A stretch of 50,946 nucleotides of DNA from Candidatus Binatia bacterium (GCA_035541935.1 DATKMJ010000015.1:1-50946), one strand, 5' to 3'; counted from the stretch's first letter, positions 1 to 50,946 are shown. Notes: generated by a model not told the origin, from the sequence alone. Translations and numbers: made by a program.

Positions 1-2
1 AG

Positions 3-344
3 CGCGAGACCGCGATCGACATCTTGGGATTCAGCGCGGTGGCGCTGGGATGGCTCCTGATCCACACCGTCTTCATCTTCCGCTACGCGCACCTCTACTA
101 TCGCGATGCCGACCGCGACAAGGAGAGCGACCGCGGCCTAAACTTTCCCGGCGGCGCCGATCCGGCGTACCTCGATTTCGCCTACTTCTCGCTGGTCGTC
201 GGAATGACGTTTCAGGTCTCGGACGTTGCGATCACCGCGCGAAAGATTCGCGCCGTCGTCTTATTGCAAGCGCTGATCGCCTTTAGTTACTACACATCGC
301 TCTTCGCGCTCGTCGTCAACATCGTCTCGGGCCTGCTCCACTGA
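3..344 (+). CDS. DUF1345 family membrane protein, C-terminal part (5' end outside window)
   Basis: The reading frame is open from the left edge, so the start lies outside the window. The visible residues are the C-terminal part of a DUF1345 inner-membrane protein: a hydrophobic helix, the motif FRYAHLYYRD, a short soluble stretch ending in a GLNFPGG-like motif, then DFAYFSLVVGMTFQVSDV and a last hydrophobic helix ending VNIVSGLLH. The pattern YxDFxYFSxVxGMTxQxSDV is what I know as characteristic of this family, whose function is not established. A TTG at 24 is in frame but sits inside the conserved region and is unlikely to be the start. A hairpin follows the stop at 374-405. Family assignment is fairly sure; function is unknown. 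Confidence 0.8.
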   Translation, partial: RETAIDILGFSAVALGWLLIHTVFIFRYAHLYYRDADRDKESDRGLNFPGGADPAYLDFAYFSLVVGMTFQVSDVAITARKIRAVVLLQALIAFSYYTSLFALVVNIVSGLLH

Positions 345-373
345 TTCTTCCGATTATTGCGAAGATAACCGGA

Positions 374-405
374 CGATCTGCGCTTCGGTGAAGAGGCGCA
401 GATCG
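374..405. terminator. Terminator-like hairpin between convergent genes
   Basis: Perfect 10-bp arms CGATCTGCGC (374-383) and GCGCAGATCG (396-405) enclose a 12-nt loop. The hairpin lies between the stop of the plus-strand DUF1345 gene (344) and the stop of the minus-strand lipoprotein gene (432), the expected place for a bidirectional terminator. No T-run follows on either strand, so intrinsic termination is uncertain. Confidence 0.45.
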
Positions 406-431
406 AGCGGTTGGCTTCCCGGGCATGCCGC

Positions 432-719
432 CTAGTCGGGGATAACGGTCGGTAGCGGCCCCGGCCTAGGAGCGATTGGGATCGGAGCCGCGGTCGGAGG
501 CAGCGGATTCACCGGAGCCGGCTTCGCCGGCGGCAGCGGATTGACCGGAGCGGGTGTGGGCGGCGGCCGCCGCGTGATAATCCCGGGTTGAGCGAGATTC
601 TGCGACGCTCCCGGCGGGATGACGCTCGAGGATAGCCCGTTGCCGCTGCATCCGCCGAGAACGACGACTGCCGCGCAAGCGCCCAGGAACGTGCGGCCCA
701 GATTCGACGTGATCTTCAT
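432..719 (-). CDS. Small proline-rich lipoprotein
   Basis: This 95-residue product starts with MKITSNLGRTF, has a hydrophobic stretch GACAAVVVLGG and a lipobox with Cys24 (VLGGC), so it is predicted to be exported and lipid-anchored. After the anchor comes a short Gly/Ser segment, then a Pro-rich tail containing two near-identical units PAPVNPLPP and more Ala-Pro runs. Such tails usually act as extended spacers or wall-spanning stalks. A good ribosome-binding site (AAGGAGA) lies about 6 nt before the ATG. The gene sits downstream of the decarboxylase on the same strand with about 100 nt between. I do not recognise a functional family. Similar small Pro/Thr-rich lipoproteins occur at 23668-24153 and 50410-50799. 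Confidence 0.7.
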   Translation of the reverse strand: MKITSNLGRTFLGACAAVVVLGGCSGNGLSSSVIPPGASQNLAQPGIITRRPPPTPAPVNPLPPAKPAPVNPLPPTAAPIPIAPRPGPLPTVIPD

Positions 720-817
720 AACAGTTCTCCTTCACAGGCGCGCATCTGCGCCTGCTCTTGTGCTCCAAGCATGCCGGAGAACCGCCCGTACTCGGAACGC
801 ACACCCGGACAACCGGC

Positions 818-2248
818 TCACACAAGTGGCGCGCGGTGCGAGGCCTCGTGCCGCAGGATGCGCCAGGCCGCTTCGACGTCGGCGCGCTGCGTGCGCAGGT
901 TGCCGATGGCGAGGCGGATCGCGTAGCGGCCGGCGATCTTCGTGTGGGAGAGAAAGACGTCGCCCGATGCGTTCACCGCATTGAGGATCGCGGCGTTGAG
1001 CGATTCGAGGGCGTCTTGGTCGAGACCGCGCGGCGCGTAGCGGAAACAGACGACCGAGAGCGGGTGCGGCGCGAGGATCTCCCAGTTCGGCTCGGCGCGC
1101 ACCCAGCTCGCGAACTCCTGCGCGAGCGCGATATGATCGCGCAGCTTCGCGCGGATGCCTTGGGCGCCCATGTGGCGCAGCACGAACCAGAGTTTGAGCG
1201 CCCGGAAACGGCGGCCGAGCTGCAGTCCGTAGTTCATGTAGTTGACGACGCCGTGCTCCGGCGCCGTGAGATACTCGGGGACGAGGCTGAACGCGCGCCG
1301 GACCGTCGCTTCGTCTTTGAGGAAGAGCACGGAGAGATCCATCGGCACGAACATCCATTTGTGCGGGTTGACGACGAGCGAATCGGCCTGCTCGACGCCG
1401 TCGAGCATCGCGCGGAACTCCGGGACGATCGCCGCGATGCCGGCGTATGCGGCATCGACGTGGAGCCAGACGCCGTGTTCGCGCGCGATCGGCGCGATCT
1501 TGCGCAGGGGATCGACCGACGTCGTCGAGGTCGTGCCCACCGTCGCGACGATCGCGAGCGGGCGCATACCCGCGGCGAGATCTTCTTCGATGCAGGCGCG
1601 CAGGGCGTCGGGGCGCATGCGATACGCGTCGTCGCACGCGACGCGCACGACGTTGCGCCGGCCGACGCCGAGCGCGATCGCCGCCTTCTCGACGTGCGAG
1701 TGCGTCTCGTCGGTGATGTAGACGCGCAGCGGCGGCAGCCCGCGTCCCGTCATGCCGTCCTCGCGGATCTCGAGCCCGAGTTCGTCGCGCGCGGCTGCAA
1801 GCGCGGTAAAGCCGGCGATGGACGCGGTGTCGTAGATGACACCCGTCCACTGCGGCGGCAGCTCGAGCAGGTGCCCGAGCCATCGCATCGTCACCTCTTC
1901 GAGTTCGGTCGCCGCCGGCGAGGTGCGCCAAAGCATCGCCTTCACGTCGAGCGTCGCCGCCAGGGCTTCGGCGGCGATCGAGACCGGCGCCGCGCTCGTC
2001 GCGAAGTACGCGAAGAAGCGCGGGTGGTTCCAGTGCGTCGTCGCGGGCACGACGATCCGCTCGAAGTCGGCGAAGATCCGTTCGAACGGCTCGCCGCTCT
2101 CGGGCGCCCGATCGGGGAGCGCCCCAATCACCTCGCCCCGCCGCACCTCGGGCAGCACGCGGTACCGCTCGGGATGCTCGAAGTACTGCGCGATCCACTC
2201 GACCACGCGACCGAAGTCGTCACGCAGGCCGTCGTCGCGCTCTACCAT
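818..2248 (-). CDS. PLP-dependent group II decarboxylase (aromatic-L-amino-acid decarboxylase family)
   Basis: A fold-type I PLP enzyme of 476 residues, the usual length for aromatic amino acid decarboxylases. The PLP lysine is in VVNPHKW (Lys297 from the chosen start), the ring-stacking histidine in DETHSHVEKA (His183), and the PLP-nitrogen aspartate in HVDAAYAG (Asp265). The N-terminal part carries the family's WNHPRFFAYF motif. Expected reaction: decarboxylation of L-DOPA, 5-hydroxytryptophan, tryptophan, tyrosine or phenylalanine; substrate cannot be read from sequence. An ATG 54 nt upstream (2302) would run into the divergent aldo-keto reductase gene, and the homologous region begins near MVERDDGLRDDFGRVVEWI, so I chose 2248. 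No clear Shine-Dalgarno precedes it. The divergent neighbours, an aldo-keto reductase and RidA, could handle aldehyde or enamine products. Confidence 0.88.
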   Translation of the reverse strand: MVERDDGLRDDFGRVVEWIAQYFEHPERYRVLPEVRRGEVIGALPDRAPESGEPFERIFADFERIVVPATTHWNHPRFFAYFATSAAPVSIAAEALAATLDVKAMLWRTSPAATELEEVTMRWLGHLLELPPQWTGVIYDTASIAGFTALAAARDELGLEIREDGMTGRGLPPLRVYITDETHSHVEKAAIALGVGRRNVVRVACDDAYRMRPDALRACIEEDLAAGMRPLAIVATVGTTSTTSVDPLRKIAPIAREHGVWLHVDAAYAGIAAIVPEFRAMLDGVEQADSLVVNPHKWMFVPMDLSVLFLKDEATVRRAFSLVPEYLTAPEHGVVNYMNYGLQLGRRFRALKLWFVLRHMGAQGIRAKLRDHIALAQEFASWVRAEPNWEILAPHPLSVVCFRYAPRGLDQDALESLNAAILNAVNASGDVFLSHTKIAGRYAIRLAIGNLRTQRADVEAAWRILRHEASHRAPLV

Positions 2249-2288
2249 GGGATGGGGTGTTGGCGCCCCGGATGGAGAAGGCCCGCGC

Positions 2289-3338
2289 ATGAAGTACCGC
2301 ACCTACCCCGGCAGCGACGTGACCGTCAGCGAGGTCGGCTTCGGGCTCTGGACGACGTCGACGGGCTGGTGGGGCGAGAAGAGCGACGACGAGGCCGTTG
2401 CGATGCTGCGCGAGGCCTACGATCTCGGCGTCACGCTCTACGACGCCGCCGATACCTACGGCAACGGCCGCAGCGAAGAGCAGCTCGCGCGCGCCTTTAG
2501 CGACCGGCGCGAGCGGGTCGTCTACGCGACGAAGTTCGGTTACGATTTCTCCGACGACGGGCAGGCGCGGCGCGGACAGTCCGAGTTGCCGCAAGACTTC
2601 TCTCCGGCCTTCGTTCGGCGCGCGCTCGAAGCGTCGCTGCGGCGGCTGCAGACCGAGTACGTCGACGTCTACCAGATGCACAACGCGCGCATGACGCAGA
2701 TCGAGGACGACGCGCTGTGGGAGCTGCTCGAATCGTTCAAGCAAGAGGGGAAAGTCCGCATGTGCGGCGTCGCGCTCGGACCGGCGATCGGCTGGCTCTA
2801 CGAGGGCGTCGAGGCCGTGCGGCGGCGCAATGTCGCGACGCTGCAGATCATCTGGAACGCGCTCGAACAGTATCCCGGCAACGAGCAGATTCGCGCCGCC
2901 TACGACGCCGGTGCGAACACGGGCTACATGATCCGCGTCCCGCACTCGAGCGGCATGCTCGAAGGGCGCTACACCGCCGAGACGACCTTCCCCAAAGGCG
3001 ACCACCGCCGTCACCGGCCGCGCGAGTGGCTCATCAACGGCATCGAGAAGATCGCGCAACTGCGCTTCCTCGAGCGCCCCGATCGCACGCTCGGGCAGGC
3101 CGCGATCGGCTGGCTGCTCGCCGAGCCGCGCGTGATGACCGTGCTTCCCAACATCTACGATCGCGAGCAGCTTGTCGAGTTCGCGACGGCGCCCGACGCA
3201 CCGGCGCTTACCGGCGACGAGCTCGCGCGGATTGCCGAGCTCTACGCCGGGAACTTCGGCATCGAGGAGCCGCCGATGGCGTTCAAAGGCACGATGGAAC
3301 CGGTCCGCGCCGGCGTCGAGAAAGAGCCGGTCGCATGA
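2289..3338 (+). CDS. Aldo/keto reductase
   Basis: A 349-residue NADPH-dependent oxidoreductase of the AKR superfamily (TIM barrel). The N-terminus MKYRTYPGSDVTVSEVGFGLW matches the family's first strand. Catalytic residues are visible: Asp and Tyr in LYDAADTYGNGRSE, Lys in VVYATKFGY, and His in VDVYQMHNA. The C-terminal half carries the cofactor-side motif region (GQAAIGWLLAEPRVMTVLPNI). A ribosome-binding site GGAGAAGG lies just before the ATG, supporting this start; the open frame extends far upstream but only as antisense to the decarboxylase. It overlaps the following RidA gene by ATGA, so the two are probably translationally coupled. Substrate unknown; reduction of an aldehyde made by the neighbouring decarboxylase is possible but only inferred. 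Confidence 0.9.
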   Translation: MKYRTYPGSDVTVSEVGFGLWTTSTGWWGEKSDDEAVAMLREAYDLGVTLYDAADTYGNGRSEEQLARAFSDRRERVVYATKFGYDFSDDGQARRGQSELPQDFSPAFVRRALEASLRRLQTEYVDVYQMHNARMTQIEDDALWELLESFKQEGKVRMCGVALGPAIGWLYEGVEAVRRRNVATLQIIWNALEQYPGNEQIRAAYDAGANTGYMIRVPHSSGMLEGRYTAETTFPKGDHRRHRPREWLINGIEKIAQLRFLERPDRTLGQAAIGWLLAEPRVMTVLPNIYDREQLVEFATAPDAPALTGDELARIAELYAGNFGIEEPPMAFKGTMEPVRAGVEKEPVA

Positions 3339-3715
3339 AGCACGAGCACATCGTCACGCCGCACGCGCCGGCGCCGATCGGCCCGTACAGCCAAGCGATT
3401 CACTTCGGCAGCGAGATCTACTGCAGCGGCCAGATTCCGCTCGATCCCGCGACCGGCGAGATCGTCGGGGGCGACGCCGCGGCGCAGACCGAGCGGGTGC
3501 TCGAAAATCTCGGCGCCGTGCTCTGCGCCGCCGGCTACCACTTCGCCGACGTCGTGAAGACGACGATCTTTCTCGTCGACATGAACGACTTTCCGGCGGT
3601 GAATGCCGTCTACGAAAAATACTTCGGCGCGAGCAAACCCGCACGTTCGACCGTCGCGGTCGCGGCGCTCCCGCGCGGCGCGCGCGTCGAAATCGACTGC
3701 ATCGCGAAGGATTAA
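3335..3715 (+). CDS. ridA: RidA family enamine/imine deaminase
   Basis: A 126-residue protein of the RidA/YjgF/UK114 family, which hydrolyses reactive enamine and imine intermediates released by PLP enzymes (for example 2-aminoacrylate), making ammonia and a ketoacid. Family motifs are present: PIGPYSQAI near the N-terminus, CSGQIPLDPATGEIVGG, and the catalytic-arginine region SKPARSTVAVAALPRGARVEIDCIA at the C-terminus. The start codon overlaps the stop of the aldo/keto reductase gene (ATGA at 3335-3338). Its position beside a PLP decarboxylase is consistent with a clean-up role. Trimeric and cytosolic in known members. Confidence 0.93.
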   Translation: MKHEHIVTPHAPAPIGPYSQAIHFGSEIYCSGQIPLDPATGEIVGGDAAAQTERVLENLGAVLCAAGYHFADVVKTTIFLVDMNDFPAVNAVYEKYFGASKPARSTVAVAALPRGARVEIDCIAKD

Positions 3716-3725
3716 GAGCTCCGCA

Positions 3726-5390
3726 TCATTTCCCAGACCACGAAAAACTGCTCGGCGCCGCTGCGAATGAGATCTCGTCGTACGGGCTTGGCAGGTAGAT
3801 CACACCAAAGCTTAGCGCGACGGTCTGTCCAAAAACGGTCAGATATACCGGTGTCGGGTTGGAGAAGGCGACGACCGAAGGGCCAAAATACGGCGTCGAG
3901 CAGGTCGCCGCGGCTGTAGGGGAGGTCGGTGGCGTGAGCAGATTCAGGGCGGTATTCGAGTCGTTATAGCCTGGGCAGTTTTCGACGAACAGCCCTTGCG
4001 CGACCGGCACAGTCACATTAACCGGCTGCTGTCCCAGAAGCCGGTCGTAACCCGTCAGATCACAACCCTTCACGATCACCGTTCCGACCGGTGCGGCGGT
4101 CACGAGTAGGCCATATTGCTGAAAGTTCAGGTTTGAGCCGGGTACGGAGCCCGCCCAGGGGTAGCTTGGCTGCAGATTAGCGCCGAGGATCTGAATGTCG
4201 CCGCAAGCTCCGGTAATCGCTATGCCGGCGCCGCCTACGCTGCCGTTGTTGGAGTACGTCCCACCAAGAATTTTAACGTTTGTGCCCCCTACTATCTCAA
4301 GGCCGTATTGAGCGTTGGCGCTCGCCGCACCACTAAACACGGTGCAGTCCAAGAGCGTAATGTCGCTTAGTTGGCCAATGCCCCCGTCCGGATCTATGAG
4401 CACAATCGCGCTTTGGTCCGTTGACTGCGTAGACTTGGCCAGCATACAGCTAGTGACCTTGACGCCCGCGATCTGGTTCGGCATCGCAGATGGGACGGAG
4501 ATATTAAGCGCGGACTGCCAGCACTGGATCTCGCAGTTTCGGATCTCGGTGTCCATCGCTCCGCCGAGCTGCGCAAAATCCACGCCGATATTCCAGTCGG
4601 TAAGGTGGACGTCGGCGATCACAGTTTGCTCGGCACCCTCAAGCGAGACGGCGGTACAATCGGCTGGTCCGGGGTTTGCCCCTCCTTGAGGGCGCTGGTC
4701 GATCTCGGCGGGCCCGAAAATCCCGCATCCCGCGGCAGCAATAACGATCGCGGTTGCCCCATCCTTCGTGTCGTAGGTAATGGTGCATTGTTCGAGGGTG
4801 CAGTTGTCGCCTAACGCGTAGAATGCCGTTGGAATGTCCGTGAAAACGCAGTTAACCGCGCGGCAGCTGTCGGTAGCCGCGTAAATGCACGTATCGTTGG
4901 TGCTCGGTACCGGCATCGCTGCCTTGAAGGAAAGGCCACGGAAATGAATTCCGCCCCCCGTATAGCTGCCCGTGCAACTGAGAAAGATCGTGCCTCCAGA
5001 GAAATCGATGACAAAGTGATGGAAGTCGTTGGGAGGCGGCGAACCAACTAGGGAACCGCCCCCGCCTGAGCCGATCAGATTACTCTGATCGGGTACGGAG
5101 AAACCCGTTGAAGAGGCGAGCATATTCCGCGAGAGTGCCCTCTGCTGAATGAACGCCGTTCCCCCAGTCGCGTAAGGGCCGGGCGCCATCGCCGCAAACA
5201 TATTCGTTAGCGCGGCGTTCGGGTCACCGCCCGCACTGTCGACGTATTTTGTGTAGTTGAAGATCGTCATCGCGCTGAAATCTTCGTCTTGGCCAATAGA
5301 GCAGCGCACCTGACGGCGACCGAGCATTTGAGATTCGTACAAGGCCACCTGATCGAGCGGAGACCTCCAAAGCGACAAAAATTCCGTCAC
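3726..5390 (-). CDS. Right-handed parallel beta-helix protein, copy 1
   Basis: A 554-residue protein built like pectate-lyase/tailspike beta-helices. Residues 1-40 form a distinct N-terminal segment (EFLSLWRSPLDQVAL ... RCSIGQDEDFSA). Residues about 41-105 resemble the lead-in of Pectate_lyase_3 proteins (NAALTNMFAAM ... GGTAF ... FSVPDQ ... GSGGGG). Residues about 110-490 are short beta-strand repeats ending in V/I-x-N/D-C patterns (INCxF, LEQCTI, RNCEIQCW, LLDCTV), giving stacked cysteines. The C-terminus keeps CSTPYFG and LPSPYD. There is no signal peptide. Starts with GTG at 5390, GAGG 5 nt upstream, overlapping the previous gene's TGA. Local G+C is clearly lower than that of flanking genes, suggesting transfer. 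It is a paralogue of 6734-8374 along its whole length. It might bind or cleave a polysaccharide; catalytic residues cannot be assigned. Confidence 0.82.
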   Translation of the reverse strand: MTEFLSLWRSPLDQVALYESQMLGRRQVRCSIGQDEDFSAMTIFNYTKYVDSAGGDPNAALTNMFAAMAPGPYATGGTAFIQQRALSRNMLASSTGFSVPDQSNLIGSGGGGSLVGSPPPNDFHHFVIDFSGGTIFLSCTGSYTGGGIHFRGLSFKAAMPVPSTNDTCIYAATDSCRAVNCVFTDIPTAFYALGDNCTLEQCTITYDTKDGATAIVIAAAGCGIFGPAEIDQRPQGGANPGPADCTAVSLEGAEQTVIADVHLTDWNIGVDFAQLGGAMDTEIRNCEIQCWQSALNISVPSAMPNQIAGVKVTSCMLAKSTQSTDQSAIVLIDPDGGIGQLSDITLLDCTVFSGAASANAQYGLEIVGGTNVKILGGTYSNNGSVGGAGIAITGACGDIQILGANLQPSYPWAGSVPGSNLNFQQYGLLVTAAPVGTVIVKGCDLTGYDRLLGQQPVNVTVPVAQGLFVENCPGYNDSNTALNLLTPPTSPTAAATCSTPYFGPSVVAFSNPTPVYLTVFGQTVALSFGVIYLPSPYDEISFAAAPSSFSWSGK

Positions 5391-5723
5391 GTCGCCTCGA
5401 CCCCCTCCTCCGGGTCCTCGCGATCGTCGAGCTCCTCGTCATCAGAGTCCTGAAGCGCCTCGATTCCTCTTCTGAGAACCTCAAGTAGCAAGCTGCGTGC
5501 CTCCGCAAAGAGTCGACGATTCTCCTCGTTGTCCCCGGGGGACTTGGGAGAGCACTGCGACGGCGAGCGATCCTCGCTGCAGAGCGAACTGCTCATCTTG
5601 GATGGCGCGTTGCGCCTTGGCGCGTTCCAAATCGGCCGCCGCGGCAAGCGTCTCGCGCGACGGAAGGCTGCTGTACGCCTCGGCGAGTAGCTTTCGACGA
5701 GCGCGGCGGGCGGCTGAGTCCAT
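5387..5723 (-). pseudogene. Small charged helical protein interrupted by an apparent +1 frameshift
   Basis: Two short overlapping frames look like halves of one gene. The upstream frame starts with ATG at 5723, preceded by GAGGT about 8 nt away, and encodes MDSAARRARRKLLAEAYSSL followed by a Glu/Ala/Arg-rich helix to ...VLSQVP. The downstream frame continues GDNEENRRLFAEARSLLLE and ends in a very acidic tail (DSDDEELDDREDPEEGVEAT) whose TGA overlaps the GTG of the beta-helix gene. The frames meet at a CCCCC-GGGG run (minus strand, 5533-5541). Removing one base there joins them into one about 111-residue protein of uniform helical, charged character. A sequencing error, a real mutation or programmed +1 shifting would all explain it. 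No family recognised. Confidence 0.6.
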
Positions 5724-5729
5724 TAGCTG

Positions 5730-6737
5730 CTACCTCGATTCTGCCAGCGAAACTGCTACACCGGAAACTTGAGGATCACGAGCGCCCCCGATTCGCTTGA
5801 TCGTCCTTTCTGGCGCCCCGCCTGCGGGGTATGACCAGAAGAACGCGTCTTCGTTCCCTCGCTTGCTTCCCCCGGCGCCGATGATAGTTTTGTCCTGAAT
5901 CCAGAGCTGCCCGTGGTAATAATTTTTCATGCTATCGAGCAACGCCGACCCGACGATCGTCGCTCTGTGGCCGGAGATTCTAAGACGGAATATCGTGATC
6001 GGATCTCGATACGCATCCGACGACACCACTAGGTCTCTTCCATCCCACTGCACCGACGGTAGAAGGTTGCCCGTTTTCAAGGTTGCGTCAAGGCTAATTT
6101 GCTCGAACTGATTTCCCCCAGCCGGGAGCCGAACGAGCTGCGCGCCTCCATTCTTCCCATTCGAAGCAGAAAGATAGAGGTTCCCGCGAGTATCGTATCC
6201 ACAATAGTAGAAGTTGAAGCTCGGGCTCGAGTAGGTGGTCGGGGTCCCGCGTGCATGATGAAAGATCGCTACGCTCTGGCCCGAAGCAGCTAGGTCGCCC
6301 GTGACCGAGTCGACGGCACAGCCGGTCGCGAGGCCTGGGTCGCTCAGCGTCGCGATCGGCGTGCTCCCGCCATGAGCAAACTCGTAAATCGTACTGGAAG
6401 TGGACGACGCACCGGCAAGCGCGACAATAAATACGTCCCCCGCGCTATCTATGCACTCGCCGAACGGTTCGTAAAATCCGGTAAGCTTACCGACCAGGTG
6501 ACCTTCCGGATAGGTATAGACGTAAACGGCCCCCGCGATAGGCATGGCTGCAAGGTACAGCAGGGCCTTGCTCGCCAGAGCATCGTGCCCGCCGGCCTTT
6601 ACCGCAGCGACCGTCGGGCGAGCCGCATCGGTCGCGGGCGCTTGGCCGCAACCTGAAAAGGCGGCCACACTGGCGCAGGCGCCTACAATAAATCGCCAAA
6701 TGGAGCCCCACGAGGCCGCGGCCGCCGCAGCGTTCAC
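5730..6737 (-). CDS. Beta-propeller (NHL/SMP-30-like) lipoprotein
   Basis: A 335-residue predicted lipoprotein. The N-terminus has a hydrophobic stretch and lipobox FSGC (Cys30). The mature part is a series of propeller-like blades: VYVYTYPEGHLVGKLTGFYEPFGECIDSAGDVFIVAL, then IYEFAHGGSTPIATL, YDTRGNLYLSAS, and a late blade AFFWSYPAGGAPERTI. The pattern 'Y-P-x-G-x-x-v-g-x-l-t-G-F-x-x-P-x-G-x-C-x-D-x-x-G-d-V-f' recalls propeller lipoproteins that I believe are expanded in Eremiobacterota; the specific function is unknown. It starts with GTG, overlapping the stop of beta-helix copy 2 (GTGA), and is followed 6 nt later by the small helical gene, so it belongs to the same low-GC transcription unit. 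It probably sits on the cell surface or in the periplasm and binds a ligand. Confidence 0.75.
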   Translation of the reverse strand: MNAAAAAASWGSIWRFIVGACASVAAFSGCGQAPATDAARPTVAAVKAGGHDALASKALLYLAAMPIAGAVYVYTYPEGHLVGKLTGFYEPFGECIDSAGDVFIVALAGASSTSSTIYEFAHGGSTPIATLSDPGLATGCAVDSVTGDLAASGQSVAIFHHARGTPTTYSSPSFNFYYCGYDTRGNLYLSASNGKNGGAQLVRLPAGGNQFEQISLDATLKTGNLLPSVQWDGRDLVVSSDAYRDPITIFRLRISGHRATIVGSALLDSMKNYYHGQLWIQDKTIIGAGGSKRGNEDAFFWSYPAGGAPERTIKRIGGARDPQVSGVAVSLAESR

Positions 6738-8374
6738 TTGCCTATCCAGGCAAACGTCGTCGGTGGCGACGGGCTGAACGAGAACACATCATACGGGCTT
6801 GGCAGAAACACGATTCCGAAGTTCGAGTTGATCGACTGGCCAAAGACACTCAGCGTGGTCGCGCCAGAATAGATTATTACCGATGCCCCGAAGTAGGGCG
6901 TCGAGCATGTCGCTGCGCTGACGCCAGTTGTCAGCATGGTCGGTGTGGCACTCAGTGGGGTATTCTGGTCGTTGTACCCCGGACAATCGGTAATGAAGAG
7001 GTCCGCGGGGCTCCCCACGACGCTTATCGGCGGTCCGACGTAGCCAGTCATATCGCAACCCGACACCAGCACACTGCCGCTTGGGCTTGCGCTAACCAGC
7101 AACGCGTACCTTTGGACGTTGACGTTCGGCGCGGCCGGATAGCTCGGTTGAAGATTGGCTCCGATGATCTGAACGTCCGAGCAGCTCCCAGTGATCGCAA
7201 CTCCAGCCCCGTACGGGCCGTTGTTTGAATAACAGCCACCGAGAATCCTGATGTTGGAGCCGCTCGTGATCACTAGGCCATGCTGTGAACTCAGGAGCGG
7301 CGCGGCTGCTCGATTGTAGACCGTACAGTCGACGAGGGCGATGTCATTGAGGAGCTCGTTGTTGGCGCTTCCCCTCGCATCGATGTTGACAATGGCATTC
7401 ACATCACTGGAGTCGCTGGTCTTTGCCAGGATACAGCTGGTGATCTTTAGGCCGGCAGTCGTTGCGCTGGCACCCGTAGATAGTTGGATGTTTAGTGCGG
7501 TTTCCCAACATGCGATTTCGCAATTCGTAATGTGTGCAAATCTTGTGCCGTCCTGCTGTGAAAAATCGACGCCGATCGTCCATTCAAAGATCTTTACGCC
7601 GGAGACAATTGGATGCTGAGCGCTCTCGATGGAAACGCAGGTGCATCCGGTAGCTCCGCCGCTAGCGCGGGAAGTTTGGGAAAACTGCCCCGGCCCGATA
7701 ACACCGCACCGCTGACCGCCGAGGATTACCGCTTTGGTCCCGTTCGGTCCTTGAGTCGCGGAAACAGTGTAACTGATGCTACATTGCTCGAGCGTACAGG
7801 TAAGGTCCTGAGCATTGAAAGCGCACGGGCAATCCGTGAAAGTGCAGTTGATCGCCCGCGTATTCCACACTGCCGCATGGATGCAGGTGTCGGCCGCGTG
7901 GGTCGATGGGCTCCACTGGAAGGCCAAGCTGCGGAAATACATACCACCGCCGGTGTGCGTGGAGGCATTACAGTTGAAAAACGTCGAGTTGCCGGTGGCC
8001 GTTGGGGTGATGACGAAATGAAAGAAGGACGATCCGCCCATAGTCTCCAGGGGACCGCCACCCCCCGAGCCGTTGACGTCGCATTGGTCAGGTACCGCGA
8101 AGCCACTTGAGGTTGCGTGGACGGAGAAGCTTTTCTGCGGGACAAAAGCGCGGCCGCCAACTGGGCTTGCCGCGCTCATTGCGGCGAACATTCCGGTAAG
8201 CGCCGTGTCCGGCGTCCCGCCCAGCGAAGCGTAGTGCCCAAAATTGTAGATCGTCAACGCGCTGAAATCTTCGCCGTAACCAATCGAGCAACGAGGTTGC
8301 CGATCATGAAGCGAGCTCGCTTCGCGCATCGCGACCGTGTCGAGGGGTGAACGCCATAGCGAGAGAATTTCCAC
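6734..8374 (-). CDS. Right-handed parallel beta-helix protein, copy 2
   Basis: A 546-residue paralogue of 3726-5390. Shared landmarks in order: ILSLWRSPLDTVAM and RCSIGYGEDFSAL at the N-terminus, ALTGMFAAM, FAVPDQ, GSGGGG, FHFVI, FRSLAF, repeated Cys-ending coils (INCTFTDC, LEQCSI, TNCEIACWETALNI, LVDCTV), YSNNGPYGAGVAITG, IIGANLQPSYP, then TCSTPYFG and LPSPYD at the end. The frame is open back to a TTG at 8395. I chose GTG at 8374 because GGAGGT lies about 7 nt upstream and the protein then begins at the same place as copy 1. There is no signal peptide. Lower G+C than flanking genes. Adjacent to the TPR gene upstream and fused by GTGA overlap to the propeller lipoprotein downstream. Confidence 0.82.
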   Translation of the reverse strand: MEILSLWRSPLDTVAMREASSLHDRQPRCSIGYGEDFSALTIYNFGHYASLGGTPDTALTGMFAAMSAASPVGGRAFVPQKSFSVHATSSGFAVPDQCDVNGSGGGGPLETMGGSSFFHFVITPTATGNSTFFNCNASTHTGGGMYFRSLAFQWSPSTHAADTCIHAAVWNTRAINCTFTDCPCAFNAQDLTCTLEQCSISYTVSATQGPNGTKAVILGGQRCGVIGPGQFSQTSRASGGATGCTCVSIESAQHPIVSGVKIFEWTIGVDFSQQDGTRFAHITNCEIACWETALNIQLSTGASATTAGLKITSCILAKTSDSSDVNAIVNIDARGSANNELLNDIALVDCTVYNRAAAPLLSSQHGLVITSGSNIRILGGCYSNNGPYGAGVAITGSCSDVQIIGANLQPSYPAAPNVNVQRYALLVSASPSGSVLVSGCDMTGYVGPPISVVGSPADLFITDCPGYNDQNTPLSATPTMLTTGVSAATCSTPYFGASVIIYSGATTLSVFGQSINSNFGIVFLPSPYDVFSFSPSPPTTFAWIGK

Positions 8375-8416
8375 GGCGGGTACCTCCAGCCCCAATGGAC
8401 TACCGGAAGACTACGC

Positions 8417-8425
8417 GGGGGGGGG
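8417..8425. repeat. G9/C9 homopolymer tract between the TPR gene and beta-helix copy 2
   Basis: Nine consecutive G on the plus strand (C on the coding strand) lie in the 66-nt spacer between the TPR stop (8441) and the beta-helix start (8374). Such tracts can change length by slipped-strand mispairing, which might alter coupling or leader structure, but the tract is outside both coding frames. Confidence 0.6.
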
Positions 8426-8440
8426 ATTCCTTCCTTCTTG

Positions 8441-9637
8441 CTACTGGGGCGCCGTCTGCGGCGCTTGCATCAAGCGCTGCGTCTCTTCTTTTGCGATCTG
8501 GGCGACGTCGGGGTCGAGCGACGTTTCGGCGGCCTTGAGCTGGTCGAGCGCGAGCGCCTTCTCGCCTTGCGCGGCGTACGCTCGCGCGAGCAGGTAGTGG
8601 ACGCGCCCGTCGTACGGCGCCGCGGCAACGCCTTTGATCAACGCGGCCTGCGCGAGCGGGTAGAGCCCGTTGTGCTCGTAGTCGATGCCGAGGTTCACGT
8701 ATGACTCGGGAACGTACGGATTGACGGAGATCGCCTCGACGTAATACGTCACCGCGCGCTTCCAGTCGCCGTGATAATCGGCGAGGTAGCCGAAGTTCAC
8801 GATCGCCTCGGGACGCTCGGGCTCCAGGCGATGCGCGATCTTGAACTGGTCGAGCGCCCCGTCGTACTCTCCCGCTTGAATCTTCGCCACGCCGAGATTG
8901 TCGCGGCACGCGTAGTTGACGACGTCGACGTTGAGGCAGTCGTTGAGGTACCGCGTCGCGTCCGCGTAATCGTGCATGTCGAGGTAGGCCATGCCCAGCC
9001 CGTTGAGCGCCGGAACCGAGCGTCCGTCGCTGTCGAGCGCGCGGCGAAAATAGACGATCGCATCCCCGGGACGGCGGATCGTCTCGTAGATCTCCCCCAG
9101 CTCCTCCTGGATATCCGAGTCGTTTGGCTCCGCGACCGCGAGGCGTTCCATCTCGGCGCGATACTGCGCGAGATCGCCCTTGCGCAGATGGAGCATGACG
9201 AGGTCGCGAATTGAATCGGTTCCGGGAAGCGCGCTGTTGAACTGCGCGATCGCGTCGTCGACGCGATTCTGCGTCGCATAGACGACGCCGAGCCGGTTAT
9301 GCGTCTCCTTGTCGTGCGGGTTGCGCGCGAGCAGCTGCTGGTAGACGGCTTCCGCGCGGTCGAAATGCCCCTGACGGTAGTAGAGGTCGCCGAGAAAGCG
9401 CGCCGCTTCGGGCGCGTCGGGATGCGTCGCGACGAAGGCCGCGAGCGCCTCGACCGCCGCGTCCATCTGGCCCGCAGCGATCAGCTCGCGCGCGTACGTG
9501 ATCGCCGCTTGCTGGTCGGCCATCTTGTGGGCGTCGGCGTTGAGGATGACGTTCTCCGCGGGCGCCGGAAGGGCCGTGACGGCAAAGGCCGGCAGCAGCG
9601 CCGCGAGGGCTAGGGCAACGAGGGGGCTGCGCTTCAT
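8441..9637 (-). CDS. Exported TPR-repeat protein
   Basis: A 398-residue protein with an N-terminal signal peptide (MKRSPLVALALAALLPAFAV..., probably cleaved after about residue 28) and then tandem tetratricopeptide repeats covering nearly the whole mature chain. Clear units include EAARFLGDLYYRQGHFDRAE, THNRLGVVYATQNRVDDAI, PALNGLGMAYLDMHDYADA, EAIVNFGYLADYHGDWKRA and ESYVNLGIDYEHNGLYPLA. TPRs mediate protein-protein contacts; this one would act in the periplasm or at the outer membrane. I chose ATG 9637 over 9667 because GGTGAGGT lies just before it and the signal peptide then starts correctly. A TATAGT -10-like element lies at 9656-9661 (minus strand) without a convincing -35. It follows nuoN by 59 nt and precedes the beta-helix operon, so it could be read from either the nuo promoter or its own. 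Confidence 0.82.
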   Translation of the reverse strand: MKRSPLVALALAALLPAFAVTALPAPAENVILNADAHKMADQQAAITYARELIAAGQMDAAVEALAAFVATHPDAPEAARFLGDLYYRQGHFDRAEAVYQQLLARNPHDKETHNRLGVVYATQNRVDDAIAQFNSALPGTDSIRDLVMLHLRKGDLAQYRAEMERLAVAEPNDSDIQEELGEIYETIRRPGDAIVYFRRALDSDGRSVPALNGLGMAYLDMHDYADATRYLNDCLNVDVVNYACRDNLGVAKIQAGEYDGALDQFKIAHRLEPERPEAIVNFGYLADYHGDWKRAVTYYVEAISVNPYVPESYVNLGIDYEHNGLYPLAQAALIKGVAAAPYDGRVHYLLARAYAAQGEKALALDQLKAAETSLDPDVAQIAKEETQRLMQAPQTAPQ

Positions 9638-9696
9638 GGCATGTACCTCACCTTTACTATAGCGCATTGAGCGGGTGGGCCGTGACGCGGGCGAGG

Positions 9697-11124
9697 CTAC
9701 CGGACGAGGGGCAGAACGTTGCTCGGGGTCAGCGGGTAGAACGCCATTACGACGACGAGCACGGCGCAGATCGCGGCGCTCGCCCAGACGAGCGGCACGA
9801 ACGGCCGGAGGTCGCGCACCGGTCCCGCTTCTTCAGGCGCGTACATCGCGCGAATCACCTTCGCGTAGGCGTAGAGCGAGATGGCGGTGCCGGCAACGAG
9901 GAGCGCCGCAAGCCAGGCATAGCCGCTCGTCACGCTCGTCGCCAGAATCAGGATCTTTCCGAGGAAGCCCGCAGTCGGCGGCAGCCCGGCCAGGCCGAGC
10001 AGAAAGACCGTCATCGCCGCGGCGAGCCACGGGCGCCTGCGCCCCAAGCCGCGATAGTTGGCGATCTGCGCGCCCTCTTCTCCTTCGCCCGAGATCGCAG
10101 CCGCCACGGCGAACGCGCCGAGGTTCATGAACGCGTACGCGGTCAGATAGAAGATCGCGTACCGGAGACCGAGCGCCGTGCCGCCGGCGAGCGCGACGAG
10201 GATGTAACCGACCTGCGCGATGCCCGAATAACCGAGCAGCCTTTTGAGATCGGTCTGCGCGAGCATGCCGACGTTGCCGGCGATCATCGAGATGCCCGCT
10301 GCGACCCAGACGGGGAGCAAAATTGCTTCCGACGTTCCCGCCGGAAGTGCGGCATACGCGAAGCGCGCGAAGACCGCGAGCACGCCCGCCTTCGTCGCAA
10401 CGCTCATGAACGCGGTCACCGGCAGCGGCGCGCCTTCGAAAACGTCCGGCGTCCACGCGTGGAAGGGCACGAGGCTCAACTTAAAGACGAGCCCGATCAA
10501 GAACATGCCGGCCCCCAGCCAGAAGAGCGGATTGTAGACGAGCAGCGGCCCGGTGAGATCGGCCAGCGCGACGCTGCCGGTCGCACCGAAGAGCAGCGCG
10601 CTGCCGAAGATCAGAAAACCGCTCGCCGTCGAGCTGAGGATCAGATACTTGATCGCCGATTCGCGCGCCGTCTTTCGATCCACCGCGCCGCAGAGCGCGT
10701 AGAGCCCCAGCGAGAGCAGCTCGAGCCCGAGGAAGATCATGATGAGATTCGCGGCGCCCGCCATCAGCATCGCGCCGCAGGCGCTCCAGAGCATGATCGC
10801 GATCGGGCCGGCGACGCGCTCCCCGCCAAGCGCCCCGTAGAGAATCAGCGAGCCCGCCGCCGCGATCAAGATGATCTCTTGGAAGACCGTGGCGAAACCG
10901 CCGGTCAAGAAGCCGCCGTAGAACGCATCGTGCGGGTGGCCGAACTGGCGCGCGGCCAGATACGCGGCGACGGCCGTTCCGATCAGGCCGATCGCAATGC
11001 AGAGGCCGCGCGGCTCGTCGCGCCCCGAGAACAGATCGGCGACGAGCACGAGCAGCGCGGTAATGGCGACGACGCTCACCGGCATAATCGCCGCCCAGTC
11101 GGCGTGCGTGAACGGCATCGTCAT
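9697..11124 (-). CDS. nuoN: NADH-quinone oxidoreductase subunit N
   Basis: Antiporter-like membrane subunit of complex I, 475 residues, many hydrophobic helices. It belongs to the proton-pumping arm with NuoL and NuoM. Family features: the conserved block FKLSLVPFHAWTPDVFEGAPLPVTAFMSVATKAG, with lysine and proline in the central half-channel helix, and LKRLLGYSGIAQVGYILVAL in the middle. The frame extends upstream to 11205 but MTMPFTHADWAAIMPVSVV is the natural N-terminus and its ATG overlaps the nuoM stop (ATGA at 11121-11124). It is the last gene of the nuo operon. Confidence 0.95.
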   Translation of the reverse strand: MTMPFTHADWAAIMPVSVVAITALLVLVADLFSGRDEPRGLCIAIGLIGTAVAAYLAARQFGHPHDAFYGGFLTGGFATVFQEIILIAAAGSLILYGALGGERVAGPIAIMLWSACGAMLMAGAANLIMIFLGLELLSLGLYALCGAVDRKTARESAIKYLILSSTASGFLIFGSALLFGATGSVALADLTGPLLVYNPLFWLGAGMFLIGLVFKLSLVPFHAWTPDVFEGAPLPVTAFMSVATKAGVLAVFARFAYAALPAGTSEAILLPVWVAAGISMIAGNVGMLAQTDLKRLLGYSGIAQVGYILVALAGGTALGLRYAIFYLTAYAFMNLGAFAVAAAISGEGEEGAQIANYRGLGRRRPWLAAAMTVFLLGLAGLPPTAGFLGKILILATSVTSGYAWLAALLVAGTAISLYAYAKVIRAMYAPEEAGPVRDLRPFVPLVWASAAICAVLVVVMAFYPLTPSNVLPLVR

Positions 11125-12494
11125 GGGCGCAGCAGCGGCGCCGGATAGACGCCGAGGACGACGAGCGCGGCGAGCAGCGGCGAGACCGCGAGCGCCTCGA
11201 CCCACGTGAGATCGGCGCGCACCGGCTCGTCCGCGCGCTCCGGCCCGTTCATAAGGTCTTGATAGAGGCGAATCATGTACGCGGCGGCGAGCACGATCGC
11301 GACGAGCGCGACGATCACCGGCCAGACGTAGCCGGCCTGATAGACGCCGATGAGAATCACCAACTCGCCGACGAAACCGGCGAGGCCCGGCAGTCCGAGC
11401 GCTGCGAGCGCCGCGATGCAGAGCGCGCCGGCGAGCCGCGGATTGCGCCCGCCCAATCCGCCGAGACGGAGCAGCGAGCGCGTCCCCTCACGTTCTTCGA
11501 GGTAGCCGAGCACGAGGAAGAGCGCCGCCGAGAAGAGTCCGTGCGCGACGATGTAGACGAGCGCGCCTTTGAGCGCCAAGGCGTTGCCCGAGGCGACGGC
11601 AATCCCGATCAAGCCGAGATGCGAGAGGGATGAGTACGCGACGATTCGCTTCGCGTCGGTCTGGACGAGCGCGATGACCGCGCCGTAGATCAGCGAGATC
11701 GCGCCGAGCACCATCAGCGGCTGCGCGTACTGGCGAACGTAGTCGGGCAGCAGCGCGAGCGCGATCGCCAGAAATCCGTAGAGCCCGGCCTTCGACTGCA
11801 CGGCCGAGACGACCGCGACCATCGGCGACGGCAGCGCCCCGTACGTCGGCGGCATCCACGTGTGCAGCGGCCAGACCGGCGTCTTCACCAAGAACGCGAA
11901 CGCGAAGCCGGCGTAGATCCACTCGGCCCAACTCCCGACGAGATGCACGCCGCCGCGACCGATCACGTCGGTCGAACCGTAGATCACGCCGAAGGCGGCG
12001 GTCGCGACGAGCAGCGTCAGGCCGCCCGCGAAGTTGTAGATGAAATAGCGCCACGCGGTCGCGGGATGCTCGCCCCAGCCGACGAGCCCGAAGAAGACCG
12101 GCACGAGCATGAGATCCCAGAAGAGCGCGAAGACGAGCAGATCGCGCGCGAGGAAGAGGCCGAGCATCGTGCCTTCGAGCATGAGCATGAGTGCGACGAA
12201 GTCGCGCGTGCGCGCCACGCGCACGGAAGCGATCGCGCAGGCGGTCGAGACGGCGAGCAGCAGCGCGATCCAGAACGACGTCTGCGTCGCCCCGAAGTGA
12301 AACGCCGCGGTGAACGGACGCGAGAGCCAATGCCGGGTCCACTGCGAGTGTCCGCCGGCGATGAGCGTCGCGACGGTCGCCGCCGCAACGGCCGTTCCGA
12401 GCAGACGCGAGAGCGCGCGATCGTTGCGCGGCAGCAAGAAGAGCAACGCGCCCGCGGCGATCGGCAGCAGAATCGTGACGAGCACGAGCGGCAT
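11121..12494 (-). CDS. nuoM: NADH-quinone oxidoreductase subunit M
   Basis: Antiporter-like subunit of the complex I membrane arm, 457 residues, somewhat shorter than the roughly 500 of the E. coli protein. Starts MPLVLVTILLPIAAGALLFLLP; key segments are LMLEGTMLGLFLARDLLVFALFWDLMLVPVFFGLVGWG (first half, with the conserved membrane glutamate) and FLVKTPVWPLHTWMPPTYGALPSPMVAVVSAVQSKAGLYGFL. The start ATG shares one base with the nuoL TGA (TGATG). The same frame is open far upstream as an antisense-like shadow through nuoL, which is not coding. Confidence 0.95.
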   Translation of the reverse strand: MPLVLVTILLPIAAGALLFLLPRNDRALSRLLGTAVAAATVATLIAGGHSQWTRHWLSRPFTAAFHFGATQTSFWIALLLAVSTACAIASVRVARTRDFVALMLMLEGTMLGLFLARDLLVFALFWDLMLVPVFFGLVGWGEHPATAWRYFIYNFAGGLTLLVATAAFGVIYGSTDVIGRGGVHLVGSWAEWIYAGFAFAFLVKTPVWPLHTWMPPTYGALPSPMVAVVSAVQSKAGLYGFLAIALALLPDYVRQYAQPLMVLGAISLIYGAVIALVQTDAKRIVAYSSLSHLGLIGIAVASGNALALKGALVYIVAHGLFSAALFLVLGYLEEREGTRSLLRLGGLGGRNPRLAGALCIAALAALGLPGLAGFVGELVILIGVYQAGYVWPVIVALVAIVLAAAYMIRLYQDLMNGPERADEPVRADLTWVEALAVSPLLAALVVLGVYPAPLLRP

Positions 12495-14371
12495 CAACGG
12501 CCGACTCCGACGAACGCGTAGTAGATGATGAAGCAGGCCGCACCGAAGGCGAGCAGCAGCGCGTACGCCCGTACCAGACCGTTCTGAAACGAGCGCACGA
12601 CCTCGCCGAGCCGGCGCGCCCAGAGCGCGACGTCGCGGACGACGCCGTCGATCACCTGCGGGTCGAGCACGCGCCCGCAGAGGTCGCCGAGCCGCTGCGC
12701 GGGTCGAACGAAGAGCGCTTCGACGATCGCGTCGGCGTAGAAGAGATTCGTCAAGATCGCGGGCATCGCGCGGCTCTCCGCCTCGAGACGCGCCGGCGCA
12801 TCGCGCCGCGCCGGCTCGGTTGCGTAACGCCGCCACGCGATCGCAAATCCGATCAGCACGACGACGAAGACGATCGCCGACGTGGCTCCCTCGGATATCG
12901 GCGGCGCCGCGACGGCCGCGTTCTGCTCTCCGAAGAGCGGTGCGAAGAAGCGCGCCCACGGCGAAGCCTCGCCGCCGGACATCAACGCCGCGCCGATTGC
13001 AACGCTGGGCAGCACCAGGATCGCGACCGGCACGTTCATAATCCAACCCGGCTTGTGAAGGTGATCGGCGTCGAGATCGCCGCGATACTCGCCTAAGAAC
13101 GCGACGAAGAGCAGCCGGAACATGTAATAGGCCGTGATGCCGGCGGTGACGACGCCGACGGCGTAGAGCCACGGATGACCGTGCGCGAGCGCGCCGTAGA
13201 TCACTTGATCTTTCGAGAAGAATCCGCTGAAGAGCGGTACGCCGCAAATCGAAAATACCGCCGTCAGCATCGCCCAGAACGCGAACGGCATCCGCCGCCA
13301 CAGGCCGCCCATCTTGCGGATGTCCTGCTCGTTGGCGAGCGCGTGGATCACGAGCCCCGCCGTTAGGAAGAGTTGCGCCTTGAAGAACGCGTGCGTGAAG
13401 AAGTGCGCGACGCCGCCCTCGTAGGCGCCGACGCCGACGCCCATCATCATGTAGCCGATCTGCGACATCGTCGAGTAGGCGAGAATCTTCTTGATGTCCC
13501 ACTGCGAGGTTCCGAGGATCGCGCCGGCGAGCGCCGTTATCCCGCCGATCGTGCCGACGAGCATCTGCGCCTGCGCGCTGTGGTCCCAGAGCGGGGCGCA
13601 GCGCGCGACGAGATAGACGCCCGCGGTCACCATCGTCGCGGCATGGATCAAGGCGGATACCGGCGTTGGGCCTTCCATCGCGTCGGGCAGCCAGGTGTGC
13701 AGCGGCACCTGGGCCGATTTCGCGGCGGCGCCGATGAAGAGCGCGACGCAGATCGCGAAGAGCAGCCCCGATCCGAAGGTTCCGGCGGCCCCGAAGGTCG
13801 CGGCGTAGCCGATCGCGTGGACGTGCGCGAAGATCAGGAAGATCGCGAACATCACGCCGGCGTCGCCGACGACGTTGATGACGAACGCCTTGCGGGCCGC
13901 AGCGACGGCCGTCGGCCGTTCGAACCAGAAGCCGATCAGGAAGTACGAGGCGAGACCGACGAGCCCCCAGCCGACGAGCAGCCCGACGAAGTTGTCCGAG
14001 AGCACGAGCGTGAGCATCGCGAAGACGAAGAAACTCATGTACGCGAAGAAGCGCGCCTCGGCGCGGTCGCCCTCCATGTAGCCGATCGAGTAGAAGACGA
14101 TCAGGAAACCGACGCCGGTGATGACGAGCGTCCAGAGCAACGAGAGCGGGTCGAGCAGCAGGCCGAACTCGAAGCCGCGCATCCACGAGAGCAGCGGCTG
14201 CGTCGCGGAGCCCCACGAGAGCACCGTCAGCACGAACGACGCGCCGACGACGGCCGATACGAGCCATCCCGCCGCGGAGCGCAGTTGCGGCCCGAACGCC
14301 CAGCAGACGATCGCGCCCGCCAGCGGCAGCAACCAGAGCGCGACGAGCAGCGGATGCGTGACGCTAGCCAT
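12494..14371 (-). CDS. nuoL: NADH-quinone oxidoreductase subunit L
   Basis: The largest antiporter-like subunit, 625 residues, carrying about 16 hydrophobic helices and the long lateral helix near the C-terminus. Diagnostic segments: FIGAAAKSAQVPLHTWLPDAMEGPTPVSALIHAATMVTAGVYL and AYSTMSQIGYMMMGVGVGAYEGGVAHFFTHAFFKAQLFL, with the half-channel Lys and His residues. The start ATG is 8 nt inside the nuoK gene. The C-terminal residues are followed immediately by the nuoM start. Confidence 0.95.
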   Translation of the reverse strand: MASVTHPLLVALWLLPLAGAIVCWAFGPQLRSAAGWLVSAVVGASFVLTVLSWGSATQPLLSWMRGFEFGLLLDPLSLLWTLVITGVGFLIVFYSIGYMEGDRAEARFFAYMSFFVFAMLTLVLSDNFVGLLVGWGLVGLASYFLIGFWFERPTAVAAARKAFVINVVGDAGVMFAIFLIFAHVHAIGYAATFGAAGTFGSGLLFAICVALFIGAAAKSAQVPLHTWLPDAMEGPTPVSALIHAATMVTAGVYLVARCAPLWDHSAQAQMLVGTIGGITALAGAILGTSQWDIKKILAYSTMSQIGYMMMGVGVGAYEGGVAHFFTHAFFKAQLFLTAGLVIHALANEQDIRKMGGLWRRMPFAFWAMLTAVFSICGVPLFSGFFSKDQVIYGALAHGHPWLYAVGVVTAGITAYYMFRLLFVAFLGEYRGDLDADHLHKPGWIMNVPVAILVLPSVAIGAALMSGGEASPWARFFAPLFGEQNAAVAAPPISEGATSAIVFVVVLIGFAIAWRRYATEPARRDAPARLEAESRAMPAILTNLFYADAIVEALFVRPAQRLGDLCGRVLDPQVIDGVVRDVALWARRLGEVVRSFQNGLVRAYALLLAFGAACFIIYYAFVGVGR

Positions 14372-14672
14372 GCAGCGCGCTCACCTCGTCGACGTCGACG
14401 TATTTTTCGGGCCGGAAGGTGGCGACGACGATCGCCAATCCGATTGCGGCCTCGGCCGCGGCGACGGTGATCACCAAGAACGCGAAGATCTGGCCGGCGT
14501 TATGCAGCCAGAGGCGCGCGAAGGCGATGAAGAGCAGGTTGGCGGCGTTGAACATCAGCTCGATGCTCATCAGCATGATCAGCGGATTGCGCCGCACGAT
14601 GACGCCGAGAACGCCGATGAAAAAGAGAACCGCGGCGAGCGCGAGGTAGTGGCCGATCGGCGCCGCCATCAT
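14364..14672 (-). CDS. nuoK: NADH-quinone oxidoreductase subunit K
   Basis: A 102-residue, three-helix subunit of the complex I membrane arm. The conserved core is visible: GHYLALAAVLFFIGVLGVIVRRNPLIMLMSIELMFNAANLLFIAF, with the membrane-embedded Glu in SIELM, and a second Glu in ITVAAAEAAIGLAIVV. These two glutamates form part of the proton path near the quinone site. The start overlaps the nuoJ stop (ATGA) and the end overlaps nuoL by 8 nt. The first two codons are both ATG. Confidence 0.96.
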   Translation of the reverse strand: MMAAPIGHYLALAAVLFFIGVLGVIVRRNPLIMLMSIELMFNAANLLFIAFARLWLHNAGQIFAFLVITVAAAEAAIGLAIVVATFRPEKYVDVDEVSALHG

Positions 14673-15259
14673 CCCTTGCCCTCGCGCAGAATCGCTTCGC
14701 GCATCGCGCGGTCGGTTCTCGCCTGCAGACGGCGCGCGTCGGGCGGCTCGCGCATCTGCTCGCCGCCGACGGTGATCACGCCGATGACCGCGACCATGAG
14801 AATCAGCGCCGTCGCTTCGAAGGGCAGCAGCTGCACGGTGAAGAGCGCGGTGCCGAAATCGGCGACGCTGCCAAAGACGCCGGGCGCGCCGACCGGCCCA
14901 CCGACGCGCGCGGGCGGCATCAGCGCCTTCGACGCGGCGTAGACGAGAAACGCAAAGCCTGCGAACGCGACGATCCCGGCGGGGAGCGCGATCTTCGGCA
15001 GGCGGTTCGGTCCCATCGCAAACGGCGAGACGCCGCTGCTGAGCAGCGCGATGACGAAGACGAAGAGCACGAGGATCGCGCCCGAGTAGACGATGATCTG
15101 GATGACGGCGAGAAACTCGGCCGAGAGCGTGATATAGAGCACGGCGAGCGCCGCGAAGTTCAGCAGCAGCGCGACGACGCTGTAGACCGGCTTGCTCGCC
15201 GAGATCGTCCAGACGGCGCTCGCCACGAGAATCGCCGCCAGCACCCAGAATCCGATCAT
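14669..15259 (-). CDS. nuoJ: NADH-quinone oxidoreductase subunit J
   Basis: A 196-residue membrane subunit. Five hydrophobic helices are visible, with the family core LLLNFAALAVLYITLSAEFLAVIQIIVYSGAILVLFVFVIALL including the glutamate and tyrosine of the third helix. The C-terminal tail (QMREPPDARRLQARTDRAMREAILREGKG) is charged and cytosolic. Its ATG overlaps the nuoI TGA (15256-15259), and its own stop overlaps nuoK. Confidence 0.95.
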   Translation of the reverse strand: MIGFWVLAAILVASAVWTISASKPVYSVVALLLNFAALAVLYITLSAEFLAVIQIIVYSGAILVLFVFVIALLSSGVSPFAMGPNRLPKIALPAGIVAFAGFAFLVYAASKALMPPARVGGPVGAPGVFGSVADFGTALFTVQLLPFEATALILMVAVIGVITVGGEQMREPPDARRLQARTDRAMREAILREGKG

Positions 15260-15870
15260 CCTTTATCCTCGAGCGTCAGACCCTTGCGCTGCTTTAGGAG
15301 AACCTCTCCGCGCCACGTCGCCGGATAGCCGCGCGCGACGTCGGTCGTCGACTTGATATCCGCAACGCGACCGAGATCGCCGGGAATTCCGCCCGGACGC
15401 TCGTCCGGCGCGATTCCGACGCCGGCTTCGGGCGGCACGAGCAGACGGTCCTTGTCGTAGACGAACGAGCCGCGCCGGAAGTCGGCCATCTCGAAGCGCG
15501 GCGTCAGCACGATCGCGTCGGTCGGGCACGCCTCTTCGCACATGCCGCAGAAGATGCAGCGCAGTTCGTCGATTTCGTAGCGCGCCGCGTACCGTTCGCC
15601 CGGCGACCGGCGGTCGTCCGGCGAGTTCTCGGCGCCGATGACGGTGATCGCGTTCGCGGGACAGACGCTCGAGCAGAGCTCGCAGCCGATGCAGCGTTCC
15701 TTGGCGTCGCCGTACCGGCGCAGTTCGTGCAGGCCGTGAAAGCGCGGCGCGTGCTGCTTCTTCACCGAGGGATACTGGATCGTCGGCTGCTTGCGGAACA
15801 TGAAGCCGAAGGTAATGGACAATCCTTTGAGGATCGCCCCGACGTTGAAGAGATGCTTGCGCGTTGCCAT
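15256..15870 (-). CDS. nuoI: NADH-quinone oxidoreductase subunit I (2x[4Fe-4S] ferredoxin-type)
   Basis: A 204-residue subunit holding clusters N6a and N6b. The two CxxCxxCxxxCP motifs are CIGCELCSSVCP (Cys60, 63, 66, 70) and CIFCGMCEEACP (Cys105, 108, 111, 115). The N-terminus has an amphipathic segment that packs on the membrane arm, followed by FRKQPTIQYPSVKKQHAPRFHGLHELRRYGDAKERC, the family's usual lead-in. The C-terminus (about residues 140-204) has a longer, less conserved tail. It lies 5 nt after nuoH and overlaps nuoJ. Confidence 0.96.
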   Translation of the reverse strand: MATRKHLFNVGAILKGLSITFGFMFRKQPTIQYPSVKKQHAPRFHGLHELRRYGDAKERCIGCELCSSVCPANAITVIGAENSPDDRRSPGERYAARYEIDELRCIFCGMCEEACPTDAIVLTPRFEMADFRRGSFVYDKDRLLVPPEAGVGIAPDERPGGIPGDLGRVADIKSTTDVARGYPATWRGEVLLKQRKGLTLEDKG

Positions 15871-15875
15871 TCCCG

Positions 15876-16856
15876 TCAGCCCTTATACGCCACGTAGACG
15901 GCGGTGAGCACGAGGTTGAGCGTCGCGACCGGCAGCAGCACCTTCCAGCCGAAGGCCATCAGGCGGTCGTAGCGCAGCCGCGGGAGCGTGCCGCGCAGCC
16001 AGATGTAAAAGAACATGAAGCAGGCGACTTTGGCGACGAACCAGACGATGCCGGGAATCGCGGCCAGGCCGAACGGCGCGTTCCATCCCCCGAAGAAGAG
16101 CAACGTCGCGATGCACGAGACGGTGAGCATGTTCACGTACTCGGCGATGAAGAACAGGCCGAAGCGCATGCCCGAGTACTCGGTGTGGAAGCCGGCGACG
16201 AGCTCGGTCTCGGCCTCGACGAGGTCGAACGGCGCGCGATTCGTCTCCGCGACCGCCGTTATGACGTAGATGATGCAGCCGACGAACTGCGGCAGCACGA
16301 ACCACCAGCGCACCTGCGCGTGGACGATGCCGTCGAGCGAGGTCGTTCCGGCGAGGATCAGCACGCCGATGAGCGAGAGCGACATCGCAAGTTCGTAACT
16401 GATCATCTGCGCCGTCGAACGGACGCTGCCGAGCAGCGGGTACTTCGATCCCGACGCCCAGCCGCCGAGACAGATGCCGTAGACGCCGAGCGAGCCGATC
16501 GCGAGAATCACGAGGATGCCGGCGTTGACATTGCCGATCGCCCACGTCGCGCCCGACGACGACGCGCCGAACGGAATGACCGCGTAGACGGAGAACGCGG
16601 CGACGAGCGAGATGAACGGCGCGAGTTTATAGAGCAGCGGATCGGCCGTCTCCGGCGTGAGGTCTTCCTTCAGCAAGAGTTTTGCGGCATCGGCCGCCGG
16701 CTGCAGCAATCCCCACGGCCCGACGCGATTCGGCCCCGGACGCAACTGCATCCAGGCGAGCACCTTCCGTTCGACGAGCATCGCGTACGCAAACGTCGTA
16801 ACGACGACGAAGAGCAGCACCGCCGATTTGACGAGGACGACGATCCACCACGGCAT
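15876..16856 (-). CDS. nuoH: NADH-quinone oxidoreductase subunit H
   Basis: A 326-residue, mainly hydrophobic subunit that links the quinone chamber to the proton path. Conserved landmarks: the loop ERKVLAWMQLRPGPNRVGPWGLLQPAADAAKLLLKED, ISYELAMSLSLIGVLIL, and the glutamate-rich AETNRAPFDLVEAETELVAGFHTEYSGMRFGLFFIAEYVNM, which faces the quinone cavity. Length and order of helices are normal. Two nucleotides separate it from the nuoG stop and five from nuoI. Confidence 0.96.
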   Translation of the reverse strand: MPWWIVVLVKSAVLLFVVVTTFAYAMLVERKVLAWMQLRPGPNRVGPWGLLQPAADAAKLLLKEDLTPETADPLLYKLAPFISLVAAFSVYAVIPFGASSSGATWAIGNVNAGILVILAIGSLGVYGICLGGWASGSKYPLLGSVRSTAQMISYELAMSLSLIGVLILAGTTSLDGIVHAQVRWWFVLPQFVGCIIYVITAVAETNRAPFDLVEAETELVAGFHTEYSGMRFGLFFIAEYVNMLTVSCIATLLFFGGWNAPFGLAAIPGIVWFVAKVACFMFFYIWLRGTLPRLRYDRLMAFGWKVLLPVATLNLVLTAVYVAYKG

Positions 16857-16858
16857 GG

Positions 16859-18799
16859 CTAACCCCTCATGCCCGCGAGCAGCGGATCGTGGCGCCAGGT
16901 GCCGCCGCCGGAGAGAATCGCCGCGCTCGCGGCGCCGTTGGTCGCAATCGCCGATCCGCGCGTCGCGAAGCGCGCGTCGCCGAACGTGAAGTCGGTCGCG
17001 GCCTTGGCGACGAGATCGACGACGCTGCGCTCGATCTCGCGCGCGTCCGGCAGCGCGATGCCGAGTTGATCGGCGAGGCCGCAGAGCATCTCGAAGTCCG
17101 AGCGCGCCGACTCCGGCGCGGCGAGCGAGGCGTTGACCGGCAACAACTCGCCGCCGAGCCCGAGCGTCGTGCCGTGCTTCTCGAAGGCGCCGAGCGCGGG
17201 GAGCACGAGCGCCGCACCCTGCGCGCTCTCCGTCATGAACAATTCGCTGACGACGAGGAACGGAACGCGATCGATCGCGCGCGTTGCGGCCTTCGGATCG
17301 CGCGCGTTGCGCGCGGGATTCACGCCGAAGAGCGAGAGCACCGCGAGATCGCCGGCGCGCGCCGCGTCGAACATCGCCTCGCCGTCGAGCCCGGCGCCGC
17401 CGGGGCCGGCGAACGGCAGCATGCCCATCGCCTCGGCGCCGCGCGCGTTGCCTTGCTCGCTCGCGACGTACGTCAAGACCTCGGAAACGTCCGAGAAGGC
17501 TTCGACGTAGGCGCGGCCTTCGTCGAGATCCACGCCGTCCCAGATCAGCGCAACGGACGTCGCGCCGCCGATCGCCGCGCGCGCCTCCTTAGCGTTGGCG
17601 GCCGTGACGATCTGCGCGCCGCGCCGCGCGGCTTTCCGCACGCGCAACCAGAGCACGGGCGCGCGTTCCTGCGGCGACTCTCCGATCGTAACGATCGCTT
17701 GCGCGCTCTCGATTCGCTCGATCGGCGCGCCGTGCGCGCCGGGCGTCGCCTGCCGCTGCCTTCCCGCGCGCCAGTCGAGATTCGTAACGCCGGCCGCACG
17801 GAAGAGATGCTGCAGCGCGAAGGCCTCTTCGTTGGTCAGCCGTCCGCCGCCGATCGCACCGACGCTCGCGGGGCCGCGTTCGTCGATTGCATCGCGGATC
17901 GCCTTCGCCCAGAGAATGAACGCGTCGTCCCAGCCGATCTGGACGAAACTGCCGTCTTTGCGGTAGAGCGGCTGTACGATGCGGTCGGGGCTCTCGTAGA
18001 AGCCGACGTTGTAGCGGCCGCGGTCGCAGAGCCAGCCGTCGGAGATCGGATCCTCTTCGACGAGCATCGTGCGCAGGAGCTTGCCGTAGCGCACGTCGGC
18101 GACTTGCCGGCAGCCGACGGCGCACTGCGTGCAGGTCGTCTCGGTGCGCGTGAGGTCCCACGGCCGCGATTTGAAGCGATAGGTCTTCGAGGTCAGCGCG
18201 CCGACCGGACAGAGCTCGGTGACGTTGCCGGTGAAGTTGTGACGGTAGGGCGCGCCCGTCGCGGTCGCGATGATGTCGTGCGCACCGCGATCCTTGACGA
18301 CGAGTTGACGCTCGTCGGCGATGATGTCGTCGAAGCGGACGCAACGCTGACAGACGATGCACCGTTCCTCGTCGAGGACGATCGTCGGCCCGAGCTCGAC
18401 CGCCTTCGGCTTGCGGAGTTTCGGATCGGCGACGTCCGACGTGCCGCGCGCGTAGGCGACGGCGTAATCCTGGAGGTCGCACTCGCCGCCCTTATCGCAG
18501 ATCGGACAATCCAACGGATGATTGACGAGGAAGAGCTCGAGCACGACCGCGCGCGCCGCCTCGACGCGCTCCCCCTGCGTTCGCACGACCATTCCTTCGG
18601 TCGCAACCGTGTTGCAGGCGATCTGCAGCTTCGGCATCCCCTCGATGTCGACCATGCAGATGCGGCAGAGCCCGGCCGGGCCGAGCTTCGTGTGGTAGCA
18701 GTAGATCGGGATCTGCTGCTTGATCGTCTTCGCGGCTTCGACGAGCAGCGTTCCCTCCGGCACGCTCACCGGCACGCCGTCGATCGTCAGGTTCACCAT
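16859..18799 (-). CDS. nuoG: NADH-quinone oxidoreductase subunit G
   Basis: A 646-residue peripheral-arm subunit, shorter than the 700-900 residues of many homologues, mainly in the C-terminal molybdopterin-like part. Ligands visible: [2Fe-2S] Cys34, 45, 48, 62; His94, Cys98, 101, 107 (HPLDCPICDKGGEC); Cys147, 150, 153 and 197; and a fourth set Cys223, 226, 230, 258, so the extra N7 cluster is probably present. The rest resembles a molybdopterin oxidoreductase fold that holds no cofactor in this subunit. It ends 2 nt before nuoH and starts 1 nt after the nuoF stop. Confidence 0.95.
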   Translation of the reverse strand: MVNLTIDGVPVSVPEGTLLVEAAKTIKQQIPIYCYHTKLGPAGLCRICMVDIEGMPKLQIACNTVATEGMVVRTQGERVEAARAVVLELFLVNHPLDCPICDKGGECDLQDYAVAYARGTSDVADPKLRKPKAVELGPTIVLDEERCIVCQRCVRFDDIIADERQLVVKDRGAHDIIATATGAPYRHNFTGNVTELCPVGALTSKTYRFKSRPWDLTRTETTCTQCAVGCRQVADVRYGKLLRTMLVEEDPISDGWLCDRGRYNVGFYESPDRIVQPLYRKDGSFVQIGWDDAFILWAKAIRDAIDERGPASVGAIGGGRLTNEEAFALQHLFRAAGVTNLDWRAGRQRQATPGAHGAPIERIESAQAIVTIGESPQERAPVLWLRVRKAARRGAQIVTAANAKEARAAIGGATSVALIWDGVDLDEGRAYVEAFSDVSEVLTYVASEQGNARGAEAMGMLPFAGPGGAGLDGEAMFDAARAGDLAVLSLFGVNPARNARDPKAATRAIDRVPFLVVSELFMTESAQGAALVLPALGAFEKHGTTLGLGGELLPVNASLAAPESARSDFEMLCGLADQLGIALPDAREIERSVVDLVAKAATDFTFGDARFATRGSAIATNGAASAAILSGGGTWRHDPLLAGMRG

Positions 18800-18800
18800 C

Positions 18801-20060
18801 TCAAGCGCTCTCCCGCACGTTGGCGATGCGCGACGTGAACTGCTCGGGGAAACGCATCAACACCGATTTCAAGAACGGCTCGATCGAATCGCCGAGCGCG
18901 CAGAGGTTGAGGCCCGTGATCGAACCCGAGACGCGCAAGAGCATCTCGTAGTCGCCCGGAATCCCGCGCCGCTGCACGAGACGGTCGAGGACCCGCGCCA
19001 GCCAACTGCCGCCCTCGCGACAGGGCGTGCACTGTCCGCACGATTCGTGCGCGAAGAAGCGCACGAGATTGTGCGCGGCCTTCACGAAATCGGTCGTGTC
19101 GTCGAAGACGACGAACGCACCCGATCCGAGCATCGAGCCGGCCTTCCCCATGCTCTCGTAATCGTACGCCCAGTCGAGATGTTCTTCGAAGATGCACGCC
19201 GACGAACCGCCGCCGGGTTGCACCGCCATGAAGCTGCGGCCGGGGCGCAGGCCGCCGGCCAACTCGATGATCTCGCGCACGGTCGTGCCGAGCGGGATCT
19301 CGTAGTTGCCGGGGCGTTGCACGTGGCCCGAGACGGAGACGATCTTGTAGCCCTTGCTGCGCTCGGTGCCGACCGCCGAAAACCACTCCGGACCGCGCTC
19401 GAGAATCGGAACCAGATAGGCAAGCGTCTCGACGTTATTGACGACCGTCGGCATCCGGTAGAGGCCTTCGATTGCGGGGAAGGGCGGCTTGAGCCGCGGC
19501 TCCCCGCGTTTGCCTTCGAGCGAGTTGAGCAGACCGGTCTCCTCGCCGCAGATGTACGCGCCCGCGCCGCGATGCACGGTGACCTCGAGATCGTAACCGC
19601 TGCCGAAGAGATTCGAACCGACGTAGCCGGCCTTGCGCGCCTCCTCGAGCGCCGCGCAGAAGATCTCGTAGCCGCGCTTGAACTCGCCGCGGATATAGAT
19701 GAACGCGTGATGCGCGCCGATGCCGTACGCGCCGATCAGCATCCCCTCGAGCACGAGATGCGGCGCCGACTCGATCAGCATGTGATCTTTGAACGTGCCG
19801 GGCTCCGCCTCGTCGCAGTTGCAGACGAGATAGCGCACCGGCTGCTTCGCCGGCAGAAACGACCACTTTCGTCCCGTCGGAAAGCCGGCGCCGCCGCGCC
19901 CGCGCAGCCCCGACTTCTCGGCAACGTCGAGCACGTCTGCCGGCTTGAGCTCGCGCACCGCGCGCTCCCACTGCCGGTAGCCCCCGCGCTCGCGGTAGGC
20001 GTCTATGCCGCGCATATCCACCTCGCCGATCCCGGCGGTCAAGACCTTAGTGACCGGCAT
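18801..20060 (-). CDS. nuoF: NADH-quinone oxidoreductase subunit F (NADH- and FMN-binding)
   Basis: A 419-residue subunit where NADH reduces FMN. Motifs in order: GLRGRGGAGFPTGRKWSF (FMN loop), CNCDEAEPGTFKD, GAGAYICGEETGLLNSLEGKRG (NADH loop), and near the C-terminus SCGQCTPCREGGSW plus a later Cys in GLNLCALGDS, the N3 [4Fe-4S] ligands. The start ATG lies 14 nt inside the nuoE gene. Normal family length. Confidence 0.96.
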   Translation of the reverse strand: MPVTKVLTAGIGEVDMRGIDAYRERGGYRQWERAVRELKPADVLDVAEKSGLRGRGGAGFPTGRKWSFLPAKQPVRYLVCNCDEAEPGTFKDHMLIESAPHLVLEGMLIGAYGIGAHHAFIYIRGEFKRGYEIFCAALEEARKAGYVGSNLFGSGYDLEVTVHRGAGAYICGEETGLLNSLEGKRGEPRLKPPFPAIEGLYRMPTVVNNVETLAYLVPILERGPEWFSAVGTERSKGYKIVSVSGHVQRPGNYEIPLGTTVREIIELAGGLRPGRSFMAVQPGGGSSACIFEEHLDWAYDYESMGKAGSMLGSGAFVVFDDTTDFVKAAHNLVRFFAHESCGQCTPCREGGSWLARVLDRLVQRRGIPGDYEMLLRVSGSITGLNLCALGDSIEPFLKSVLMRFPEQFTSRIANVRESA

Positions 20061-20823
20061 GGCTTGCCTGCTCGTCGATCGTCTCGACGACCGCGCGCGA
20101 GTCGACGACCGCGCGTTCCGCGGTCTTCCTAAAGAAGCGGACGTCGCCGCTGATGATATTGTCGAGCATGATCGTGCCGCTTGCGTCGCCGACGCCGCCC
20201 GCGTTGTTCGGGCTCTCGACGTCGCGCGCGCCCGGCGCCTTGCGCCCGCTCGCGACCTGCGCGTCCTGCGGAATCTCCCACGTGCCGCCCGGCGCGTCGG
20301 TCTGCGCCAGCGGTGCGACCGCGTACGTCCCCGCGCGCATCGCGTCGAGGATCCCGTCGATCTTCTGCGGCGTCAGATCGTAGACGAACTCGAGGTTGAC
20401 CTGCATGCACGTCGCGCGATCGCACGAAGCCAGGCACTCGACCTCTTCGTACGAGAAGAGCCCGTCGCTCGTCGTCTGCAACGAACGGATGCCGAGCTTC
20501 TCGCGGAAGTAGGCCATGATATCGTCGGCGCCGTTGATCGAGCACGCGAGCCCGCGGCAGACCTGCAGCATGTAGCGCCCTACCGGGCGGCGATAGAAGA
20601 GCGTGTAGAACGAGACGGTTCCCTCGACTTCCGCGGGCGTGATCTCGAGCATCTCGGCGACCGCGTGCATCGCCTCACGGCTCACGAAGCCCTCGTGCTG
20701 CTGAAAGAGATGCACGATCGGCAGCAGCGCCGAGCGCCGCTGCTCGTACCGCGCGACGATTGCGTCGCACTCCGGCTTGAGCCGCTCGAGCAACGCAGGA
20801 AAGTCTCTCTCTCGCTCGGTCAT
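20047..20823 (-). CDS. nuoE: NADH-quinone oxidoreductase subunit E with long C-terminal extension
   Basis: Thioredoxin-fold [2Fe-2S] subunit. Ligands are Cys89 and Cys94 (CRGLAC) and Cys130 and Cys134 (CLASC). At 258 residues it is longer than the usual 160-220; residues about 171-258 form a low-complexity, Pro/Gly/Asp-rich extension (SGRKAPGARDVESPNNAGG) followed by a more ordered end (MLDNIISGDVRFFRKTAERAVVDSRAVVETIDEQ), whose role is unknown. I chose ATG 20823 (MTERERDFPALL); the open frame further upstream is translation of the inverted-repeat element at 20829-20964. Confidence 0.94.
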   Translation of the reverse strand: MTERERDFPALLERLKPECDAIVARYEQRRSALLPIVHLFQQHEGFVSREAMHAVAEMLEITPAEVEGTVSFYTLFYRRPVGRYMLQVCRGLACSINGADDIMAYFREKLGIRSLQTTSDGLFSYEEVECLASCDRATCMQVNLEFVYDLTPQKIDGILDAMRAGTYAVAPLAQTDAPGGTWEIPQDAQVASGRKAPGARDVESPNNAGGVGDASGTIMLDNIISGDVRFFRKTAERAVVDSRAVVETIDEQASHAGH

Positions 20824-20828
20824 GCGAC

Positions 20829-20964
20829 CGTGCCTCGACGTACCGCCAAAGAGGCTCGGGACGACGAGCGAAGCCACGGATGGCGAAAGCGAGGAGCCCG
20901 GCAGCAGGAGCGCAGCCCGGAGGGCGCAGCGACGAGCGGCTCTGAGGCGGTATGTCGAGGCACG
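20829..20964. repeat. Inverted-repeat element between nuoD and nuoE
   Basis: Two 19-nt arms, 20829-20847 (starting CGTGCCTCGACG) and 20946-20964 (ending GTCGAGGCACG), are complementary with one mismatch that would be a G-U pair in RNA. They flank about 98 bp of GC-rich DNA containing the motif CGACGAGCG twice. It fills almost the whole 148-bp nuoD-nuoE gap, by far the largest gap within this operon. It would fold into a long stem in the nuo mRNA. It looks like a non-autonomous repeat element (MITE- or REP-like), but copy number elsewhere is unknown. Confidence 0.6.
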
Positions 20965-20971
20965 GGCGCCA

Positions 20972-22143
<1,172 letters not shown>

Positions 22144-22147
<4 letters not shown>

Positions 22148-22737
22148 GATTCGCGCGCCCGCTTCACTTCTTCTTGCAGCGCCTCGAACGTGCGTCCCGA
22201 CGGCGGCGTTCCCGCCACGACGTTGCTCTTGTTCGCGAAGCTCGGACGGGGCGAACGATCGCGATCGGGCCCGCGCATCGGGTAATCCTTGCGCAGCGGG
22301 TGGCCCTCCCAATCGTCGGGCATCTGGATGCGCCGCAGATCGGCGTGCCCGTCGAACTCGATGCCGAAGAGATCGTAGACCTCGCGCTCGGCCCAGTCGG
22401 CCGACTTCCAGAGATCCATGACCGACGGCAGATGCTCGCCCGGCGCGACGCCGCAGAGCACGCGCACTCTCGCCGGCGTTCCGATCTCGGCGACGCTCGC
22501 GACCCTCGGCGCGAGGCGCAGCAGATGGTAGACGACGTCGAAACGCGGTTCGCGCTGCAGATAATCCACCGCGCCGAGATCGAGGAGCATCGCGTAGCCG
22601 TCGGCTCGCAGCGCTTCGAGACGAGCCCGCAGCTGCGCCGGCGCAACTCGTTCCACGACGGCGTCCTCGATGGGAGGACGCAGGCTGGGCGGATCGATCG
22701 CGGCGCCGGAGATCGGCGGAGATTGCGTGCTAGGCAT
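22144..22737 (-). CDS. nuoC: NADH-quinone oxidoreductase subunit C
   Basis: A 197-residue peripheral subunit (30-kDa family). Diagnostic stretch near residue 110: [49 protein letters not shown]. The N-terminal 30 residues are Pro/Ser-rich and poorly conserved. It is separate from nuoD, unlike the fused nuoCD of enterobacteria. A 23-nt gap separates it from nuoB. Confidence 0.95.
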
Positions 22738-22760
22738 GATTCACGTTCGAGAGATAACGA

Positions 22761-23240
22761 TTAGGCGCGAGCCAGAATGCCACCGCGGCCGCCCTCGCGG
22801 ATCTGCTGCTGAATGAGGTTGACCGCGTAGAGCAGCCCGTCGGGCGTCGGCGGACACCCCGGAACGTAGACGTCGACCGGAACGATCGTATCGATGCCTT
22901 GCACGATCGCGTAATTATCGAAGATCCCGCCGGAGCTCGCGCAGGCGCCCATCGAGATCACCCACTTCGGGTCGGCCATCTGGTCGTAGAGCCGCCGAAC
23001 GACCGACGCCATCTTCTGCGCGACGCGGCCGGAGACGATCATGAGATCGGCCTGGCGCGGGGAACTGCGAAAGACCTCGGAGCCGAAACGCGCGATGTCG
23101 TACTCGGGCGCGGTCGCGCTCATCATCTCGATCGCGCAGCAGGCGAGCCCCATCGTCAGCGGCCAGACCGACGAGCTCTGCGCCCAGCGCGCGACGTCAT
23201 CGAGCCGCGCGAGCATGAACTGGCCGGGGCTTACCGCCAT
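22761..23240 (-). CDS. nuoB: NADH-quinone oxidoreductase subunit B
   Basis: A 159-residue subunit binding the terminal [4Fe-4S] cluster N2, which passes electrons to quinone. Ligands: adjacent Cys34-Cys35 ([10 protein letters not shown]), Cys100 (GACASSGG) and Cys129 (VPGCPPTPD). ATG 23240 gives a natural N-terminus [16 protein letters not shown] and overlaps the nuoA end by 10 nt; the longer upstream frame lies in nuoA and is not coding. Confidence 0.96.
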
Positions 23241-23584
23241 ACGAAGCCGCCCTTCTTCCACACGTACGCGTAACCGATCGCGAGAACGACAATAAAAATC
23301 GCCATCTCGAGCAGCCCGAAGACCCGCAGGGCGTGCATCTTGACCGCCCACGGATAGAACGAGGCCGCCTCGACGTCGAAGACGACGAAGAGCATCGCGA
23401 TGAGGTAGAAGCGCACGGGGAAGCGCCCGGCTACCGGCGAGGTCGGCTCGACGCCGCACTCGTAGGCTTCGCTCTTATGGGGGTTGGGTTTTCCCCGGCC
23501 CAAGAGGCCCGGCAGGAGGGTGAAGAACACCGCACCGGCCACGGCGACACAGAGGTAGATCGCGACGGGAGCGTACGGGTTCAT
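23231..23584 (-). CDS. nuoA: NADH-quinone oxidoreductase subunit A
   Basis: A 117-residue, three-helix membrane subunit and the first gene of the nuo operon. Conserved features: [40 protein letters not shown], with the loop that touches the quinone cavity and the membrane Glu/Asp pair. A perfect 22-bp palindrome (23586-23607) lies immediately upstream of its ATG, covering where its ribosome-binding site or an operator would be. Confidence 0.96.
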
Positions 23585-23585
23585 G

Positions 23586-23607
23586 GCTTGTGAAAGTTTT
23601 CACAAGC
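23586..23607. promoter_or_regulatory. Perfect palindrome abutting the nuoA start codon
   Basis: Arms GCTTGTGAAA (23586-23595) and TTTCACAAGC (23598-23607) are exact inverted repeats around a 2-nt centre GT. It begins 2 nt upstream of the nuoA ATG and lies in the short divergent region shared with the lipoprotein gene starting at 23668. It is AT-richer than its surroundings. It could be the operator of a dimeric repressor, or an RNA hairpin hiding the nuoA ribosome-binding site; no Shine-Dalgarno is visible outside it. Confidence 0.6.
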
Positions 23608-23667
23608 GCCGGCCCTCACCTGTTTGGGCCGGGGGGACGGCTTCGAGCGTTGAACGTAGATTTGCGT

Positions 23668-24153
23668 ATGCGCATCGCCGTTTTGGGAATGGTACTGCTC
23701 TTCGCTCTCGGTGACGGGTGCTCGGCGCCGCCAAATGTCGTAGGAGTCCAAGATTTCGGCCACGTGACGGGCCGCGTGCTCGACGCGATGACGAACCGGC
23801 CGATCCCGAACGCGCTGATCTCGGTCGGCTCGCTCTACACGGTCAACGCCGACGTCAACGGCGCGTTCCTCTTGCGCGCCGTCGCGGGGGACCAGACGGT
23901 GACCGCGCGCGCGCCGGGATACACGACGACGACCGCCGACACGACGATCCCGAAAGACGGAACGGTCTCCGTCGGCTATATGCGGCTCGTCCAGCTGACC
24001 GCGCCGTCGGGTCAGCCGACGCTCGCGCCGCCCGCGACGCCGACGCCGCGTCCGGCGCCCTCGCCAAGCGCCGCCCCAAGCGCGACGCCCGCTGCGGCGG
24101 CGAGCGGGGCTCCTCCGGCGACTCCAACCGCCGGCCCGAGCCCGACCCCCTAA
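23668..24153 (+). CDS. Lipoprotein with carboxypeptidase-regulatory-like domain and Pro/Ala tail
   Basis: A 161-residue predicted lipoprotein. Residues 1-19 are a signal peptide ending in lipobox ALGDGC. Residues about 30-110 match a carboxypeptidase-regulatory-like (transthyretin-type) beta sandwich: VTGRVLDAMTNRPIPNALISVGSLYTVNADVNGAFLLRAVAGDQTVTARAPGY. The C-terminal 50 residues are a Pro/Thr/Ala/Ser low-complexity stalk. I chose ATG 23668 because the signal peptide starts there; an upstream in-frame start at 23590 lies inside the nuoA palindrome. Its stop overlaps the convergent antiporter gene by 4 nt. Likely a surface or periplasmic adhesion or scaffold protein. Confidence 0.75.
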   Translation: MRIAVLGMVLLFALGDGCSAPPNVVGVQDFGHVTGRVLDAMTNRPIPNALISVGSLYTVNADVNGAFLLRAVAGDQTVTARAPGYTTTTADTTIPKDGTVSVGYMRLVQLTAPSGQPTLAPPATPTPRPAPSPSAAPSATPAAAASGAPPATPTAGPSPTP

Positions 24154-25739
24154 CTCAGACGAAGCGTCGCGAGATCGAGATCGTACTCGATCGAGCGGTA
24201 GATCTCGTCGGGAATCTCTCCCGCGGCGCGCATCGTGAGAATCGTCTGACGCTCTGCGGCGAGCGCGATCTTCTGCAGACTGCGGTCCACTCGGCTCTCC
24301 TGCGCCTCGACGGCCTCTTCTTTCGCGGCCTTGCCTCGTAAGACGTCGATGCGCTGCGCGTACTCGTCGAGGATGCGCTGCAGAATCTCGCGCTCGAGCG
24401 GCGTCGTCCGCTTCGCTCCCTCCGCGTGCAGCTTCGCGATCCCGGCTTCGAGCGCTCGCACGCGCAGGTTCGCTTCGCGCCGCCGGCCGCGGCTCGACTC
24501 GGTCACGCCGAGCCACTCGATGAGCGGCCCGAGCGTGAGGCCTTGGAAGACGAGCGTCACAAAGACGACGCAGAACGTGAAGAATATCGCGACGCTTCGC
24601 TGCGGAAAGGGCTGATCGCCGAGCGTGTAGGGCAGCGCGAGCGCGATCGCAAGCGAGACGATGCCGCGCATCCCCGACCACGAGAGCACCGCGATCGGCT
24701 GCCACGGAGGGTACGCGTCGTGTTTGCGCAGCCGGCGGCTGAGAAACCGCGGGACGTACGTCGCCGGAAATATCCATGCGATGCGGACGACGATCACGGT
24801 TACGGCGAGCAGCAGACCGTAGAGCGCGTAGTCGCGCGCGTGCGGCTCGAGCGACTCGACGATCCCTCCGAGTTGCAACCCGATCAGCAGAAACGCGAAG
24901 GCGTTGAGCACGAAGATCAGCAGCCGCCAGACCGACGTTCCGAGCACGCGCGTCTCGGAATCGATGAACGTCGTGGATCTGCGGCTGAGCAGCAGCCCGC
25001 CCGCGACGGCCGCGAGCACGCCGGAGACGCGCAGTTCTTCGGCCGCGAGATACGCGGCAAACGGCGCGAGCAGGAAGACGACCGTCGCTACCAACGAGTC
25101 GCCGTAGCCGCGCCGCGCCCAGTAGCGCAGCGCTCCCTCCAAGACAAACGCGACCGCGACGCCGACGGCGACCCCACCGGCCGCCACGATAAGGAACGCT
25201 ACGCTTGCCCGCGCGAGCGAGAACGCCCCGGTGACGGCGGCGGCGAGCGCGAAGCGATATAACACGAGCGCGGTGGCGTCGTTCATCAGGCACTCGCCGT
25301 TGACGATCGCGGCGATGCGGCGCGGCACGGCGAGCCGCGCGAAGATGGCCTCCGAGGCGACCGCGTCGGGCGGCGAGACGATCGCGCCGAGCGTGAAGGC
25401 GAGCGGCCACGAGAAGCCCGGAACGGTCGCGTGCACGACCGCGGCCACGGCGAGCATCGTCACGATGACCAATCCGACGGCGTGCAGCCCGATCGGGCGA
25501 GCGTTGCGTCGCAGCTCGATCAGATCGGTGTTCCACGCCGCGCCGAAGAGCAGCGGCGGCACGACGAGGAGCATGATGACGTCGGGATCCACATGCGGCC
25601 TCGGAAGATGGCGCGCAAATCCGAGCACGACGCCGCCGATGACGAAGACGATCGGGTAGGGGATGCGGAAGCGGTTTGCGAGGACCGTCAGAACGACGAC
25701 GGCGACCAAAAAGGTGACGAGGACGAGCGCCTCAGACAT
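24150..25739 (-). CDS. Na+/H+ antiporter, CPA1 (NhaP/NHE-like) family
   Basis: A 529-residue inner-membrane cation/proton antiporter. About 12 hydrophobic helices occupy residues 1-410, with the ion-site motifs LGAIVSPPDAVASEAIF and GECLMNDATALVLYRFAL (the ND pair typical of CPA1). Residues about 420-529 form a charged cytosolic tail (REANLRVRALEAGIAKLHAEGAKRTT...). It exchanges Na+ (or K+) for H+ and helps control pH. Its start overlaps the cobU-like gene by 8 nt, so they are co-transcribed although functionally unrelated. Confidence 0.9.
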   Translation of the reverse strand: MSEALVLVTFLVAVVVLTVLANRFRIPYPIVFVIGGVVLGFARHLPRPHVDPDVIMLLVVPPLLFGAAWNTDLIELRRNARPIGLHAVGLVIVTMLAVAAVVHATVPGFSWPLAFTLGAIVSPPDAVASEAIFARLAVPRRIAAIVNGECLMNDATALVLYRFALAAAVTGAFSLARASVAFLIVAAGGVAVGVAVAFVLEGALRYWARRGYGDSLVATVVFLLAPFAAYLAAEELRVSGVLAAVAGGLLLSRRSTTFIDSETRVLGTSVWRLLIFVLNAFAFLLIGLQLGGIVESLEPHARDYALYGLLLAVTVIVVRIAWIFPATYVPRFLSRRLRKHDAYPPWQPIAVLSWSGMRGIVSLAIALALPYTLGDQPFPQRSVAIFFTFCVVFVTLVFQGLTLGPLIEWLGVTESSRGRRREANLRVRALEAGIAKLHAEGAKRTTPLEREILQRILDEYAQRIDVLRGKAAKEEAVEAQESRVDRSLQKIALAAERQTILTMRAAGEIPDEIYRSIEYDLDLATLRLS

Positions 25740-26322
25740 CGCCGCCGTCTACCGGAATCCCCCGTTCGCGCAGATCGATCGCATAGCCCGCGACGACGAG
25801 ATAGGCGCCGTCGGAGCGCGCCGCGAGACGCTGCGCCATCCGGCCCATGACGTCGCGCGAAAGCCGCGCCGACGGAGCGACCGGCACGACGTCCCACCCG
25901 ATCTGCTCGCTGACCGCGATCACGTAGGCCGGCGAGTCGAGCATCGCGTCCACGAACTCCGCGGCTTCGTCGTCGAGCTGCGACTCGAAGACGCTGTAAT
26001 CCACCTCGAGCAGGTCCATGCGCTCCGCGATGCGCGCCGCCAGCCACGTGCCGAGGGCATCTACGAGCAGGCACGAATCCGGCGCGGCGTCGCGAAAGAG
26101 GGCGATCTGCGCGGCCCGGCTCATCGCCGCCGTCTCGACCGTTCGCCACGATGCGGGCCGGTCGCGCACGTGACGCATCAAGCGCGCGCGCCACTCGGCG
26201 TCTTCGGGCTCGCCGGCGGCCGTCGCTATATAGGTAACTTCGCGCCCGCTCTCGAGCGCGAGCCGCACGCCGAAGGCGCTCTTCCCCGAACGTACCGGCC
26301 CGGTGATGAATACCACCGCCAT
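25732..26322 (-). CDS. cobU: CobU/CobP-like adenosylcobinamide kinase/guanylyltransferase
   Basis: A 196-residue P-loop protein that fits the CobU family, which phosphorylates adenosylcobinamide and transfers GMP to it when making or salvaging coenzyme B12. Visible: P-loop GPVRSGKS (residues 8-15), YIATA, the histidine that accepts GMP in MRHVRDRPASWRTVE (His51), and AGYAIDLR at the end. One motif is unusual: residues 138-147 read SEQIGWDVVP where the family normally has NEVGxGxVP. The enzyme may be divergent in nucleotide binding. It overlaps the antiporter downstream and lies about 4 kb from the B12 uptake locus, which supports the assignment. Confidence 0.8.
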   Translation of the reverse strand: MAVVFITGPVRSGKSAFGVRLALESGREVTYIATAAGEPEDAEWRARLMRHVRDRPASWRTVETAAMSRAAQIALFRDAAPDSCLLVDALGTWLAARIAERMDLLEVDYSVFESQLDDEAAEFVDAMLDSPAYVIAVSEQIGWDVVPVAPSARLSRDVMGRMAQRLAARSDGAYLVVAGYAIDLRERGIPVDGGDV

Positions 26323-26381
26323 CGGCGCACCTTTCGACTCCGGGCGGCTTGCCGCCCCGCCGCGCCGAAGCTCGCTCGACC

Positions 26382-27503
26382 ATGGCGGCGCTCAACGTTC
26401 TCTGCATCCTGCTCGGCGCGACCGTGATCGCGCTCTCGCTCAACGATATCTTTCAGTCGGTGGTCATGCCGCGCGCGACGGGGCGGCGCTTCCGCGTCAG
26501 CTTCTACGTGTGGCGCGCGGCGTGGCACGTCTGGCCCCGGTTGGCGTGGCGCATGACCGACTCCGAGAAGCGCGAGGATTTCCTCGCGATCTTCGCACCG
26601 CTGATGCTCGTCTCGCTGATCGGACTCTGGGCGGCCTTGATGATCTTCGGCTTCGGGCTGATGCTCTGGGGCATGCGCGGCGGCATCGCTCCGCCCCACG
26701 CGTCCTTTGGCACGATGCTCTACTTCGCGGGCACGTCGCTGCTGACGATCGGATTCGGCGACGTCGTCGGCCGCACCGCGCTTCCGCGGTTCGTTACCGT
26801 TCTCGCCGCGCTCGCCGGCCTCTCGTATCTCTCGATCCTGACGGCCTTTCTCTTCGCGATCTTCGGCGCGTTCCAGCAGCGGGAGCAATTCGTCGTGACG
26901 GTCGGCGCGCGTGCCGGCATGCCGCCGAGCGGCGTCAACCTCTTGGCGATCGCCGGATACTCGCTGACGAGCGACGACCTATCGCCGCTGATGATCGACG
27001 CGCAGCGCTGGGCCGCCGCCGTGATGGAGAGCCATCTCGCGTATCCGATGCTCGCCTTCTTCCGTTCGAGTCACGACGATCAGTCGTGGATCGGCACGCT
27101 CGGCACGCTCCTCGATGCGGCGACGCTGATGATGACGACGATCGATGGCGTTCGCGAAGGCCAAGCCCGCATCTTCTACAACGTCGGACGCCATGCAACG
27201 CGCGACCTCTCGCGATACTTCGACGTCGGATTCGCGCAAGAGAGCGTCGGGATCGAGCGCGCCGAGTTCGAGCACGCCTGCGACCGGCTCGTCGCGGCGG
27301 GCTACAAGTTGCGCGACCGCAACGAGGCCTGGACGCGCTTCTCGAACCTACGCTCGAGCTACGCGCCGCCCCTCAACGTGCTCGCCCAGTTCTTCGAGAT
27401 CCCGCCGCTGCAGTGGGTCGGCGACCGCTCGATCATCAACGTCTCGACGCACGGCGGCCTCAAAATCCATGAGCCGCATCCCGACGGTGGAGGAACTTCT
27501 TGA
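26382..27503 (+). CDS. Pore-loop ion channel family membrane protein
   Basis: A 373-residue membrane protein. It has an N-terminal helix (LCILLGATVIALSLNDIFQSVV), two further helices around residues 65-95, a pore loop TSLLTIGFGDVVGR at about residues 124-137 (a TxGFGD variant of the potassium selectivity filter TVGYGD), and a following helix rich in Leu/Phe. The last 200 residues are cytosolic and helical, with no RCK or cyclic-nucleotide motif that I recognise. It probably forms a K+ or general cation channel as a tetramer. ATG 26382 (MAALNVL) is preferred over 26349. Its 3' end overlaps the convergent protease gene by 44 nt. Confidence 0.78.
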   Translation: MAALNVLCILLGATVIALSLNDIFQSVVMPRATGRRFRVSFYVWRAAWHVWPRLAWRMTDSEKREDFLAIFAPLMLVSLIGLWAALMIFGFGLMLWGMRGGIAPPHASFGTMLYFAGTSLLTIGFGDVVGRTALPRFVTVLAALAGLSYLSILTAFLFAIFGAFQQREQFVVTVGARAGMPPSGVNLLAIAGYSLTSDDLSPLMIDAQRWAAAVMESHLAYPMLAFFRSSHDDQSWIGTLGTLLDAATLMMTTIDGVREGQARIFYNVGRHATRDLSRYFDVGFAQESVGIERAEFEHACDRLVAAGYKLRDRNEAWTRFSNLRSSYAPPLNVLAQFFEIPPLQWVGDRSIINVSTHGGLKIHEPHPDGGGTS

Positions 27504-28161
27504 CGTCGTCGATCGGCACGGCGAAGCCGATGCTGCGCTCGTCGTCGAAGCGCGAATCGGCGACGCCGACGACCTCCGCGGTATCGGCGATGAAGACCGG
27601 CGCGCCGCTCTCTCCGGGAACGATCGAGAGCGTTACTTCGAGCGCGTCCTTGCGAATCGAAGAGAGGCGTCCGCTGTTCAGCGAGGTCGCCATGCCGAGA
27701 TTCTCGTCGGCAAACTCGTCGGGAATCGGATAGCCGAGCAGACCGACCTCGCGGCCGACGTCGCTTTGGAGGTCCGACGACGAACCGAGCGCGACCGGCG
27801 GGAGATTCGGACGCGAGGTCCGCAGCAGCGCGAGATCGAGACCGGCGTCGGCCGCGATCACCTTCGCCGGCGCGCGCCACCGGTTCGCAAAGGTCACGTC
27901 GATGTCCCACGCGCCGTCTATCGCGTGCTGTGCGGTGACGATGTCGCTTCCCCAGTCTCCGGACGCCACGACGAAGCCGGTCGCATACCCGTCGTCGTAC
28001 TTGTCTCGCTTGTGTTCGGGCGGAATTTTCATCGAAATGAGCACGACCGACGGGCGCAGGCTTCTGGCCGATGCAACGAACGAATCGTCGGCGTTGCGGG
28101 TGCATCCGCACGCGCCGAGGAGCGCGATCGCGACGATCCATCCCGTCATGCGCGCGGTCAT
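27460..28161 (-). CDS. Trypsin-like serine protease lipoprotein
   Basis: A 233-residue exported protease. The N-terminus MTARMTGWIVAIALLGAC has a lipobox (LGAC), so it is probably membrane-anchored. The chymotrypsin-fold triad is visible: His in VTAQHAIDG, Asp in DAGLDLALLR, and Ser in VPGESGAPVF, the last replacing the usual GNSGGP. There is no PDZ domain, unlike DegP/HtrA. It overlaps the hflX stop by ATGA at 28158-28161, so it is co-transcribed with hflX; in many bacteria hflX lies near protease genes linked to membrane quality control, and a similar role is possible. The frame upstream of 28161 is a shadow of hflX. Confidence 0.82.
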   Translation of the reverse strand: MTARMTGWIVAIALLGACGCTRNADDSFVASARSLRPSVVLISMKIPPEHKRDKYDDGYATGFVVASGDWGSDIVTAQHAIDGAWDIDVTFANRWRAPAKVIAADAGLDLALLRTSRPNLPPVALGSSSDLQSDVGREVGLLGYPIPDEFADENLGMATSLNSGRLSSIRKDALEVTLSIVPGESGAPVFIADTAEVVGVADSRFDDERSIGFAVPIDDVKKFLHRRDAAHGF

Positions 28162-29207
28162 AAGAGTCGCTCTATCAGTGCGGCGCGCAGCGCATCGAGG
28201 CCTGCGCCGGTCGCGGCGCTTACGCGAAGCGCTTCCGGCTCCTCGGCTGCTTCCGGCATCGCCACATCGCACTTGTTGAAGACGAGCAACTGCGGCGTCG
28301 CGGCGAGTTCGAGCTCGCGCAGAATCGCGTCCACTGCGGCGCGCTGCTGCGGCCAGCGCGGATCGCTCGCATCGAGCACGTGGACGAGCAGATCCGCGTC
28401 GCGCAGCTCCTCGAGCGTGGCGCGAAAGGCGTTGACGAGATCTTTGGGGAGGTCGGTGATGAAGCCGACCGTGTCGGAGACGCGCGCGTACGTACCGGGC
28501 GCGAGATAGACGCGCCGCGTCGTCGGATCGAGCGTCGCGAACGGGCGATCGGCCACGTAGGCGTTGCTGCGCGCGAGCGCGTTGAGCAGCGACGACTTGC
28601 CGACGTTCGTGTAGCCGACGAGCGCCGCGAGCGGCTCGCGGCGCGCCGACGATCGCCGAACGGCGCGCTGGCGGCGGACGTCCGCGAGCAAACGATTGAG
28701 GACGGAGATGCGCTCCGCGATGCGGCGGCGGTCCACCTCGAGCTTCGTCTCGCCCGGGCCGCGGGTGCCGATGCCGCCGCCGAGCCGCGAGAGATCGGCG
28801 CCGATGCCGATGAGGTTCGATTGGCGGTAGCGCAGTTGCGCGAGTTCGACCTGCAGCTTCCCCTCTCGGCTGCGCGCGTGGCGGGCGAAGACGTCGAGAA
28901 TCAGCATCGTGCGGTCGACGATCGGAATCGGAACGATCTTTTCGAGGTTCTTGCGCTGACGCGGACGGAGATCGTTGAGCACGAGAACCAGCGTCGCACC
29001 GCGCTCCACGGCGATCTCGGCGATCTCCTTCGCTTTCCCGCTCCCGACGAGCGTCGCCGGATCGATTGCGTCGCGGCGTTGCACGATGCGCTCGAGGATG
29101 CGCGCTCCCGCCGCCTCGGCGAGCGCTTCGAACTCGGCGAGCTCCGCCTCGAGGGATTTCGCCGAGGCGCGCGTCTCGACCGCGACGACGATCGCGCGTT
29201 GCGTCAT
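28158..29207 (-). CDS. hflX: GTPase HflX
   Basis: A 349-residue ribosome-associated GTPase that splits stalled 70S ribosomes, for example after heat stress. The N-terminal nucleotide-binding-like domain covers residues about 1-90, a helical linker follows with GTRGPGETKLEVDRRRI, and the G domain holds GYTNVGKSSLLNAL (G1), DTVGFI (G3) and NKCD (G4). The C-terminal domain is short. ATG 29207 (MTQRAIVVAV) overlaps the btuF stop by ATGA; the 29246 alternative lacks support. Followed by an overlapping protease gene. Confidence 0.95.
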   Translation of the reverse strand: MTQRAIVVAVETRASAKSLEAELAEFEALAEAAGARILERIVQRRDAIDPATLVGSGKAKEIAEIAVERGATLVLVLNDLRPRQRKNLEKIVPIPIVDRTMLILDVFARHARSREGKLQVELAQLRYRQSNLIGIGADLSRLGGGIGTRGPGETKLEVDRRRIAERISVLNRLLADVRRQRAVRRSSARREPLAALVGYTNVGKSSLLNALARSNAYVADRPFATLDPTTRRVYLAPGTYARVSDTVGFITDLPKDLVNAFRATLEELRDADLLVHVLDASDPRWPQQRAAVDAILRELELAATPQLLVFNKCDVAMPEAAEEPEALRVSAATGAGLDALRAALIERLL

Positions 29208-30055
29208 CTCGCGGTCGCCAGCGGCGCGAGGCGGGCAGCCAGCCACCGCAGCCCAGCGTTATAGTTCGGGCCGGGACGTTCGATGAGATCGGGATCCACG
29301 GAGTAGACGTGGCCGAGATGCACGGCGCGCAGGCTCCGCCACGGCTCGCGGCCGAGCGCGTCGGAGAGTCGCGCGGCCGGGTCGGCGACGATCGCGTCGG
29401 GTTGATCGCGCAGCAGCGCCTCGGCGCTGTACTCGCCGTAGGCGGCGTCGAGATCGCCTGCCGCGTTGCGTCCGCCGGCGAGCGTGACGAGCGTCGTGAT
29501 GTACGAACGCGATCCGGCCGTCCAGATCGGTCCGCTGCCGAGCACGACGAAGACGCTCGGGCGGCGGACGAACCGCCGCGTGCTCGCAGCGATACGCGCC
29601 GTCTCGCTCCGCAGCCGCGCGATCGTCGCGGCGGCTTCGCGGCGGTGCCCGGTCAACTCGCCGATCCTCTGCAGGTTCGCAAAGATCGAATCGAACGAGT
29701 CGTCGGCGAGCAGGACGACGGCGACGCGCGCGCGGCGCAGCGGCTCGACGAGGCGCGCCTGCGCGGGGATGCCGATGACGAGGCTCGGGCGCAGCGCCAG
29801 GATCGCCTCGGCGTCAACGCTGCTCGCGTCGGCGACGCGCGGCAGCGCCTTGGCGGCCGGCGCGTCGGTGAACGCCGAGACCGCGACGAGTTGCGCGCCC
29901 GCGCCGATCGCGTAGACGTCGTCGGCGAACGAGGGCACCAAGGTTACGACGCGTCCGGCCGCGGGCGGCACTTCCGCGCCGCGTTGGACCGAGTGAGACG
30001 CGCACGCCGCGATCGCGGCGAGGCACGCCGCGGCGCAGCCGATCCTCCACCACAC
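29204..30055 (-). CDS. btuF: Cobalamin-binding periplasmic protein, BtuF-like
   Basis: A 283-residue ABC substrate-binding protein of the BtuF/FecB type. A signal peptide (VWWRIGCAAACLAAIAAC) with lipobox AIAAC suggests lipid anchoring. The fold starts with RVVTLVPSFADDVYAIGAGAQLVAVS and ends with HLGHVYSVDPDLIERPGPNYNAGLRWLAARL, matching the two-lobe helical-backbone family. GTG 30055 is the best start: codons further upstream run into the cobalamin riboswitch on the other strand. It is divergent from btuB-btuC-btuD, whose transporter it would feed. Its stop overlaps hflX. B12 as substrate is inferred from the riboswitch and the neighbours. Confidence 0.82.
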   Translation of the reverse strand: MWWRIGCAAACLAAIAACASHSVQRGAEVPPAAGRVVTLVPSFADDVYAIGAGAQLVAVSAFTDAPAAKALPRVADASSVDAEAILALRPSLVIGIPAQARLVEPLRRARVAVVLLADDSFDSIFANLQRIGELTGHRREAAATIARLRSETARIAASTRRFVRRPSVFVVLGSGPIWTAGSRSYITTLVTLAGGRNAAGDLDAAYGEYSAEALLRDQPDAIVADPAARLSDALGREPWRSLRAVHLGHVYSVDPDLIERPGPNYNAGLRWLAARLAPLATAR

Positions 30056-30109
30056 GCCCAGCGAGTACGCAAGAAGGAGGGCGCCGACCTTTGCGCAATC
30101 GCAACCCTT

Positions 30110-30252
30110 ACGTTTGCGCGGGAAGCCGGTGTGAATCCGGCACGGTCGCGCCACTGTATGCGGGAAGCCGCCCGATGCCACTGTCCGCCGTTGCGGATGG
30201 GAAGGCACGGGCAACGGCAACGATCCGCGAGTCAGGATATCGCCGCAAACGT
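30110..30252 (+). promoter_or_regulatory. Cobalamin riboswitch upstream of btuB
   Basis: A 9-bp outer stem closes the element: ACGTTTGCG (30110-30118) pairs exactly with CGCAAACGT (30244-30252). Inside, in the right order, are GGGAAgccGGTG with GAATCC, GCCACTG twice, GGGAAGGC and GAGTCAGGATA, the known conserved boxes of the AdoCbl/MeCbl riboswitch class. It ends about 40 nt before the btuB ATG, so it would shut off translation or transcription of btuBCD when B12 is plentiful. Its 5' side is about 55 nt from the divergent btuF start. Confidence 0.95.
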
Positions 30253-30291
30253 CGCTTACACGATCCGCCTCGCGCCAAGGAAAGGATTGCG

Positions 30292-32199
30292 ATGTTTCCA
30301 ACGATCGTTGCCGCCATTGCCGCGGCATTTGTCTCGCCCTCGCCTTCGCCCACCCCGACCGCAGTTCCCGAAATCGCGCACGTCGTCACGAGCGACCGCG
30401 GCTCCGAAGCCGCCGCGCGCACGGCGCGCACGACCTACGTCGTGACGGCCGCGCAGATCGCGCGCGACGGCGACCGCTCCGTCGCCGACGCGATCGAAGA
30501 CGTGCCCGGCGTCAACCTCATTCGTTACGGCGCGTTCGGCGCCGCGACGAGCGTTGGAATCCGCGGCAGCTCGTCGCAGCAGATCCTCGTCTTGATGGAC
30601 GGACAGCCGATCGCCGGCGGCCAGATCGACGACGTGAACCTCGAGCAGCTTCCGGTGAGCAACGTCGACCGGATCGAGGTCGTCGAAGGCGGCGGCTCGA
30701 CGCTCTACGGTTCGGGATCGATCGGCGGCGTCATCAACATCATCACCGCCGCCCAGCCCGCGCGCAGCACGGCCACGCTCTCCACCGGATCGTTCGGCGA
30801 GCAAACGTATCAATTGCAGACGCCGTACGTTACGTTCCAGCGCACCTACGCCACGAACGACTACGCTGTCGAGAACGCGCCGGACCGCCAGAACGCGCAG
30901 GCCGGCTTGACGGCCGTCGGCGCCCGTTACTCGCACGCCTTCGGCGCGATCGAGGCGACGCTGAGCGGCGACGTCGGCGACGCGATCGCCGGCGCGCCGG
31001 GCGAACTCGGCTACGTCTCGCCGACGAGCGAGCAGAGCAACGTCAATCGCGACCTGCGGCTGAATCTCGAGCACCGCGGAGCGCGCTCCTCAACCTCGCT
31101 CCAACTCGGCGATTCGTCGCAGAATCTCTCCTACACGTGCAATACGCCGGTAGACTTCAACTGTCCGAACTCCTCGTATCCGACGCCGGGTCCCGGGATG
31201 AGCTCGAATCCGCCGTACGAGCAAAACCTCGCCGACGCGCACTGGATGGCGAGCCTGCGCAACGTCACCGGCGACGACCGCATGCGCCTCGTCTACGGCG
31301 CCGACCTGCTGCGCGGCATCGCCCGCGTGGATCAAGGTACGGGCGGCGGCTCGCCGCTTGCCGCCGACGACGCGCCGATCTTTGACTCGTACGCGCAGAC
31401 CGCCGCGTACGTGCAGTCGCAGTGGTTCGGCGAGAGCGGCGCTCAGATCTATGCGGGCCTGCGCGGCGAGCGCGACGGCGCGCTCGGCGGCGCGTACTCT
31501 CCTTCGCTCGGCGGAGCGCTGCCGCTGACGAACGGGCTCGTTCTGAAACTCAACGCCGCGACGGCGTTCCGCGCTCCGACCGCCGAGGAACTCTACTATC
31601 CCGGCTACTCGAATCCGGATCTCGCGCCCGAGCGAACCCGCGTCGGCGACGCGACGCTCGTAGCGCCGAAGCTCTGGGGCGGCGTCAGCTTCGGCTGGTT
31701 CACGACGAACGGATCGAACCTCATCGTCTCGCCGCCCCCGTATTACATTCCCGAGAACGTCGGGCACGCGTCGATCGCCGGGCTCACGTTGCAGGCAGCG
31801 ACGCCGGCCGTGCGCGGATTCGTCGCGAGCCTCGGCGTCACGAACCTCTACCGCGCGCAGGATCTCGACACCGGCTCGCGCCTTCCCGGGCGCGGACCGG
31901 TCTTCGGCGTCAATCTCGGCCTCAAATACGTCACGACCGCCGCGAGCCGGTTCGACGGCTTCAACGTCGTCTTCGCGACGCAGGGGCCCCAGGAGAGCGC
32001 GGATCCGTATCTCGCGCCGCAGTACGCGGCATATCAGCCGGCGACGTTCACGACCGTCAACGCATACGCGGGCTACCGCATAGCACGTGACCTAATCTTC
32101 GCGGTGCGCGGTTACAATCTCGGCGACGATCGCTACGCGCTCTACGCAGGATATCCGATGCCCGGGCGATCGTTCGCCGTGGAGCTGCGCAGCCGTTGA
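30292..32199 (+). CDS. btuB: TonB-dependent outer-membrane cobalamin receptor
   Basis: A 635-residue TonB-dependent receptor. After a short signal peptide (MFPTIVAAIAAAFV) and a Pro/Ser/Thr spacer comes the plug domain: QIARDGDRSVADAIEDVPGVNLI, IRGSSSQQILVLMDGQPI, DRIEVVEGGGSTLYGSGSIGGVINI. The remaining 480 residues form the beta-barrel (ATAFRAPTAEELYYPGYSNPDLAPE; last strand GRSFAVELRSR). It would import B12 across the outer membrane with TonB energy. Start ATG 30292 has AAGGAAAGG just upstream, behind the cobalamin riboswitch. It overlaps btuC by 4 nt. It shows the cell has an outer membrane. Confidence 0.92.
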   Translation: MFPTIVAAIAAAFVSPSPSPTPTAVPEIAHVVTSDRGSEAAARTARTTYVVTAAQIARDGDRSVADAIEDVPGVNLIRYGAFGAATSVGIRGSSSQQILVLMDGQPIAGGQIDDVNLEQLPVSNVDRIEVVEGGGSTLYGSGSIGGVINIITAAQPARSTATLSTGSFGEQTYQLQTPYVTFQRTYATNDYAVENAPDRQNAQAGLTAVGARYSHAFGAIEATLSGDVGDAIAGAPGELGYVSPTSEQSNVNRDLRLNLEHRGARSSTSLQLGDSSQNLSYTCNTPVDFNCPNSSYPTPGPGMSSNPPYEQNLADAHWMASLRNVTGDDRMRLVYGADLLRGIARVDQGTGGGSPLAADDAPIFDSYAQTAAYVQSQWFGESGAQIYAGLRGERDGALGGAYSPSLGGALPLTNGLVLKLNAATAFRAPTAEELYYPGYSNPDLAPERTRVGDATLVAPKLWGGVSFGWFTTNGSNLIVSPPPYYIPENVGHASIAGLTLQAATPAVRGFVASLGVTNLYRAQDLDTGSRLPGRGPVFGVNLGLKYVTTAASRFDGFNVVFATQGPQESADPYLAPQYAAYQPATFTTVNAYAGYRIARDLIFAVRGYNLGDDRYALYAGYPMPGRSFAVELRSR

Positions 32200-33197
32200 A
32201 GACGGCGGTGAAACTCGCCGTTCTCGCGCTGCTGACCGCCGCCGCGGGCGCGGCGAGCCTGCTCGTCGGCGGCACGCCGCTCTCGATCGGCGAGATCGCG
32301 CATCAGCTCGCGCATCCCGGCGAGCCCGGCGTGCTCCACGAGATCGTCTGGCAGTTGCGGCTGCCGCGCGTCTGCATCGGCGCGACCGTCGGCGCGTCGC
32401 TCGCGCTCTGCGGCGTGACGCTGCAAGGCCTGCTGCGCAATCCGCTCGTGGATCCGTATCTCACCGGCGTCAGCGCGGCGGCGGCCGCGGCGATCGCGCT
32501 CGCGATTCTTGCGGGCGCGGCCGTTTCCGCGACGCCGGCGGTCGGCTTCGCCGCCGGACTCGGCGCCGCGCTCGTCGTCGCCGCGCTCGCGCGCCGCGGC
32601 GGCGGCATCGATCCGACGCGGCTCATCCTCGCGGGCGTCTCGCTCTCGACGCTCTTCGCGGCGATCGTGACGCTCGCGGTCGTTCGCGCGCAATCCAACG
32701 ATTACGCGAGCACCATTCTCGCGTGGCTCGCCGGCTCGATGGCGGGTCGCGGCTGGCACGATCTCGCGATCGCCGCGCCGTACGCTGCCGCCGGTGCCGT
32801 GCTCGCCGCGGCATCCATCTCGCCGCTCAACGCGCTGCGCATCGGAGAGCAGCGCGCCCGCGCCGTCGGCGTCAACGTGGATCGCGTCCAATGGGTGATC
32901 CTCGTCTCGTCGTCGCTGCTCGCCGCAAGCAGCGTCGTCCTCGCGGGCCTCGTCGGCTTCATCGGGCTGATCGTGCCGCATCTCGCGCGGCGCGTCGTCG
33001 GCTCGGACGCGCGCGTTCTTCTTCCGGCGAGCGCCGCGCTCGGCGCGACGCTCTGCATGCTCGCCGACGCGATCTGCCGCCGCATCGTCGCGCCGGCCGA
33101 ACTGCCGATCGGCGTGCTCCTCGCCTTCATCGGCGTGCCCGCCTTTCTCTACATCTATTTGCGCCCGCCGGTGCGAGAGGCGCAGAGCGAGCGATGA
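32196..33197 (+). CDS. btuC: Cobalamin ABC transporter permease, BtuC-like (FecCD family)
   Basis: A 333-residue inner-membrane permease with about ten hydrophobic helices. FecCD-family signatures: LRLPRVCIGATVGASLALCGVTLQGLLRNPLVDPYLTGVSAAAA near the N-terminus, and GLVGFIGLIVPHLARRVVGSDARVLLPASAALGA, the loop that contacts the ATPase. The first start is a TTG overlapping the btuB TGA (TTGA at 32196-32199); a GTG at 32208 is an alternative. The stop overlaps btuD. Substrate B12 is inferred from the upstream riboswitch. Confidence 0.92.
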   Translation: MKTAVKLAVLALLTAAAGAASLLVGGTPLSIGEIAHQLAHPGEPGVLHEIVWQLRLPRVCIGATVGASLALCGVTLQGLLRNPLVDPYLTGVSAAAAAAIALAILAGAAVSATPAVGFAAGLGAALVVAALARRGGGIDPTRLILAGVSLSTLFAAIVTLAVVRAQSNDYASTILAWLAGSMAGRGWHDLAIAAPYAAAGAVLAAASISPLNALRIGEQRARAVGVNVDRVQWVILVSSSLLAASSVVLAGLVGFIGLIVPHLARRVVGSDARVLLPASAALGATLCMLADAICRRIVAPAELPIGVLLAFIGVPAFLYIYLRPPVREAQSER

Positions 33198-34012
33198 TCG
33201 CGCTGCGCGGCCTGGCGCTCGACGCCGGCGGCAAACCGCTGCTCCGCAACGTTAACGCGAGCATCGAGAGCGGCGAGTTCGTCGCGTTGCTCGGGCGTAA
33301 CGGCGCGGGAAAGACGACGCTGCTGCGCACGATTGCGGGTCTCCACGCGGCGCGAGCCGGAACGATCTCGATCGATGGGATTCCGGCGGCGCGGATGCGC
33401 CCGCTCGAGCGCGCCCGCCGCGTCGCGTTCGTGACCGGCGACGAAGTCTTGGTGGACGCGCTGACCGTCGCCGAGGTCGTCGCGATCGGACGCTTTCCGC
33501 ACCATCGCTGGTGGCAGTGGCAGGCCGACGGCGACGACGAGCGCGCGGTCGCGGAGGCGCTCGGCGCCGTGCGGCTCGAGCCGTTCGCGCAGCGCCTCTT
33601 CTCGACGCTGAGCGCCGGCGAACGCCAGCGCGTCTGGATCGCGCTCGGCCTCGCCCAAGCGACGCCGATCCTCTTGCTCGACGAGCCGACGAGCCATCTC
33701 GACGTGCGCGTCGCGCACGAGATCCTCGATCTGCTGCAACGCCTCGCGCGCGCCGGTAAGGCGATCGTCTGCGCGCTGCACGACCTCAACGAGGCGGCCG
33801 CCTACGCCGACCGCATCGCGCTGCTCGGCGACGGCACGCTGCTGCGCGCGGCGCCGCCCGACGAATTGCTCGACGAGCCCACGATCGACGGCGCCTACGG
33901 AATTGGGATGGAGCGGGTGCGTCTCTCGGACGGGCGCCTGCGAGTCTTCGCCCGCCCTACCGATGCGCGGGAGGCATCGTGCGAACGTCCGAGCCGAGCA
34001 CCCAGCGAATGA
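33194..34012 (+). CDS. btuD: Cobalamin ABC transporter ATP-binding protein, BtuD-like
   Basis: A 272-residue ABC ATPase of the FecE/BtuD type. Motifs: Walker A GRNGAGKTT, the signature LSAGERQR, Walker B ILLLDEPTSHLD, and the switch His in CALHDLNEAAAYADR. The last 20 residues (REASCERPSRAPSE) are unconserved and overlap the convergent secreted-protein gene by 56 nt, so the end is probably recent read-through sequence. ATG 33194 overlaps the btuC stop (ATGA). Works with BtuC and BtuF. Confidence 0.92.
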   Translation: MIALRGLALDAGGKPLLRNVNASIESGEFVALLGRNGAGKTTLLRTIAGLHAARAGTISIDGIPAARMRPLERARRVAFVTGDEVLVDALTVAEVVAIGRFPHHRWWQWQADGDDERAVAEALGAVRLEPFAQRLFSTLSAGERQRVWIALGLAQATPILLLDEPTSHLDVRVAHEILDLLQRLARAGKAIVCALHDLNEAAAYADRIALLGDGTLLRAAPPDELLDEPTIDGAYGIGMERVRLSDGRLRVFARPTDAREASCERPSRAPSE

Positions 34013-34352
34013 CGCCGCGCTGCGGTCCGCTCGTGATCGCGACGCCGACGGCATCGTCGGGCTGCGAGAAGAGCGGCGACTCGACGTAGCCGGGGACGCA
34101 CGAGATGACGTCCGCGTGCGTGCCGGGATCGACGACGAGCGCGTGCGGCAGCATCGCCTGCGCCTCGTCGAACGACGCGGCATAGTAGGCGCGCAATCGC
34201 GCGCGCGAATCCCAGATGAAGACCGAGGGGTCGTCGGTCGTGCTGTAGAGCACGACGCGATCGCCGCGGTGGACGCGGCAATCGGCGAGCGCCGGGAGCG
34301 CGGCCGCGATCCAGAGCACGAGCAGCATCGGAACGGCCTTACGCACGGCCAC
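33957..34352 (-). CDS. Small secreted protein of unknown function
   Basis: A 131-residue protein with a clear signal peptide (VPMLLVLWIAAALPALADC, cleavage after ALA). The mature part starts CRVHRGDRVVLYSTTDDPSVFIWDSRARLRAYYAASFDEAQAML and contains two Cys residues that could pair. No family recognised. It is downstream of and overlaps the start of the CHASE3-PP2C gene by 14 nt, so it is probably co-transcribed with it, and it overlaps the 3' end of btuD by 56 nt. The coding start in good context and the exported character make it likely to be real. Confidence 0.7.
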   Translation of the reverse strand: MAVRKAVPMLLVLWIAAALPALADCRVHRGDRVVLYSTTDDPSVFIWDSRARLRAYYAASFDEAQAMLPHALVVDPGTHADVISCVPGYVESPLFSQPDDAVGVAITSGPQRGVIRWVLGSDVRTMPPAHR

Positions 34353-35709
34353 GCTCCGTATCGAGCACGCGAATCGCGACGACTGCGAGATCGTCGCGCA
34401 GCCGGTTGCCGCCGAGCTCGCGCACGTGCTCGATCACCTCGTCGGCGAGTTGCTGCGCGTGCGGCCCGAGCCGCGCGATCAGCTCCATCGCGCCGCGGCC
34501 GAGCAGCTGCTTCCCGGCGCGATTGCGCACCTCGGTCAGGCCGTCGGTCGCCAGGACGAGCGTGTCGCCCGGCTCGAGGTCGATCGTCTCGGTCGAGAAC
34601 GGCTCCTCCATCACGCCGAGCACGGGACCGGTGACCGCGAGTTGGCGCACGCCGCCGCGATCTCGTAGGTAGGCGCAGTCGTGGCCGGCGCTGCCGTACT
34701 TGAGGCGAAGCGTCGAGGTGTCGAGCACGCCGACGAACATCGAGACGAAGAGGTACGGATTCCCGACCGCGCGCGAGAACGCGAGGTTGAACTCCGAGAG
34801 GATCGCAGCCGGATCGCGCTGGCGCAGCGCGATCGCGCGGATCATGAACTTGATGAACGCGGTAAGGACCGCCGCGTCCACGCCCTTACCGCTGACGTCG
34901 GCGATGAGGATCAGCGCTTGCGTGCTCGAGAGGCGGTAGACGTCGAAGACGTCGCCGCCGACGGCCAAGTGATTCGTCGCCGAGACGTACGCGCTGCCGA
35001 CCTCGCAGTGCGGCAGCGGCACCGACTCGCTCCGGAACGCCTGCTGCAGTATCTCGGTGATCGTGCGCTCTTGTTCGAGCTCTCGGTTGAGGCGCGAGCC
35101 GTATGCGTTGAACAGAATTGCGAGCACGCCGAAGCCGAGCACCCAGAAGGCCCGCAGATACGAGGAACGGTCGAGCTGCGACTGCAGGCTCTCGAGCAGC
35201 GCCGATCCCTCGCCGGCCAGCGCCATGCGAATCGCGGCGACCGTCCGCGTCTCGTAGTCGGAGAAGAGTTTGTTGCGCTTGTCGAGCTCGACGAGGCGGT
35301 TGCGCGGATTGCGCAGGATCGGCGCGGCGACCTCGGCGCGCCATTGCGTCTGCAGCTTCCCGTAGCTGTCGAGTAGTTTCACGACGTCGGAAAGCTGCAG
35401 ATCGCTTAACATCTTCGTGATCGATGCTTGCGTGGCGTCGTAACCGGCGGCGGCCTGCCGGTACTGCGCGATGTAGAACGGATCGCGCGTCAGCGAGTAA
35501 CCCCGCAGCGAGTTCTCCTCGTCAATCTGGAGCCGCAGCAGTTCCTCGAGTTCGATCTGCGCCTGCTGGATCTGCGCCTGGTGCGAGAACGTGCTGGCGA
35601 TCTGGGCGCGCGTTTCGAACGTGCCCTGAACGGCAAAAGCGAGCGTCACCACCAGGAACGCGGTCATTAAGAGCGTGCCGGTGACGCGAGTGAGCGGTGC
35701 GTTCTTCAC
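34339..35709 (-). CDS. CHASE3-type sensor coupled to PP2C-like (SpoIIE/RsbU) phosphatase
   Basis: A 456-residue membrane-bound signalling phosphatase. Residues 10-30 are a transmembrane helix, residues about 35-185 a helical extracytoplasmic CHASE3-like domain (with ENSLRGYSLTRDPFYIAQY), residues 188-205 a second transmembrane helix, and residues about 235-450 a PP2C_SIG domain: GGDVFDVY, ADVSGKGVDAAVLTAFIKFMIRA, GSAGHDCAYLR, LVLATDGLTEVRN, RDDLAVVAI. The metal-binding aspartates are present. Such proteins dephosphorylate anti-sigma-factor antagonists in partner-switch stress pathways; no partner genes are in this window. GTG start at 35709. Confidence 0.88.
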   Translation of the reverse strand: MKNAPLTRVTGTLLMTAFLVVTLAFAVQGTFETRAQIASTFSHQAQIQQAQIELEELLRLQIDEENSLRGYSLTRDPFYIAQYRQAAAGYDATQASITKMLSDLQLSDVVKLLDSYGKLQTQWRAEVAAPILRNPRNRLVELDKRNKLFSDYETRTVAAIRMALAGEGSALLESLQSQLDRSSYLRAFWVLGFGVLAILFNAYGSRLNRELEQERTITEILQQAFRSESVPLPHCEVGSAYVSATNHLAVGGDVFDVYRLSSTQALILIADVSGKGVDAAVLTAFIKFMIRAIALRQRDPAAILSEFNLAFSRAVGNPYLFVSMFVGVLDTSTLRLKYGSAGHDCAYLRDRGGVRQLAVTGPVLGVMEEPFSTETIDLEPGDTLVLATDGLTEVRNRAGKQLLGRGAMELIARLGPHAQQLADEVIEHVRELGGNRLRDDLAVVAIRVLDTERGRA

Positions 35710-35760
35710 AGAGGCGTCACGTACGCGCTTTCAGAAGAACGGCAGGCTGTGCGCGGCCAG

Positions 35761-37122
35761 GTGAACCCCACGATTTTCAAGTCCTACGACGTCCGCGGGG
35801 TTTATCCATCCGAATTGAGCGACGATGTGGCCTATGGCATCGGGCGCTGCTTCGTGGCGCTCCTCCAGGCCGGCGGCTCGGGGGCCGCCGCGCGCACGAC
35901 CGTCGCCGTCGCCCGCGACATGCGTCCGTCGGGGAAGAACCTCTGCGACGCGTTCGCTCGGGGTGCCACCGAGTCGGGGGCCGACGTCGTGGACATCGGC
36001 ATGGTCTCGACCGACGCGCTCTACTTCGCGGTCGGCAAGTACGCGTTCGACGGCGGCGTGATGATCACGGCGTCTCACAACCCGGCCGAGTACAACGGCA
36101 TGAAGTTCACGCGTTCGCAAGCGCAGGCGATCTCGCTCGATACGGGCCTCGCGACGATTCGCGATCGGCTCGTTGCAGACGATCTGCCGCCGGCGTGCGC
36201 GACGGCCGGCACGATCTCCGAGCGCGACGTCCTCGACGATTTCGCGCGGCACTGCCTCTCGTTCGTCGATCGCGCGAAGATCAAACCGTTGCGCATCGCG
36301 GTGGACGCCGGCAACGGCATGGCCGGCGCGACGGTGCCGCACGTCTTCAAGACCCTACCGTGCGACCTCGTGCCGCTCTACTTCGAACTCGACGGACGCT
36401 TCCCGAACCATCCGGCGAGCCCGATCGAACCGGAGAACATGATCGACCTGCAGGCGGCGGTGCGCAAGCATCAATGCGATCTCGGCGTCGCCTTCGACGG
36501 CGATGCCGACCGGATGTTCATCGTGGATGAGAAGTCGGGCCTGATCGACGGCAGCACCGTCACCGCGCTCGTCGCGCTCAACACGCTAAAGAAGCACCCC
36601 GGCGCGAAGATCCTCTACAACTTGATCTGCAGCCGCAGCGTTCCCGAGCTTATCGCCAGGGCCGGCGGCGTCCCGGTGCGTTCGAGGGTGGGGCACTCGA
36701 TCATCAAGGCCGTTATGCGCGAGCAGGACATCGTCTTTGGCGGCGAGCACAGCGGCCACTTCTACTTCCGCGACAACTGGTATGCAGATTCAGGAATGAT
36801 CGCCCTTCTTCAGTGCCTCGAGCTCTTCAGCGAAGCCGGCAAGCCGGTCAGCGAGGCGATCGCCCCGATCGACACGCGCTTTCGCTCGGGCGAGATCAAC
36901 AGCCGGGTTGCCGACGTTCCGGCGAAGCTGCGAGAGATCGAGGAGCGTTACTCCGACGGGCAGATCGACCACCTCGACGGCGTGACGATCGGATACCCGC
37001 AGTGGTGGATGAACGTCCGCCCGTCGAACACCGAGCCGCTTCTGCGGCTCAACGTCGAAGGCGACACCGAGGCGCTGATGGAGCGGCACCGCGAGGAAGC
37101 CTTGGCGCTGATTAGGAGTTAG
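35761..37122 (+). CDS. Phosphomannomutase/phosphoglucomutase
   Basis: A 453-residue alpha-D-phosphohexomutase, PMM/PGM type, interconverting hexose 1- and 6-phosphates for sugar-nucleotide, LPS or exopolysaccharide synthesis. Motifs in domain order: NPTIFKSYDVRGVYP, catalytic serine in GVMITASHNPAEYNGMK, metal loop AFDGDADRMFIVDE, sugar-binding GEHSGHFYFRDNWYADSG, and phosphate-binding RPSNTEPLLRLNVE. I chose GTG 35761 because the canonical N-terminus begins MNPxIFKxYD; GTG 35749 in frame adds four residues. Divergent from the PP2C gene and followed 10 nt later by nagA. Confidence 0.93.
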   Translation: MNPTIFKSYDVRGVYPSELSDDVAYGIGRCFVALLQAGGSGAAARTTVAVARDMRPSGKNLCDAFARGATESGADVVDIGMVSTDALYFAVGKYAFDGGVMITASHNPAEYNGMKFTRSQAQAISLDTGLATIRDRLVADDLPPACATAGTISERDVLDDFARHCLSFVDRAKIKPLRIAVDAGNGMAGATVPHVFKTLPCDLVPLYFELDGRFPNHPASPIEPENMIDLQAAVRKHQCDLGVAFDGDADRMFIVDEKSGLIDGSTVTALVALNTLKKHPGAKILYNLICSRSVPELIARAGGVPVRSRVGHSIIKAVMREQDIVFGGEHSGHFYFRDNWYADSGMIALLQCLELFSEAGKPVSEAIAPIDTRFRSGEINSRVADVPAKLREIEERYSDGQIDHLDGVTIGYPQWWMNVRPSNTEPLLRLNVEGDTEALMERHREEALALIRS

Positions 37123-37132
37123 ACCGCCGCCT

Positions 37133-38275
37133 ATGTCCGGATTGGTATTGGGACCCGCTTTCGTCGCCGTCGGAGACGGCACGTCCACCTTCGGCCGGCT
37201 CGCGGTCGAAGACGGCAGAATCGCCGGCGTGCTCACCGCCGACGGTCCCTCCGATTACCCGCTGCCGCCGGGCAGCAGCATCGCGCCCGGCTTGATCGAC
37301 GTCCACACGAACGGCGCCGGCGAGTTCCTCTTCAATCGCGATCAGGGCAACGCGGTCGGCGTCGCTGGTTCGACGTACGCACGCAACGGTGCGACCGGAT
37401 TCGTTGCGAGCGTCATGACCGCGCCGTGGGAATCCATGCTGCACGCCGCGTCGGAGCTCGTCGAGGCCGCGAATCAGCTCGAGGAGGACGCCCCGTCGGG
37501 AGCCCGCTGTCTGGGCGTCCACTTCGAAGGTCCGTTTCTCAATCCGAAGTTCCGGCGCATCCACCGCAACGAGTGGCTGCTCCCCGCGAGCGAGGCGCGC
37601 GCGGCGGAGATGGTGGACGCGTGCAAAGGCGCGTGCCTGCTCGTGACGATGGCGCCGGAGATCGACGGCGCCGCCGACGCGCTGCGCGTCTTCCTGGAGA
37701 ACGGCGTCGTCTGCTCGGCCGGCCACACGAGCGCGCGCTATCGCGAGGGAATGCTCGCGATCGGGCTCGGCTTTCGCTCGCTGACGCACGCGTTCAATGG
37801 GATGCCGCCGCTCGATCATCGCGATCCGTCGATCCTCGCCGCGTTCATCCAAGACCGGCGCACGCTCGTGCAGGTCATCTGCGACGGGATCCACGTCTCG
37901 CCGGTGATGATCGACATCCTTCACCGCACGCTCGGCGACCGCGTCGTGCTCGCCACCGATAATATGCCGGCCGCCGACCCGGGCTACCACATCGAAGGCG
38001 GCGTCATGCGCGCCGAGGACGGCACGATCGCCGGCAGCGCGCTGCAGATCGACGAAGCGCTGCGGAACTACATGTCGTACGCGCAGATACCGTTCGCGCA
38101 GGCGATCGTCGCCGCGACGTACGCGCCCGCGCGGTTGATCCGGCACGACGGCGAGATGGGGCGCATCGTGCGCGGCGCGCGCGCCGATCTCTCGTTCTGG
38201 GACAGAGAGTACCAGGTGATCGGAACGATGGTCGGCGGACGCTTCGTCTACAACCGGATCGAGGTCGCGGCCTAA
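37133..38275 (+). CDS. nagA: N-acetylglucosamine-6-phosphate deacetylase
   Basis: A 380-residue amidohydrolase that removes acetate from GlcNAc-6-phosphate in amino-sugar recycling. Visible: PGLIDVHTNGAGEF (metal-side His), GVHFEGPFLNP (metal-binding Glu), CSAGHTSA (His), LTHAFNGMPPLDHR (His), and ATDNMPA (catalytic Asp). The C-terminal small beta domain (GARADLSFWDREYQVIGTMVGGRFVYN) closes the protein. Directly downstream of the mutase gene and likely in the same operon. Its stop overlaps the convergent tauE-type gene by 4 nt. Confidence 0.93.
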   Translation: MSGLVLGPAFVAVGDGTSTFGRLAVEDGRIAGVLTADGPSDYPLPPGSSIAPGLIDVHTNGAGEFLFNRDQGNAVGVAGSTYARNGATGFVASVMTAPWESMLHAASELVEAANQLEEDAPSGARCLGVHFEGPFLNPKFRRIHRNEWLLPASEARAAEMVDACKGACLLVTMAPEIDGAADALRVFLENGVVCSAGHTSARYREGMLAIGLGFRSLTHAFNGMPPLDHRDPSILAAFIQDRRTLVQVICDGIHVSPVMIDILHRTLGDRVVLATDNMPAADPGYHIEGGVMRAEDGTIAGSALQIDEALRNYMSYAQIPFAQAIVAATYAPARLIRHDGEMGRIVRGARADLSFWDREYQVIGTMVGGRFVYNRIEVAA

Positions 38276-39162
38276 GGAACCTCGGGAGCGACGGCTCGCT
38301 GCGCCGCCGAACGCAGCATCACGAAGGCCGCGTAGAGCACGACCGCGACCACCAGCCAGCGCACCGCGACGAGCGGCAGCGACTTCACGACGTACGCGGC
38401 GATCAGCACGCCGGGAATTCCCCCGATCGTCAGGCCGAGCGCGGCCCGCATCGAGAACGCATCGTAGCGAATGAAGCGCATGCTCGCGACCGGCATGAGA
38501 AACGCGCACGATCCCATCATGATCGGAAACGCTGCGACCGGGTTCATGCCGAGCAGACTCACCATGATCATGCACGGCGCGTAGAAGCCGATGCCGATCG
38601 TCATGAGCGCCCCGAGGCAGATGCTGATCGCGACTCCGATCCAGAGGCGCGCGCCGGAGAGCGCGAGCGCATCGCCGCTGAGCCCGAAGTGACTTCCTTT
38701 GAGGTTGCCGGCGATGAAGAGCGCGGCCGCGGCGAGCAGTGCGACGCCCATGCCGATCTGCACGGCGCGCCGCGGCAGACGCGCGACGAAACCGGCGCCG
38801 AGCCACGCGCCGACGACCGCGGCAAGGATTAACAGCAGCAGCGTCTTCGGCGAGACCGCGATGATGCCGATGAAGATCGCCGCCTCGACGACGGTAGGAA
38901 TAGCGTGTCCGACGTTCAGCGTTCCCGGTATTCGCTCGTCCGGAACGAAGCGGAGAAACTTAAAGAGCGCGGTCGTCGTCGCGAACGAGCCGATTCCGAG
39001 TGTATCGAAGAAGTTCGTGACGAAGCCGATCCCCACCGAGATCGCGGCGGGGACGGACTCCGGCCACGCCGGCCGGTGGCGCGGCGCCGCGCGCACGAGC
39101 GCGACGACGACCGAGAGACCGACGACGAAGAGTCCGACGAAGAGCACGGTGTGGACGGTCAT
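38272..39162 (-). CDS. TauE/SafE family membrane transporter (putative sulfite/organosulfonate exporter)
   Basis: A 296-residue membrane protein with about eight helices. Family features: SVGIGFVTNFFDTLGIGSFATTTALFKFLRFVPDERIPGTLNVGHAIPTVVEA in the first half and IGFYAPCMIMVSLLGMNPVAAFPIMMGSCAFLMPVAS in the second, the internal-repeat layout of TauE/SafE anion exporters. It lies 11 nt downstream of metH in the cysK-ansA-metH run, which makes sulfite or a related sulfur anion a reasonable guess for its substrate, but that is inference; family substrates vary. Confidence 0.82.
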   Translation of the reverse strand: MTVHTVLFVGLFVVGLSVVVALVRAAPRHRPAWPESVPAAISVGIGFVTNFFDTLGIGSFATTTALFKFLRFVPDERIPGTLNVGHAIPTVVEAAIFIGIIAVSPKTLLLLILAAVVGAWLGAGFVARLPRRAVQIGMGVALLAAAALFIAGNLKGSHFGLSGDALALSGARLWIGVAISICLGALMTIGIGFYAPCMIMVSLLGMNPVAAFPIMMGSCAFLMPVASMRFIRYDAFSMRAALGLTIGGIPGVLIAAYVVKSLPLVAVRWLVVAVVLYAAFVMLRSAAQRAVAPEVP

Positions 39163-39173
39163 CTACGGCGCTC

Positions 39174-42100
39174 CTATGACGCGGCGAGCTCTCGCGTCGC
39201 CGCCGCGTTGAAGTATGCGGCCTTGGGATGGTGCATGACGATGGCCGCGGTGGATTGCTCGGGAACGATCTGAAAGGCCGGCGTTAGTGTCACGCCGATG
39301 GTGGCGGTTGCATCGAGCAGCCGAAAAACCTGCGCGTGCTGCTCGAGGTCGGGGCAGGCACCGTAACCCCACGAGTATCGCTTTCCGCGCTCGGCCTCGA
39401 GCCCCAGTTCGCGCCGGATGCGACGGTGCGTCCACTCCGCGAGCGCCTCCGCCGACTGCACGGAGAAGCCGTGGAGGAAGTAGGCTTCGCTATACTCTCC
39501 CGCCGCCTGCAACGCTTCGGTCGCGCGGGTCGCCTCGCTCCCGATCGTCACGATCTGCAGAGCGACGACGTCGGGAGCGGGGCCGCCCTCGCCTTCGCGC
39601 AGATAGTCGGCGAGGCTCAGATGCTCGCCGCCGGCCTGCCTCGGGAAGGTCAGCCGCGCGATCTCCGCGCGTCCGCTCTCGTCGTAGAGAACGACGTCGT
39701 TGCCCTCGCCGGCCGCGCGAAAGTATCCGTAGGCGATGCGCGGATGGAGCAGATCGCCGCTCTCCGCGCGCTCGCGGTAGCGCCCAAGCCGCGGCTCGAA
39801 CTCGTCGGCGACGAGGCGATCGAACGCGCCGCCTTTTGTATTCGCTCCGCCCCACGAGAGCCGATAGAGGCTGCGCAGATCGAAGCACGGCCAGAGCTCG
39901 CGCAGGTCTATCGTCGTTTCATCGAGCGCGCGCATGCCCAAGAAGGGCGGCACCGGAACGTCGGCGCGCTGCGACTTCACCGCGGAACGCGTGGGCGCCG
40001 CGCTCGCGACGGGCGGCGCGCGGCGGCGATCGCGTTCGGCGAAGGCTTCGGCCTTCGCGCGCTCGATCAGCTCGCTGCGCCGCTGCGGATCGCTCGTCAG
40101 CGCATCCACGAGATCGAGCCCTTCGAATGCGTCGCGCGCGTAGAAGAGCCCCGGCTCGAAGAAACGCGTGCCCTCGTCGAGCAACGCGATGCGGCGGCCG
40201 AAGTCGCGGTTGATCGCCGCACCGCCGACGATCACCGGGAACTCCAGCCCGCGCGAGTCTTGCTCGGCGACGCAGACCGGCATCTGTTTGCTCGTCGACA
40301 CCAAGAGTGCGGAGAGACCGATCGCGTCGGCCTTTACCTCGATCGCCTTCTCCAAGATCGCGTTCATCGGCACTTGCTTCCCGAGATCGTGCACCGTGTA
40401 CCCGTTGTTCGCGAGAATCGTGTGGACGAGGTTCTTTCCGATGTCGTGCACGTCGCCGAAGACCGTCGCGAGCACGACCGTTCCCTTCGTCGAGCCCTCG
40501 CGCCGCTCGAGGAACTGCTCGAGGTGCGCGACGGCCTTCTTCATCACCTCGGCGCACTGGAGCACGAACGGCAGAATCAACTCGCCGCGGCCGAAGCGGT
40601 CGCCGACGTCCTTCATCGCGGGCAGCAGAATCTCGTTGAGTACCTCGACCGGCGTGTGGCCGGCGAGCGCCTCGTCAATCTTCGCCTCGATGCCGTCCTT
40701 GCGCCGATGGAGGATCGCCCAATGAATCCGCTCTTCGATCGGCGCCACCACGGTGTCACCCTGAGCGGAGTCGAAGGGCGCAGCGGAGCCCCGTTTGTCA
40801 TCCTGAGCGGAGTCGAAGGGCGCAGCGGAATCGAAGTGGTCGATGAGGCGCGAGAGCGCGTCGGGGCGGCGGTTGAAGACGAGATCGTCGCAGAGCGCGC
40901 GCACCTCGGCATCAACCTCGAAGTACGGAACGATCTCCTTCGGATGGACCAGCGCGCAGTCGAGGCCCGCTTCGACGCAGTGATGGAGGAAGACGGAGTT
41001 GAGCGCGGCGCGGGCATCGGGGCGCAGCCCGAACGAGACGTTCGAGATGCCGAGCGAGGTGAGCACGCCGGGCAGCGCGCGCTTGATGCGGCGAATCCCT
41101 TCGATCGTCTCAACCGCGGAGGCGGCGAATTCTTGCTCGCCGGTCGCGAGGGTGAAGGTTAGCGCGTCGAAGATCAGCGCGCCCGCGGGGAGGCCGTACT
41201 CGCCGACGACGATCTCGTGGATGCGGCGCGCGACCTCTTCCTTCCGCTCGGCGGTCTTCGCCATTCCACCCTCGTCGATCGTCAGCGCGACGACCGCGGC
41301 GCCATGCTCGATCGCGAGCGGCAGCACCGCGTCGATCTTCGCGCGCCCCGACTCGAGATGGACGGAGTTGACGACCGCGCGACCCGGATAGTTCTGCAGC
41401 GCCGACTCGATGACGTCGGGCTCCGTCGAGTCGATCGCGAGCGGCGCCTCGATTGCCTGCGCGAGCTTGCGCACGAGATCGCGCATCTGCTCCTTCTCGT
41501 CGGCTCGCTCGGTCAGCGCGGCGCAGACGTCGAGCAGGTGGGCGCCGCCTTCGACTTGCTCGCGCGCGACGAGGACGATGTCGTCGTAGCGCTCCTCGAG
41601 AAGCAATCGCTTGATCCGCCGCGAGCCTTGCGCGTTGATGCGCTCGCCGACGAGCAGCGGGCGCGGCTCCTGCTCGAGCGAAACCGCCGTGATCGCGGAT
41701 GCGGCCTCTTCCGCGCGCTCGACCCTCTGCCGCGGCTTGCGCTCGACGGCGGCGACCGCCTCGCGCAGCGCGGCGATATGCGCGGGCGTCGTGCCGCAGC
41801 ACCCGCCCACGACGTTGACGCCGAAGTCGCGCACGAAGGCGGCCAGCTCGCCAGCCAGTTCTTCCGGCCCTTCGAGATAGATCGTCTCGCCCTGCGGACC
41901 CATGACCGGCAGCCCCGCGTTCGGCACGACGCTGACGAACGACGGCGCGTTCTCGCAGAGATAGCGAATCGAATCGCGCATCTGCGCGGGCCCGGTCGAG
42001 CAGTTGAGGCCGACGACGTCCGCGCGCAGCGCGCCGAGCGTCGCGCAGATCGCGCGGATGTCGGTGCCGAGCAGCATCCGCCCCTCCGTGATCAGCGTCG

Positions 42101-42686
42101 GCTGAGCTTGAATCGGAACGCGCCGCATGCCGCGCGCGAACTCGCTGCGTATGCCCGCGATCGCGGCCTTGAGCTCGAGCAGATCTTGCATCGTCTCGAG
42201 CAGCAGCAGATCGGCGCCGCCGTCCACGAGGGCGCGCGCCTGCTCGGCGTAGATCTCGCGCAACCGCTCGTAGGTAACGTTCGAAAGCGCGGGGTCCGAC
42301 GATGAGATCAACATTCCGGTCGGTCCCATCGAGCCCGCGACGAACCGCGGACGGCCGGGCGTCGCAGCGGCGTCGCAGGCTTCGCGCGCAAGCGCGGCCG
42401 CCTGCATATTGATCTCGCGCGTATGTTGGCCGATGCCGTACTCGTCGAGCTTGAGGCGCGATCCGGTGAACGTGTCGGTCTCCACGACGTCGGCGCCGGC
42501 TGCGAGATACGCGTCGTGAATCGAACGGACGAGTTGCGGGCGCGTGAGCACGAGCGCCTCGTTGCAGCCGAGCCGCTCCGCACCGCCGAAGTCCTCGGCC
42601 GATAGGTCGAGCGCCATGAGCTGCGTGCCCATGGCGCCGTCGAAGATCAAGACCCGCTCCTCGAGCAGGCGCAAATACTCAGACAT
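39174..42686 (-). CDS. metH: Cobalamin-dependent methionine synthase with repeat-derived insertion
   Basis: An 1170-residue enzyme that moves a methyl group from methyltetrahydrofolate to homocysteine via B12. Domains: homocysteine-binding (about 1-320; zinc Cys in GLNCSTGP and GGCCGTTP), pterin-binding (about 340-610), cap and B12-binding (about 645-870; GDVHDIGKNL with the cobalt-ligating His near residue 748), and AdoMet reactivation (about 920-1170; RYSWGYGACPDLEQH, HHPKAAYF). Between pterin and cap domains, residues about 616-644 are an inserted repeat translation (FDSAAPFDSAQDD..., FDSAQGD). Fits with the local B12 uptake genes. Fourth in a sulfur operon run cysK-ansA-metH-tauE. Confidence 0.96.
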   Translation of the reverse strand: MSEYLRLLEERVLIFDGAMGTQLMALDLSAEDFGGAERLGCNEALVLTRPQLVRSIHDAYLAAGADVVETDTFTGSRLKLDEYGIGQHTREINMQAAALAREACDAAATPGRPRFVAGSMGPTGMLISSSDPALSNVTYERLREIYAEQARALVDGGADLLLLETMQDLLELKAAIAGIRSEFARGMRRVPIQAQPTLITEGRMLLGTDIRAICATLGALRADVVGLNCSTGPAQMRDSIRYLCENAPSFVSVVPNAGLPVMGPQGETIYLEGPEELAGELAAFVRDFGVNVVGGCCGTTPAHIAALREAVAAVERKPRQRVERAEEAASAITAVSLEQEPRPLLVGERINAQGSRRIKRLLLEERYDDIVLVAREQVEGGAHLLDVCAALTERADEKEQMRDLVRKLAQAIEAPLAIDSTEPDVIESALQNYPGRAVVNSVHLESGRAKIDAVLPLAIEHGAAVVALTIDEGGMAKTAERKEEVARRIHEIVVGEYGLPAGALIFDALTFTLATGEQEFAASAVETIEGIRRIKRALPGVLTSLGISNVSFGLRPDARAALNSVFLHHCVEAGLDCALVHPKEIVPYFEVDAEVRALCDDLVFNRRPDALSRLIDHFDSAAPFDSAQDDKRGSAAPFDSAQGDTVVAPIEERIHWAILHRRKDGIEAKIDEALAGHTPVEVLNEILLPAMKDVGDRFGRGELILPFVLQCAEVMKKAVAHLEQFLERREGSTKGTVVLATVFGDVHDIGKNLVHTILANNGYTVHDLGKQVPMNAILEKAIEVKADAIGLSALLVSTSKQMPVCVAEQDSRGLEFPVIVGGAAINRDFGRRIALLDEGTRFFEPGLFYARDAFEGLDLVDALTSDPQRRSELIERAKAEAFAERDRRRAPPVASAAPTRSAVKSQRADVPVPPFLGMRALDETTIDLRELWPCFDLRSLYRLSWGGANTKGGAFDRLVADEFEPRLGRYRERAESGDLLHPRIAYGYFRAAGEGNDVVLYDESGRAEIARLTFPRQAGGEHLSLADYLREGEGGPAPDVVALQIVTIGSEATRATEALQAAGEYSEAYFLHGFSVQSAEALAEWTHRRIRRELGLEAERGKRYSWGYGACPDLEQHAQVFRLLDATATIGVTLTPAFQIVPEQSTAAIVMHHPKAAYFNAAATRELAAS
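40754..40829. repeat. Two direct copies of a dispersed repeat inside metH
   Basis: Copies begin at 40754 and 40796, 42 nt apart, with the core CTGAGCGGAGTCGAAGGGCG; the spacing is a multiple of three, so the metH frame is kept. The first 26 nt (40754-40779) are the exact reverse complement of 50904-50929 in the array at the right end of the window. In MetH it encodes a linker of Phe-Asp-Ser-Ala-Gln type between two domains. Confidence 0.85.
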
Positions 42687-42695
42687 TCATTCTTT

Positions 42696-43700
42696 TCAAA
42701 CGGCGTGTTCGGATACGCGAATCTCCCCGACCGCGCGTCCGGCCCGATTATACACTTTCGGGCGGGCAAATCGAGCCAATTGCTCGGCCTGCGCTTCGTC
42801 GAGCACTCCGAGGCGTCGCAACGCCGCCACGGTGGACGGGCCTCGCCCCCGCGAGTTGCCGTCGAGCACCTTCGAGACGTAACCGTACCCTTGCGCGATC
42901 GCGGCGATGCCGTGCACGCCCTCGGCCCCGGCCTTCGCGGCGACGTTGCCCCTGCCGGCGATCATCAGCTCGGTGTCGATCTGGCCGGTGCCGGCGACGT
43001 ACTCCGGATTTGCGAGCATCGCGTCGCGAACCGCGCGCAGCGCCGCCGCGTCGCTCTCTCCGATTCCGGCCAGCGTCGCGAGCCGCGCGAACGAGAGCGC
43101 CGCCTTGCGCAGGCTCGTCGCGTAGACCGGGATGCCGCAGCCGTCAATGCCGACCGGCCAACGCGAGGGATCCTCATCGGAAAGGCGAGCGCAGAGCGCG
43201 AGGATGCTCTCTTGCGCGGGGTTCTCCGCGCGCAGATACGTCGCGGGATCCGCGCCGAGGATCTTTGCGAGCGCGAGAATCCCGGCGTGCTTCCCCGAGC
43301 AGTTGTTGTGCAGCGCCGACGGCTTCTGGCCCGCGCGGCGCAGCGCGCTCGCCGCCTCGTCGTCGTATGGCGGGTGCACGCCGCACTGCAGCGCCGATTC
43401 GTCCATGCCGATCTTCTCGAGAATCGAGCGTACGGCTTCGACGTGGAACGGCTCGCCCGAGTGCGACGCGGCCATAACGGCGATCTCGCGCGCGTCGAAG
43501 CCAAAACGCTGTGCCGCGCCCGCTTCGAGCACGGCCGCGGCGATGAACGGCTTCGCCGCGGACCGCAGGTAGACCGGAACGTCGATCTCGCCCGCTTGAA
43601 GAATCACGTCGCCGCGCGCATCCACGGCGCACGCGGCGACGCGGTGTGCCGACTCGACGAGGTCGCCTCGGGTGACTTCGACGAGCAGCGGCGCGCTCAA
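42696..43700 (-). CDS. Asparaginase (PF06089-type, thermolabile family)
   Basis: A 334-residue protein of the asparaginase family typified by Rhizobium etli thermolabile L-asparaginase, unrelated in sequence to E. coli AnsA/AnsB. Motifs: [20 protein letters not shown] (the Ser-x-x-Lys pair), [34 protein letters not shown], and [14 protein letters not shown]. It would hydrolyse L-asparagine to aspartate and ammonia in the cytosol; no signal peptide. Overlaps cysK by 4 nt and precedes metH by 9 nt. Confidence 0.88.
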
Positions 43701-44659
43701 ACCAGGGCGGGTTCTACGATCGTCGCTTCTTGTTCGGCGAAGACCGGATTGCTCAAATAGCGCTCGCCGGTGTCGCAGCCGATCGTGACGACCGTCTTTC
43801 CCCTGAGCTCCGGCCGGGCGGCAACGTGCAGCGACGCCCAGACGTTCGCGCCGCCCGAGATGCCGACGAGCATCCCCTCTTCGCGCGCGAGACGACGCGC
43901 CGTCGCGATCGCGTCGGCGTCGGTCACGCGAATGACCTCGTCGTAGATCTCGGTGTTGAGCACCTTCGGCACGAAGCCCGCGCCGGTTCCCTGAATCTTG
44001 TGCGGACCGGGCTTACCGCCGGAGAGGACCGGCGACGCGTCGGGCTCGACGGCGATCACTCTCACGCCAGGCTTGCGCTCTTTGAGCACCTCGCCGACGC
44101 CGGTTATCGTTCCGCCCGTTCCGATCGCGGAGACGATGACGTCGACCGCGCCGTCGGTGTCGCGCCAGATCTCCTCCGCGGTCGTGCGCCGGTGGATCTC
44201 CGGATTCGCCGGATTCTCGAACTGCTGCGGCATGAAGTACTTGCTCGGAGCGGTCGCCAGAATCTCGTTTGCGCGGCGGAGCGCGCCGGGCATTCCCTCC
44301 GTGCCCGGCGTGAGGACGACCTGCGCGCCGTACGCCTTGAGCAGGTTGCGGCGCTCGATCGTCATCGTCTCCGGCATGACGAGGATGAGCGGATATCCCT
44401 TCGCCGCGGCGACGAACGCGAGCGCGATTCCCGTGTTGCCGCTCGTCGGCTCGAGGATCGTCATCCCGGGAAGCAGACGCCCGTCGCGTTCAGCGGCCTC
44501 GATCATCGCGACGCCGATGCGATCCTTCACCGAGCCGGCGGGGTTGAACGACTCCATCTTGACGAGCACCGTCGCCCCGAGGTCTTTTGCGAGCCGCGGG
44601 AGTTTGACCAGCGGCGTGTTGCCGAACGTGTCGGCCAAATTCTCGTATATGCGTGCCAT
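43697..44659 (-). CDS. cysK: Cysteine synthase A (O-acetylserine sulfhydrylase)
   Basis: A 320-residue PLP enzyme that makes cysteine from O-acetylserine and sulfide. Motifs: [15 protein letters not shown], the PLP-lysine loop [19 protein letters not shown], substrate loop [13 protein letters not shown], phosphate-binding [30 protein letters not shown], and late [12 protein letters not shown]. First gene of the probable operon; upstream is a 113-nt divergent gap shared with the serine hydrolase gene. Overlaps the asparaginase gene (ATGA). Confidence 0.95.
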
Positions 44660-44772
44660 AGTACCGTCATCAACCCCCGGCGGTAATCGAGCGTTTCAGG
44701 CCGCTTTCCGCGGACCGGCCGTTTTCCCCGGCCCGGCAGAGGAAGCCGCCGAGCCTGCGGGTATCAGCGAGC

Positions 44773-46512
44773 ATGCACCGCTCACCGGCCGCGCGCGCCG
44801 CATGCGCGCTCATCGCCCTCACCTGGCTGATTCCCGCCCGCCCCGCCGTCGCGCAGACGCAACCGAGCCTCGACGCCGCGCTCGACGCGATCGCGGCGTT
44901 TGCGCCGCGCGCGATGCGCGAGCAAGGCACGCCCGGACTCTCCATCGCGATCACCGACCGCTCGAAGACGCTGCGGATCGTCACGTTGGGATACGCCAAT
45001 CGGGACCTGCGCACGCCGGTGACTCCGCAGACGCGGTTCGCGATCGGCTCGATCACGAAGTCCATGACCGCGCTCGCGGTGCTGCAGCTCCACGACGCAG
45101 GCAGCGTCGATCTCAACGCCCCCGCGAAACGCTACCTGCCGTGGTTCGCAATCGACTCGGGCGGCAAGCAGGTGCTCGTGCACGAACTGCTCTCGCACAC
45201 GGCCGGGATTCCCGACGACTACGCGCTCGAGATGGGCTATCAATTCGACGTCTACGCGCTGCGCCGCGCGAAGACGCTCTTTCCGCCGGGCTCGGCGTGG
45301 TCGTACTCGAACGACGGCTACGCTACGCTCGGCGCGATCGTCGCGAGCCTCGACCGGCGGCCCTGGGCGACGTCGCTGCAGGCACGCGTCTTCGATCCGA
45401 TCGGCATGACCGCGAGCTCGAGCGTCTTCACGCCCGCCGAACAAGATAGCGCCGCGGTCGGCTATCAGTTCCGCGACAACGACCGGCCCGCGCCGCTCGA
45501 TCCGGCGCTCGTCGCATCGCCGCCGATGGATTTCGTCGATCCCGCGGGATCGGTGCTCTCGACTCCCGAGGACATGGCGCGCTACATGCGCTTCTATCTC
45601 AACGGCGGAAAGACGGAGAACGGCGCGCAGTTGATTGCGCCGGCGACGTTCGACGCGATGACGCGCCCCGACGCGCTGACCGACGGCAAACCGGCCGGCT
45701 CTGCCGGAGTGGTACTGAAGGAAGCCCCGGCCTTCTACAAGGCGTACGGCTACGGTCTATCGATCTTCGACGAAGGCGGCGATCGCGTGATCGGCCACAC
45801 CGGCGGCGTCTCGGGATACACCGCGTGCATGGAGATGAATCTGACGCGCGGCTACGGCGTTATCGCGTTCGCGAATCTCGTCGAGGCGCCGCTGCACCCG
45901 TGCGCGATCGTGCTCTACGCGATGCGGGTGCTGCGCGCGCAGAGTCTCGGTCAGGCGCTGCCGGAGCCGCCGCCGGCGCCCGATCCGGCGCGCGTCGAGA
46001 GAGCCGCCGACTATGCGGGAACCTACACGAGCTCGAGCGGCGCGACGCTGCGCGTCGAAACGCGCGGCAACGGGCTCGCGCTCGTCGACGGCCCGAAGAC
46101 GGTCGCGCTCTACCCGCGCGGCGACGACGAGTTCTGGGCCGACGACCCGAGTTACGCGCAGTATCTGCTCGCGTTCGGGCGCGACAAGAGCGGCCGCATC
46201 GTCGAGATGAACTACGGCGCGCAGTGGTTTCCAAACGAGCGCTACGGCGGGCCGCGCACCTTCACGCACCCCGCGTCGTGGGACGCGCTCGTCGGCCGCT
46301 ACGAGAACGTCTACCTCGGAGATCCGATCGTCACTCGCGTGATCGTCGTCAAGGACCGCCTGACGCTCGACGGAACCGATGCGCTGCGACCGCTTCCGGA
46401 CGGCGGCTTCGCGATCGGAACCTCCACCGTGCGCTTCGACGCCTATGCCGGCACGGTGCCGCAGCGCCTCACGATCGACGACGGCCACTTCTACCGCGTC
46501 GAACTACCGTAA
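44773..46512 (+). CDS. Secreted beta-lactamase-fold serine hydrolase
   Basis: A 579-residue exported protein of the penicillin-binding/class C beta-lactamase fold. Signal peptide in residues 1-27, ending AVAQT. Active-site motifs: FAIGSITKSMTAL (Ser-x-x-Lys), WSYSNDGYATLGAIV (Tyr-x-Asn) and HTGGVSGY. The C-terminal 180 residues look like a DUF3471-like beta domain (YAGTYTSSSGATLRVETRGNGLALVDGPKTVALYP; VGRYENVYLGDP). Such proteins are esterases, D-amino-acid peptidases or beta-lactamases; the function here cannot be told. Followed 20 nt later by the MDR gene. Confidence 0.86.
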   Translation: MHRSPAARAACALIALTWLIPARPAVAQTQPSLDAALDAIAAFAPRAMREQGTPGLSIAITDRSKTLRIVTLGYANRDLRTPVTPQTRFAIGSITKSMTALAVLQLHDAGSVDLNAPAKRYLPWFAIDSGGKQVLVHELLSHTAGIPDDYALEMGYQFDVYALRRAKTLFPPGSAWSYSNDGYATLGAIVASLDRRPWATSLQARVFDPIGMTASSSVFTPAEQDSAAVGYQFRDNDRPAPLDPALVASPPMDFVDPAGSVLSTPEDMARYMRFYLNGGKTENGAQLIAPATFDAMTRPDALTDGKPAGSAGVVLKEAPAFYKAYGYGLSIFDEGGDRVIGHTGGVSGYTACMEMNLTRGYGVIAFANLVEAPLHPCAIVLYAMRVLRAQSLGQALPEPPPAPDPARVERAADYAGTYTSSSGATLRVETRGNGLALVDGPKTVALYPRGDDEFWADDPSYAQYLLAFGRDKSGRIVEMNYGAQWFPNERYGGPRTFTHPASWDALVGRYENVYLGDPIVTRVIVVKDRLTLDGTDALRPLPDGGFAIGTSTVRFDAYAGTVPQRLTIDDGHFYRVELP

Positions 46513-46532
46513 CGAATGCGAAAGGCGAGAAC

Positions 46533-47471
46533 ATGAAAGCCATCGTCTGCGAGCGTCTCGGCGATCCGGGATCCCTCAAAGAGATTCCGACGCCCCAGCC
46601 GGGACCGCACGAGCTGTTGATCCGCGTGATCGCGGCGGGCGTCAATCCGATCGACTGGAAACGGCGCGAACGCCCGGAGACGACGTTCCCGCTCGTGCTC
46701 GGCCAGGATTTCGCCGGCGTCGTGAGCGCGACGGGCAATCGAGTTACGAAGTACGCCGAGGGGCAGCGCGTCTTCGGCATCGCGTGGGGTCACGGTTCGT
46801 TCGCCGAGTACACGATCGCACCCGAGGACGACCGTCAGCGGCCGATCGCAAAAATTCCCGACGTGGTCGGCGACGCCGACGCTGCGTCGCTGCCGACGGC
46901 CGGCGCGACCGCGCTCGGCGGCCTCGACGCGCTGAACGTGACCGCCGGCACGACGCTGCTGGTGCTCGGCGCGACGGGCGGCGTCGGCGGCTTCGCGGCG
47001 CGGATCGCGAAGGACCGCGGCGCGCGCGTGATCGGCACCGGCAGCGCGGCGAACGAAGGCCTCGCGGCGTCGCTCGGCCTCGACGAATACGTCGCCTACG
47101 ATCGCGGCGACGTCGTCGAGGCGGTGAAGGCGCTCTGCCCGAACGGCGTCGACGCGGCGTACGACCTCGTGGACGGCGCCGCGGCGCTCGAGCGCGTCGC
47201 GACGCTCGTGCGCGACGGCGGCGCGATCGCGTCGACGATCGGGGCCGCGGACGAAGCGGCGCTCGCGCGGCGCAACGTGACGGGCCGGAACATCTACGCG
47301 ATGGAGACGCCCGCGTGGTCGCACGCGGGCCTGCGCACGCTGCTCGATTTGTTGGAGCGCGGCGTGATCGGCGTGAGGATCGCCCGCGAGCTCCCGCTCT
47401 CCGAGGCGGTCGAGGGCCTCGAAGAGAGCAAAGCCGGCCGCGTGAACGGCAGGCTCGTGATTATGGTGTGA
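46533..47471 (+). CDS. NADP-dependent quinone oxidoreductase-like MDR protein
   Basis: A 312-residue, zinc-free medium-chain dehydrogenase/reductase of the quinone oxidoreductase (Qor/crotonyl reductase) type. Features: MKAIVCERLGDPGSLKEIPTPQPGPHELLIRVIAAGVNPIDWKRR, LGQDFAGVVSATG, TAGATALGGLDAL, and the NADPH-binding VLGATGGVGGFAARIA. The structural and catalytic zinc cysteines are absent. ATG 46533 has AAAGGCGAG upstream. It is probably co-transcribed with the hydrolase gene; substrate unknown. Its stop abuts the convergent enoyl-CoA hydratase stop with no gap. Confidence 0.88.
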   Translation: MKAIVCERLGDPGSLKEIPTPQPGPHELLIRVIAAGVNPIDWKRRERPETTFPLVLGQDFAGVVSATGNRVTKYAEGQRVFGIAWGHGSFAEYTIAPEDDRQRPIAKIPDVVGDADAASLPTAGATALGGLDALNVTAGTTLLVLGATGGVGGFAARIAKDRGARVIGTGSAANEGLAASLGLDEYVAYDRGDVVEAVKALCPNGVDAAYDLVDGAAALERVATLVRDGGAIASTIGAADEAALARRNVTGRNIYAMETPAWSHAGLRTLLDLLERGVIGVRIARELPLSEAVEGLEESKAGRVNGRLVIMV

Positions 47472-48326
47472 CTATTTGTTCTTGAAGCGGGCGACGCGCT
47501 TTTCGTTGTAGGCGGCGAGGCCTTCTTTCGCGTCCTCGCTCTTGAAGAGCAGCGATTGAAGCTCGCGCTCGAGCGCGAGCGCGTCTTGCAACGGTAACTC
47601 GGCGCCGGTCTGCACGCTGCGCTTGATGTGCCCGACGGCCATCGGCGCTTTGTTCGGCGAGCAGAACTGCTTCGCGTAGTCGGTGACCTGCTCGCGGAAC
47701 TCTTGCGCGCTGCCTTCGTAGAGATCGTTGATCATGCCCCAGTCGAGCGCCTGTTCGAAACTGACGGTCTTTCCGGTCGCCATCATCTCGATCGCGCGCG
47801 ACTTTCCGACGAGGCGGGCGAGGCGCTGCGTTCCGCCGGTTCCCGGCAACACGCCGAGCGCGACCTCGGGCAGCCCGATCTTGCCGGCGTCCTTGCGCGC
47901 GACGCGAATGTCGGCCGCCATCGCGATCTCGAGCCCGCCGCCGACGCAGTGGCCGTTGAGCGCGGCGATCACGAGCTTCGGCGTCTGCTCGAGGCGCGCG
48001 AGCGTCTCGTTCGCGTGGAGGCAGAACATGTACTTGAACTCGGGCGTGACCTGGTTGAGCATGCCGATGTTCGCGCCGGCCGAGAAGAACTTCTCGCCTT
48101 TGCCGGTGAGCACGATCACTTCGACGTCCGAGTCGAAGCGCGCATCCAAGATCGCCTCGTCGAGCTGGCGCATCATCTCGTGCGTGTACGTGTTCGCCGG
48201 CGGATCGTCCATCTCGACGAACGCGACGTGTTCGTCTTTGCTATAGTTGATGACGCGCTTGCCGTCGTGCGCGCGCCGCTCCCGCCCGAACGGCGTCTGC
48301 TGCGCTCCATTGACCGTCGTACTCAT
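47472..48326 (-). CDS. Enoyl-CoA hydratase/isomerase (crotonase) family protein
   Basis: A 284-residue crotonase-fold protein. The oxyanion hole loops are FSAGANIGML and AALNGHCVGGGLEIAMAADIRVA, and both acids used by hydratases are present: Glu in GGGLEIA and Glu in GLPEVALGVLPGTGG. The first 28 residues before VINYSKDEHVAFVEMD are an unconserved extension. Its start overlaps the stop of the BoxB-like gene (ATGA at 48323-48326), so the two are translationally coupled. Its substrate is therefore probably a CoA thioester from the epoxidation, but ordinary beta-oxidation is possible. It is much shorter than BoxC. Confidence 0.88.
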   Translation of the reverse strand: MSTTVNGAQQTPFGRERRAHDGKRVINYSKDEHVAFVEMDDPPANTYTHEMMRQLDEAILDARFDSDVEVIVLTGKGEKFFSAGANIGMLNQVTPEFKYMFCLHANETLARLEQTPKLVIAALNGHCVGGGLEIAMAADIRVARKDAGKIGLPEVALGVLPGTGGTQRLARLVGKSRAIEMMATGKTVSFEQALDWGMINDLYEGSAQEFREQVTDYAKQFCSPNKAPMAVGHIKRSVQTGAELPLQDALALERELQSLLFKSEDAKEGLAAYNEKRVARFKNK

Positions 48327-49444
48327 GCCAGGCTTCCCTTCGGTGCGATCCAGTTGGGGTCTTTGAAGTACTCTTTGAGTTTGGCCTCGTCGGCCTCACT
48401 GGGAAGAACCGTTGGGGCGTATGCCGCCCATTCCTCTTCCGTCAGTTTGCGGCCCTCGACCGAATAGCGCTCGCCGGCGTAATCGCCGATCTTCCGGTTG
48501 AAGCGCATGTCGGGTGCGTAGAGCTTCGTCTCGCTTGGGTTGACCTCGTTCACGCGCTCGATCGTTGCGGCCGCCTCGTCGTAGAACTGCCGCCGGGCAC
48601 GTTCGTTGAGATGCTCCTTATCGACGCCGTCGGCCGTCTTGTCTTCGTCGACGCGGCCCTTGATGCCCCAGGTGTAGGCCCATTGCGCCGAGCCGGAGTG
48701 GTCGGTTCCGAAGAGGTCGAGCGAACCCGAGAACCATTTGTTGTAATACTTCTGCTGCAGTTCGACGGGAATGACGCCGGCCTTCGCGATGCGGCGCAGG
48801 CCCGTGATGCCCGTGCCCATGTGGAACGATTCCTCGCGCAGCATCGGGCCCATCGAAGCGGCGAGCGGGGCGAAGCTCGAGTGCGAGAGCATCGTCAGTT
48901 GGAACTTTCCGTCGCGATCCATGAAGTTCGTGTACGCGAAGAAGTCGAGCCAGTGCGTCACGTCGTCGTTGAACGCGTTGAGCAGCCGGTTCTTCTTGCC
49001 GAAGGCGCGGCGCTCGAGCATCTTCTGCGCCTCGATCTTGCCTTCGCTCCCGAAATGCTCGACCATCAGGTGGCACATCTGGTAGCCGTGACGCGTCTCC
49101 TCGACCATGATGCGCACGAGCGCGGCGAGGTCGTACTCGGTCGGCGCGTTGTTGACGAGAAAGCGCTGCTGCTCGTTCGAGGCGAACTCGGTGTCGCCCT
49201 GATAGACAACCATGTTGAGCACCGCGTCGCGCATTCGCTGATCGGGAATCTCGCGCACGCGCTCCCAGCGGCGATCGCCCTTGAAATCGCCGAAGTAAAT
49301 CTCGGGCGTCGGCAACTCGCCGTACTTCGCTTCGAACTCGTACCCGGGCATGAAGCGGTCGACGAGCTCCCGGTCGAGGCCGATATCGCGCCTCCACTCG
49401 TCGAGCATTACGATCCAGTCGTCAAAGGTCGAAATTCGATTCAT
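48323..49444 (-). CDS. BoxB-like diiron epoxygenase (benzoyl-CoA 2,3-epoxidase subunit family)
   Basis: A 373-residue ferritin-like protein, clearly shorter than the roughly 470 residues of Azoarcus BoxB. Motifs shared with BoxB: QGDTEFASNEQQRFL, PTEYDLAALVRIMVEETRHGYQMCHLMVEHFG, LLNAFNDDVTHWLDFF, MDRDGKFQL, MLREESFHMGTG, and near the end FNRKIGDYAGERYSVEGRKLTEEEW. The residues in the spacing I recall for the diiron ligands are Glu86, Glu116, His119, Asp176, Glu205 and His208. It would insert one O2 atom into an aromatic CoA thioester; the BoxA reductase is absent here. It is divergent from paaX, its likely repressor. Benzoyl-CoA as substrate is not proven. Confidence 0.82.
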   Translation of the reverse strand: MNRISTFDDWIVMLDEWRRDIGLDRELVDRFMPGYEFEAKYGELPTPEIYFGDFKGDRRWERVREIPDQRMRDAVLNMVVYQGDTEFASNEQQRFLVNNAPTEYDLAALVRIMVEETRHGYQMCHLMVEHFGSEGKIEAQKMLERRAFGKKNRLLNAFNDDVTHWLDFFAYTNFMDRDGKFQLTMLSHSSFAPLAASMGPMLREESFHMGTGITGLRRIAKAGVIPVELQQKYYNKWFSGSLDLFGTDHSGSAQWAYTWGIKGRVDEDKTADGVDKEHLNERARRQFYDEAAATIERVNEVNPSETKLYAPDMRFNRKIGDYAGERYSVEGRKLTEEEWAAYAPTVLPSEADEAKLKEYFKDPNWIAPKGSLA

Positions 49445-49460
49445 GACTCCGCCTTCCAGC

Positions 49461-49501
49461 GTATAACGGATTTTTCTCGGTCGGTGGGAATAGCGTTATA
49501 C
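49461..49501. promoter_or_regulatory. Symmetric inverted repeat in the boxB-like/paaX divergent promoter
   Basis: GTATAACG (49461-49468) and CGTTATAC (49494-49501) are exact inverted repeats 25 bp apart. Each arm includes a -10-like TTATAC reading outward, one toward the BoxB-like gene (start 49444, 16 nt away) and one toward paaX (start 49520, 18 nt away). The layout suits a PaaX-type repressor binding both promoters at once, with CoA-thioester release, as known for PaaX; PaaX's site in this organism is not known. Confidence 0.55.
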
Positions 49502-49519
49502 TAAGGCTGGGATGGGACG

Positions 49520-50371
49520 ATGTCAATGAGGGTAACGGCGCCGGCGCCCCCGGCTCGCCCGGTGGCGAGACCGGCTTCCTTTATCTTTACGCTCTACGGC
49601 GATATGGTCGGTCGCTTGACCGCCGACGGTTCGCTCTGGATCGGCGCCCTGATCCCGCTCATGGCCTCGTTCGGCGTCTCTGCGGCGGCGGTGCGCCAGG
49701 CCGTCTCGCGGATGTCCCGTCAGGGCTGGCTCGTAGCCCGGCGCGAGAAGAACCGCGCGTTCTACTCGGTCACGCCCCGCGGCCGGCGGCGGATCGAGGA
49801 GCTGAGCCCACGCATCTACGGGCCGGTCATCGAGTGGGACGGGCGTTGGCGCCTGCTCAGCTACGCAATCGGGGAGAAGCACCGCAAGCGGCGCGAGCGG
49901 CTGCGAAAGGAATTGGCGGCGCTCGGCTGGGCGCTTCTCTCGCCGTCGACGTGGATCTCGCCGTCCGATACGCTCGAGGCCGCGCGCGAGGCGGCGACCG
50001 CTACGCGCACGCTCGACGCGGTCAACCTCTTCAGCAGCGAGTATCGCGGGCCGCTCAGCGACCGAGAACTTCTCGAGCGCTGCTGGGATATCGAGGCGAT
50101 CGCCTCGGCCTACCGCGCGTTCATCGCGCGCTACGAGCCGCATCTCGCCCGCGAGCGCGAGCGGCACGACCTCGGCGACGAGGCGGCGCTCGTCGAGCGG
50201 CTCTGGCTCGTCCACGATTACCGGAAGTTTGCCTACATCGACCCCGGGCTGCCCAGCGAGCTGCTGCCGGCTCACTGGCCGGGCACGGCGGCCGCCGCGC
50301 TCTTCCGGGAATACTACGCGCTGCTCGACGCTAAATCACAACGCTACTTTCATCTCTGCACCCAAGGGTGA
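49520..50371 (+). CDS. paaX: PaaX family transcriptional repressor
   Basis: A 283-residue regulator. N-terminal winged helix in residues about 20-90: SFIFTLYGDMVGRLTADGSLWIGALIPLMASFGVSAAAVRQAVSRMSRQGWLVARREKNRAFYSVTPRGRRRIEE. The middle is a PaaX-type domain (WDGRWRLLSYAIGEKHRKRRERLRKELAALGWALLSPSTWISP), and the C-terminal part ends with LWLVHDYRKFAYIDPGLPSELLPAHWPG, both typical of PaaX. Known members repress aromatic-catabolism genes until phenylacetyl-CoA or a similar ligand binds. ATG 49520 and ATG 49526 are both possible starts. Divergent from the BoxB-like gene, which is its probable target. Confidence 0.93.
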   Translation: MSMRVTAPAPPARPVARPASFIFTLYGDMVGRLTADGSLWIGALIPLMASFGVSAAAVRQAVSRMSRQGWLVARREKNRAFYSVTPRGRRRIEELSPRIYGPVIEWDGRWRLLSYAIGEKHRKRRERLRKELAALGWALLSPSTWISPSDTLEAAREAATATRTLDAVNLFSSEYRGPLSDRELLERCWDIEAIASAYRAFIARYEPHLARERERHDLGDEAALVERLWLVHDYRKFAYIDPGLPSELLPAHWPGTAAAALFREYYALLDAKSQRYFHLCTQG

Positions 50372-50409
50372 AACGGGTGGGCGCCCCGGAGCGTCGAATC
50401 GAGCCGCCC

Positions 50410-50799
50410 ATGCCCAAACGTCTACTGCTCATTCTGACGGTTGCCGCACTGGCAATCGCCGCGTGCAACAACGGCTCCCCGAGCCCGACGCCTTCGGGAA
50501 CGCCGTACTCGCCGCACCCCGACCCCTCGGTCACGAAGGCCGCCATTCTCGTGACGATCTTGGGCACGCCCCAGCCGCACGTTCCCGTCGAAGAGTCGAC
50601 GCCGCAGAACACCTCGAGTCCGCGCCCCGGCACGCCGTTCGATACTGAGAAGACGAACAAGGTGGGCGTCGCCCACTTCTTTGGCCTCAAACCGTCGAAG
50701 ACGTACTGCTGGGTCGCGATCGTTTCGAAGAGCCTGCAGTTCTCGGAGTGCGCGGGTTGGGCCGTCTGGCAGAGCGGCCAAATCATCTTAGGGACGTAG
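50410..50799 (+). CDS. Small Pro/Thr-rich lipoprotein
   Basis: A 129-residue predicted lipoprotein. Signal MPKRLLLILTVAALAIAAC has lipobox AIAAC (Cys19). Residues 20-40 are a PSPTPSGTP-type linker. The remainder has a small mixed domain (ILVTILGTPQPHVPVEESTPQ ... GVAHFFGLKPSKTYCWVAIVSKSLQFSECAGWAVW), with two Cys that may pair; the 'GVAHFFGL-P' turn recalls carboxypeptidase-regulatory-like folds but is not convincing. ATG 50410 chosen for the signal peptide; the frame is open slightly upstream. No function assigned. Followed by a repeat array. Confidence 0.7.
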   Translation: MPKRLLLILTVAALAIAACNNGSPSPTPSGTPYSPHPDPSVTKAAILVTILGTPQPHVPVEESTPQNTSSPRPGTPFDTEKTNKVGVAHFFGLKPSKTYCWVAIVSKSLQFSECAGWAVWQSGQIILGT

Positions 50800-50810
50800 C
50801 AACAGCTTTT

Positions 50811-50946
50811 CGACTGCGCTCACCCTTCGACTGCGCTCACGGTGACAACGGGCGCCCTTCGACTGCGCCCAGGGTGACAACGGGCGCCCTTCGACTGCGC
50901 TCAGCCCTTCGACTCCGCTCAGGGTGACAACGGGCGCCCTTCGACT
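50811..50946. repeat. Tandem array of a 26-33 nt TTCGACTGCGCTCAGG repeat
   Basis: At least five full or partial copies of a unit with core CCTTCGACTGCGCTCAGG followed by GTGACAACGGGCG start near 50811, 50824, 50854, 50887, 50905 and 50937, some with CTCC in place of CTGC. The array runs off the right edge. Units follow one another with no variable spacers, so this is not a CRISPR. The copy at 50904-50929 is identical over 26 nt to the repeat inside metH. Confidence 0.85.

What the first reader, a model, noticed from the sequence alone, without database searches (positions are those of the whole stretch)
3726..8374. Low-GC operon with two paralogous beta-helix proteins and a propeller lipoprotein
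Four minus-strand genes overlap or nearly touch: beta-helix copy 2, propeller lipoprotein, small acidic helical protein, beta-helix copy 1. Base composition is clearly more AT-rich than the rest of the window, a sign of transfer or different selection. The two beta-helix proteins align along their whole length, including both ends. No phage, secretion or polysaccharide genes accompany them. This looks like an uncharacterised surface or carbohydrate-interaction module.
Basis: partly seen in the sequence, partly recalled or inferred. Interest (0 to 1): 0.7.

Follow-up and report, generated by a model that had tools for sequence, protein, structure and literature searches.

The report
Phage tailspike genes kept by bacterium
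A bacterium of the uncultured phylum Eremiobacterota carries, beside a surface lipoprotein gene, two copies of a phage spike protein that have lost half of the part that fixes the spike to the virus, and selection has kept both copies intact, which suggests the cell uses them for something of its own.

Summary
Four minus-strand genes form a 4.7-kb AT-rich block (GC3 0.66-0.68 against 0.86-0.90 in flanking genes) inserted between convergent RidA and TPR genes that lie 1-70 bp apart in ten related genomes. The two 550-residue proteins are full-length paralogues (51% identical). The "small acidic protein" is a frameshifted remnant.

The interpretation changes: these are phage-type tailspikes. They are homologous (33-37%) to the spike gene in the structural operon (portal, major head protein, spike) of ~50-kb Eremiobacterota phages, and their best fold match is the Sf6 tailspike (Z 34). 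The phages share an N-terminal anchor module even where the receptor-binding part was swapped. The window copies and one relative keep its first half (a helix ending RQPRC) and lack the rest, so phage to host is the likely direction. Both stay open at saturated synonymous divergence, so they are selected.

Spike-like genes sit within 600 bp of a hugely expanded beta-propeller lipoprotein family in 30 of 36 clusters, in every orientation; two sit likewise in a second genus.

Function is inferred. I favour a host-kept, anchorless spike acting at the cell surface, perhaps against phages. No export signal was seen.

The parts
6734..8374 (-). BH1: tailspike-type right-handed beta-helix protein, 546 aa, GTG start; keeps the first half of the phage anchor module (helix, RQPRC) and lacks the second half
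5730..6737 (-). PROP: beta-propeller lipoprotein, 335 aa, member of a family with 29 matches in this genome; GTG start overlaps the BH1 stop
5387..5723 (-). S: decayed small gene split by a +1 frame change near 5537 (5' ORF 5481-5723; acidic 3' frame ends 5387)
3726..5390 (-). BH2: second tailspike-type beta-helix protein, 554 aa, GTG start overlapping the end of the S frame; same anchor truncation
8288..8374 (-). Retained first half of the phage virion-anchor module in BH1 (SLWRSPLDTVAMREASSLHDRQPRC)
5301..5390 (-). Same retained half-module in BH2 (SLWRSPLDQVALYESQMLGRRQVRC)
3716..8440 (.). Inserted block between the stops of RidA (3335-3715 +) and the TPR gene (8441-9667 -); 1-70 bp in ten relatives

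Best explanation
BH1 and BH2 are cellular descendants of the tailspike of a ~50-kb phage lineage of Eremiobacterota (identity and phage-to-host direction: about 0.85). An ancestral copy lost the second half of the spike's virion-anchor module, was duplicated, and has been kept as a working protein next to a surface lipoprotein of an expanded beta-propeller family. Most likely mechanism (inferred, about 0.45): the anchorless spikes still fold as tailspike-like beta-helices and still bind the surface ligand (glycan or propeller lipoprotein) that the phage spike recognised; made together with the lipoprotein by translational coupling, they occupy or alter the cell surface, which changes adsorption of related phages and contacts with the surrounding matrix. 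Shown: homology, predicted fold, anchor truncation, duplication, purifying selection, insertion site, recurrent lipoprotein pairing. Inferred: trimer formation, ligand, release from the cell, surface action.
For: Homology to spikes in phage structural operons; phage lineage linked to an Eremiobacterota assembly by a 69% identical major head protein; shared anchor module in phage spikes, also in front of a different receptor-binding part (L186), with only its first half in BH1, BH2 and the G008 copy; tree placement with phage spikes 100/100; Sf6 tailspike Z 34.2; pN 0.33 at saturated pS 0.77 with both frames open; 4725-bp insertion against 1-70 bp in ten relatives; PROP within 600 bp of 30 of 36 beta-helix clusters, and of both PF12708 proteins of G029; phage spike GC3 0.67-0.69 equals BH GC3 0.68.
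Against: None of the beta-helix N-termini read shows a signal peptide, so surface action needs an unknown release route (by eye, no predictor was run). No recognised catalytic pair is conserved. The PROP genes that are paired do not form their own clade, so pairing may reflect shared hot spots. Many copies elsewhere are fragments. The window-type clade is supported only 67/99. No expression or binding data exist.
Confidence: 0.45

Rival explanations
1. Endogenous phage-gene restriction: cytosolic anchorless spikes mix into the trimers of an infecting related phage, or hold its assembly partners through the retained helix, so that progeny lack working spikes, while the lipoprotein hinders adsorption.
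For: No export signal seen; shared C-terminal spike region and retained anchor helix; fast turnover of copies in the genus; related phages of the same host family exist; tail-assembly interference is a known defence principle (Tab, Tai).
Against: No match to known defence proteins; spikes are only 33-37% identical to the known phage spikes, which may be too far for mixed trimers; the other beta-helix clade of the genus lacks the anchor helix altogether.
Confidence: 0.22
2. Passing cargo: phage-derived spike genes and accessory lipoproteins accumulate in insertion hot spots, persist for a while and decay, with no settled role in the host.
For: S is broken; many beta-helix copies are fragments, for example in G008; the RidA-TPR junction holds different cargo in different relatives.
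Against: BH1 and BH2 are both open over about 550 codons at saturated synonymous distance with pN 0.33; pairing with PROP is far above chance and recurs in another genus.
Confidence: 0.22
3. Cellular origin: the beta-helix genes are an old Eremiobacterota family, and phages captured them as spikes.
For: Beta-helix genes are diverse in the genus, and unrooted trees cannot prove direction.
Against: BH1, BH2 and the G008 copy carry the first half of a module that is the common anchor of this phage lineage, including a spike with another receptor-binding part.
Confidence: 0.1

Closest known systems
Podovirus tailspikes (Sf6, HK620; also CBA120 TSP3 and phi29 gp12 appendage)
   Same: Right-handed beta-helix over residues 39-477 of BH1; Z 34.2 to Sf6 tailspike, about 30 to HK620, CBA120 TSP3 and phi29 gp12; sequence homologues occupy the spike slot of Eremiobacterota phages
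   Different: Encoded in the chromosome without other phage genes; second half of the virion anchor missing; duplicated; next to a lipoprotein; no known catalytic pair identified
TspA, detachable tailspike of the Rhodobacter gene transfer agent (PMC13420450)
   Same: A tailspike gene kept by the bacterium away from a phage structural cluster
   Different: TspA is co-regulated with, and attaches loosely to, a particle; no such particle genes accompany the window copies, and this lineage's head protein is absent from the genome. Sequence relation to TspA was not tested
Tab and Tai tail-assembly-blocking defences (PMC10884400, PMC11364771)
   Same: Would share the principle of stopping virion assembly if the restriction rival is right
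   Different: No homology found (PADLOC, which dates from 2023 and may not hold them); BH1/BH2 derive from a receptor-binding spike
Pfam PF13229 / PF12708 beta-helix proteins
   Same: BH2 reaches PF13229 at 27.1 bits (cut-off 25.9); relatives in G010, G013 and G029 reach PF12708
   Different: BH1 matches neither; these families cover very many unrelated functions

Membership tests
Phage tailspike (receptor-binding) proteins | Right-handed beta-helix fold of the tailspike type | tested here: met
   AlphaFold pLDDT 78.9; Sf6 tailspike Z 34.2, 2.6 A over 358 residues; predicted model, not solved
Phage tailspike (receptor-binding) proteins | Sequence homology to a spike encoded in a phage structural operon | tested here: met
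   33% identity, E 2e-74 to L075 spike behind portal and major head protein
Phage tailspike (receptor-binding) proteins | Complete N-terminal virion-anchor module | tested here: not met
   First half retained, DxTIxxLP...TLxQLxxLIG half absent in BH1, BH2 and the G008 copy
Phage tailspike (receptor-binding) proteins | Gene lies with phage structural genes | tested here: not met
   Block sits alone between RidA and TPR; phage head protein absent from the genome
Phage tailspike (receptor-binding) proteins | Stable homotrimer | not testable with these tools
   Only a single-chain model was made
Tailspike depolymerases (glycan-cleaving) | Conserved catalytic acidic residues | tested here: inconclusive
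   Only E286, D469 and D529 are invariant acids among three window-type and two phage copies; active sites of tailspikes differ between families
Bacterial surface lipoproteins (PROP) | Signal peptide with lipobox cysteine | tested here: met
   C30 invariant in 12 relatives; by pattern, no signal-peptide predictor was run
Bacterial surface lipoproteins (PROP) | Beta-propeller domain | tested here: met
   Model pLDDT 80.9; Foldseek matches to many propellers such as LRP, TolB, YncE; no Pfam match
Known anti-phage defence systems (PADLOC) | Match to a defence-protein model | tested here: not met
   No match for BH1, BH2, PROP or S

The most novel reading that the evidence does not exclude
A bacterial restriction factor made from a viral gene: duplicated, half-anchored copies of a phage's receptor-binding spike, coupled to a surface lipoprotein drawn from a large and variable family, protect the cell from phages with related spikes by blocking adsorption, the spiking of virions, or both.
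Probability: 0.22. Interest if true: 0.85.

Novelty: new variant of a known kind. Interest (0 to 1): 0.58.

Why it matters
It shows a bacterium-side fate of a phage spike gene that can be followed step by step: the phage donor lineage, the half-loss of the anchor module, duplication, purifying selection, and recurrent pairing with one class of surface lipoprotein in two genera of an uncultured phylum. If the copies act against phages, this would be a bacterial parallel to endogenous viral restriction genes. If they act on the matrix, it widens the TspA precedent beyond gene transfer agents. It also names a candidate receptor class (propeller lipoproteins) for a phage lineage whose hosts are hardly cultured.

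Tried and rejected
tblastn of GenBank phages (BH1) and PLSDB plasmids (BH2) gave nothing; the phage link appeared only through IMG/VR. Ordinary prophage remnant: rejected, since the empty site leaves no room for other phage genes and the head protein is absent from the genome. Fixed PROP-BH co-evolution: not supported, paired PROP genes are scattered on the PROP tree. Programmed frameshift in S: considered, but other copies are broken in other ways, so decay is simpler. My S query carried an R where the relative has a TAG stop (my misreading); the match table itself reports the stop. Mobile-element borders: repeats in 3200-9000 are BH1/BH2 paralogy or short chance matches, with no flanking repeat. 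Low GC3 as proof of phage origin: not used alone, since other PROP genes of the genome range from 0.56 to 0.85. Paper searches found no report of such modules in Eremiobacterota.

Full report
CHECK OF THE OBSERVATION. The window lies in a 2.41-Mb genome (98.95% complete). Named relatives found with the beta-helix profile are all 'Candidatus Eremiobacterota' assemblies, so the phylum is set by those relatives. On the minus strand the order is BH1 (6734-8374), PROP (5730-6737), S, BH2 (3726-5390). BH1's TGA overlaps PROP's GTG, the S frame's TGA overlaps BH2's GTG, and S starts 6 bp after PROP, an arrangement suited to translational coupling. BH1 and BH2 align over their whole length at 51% identity. 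GC is 0.589 in the block against 0.674 +/- 0.022 in the rest of the window; GC3 is 0.68 (BH2), 0.66 (PROP) and 0.68 (BH1) against 0.86-0.90 in flanking genes.

THE SMALL GENE IS A REMNANT. The 'small acidic helical protein' is the second half of a gene whose two halves a relative (G008:C188, L033) matches in one frame. In the window the frame changes by +1 at CCCCCGGGG near 5537; in the relative an in-frame TAG interrupts it; copies after PROP genes in G016:C65 and G008:C178 are truncated or diverged. A sequencing error at the homopolymer cannot be excluded for the window copy alone.

INSERTION SITE. In ten relatives the convergent RidA and TPR genes are 1-70 bp apart; in the window 4725 bp lie between their stops. 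In G002, G015 and G016 other genes occupy the junction, and in G008 the TPR gene is followed by PROP genes and a beta-helix fragment. The junction is a recurrent landing place, and the block came in without other phage genes.

WHAT THE BETA-HELIX PROTEINS ARE. Pfam, PHROGs, NCBIfam and PADLOC give at most a marginal PF13229 match and a weak virion-structural hit for BH2. IMG/VR gave the answer. Two ~53-kb viral contigs encode 643- and 625-residue homologues (BH1 against L075: 33%, E 2e-74), placed behind portal (phrog_156) and major head protein (phrog_9953, E 1.5e-46). Searching with the head protein found 13 viral loci. Where the region is covered, the slot before a 383-410-residue gene usually carries a spike: this beta-helix family in L075, L076, L176 and L178, and proteins not recognised by the beta-helix profile in L181, L183 and L186; L185 has none there. 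A 69% identical head protein is on contig C57 of G063, an assembly of the same family as the window's genome; that contig ends inside a spike start '...RQPRMDSTIAQL'. This ties the phage lineage to these hosts, with the caveat that binning can err.

ANCHOR TRUNCATION. The phage spikes share an N-terminal module: a helix with an (L/I)D..AL..A..LA pattern, RQPR, then DxTIxxLP...D..P.Y...TLxQLxxLIG. L186 carries it in front of a different C-terminal part, so it is most likely the virion anchor and belongs to the phage (L076 has only the second half). BH1, BH2 and the G008 copy keep the helix and RQ(P/V)RC and then jump to the beta-helix start (SIGYGEDFSALTIYNFG in BH1, TTDFSAITMYNYG in L075), lacking about 45-50 residues. 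The shared gap is consistent with one event, although the sisterhood of the three is only moderately supported (67/99). Trees put them with the phage spikes (100/100) and apart from the other beta-helix genes of the genus. Phage to host is therefore the likely direction.

FOLD. The AlphaFold model of BH1 (pLDDT 78.9) has an N-terminal helix (10-25), a right-handed beta-helix and a small C-terminal beta domain; the first 30 residues and 469-485 are of low confidence. The best solved match is the Sf6 tailspike (Z 34.2, 2.6 A, 358 residues); AlgE epimerases, CBA120 TSP3, HK620 and phi29 gp12 follow. A shared fold shows no activity: the acids invariant among three window-type and two phage copies (E286, D469, D529) do not make a recognised catalytic pair. 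PROP has an invariant lipobox cysteine and a predicted propeller.

SELECTION. BH1 against BH2: pS 0.774 (saturated), pN 0.326, differences by codon position 207/154/333; comparisons with the G008 copy are alike. Two ~550-codon frames open at that distance mean long purifying selection. Because the anchor truncation is shared, that selection most simply acted after the protein had stopped being a complete virion spike.

PAIRING WITH THE LIPOPROTEIN FAMILY. Beta-helix genes occur in 14 of 18 genomes of the genus, often as fragments; beyond it only G029 matches. Of 36 beta-helix clusters read with flanks, 30 have PROP within 600 bp (13 upstream, 7 downstream, 6 divergent, 4 convergent). At the highest PROP density counted the chance is about 0.19 per cluster, binomial p about 1e-16; clusters share ancestry, so this overstates the evidence. 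G016 repeats the order BH-PROP-BH with other members. In G029 the only two PF12708 proteins found in the genome both abut PROP-like genes. Paired PROP genes are scattered over the PROP tree (18 changes against 19.0 shuffled): the rule is 'beta-helix next to some PROP', not one fixed pair.

HOW IT LIKELY WORKS. Shown: phage-spike ancestry, predicted fold, half-loss of the anchor, duplication, selection, insertion, pairing. Inferred: anchorless spikes keep ligand binding and, with the lipoprotein, act at the cell surface (adsorption of related phages, matrix contacts). The retained helix and the lack of a visible export signal leave room for a cytosolic, assembly-interfering role. TspA of the Rhodobacter gene transfer agent is the nearest precedent for a lone host-kept tailspike (PMC13420450); Tab and Tai are the nearest for assembly interference. 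Passing cargo remains possible (0.22), since S is broken and many copies elsewhere are fragments.

NOVELTY. Lone or prophage-borne tailspikes are known. Duplicated, anchor-truncated tailspikes coupled to propeller lipoproteins outside any prophage, and recurring in a phylum, are a new variant as far as these searches reach (open-access papers only).

Noticed in passing
window 5387-5723 (-): Small gene S follows PROP genes in several places (window, G008:C188, G008:C178, G016:C65) and every copy read is broken or diverged in its own way.
   Followed up: partly
G000-G017 and G029: One beta-propeller lipoprotein family is greatly expanded: 29 matches in this 2.4-Mb genome, 63 in G029, yet absent from most other genera of the same family.
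   Followed up: partly
L075, L076, L176-L186, L137: A ~50-kb phage lineage of Eremiobacterota has a spike slot in which unrelated receptor-binding parts are swapped behind one conserved N-terminal anchor module.
   Followed up: partly
L095 6217-8565 (-) and L096 8122-10305 (+): In another genus (G029) the only two PF12708 proteins found each abut a propeller lipoprotein gene, one overlapping it by 38 bp as called.
   Followed up: partly
window 3715-8441; L094, L123, L129, L135: The convergent RidA-TPR junction carries different inserted genes in different relatives, so it is an insertion hot spot.
   Followed up: partly
window 432-719 (-): Small proline-rich lipoprotein ORF (95 aa) with repeated PAPVNPLPP segments next to the decarboxylase gene.
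   Followed up: no
window 47500-49500: A second dip in GC (0.61-0.64) covers two genes of normal GC3 (0.85-0.90), so it is not a sign of transfer.
   Followed up: yes
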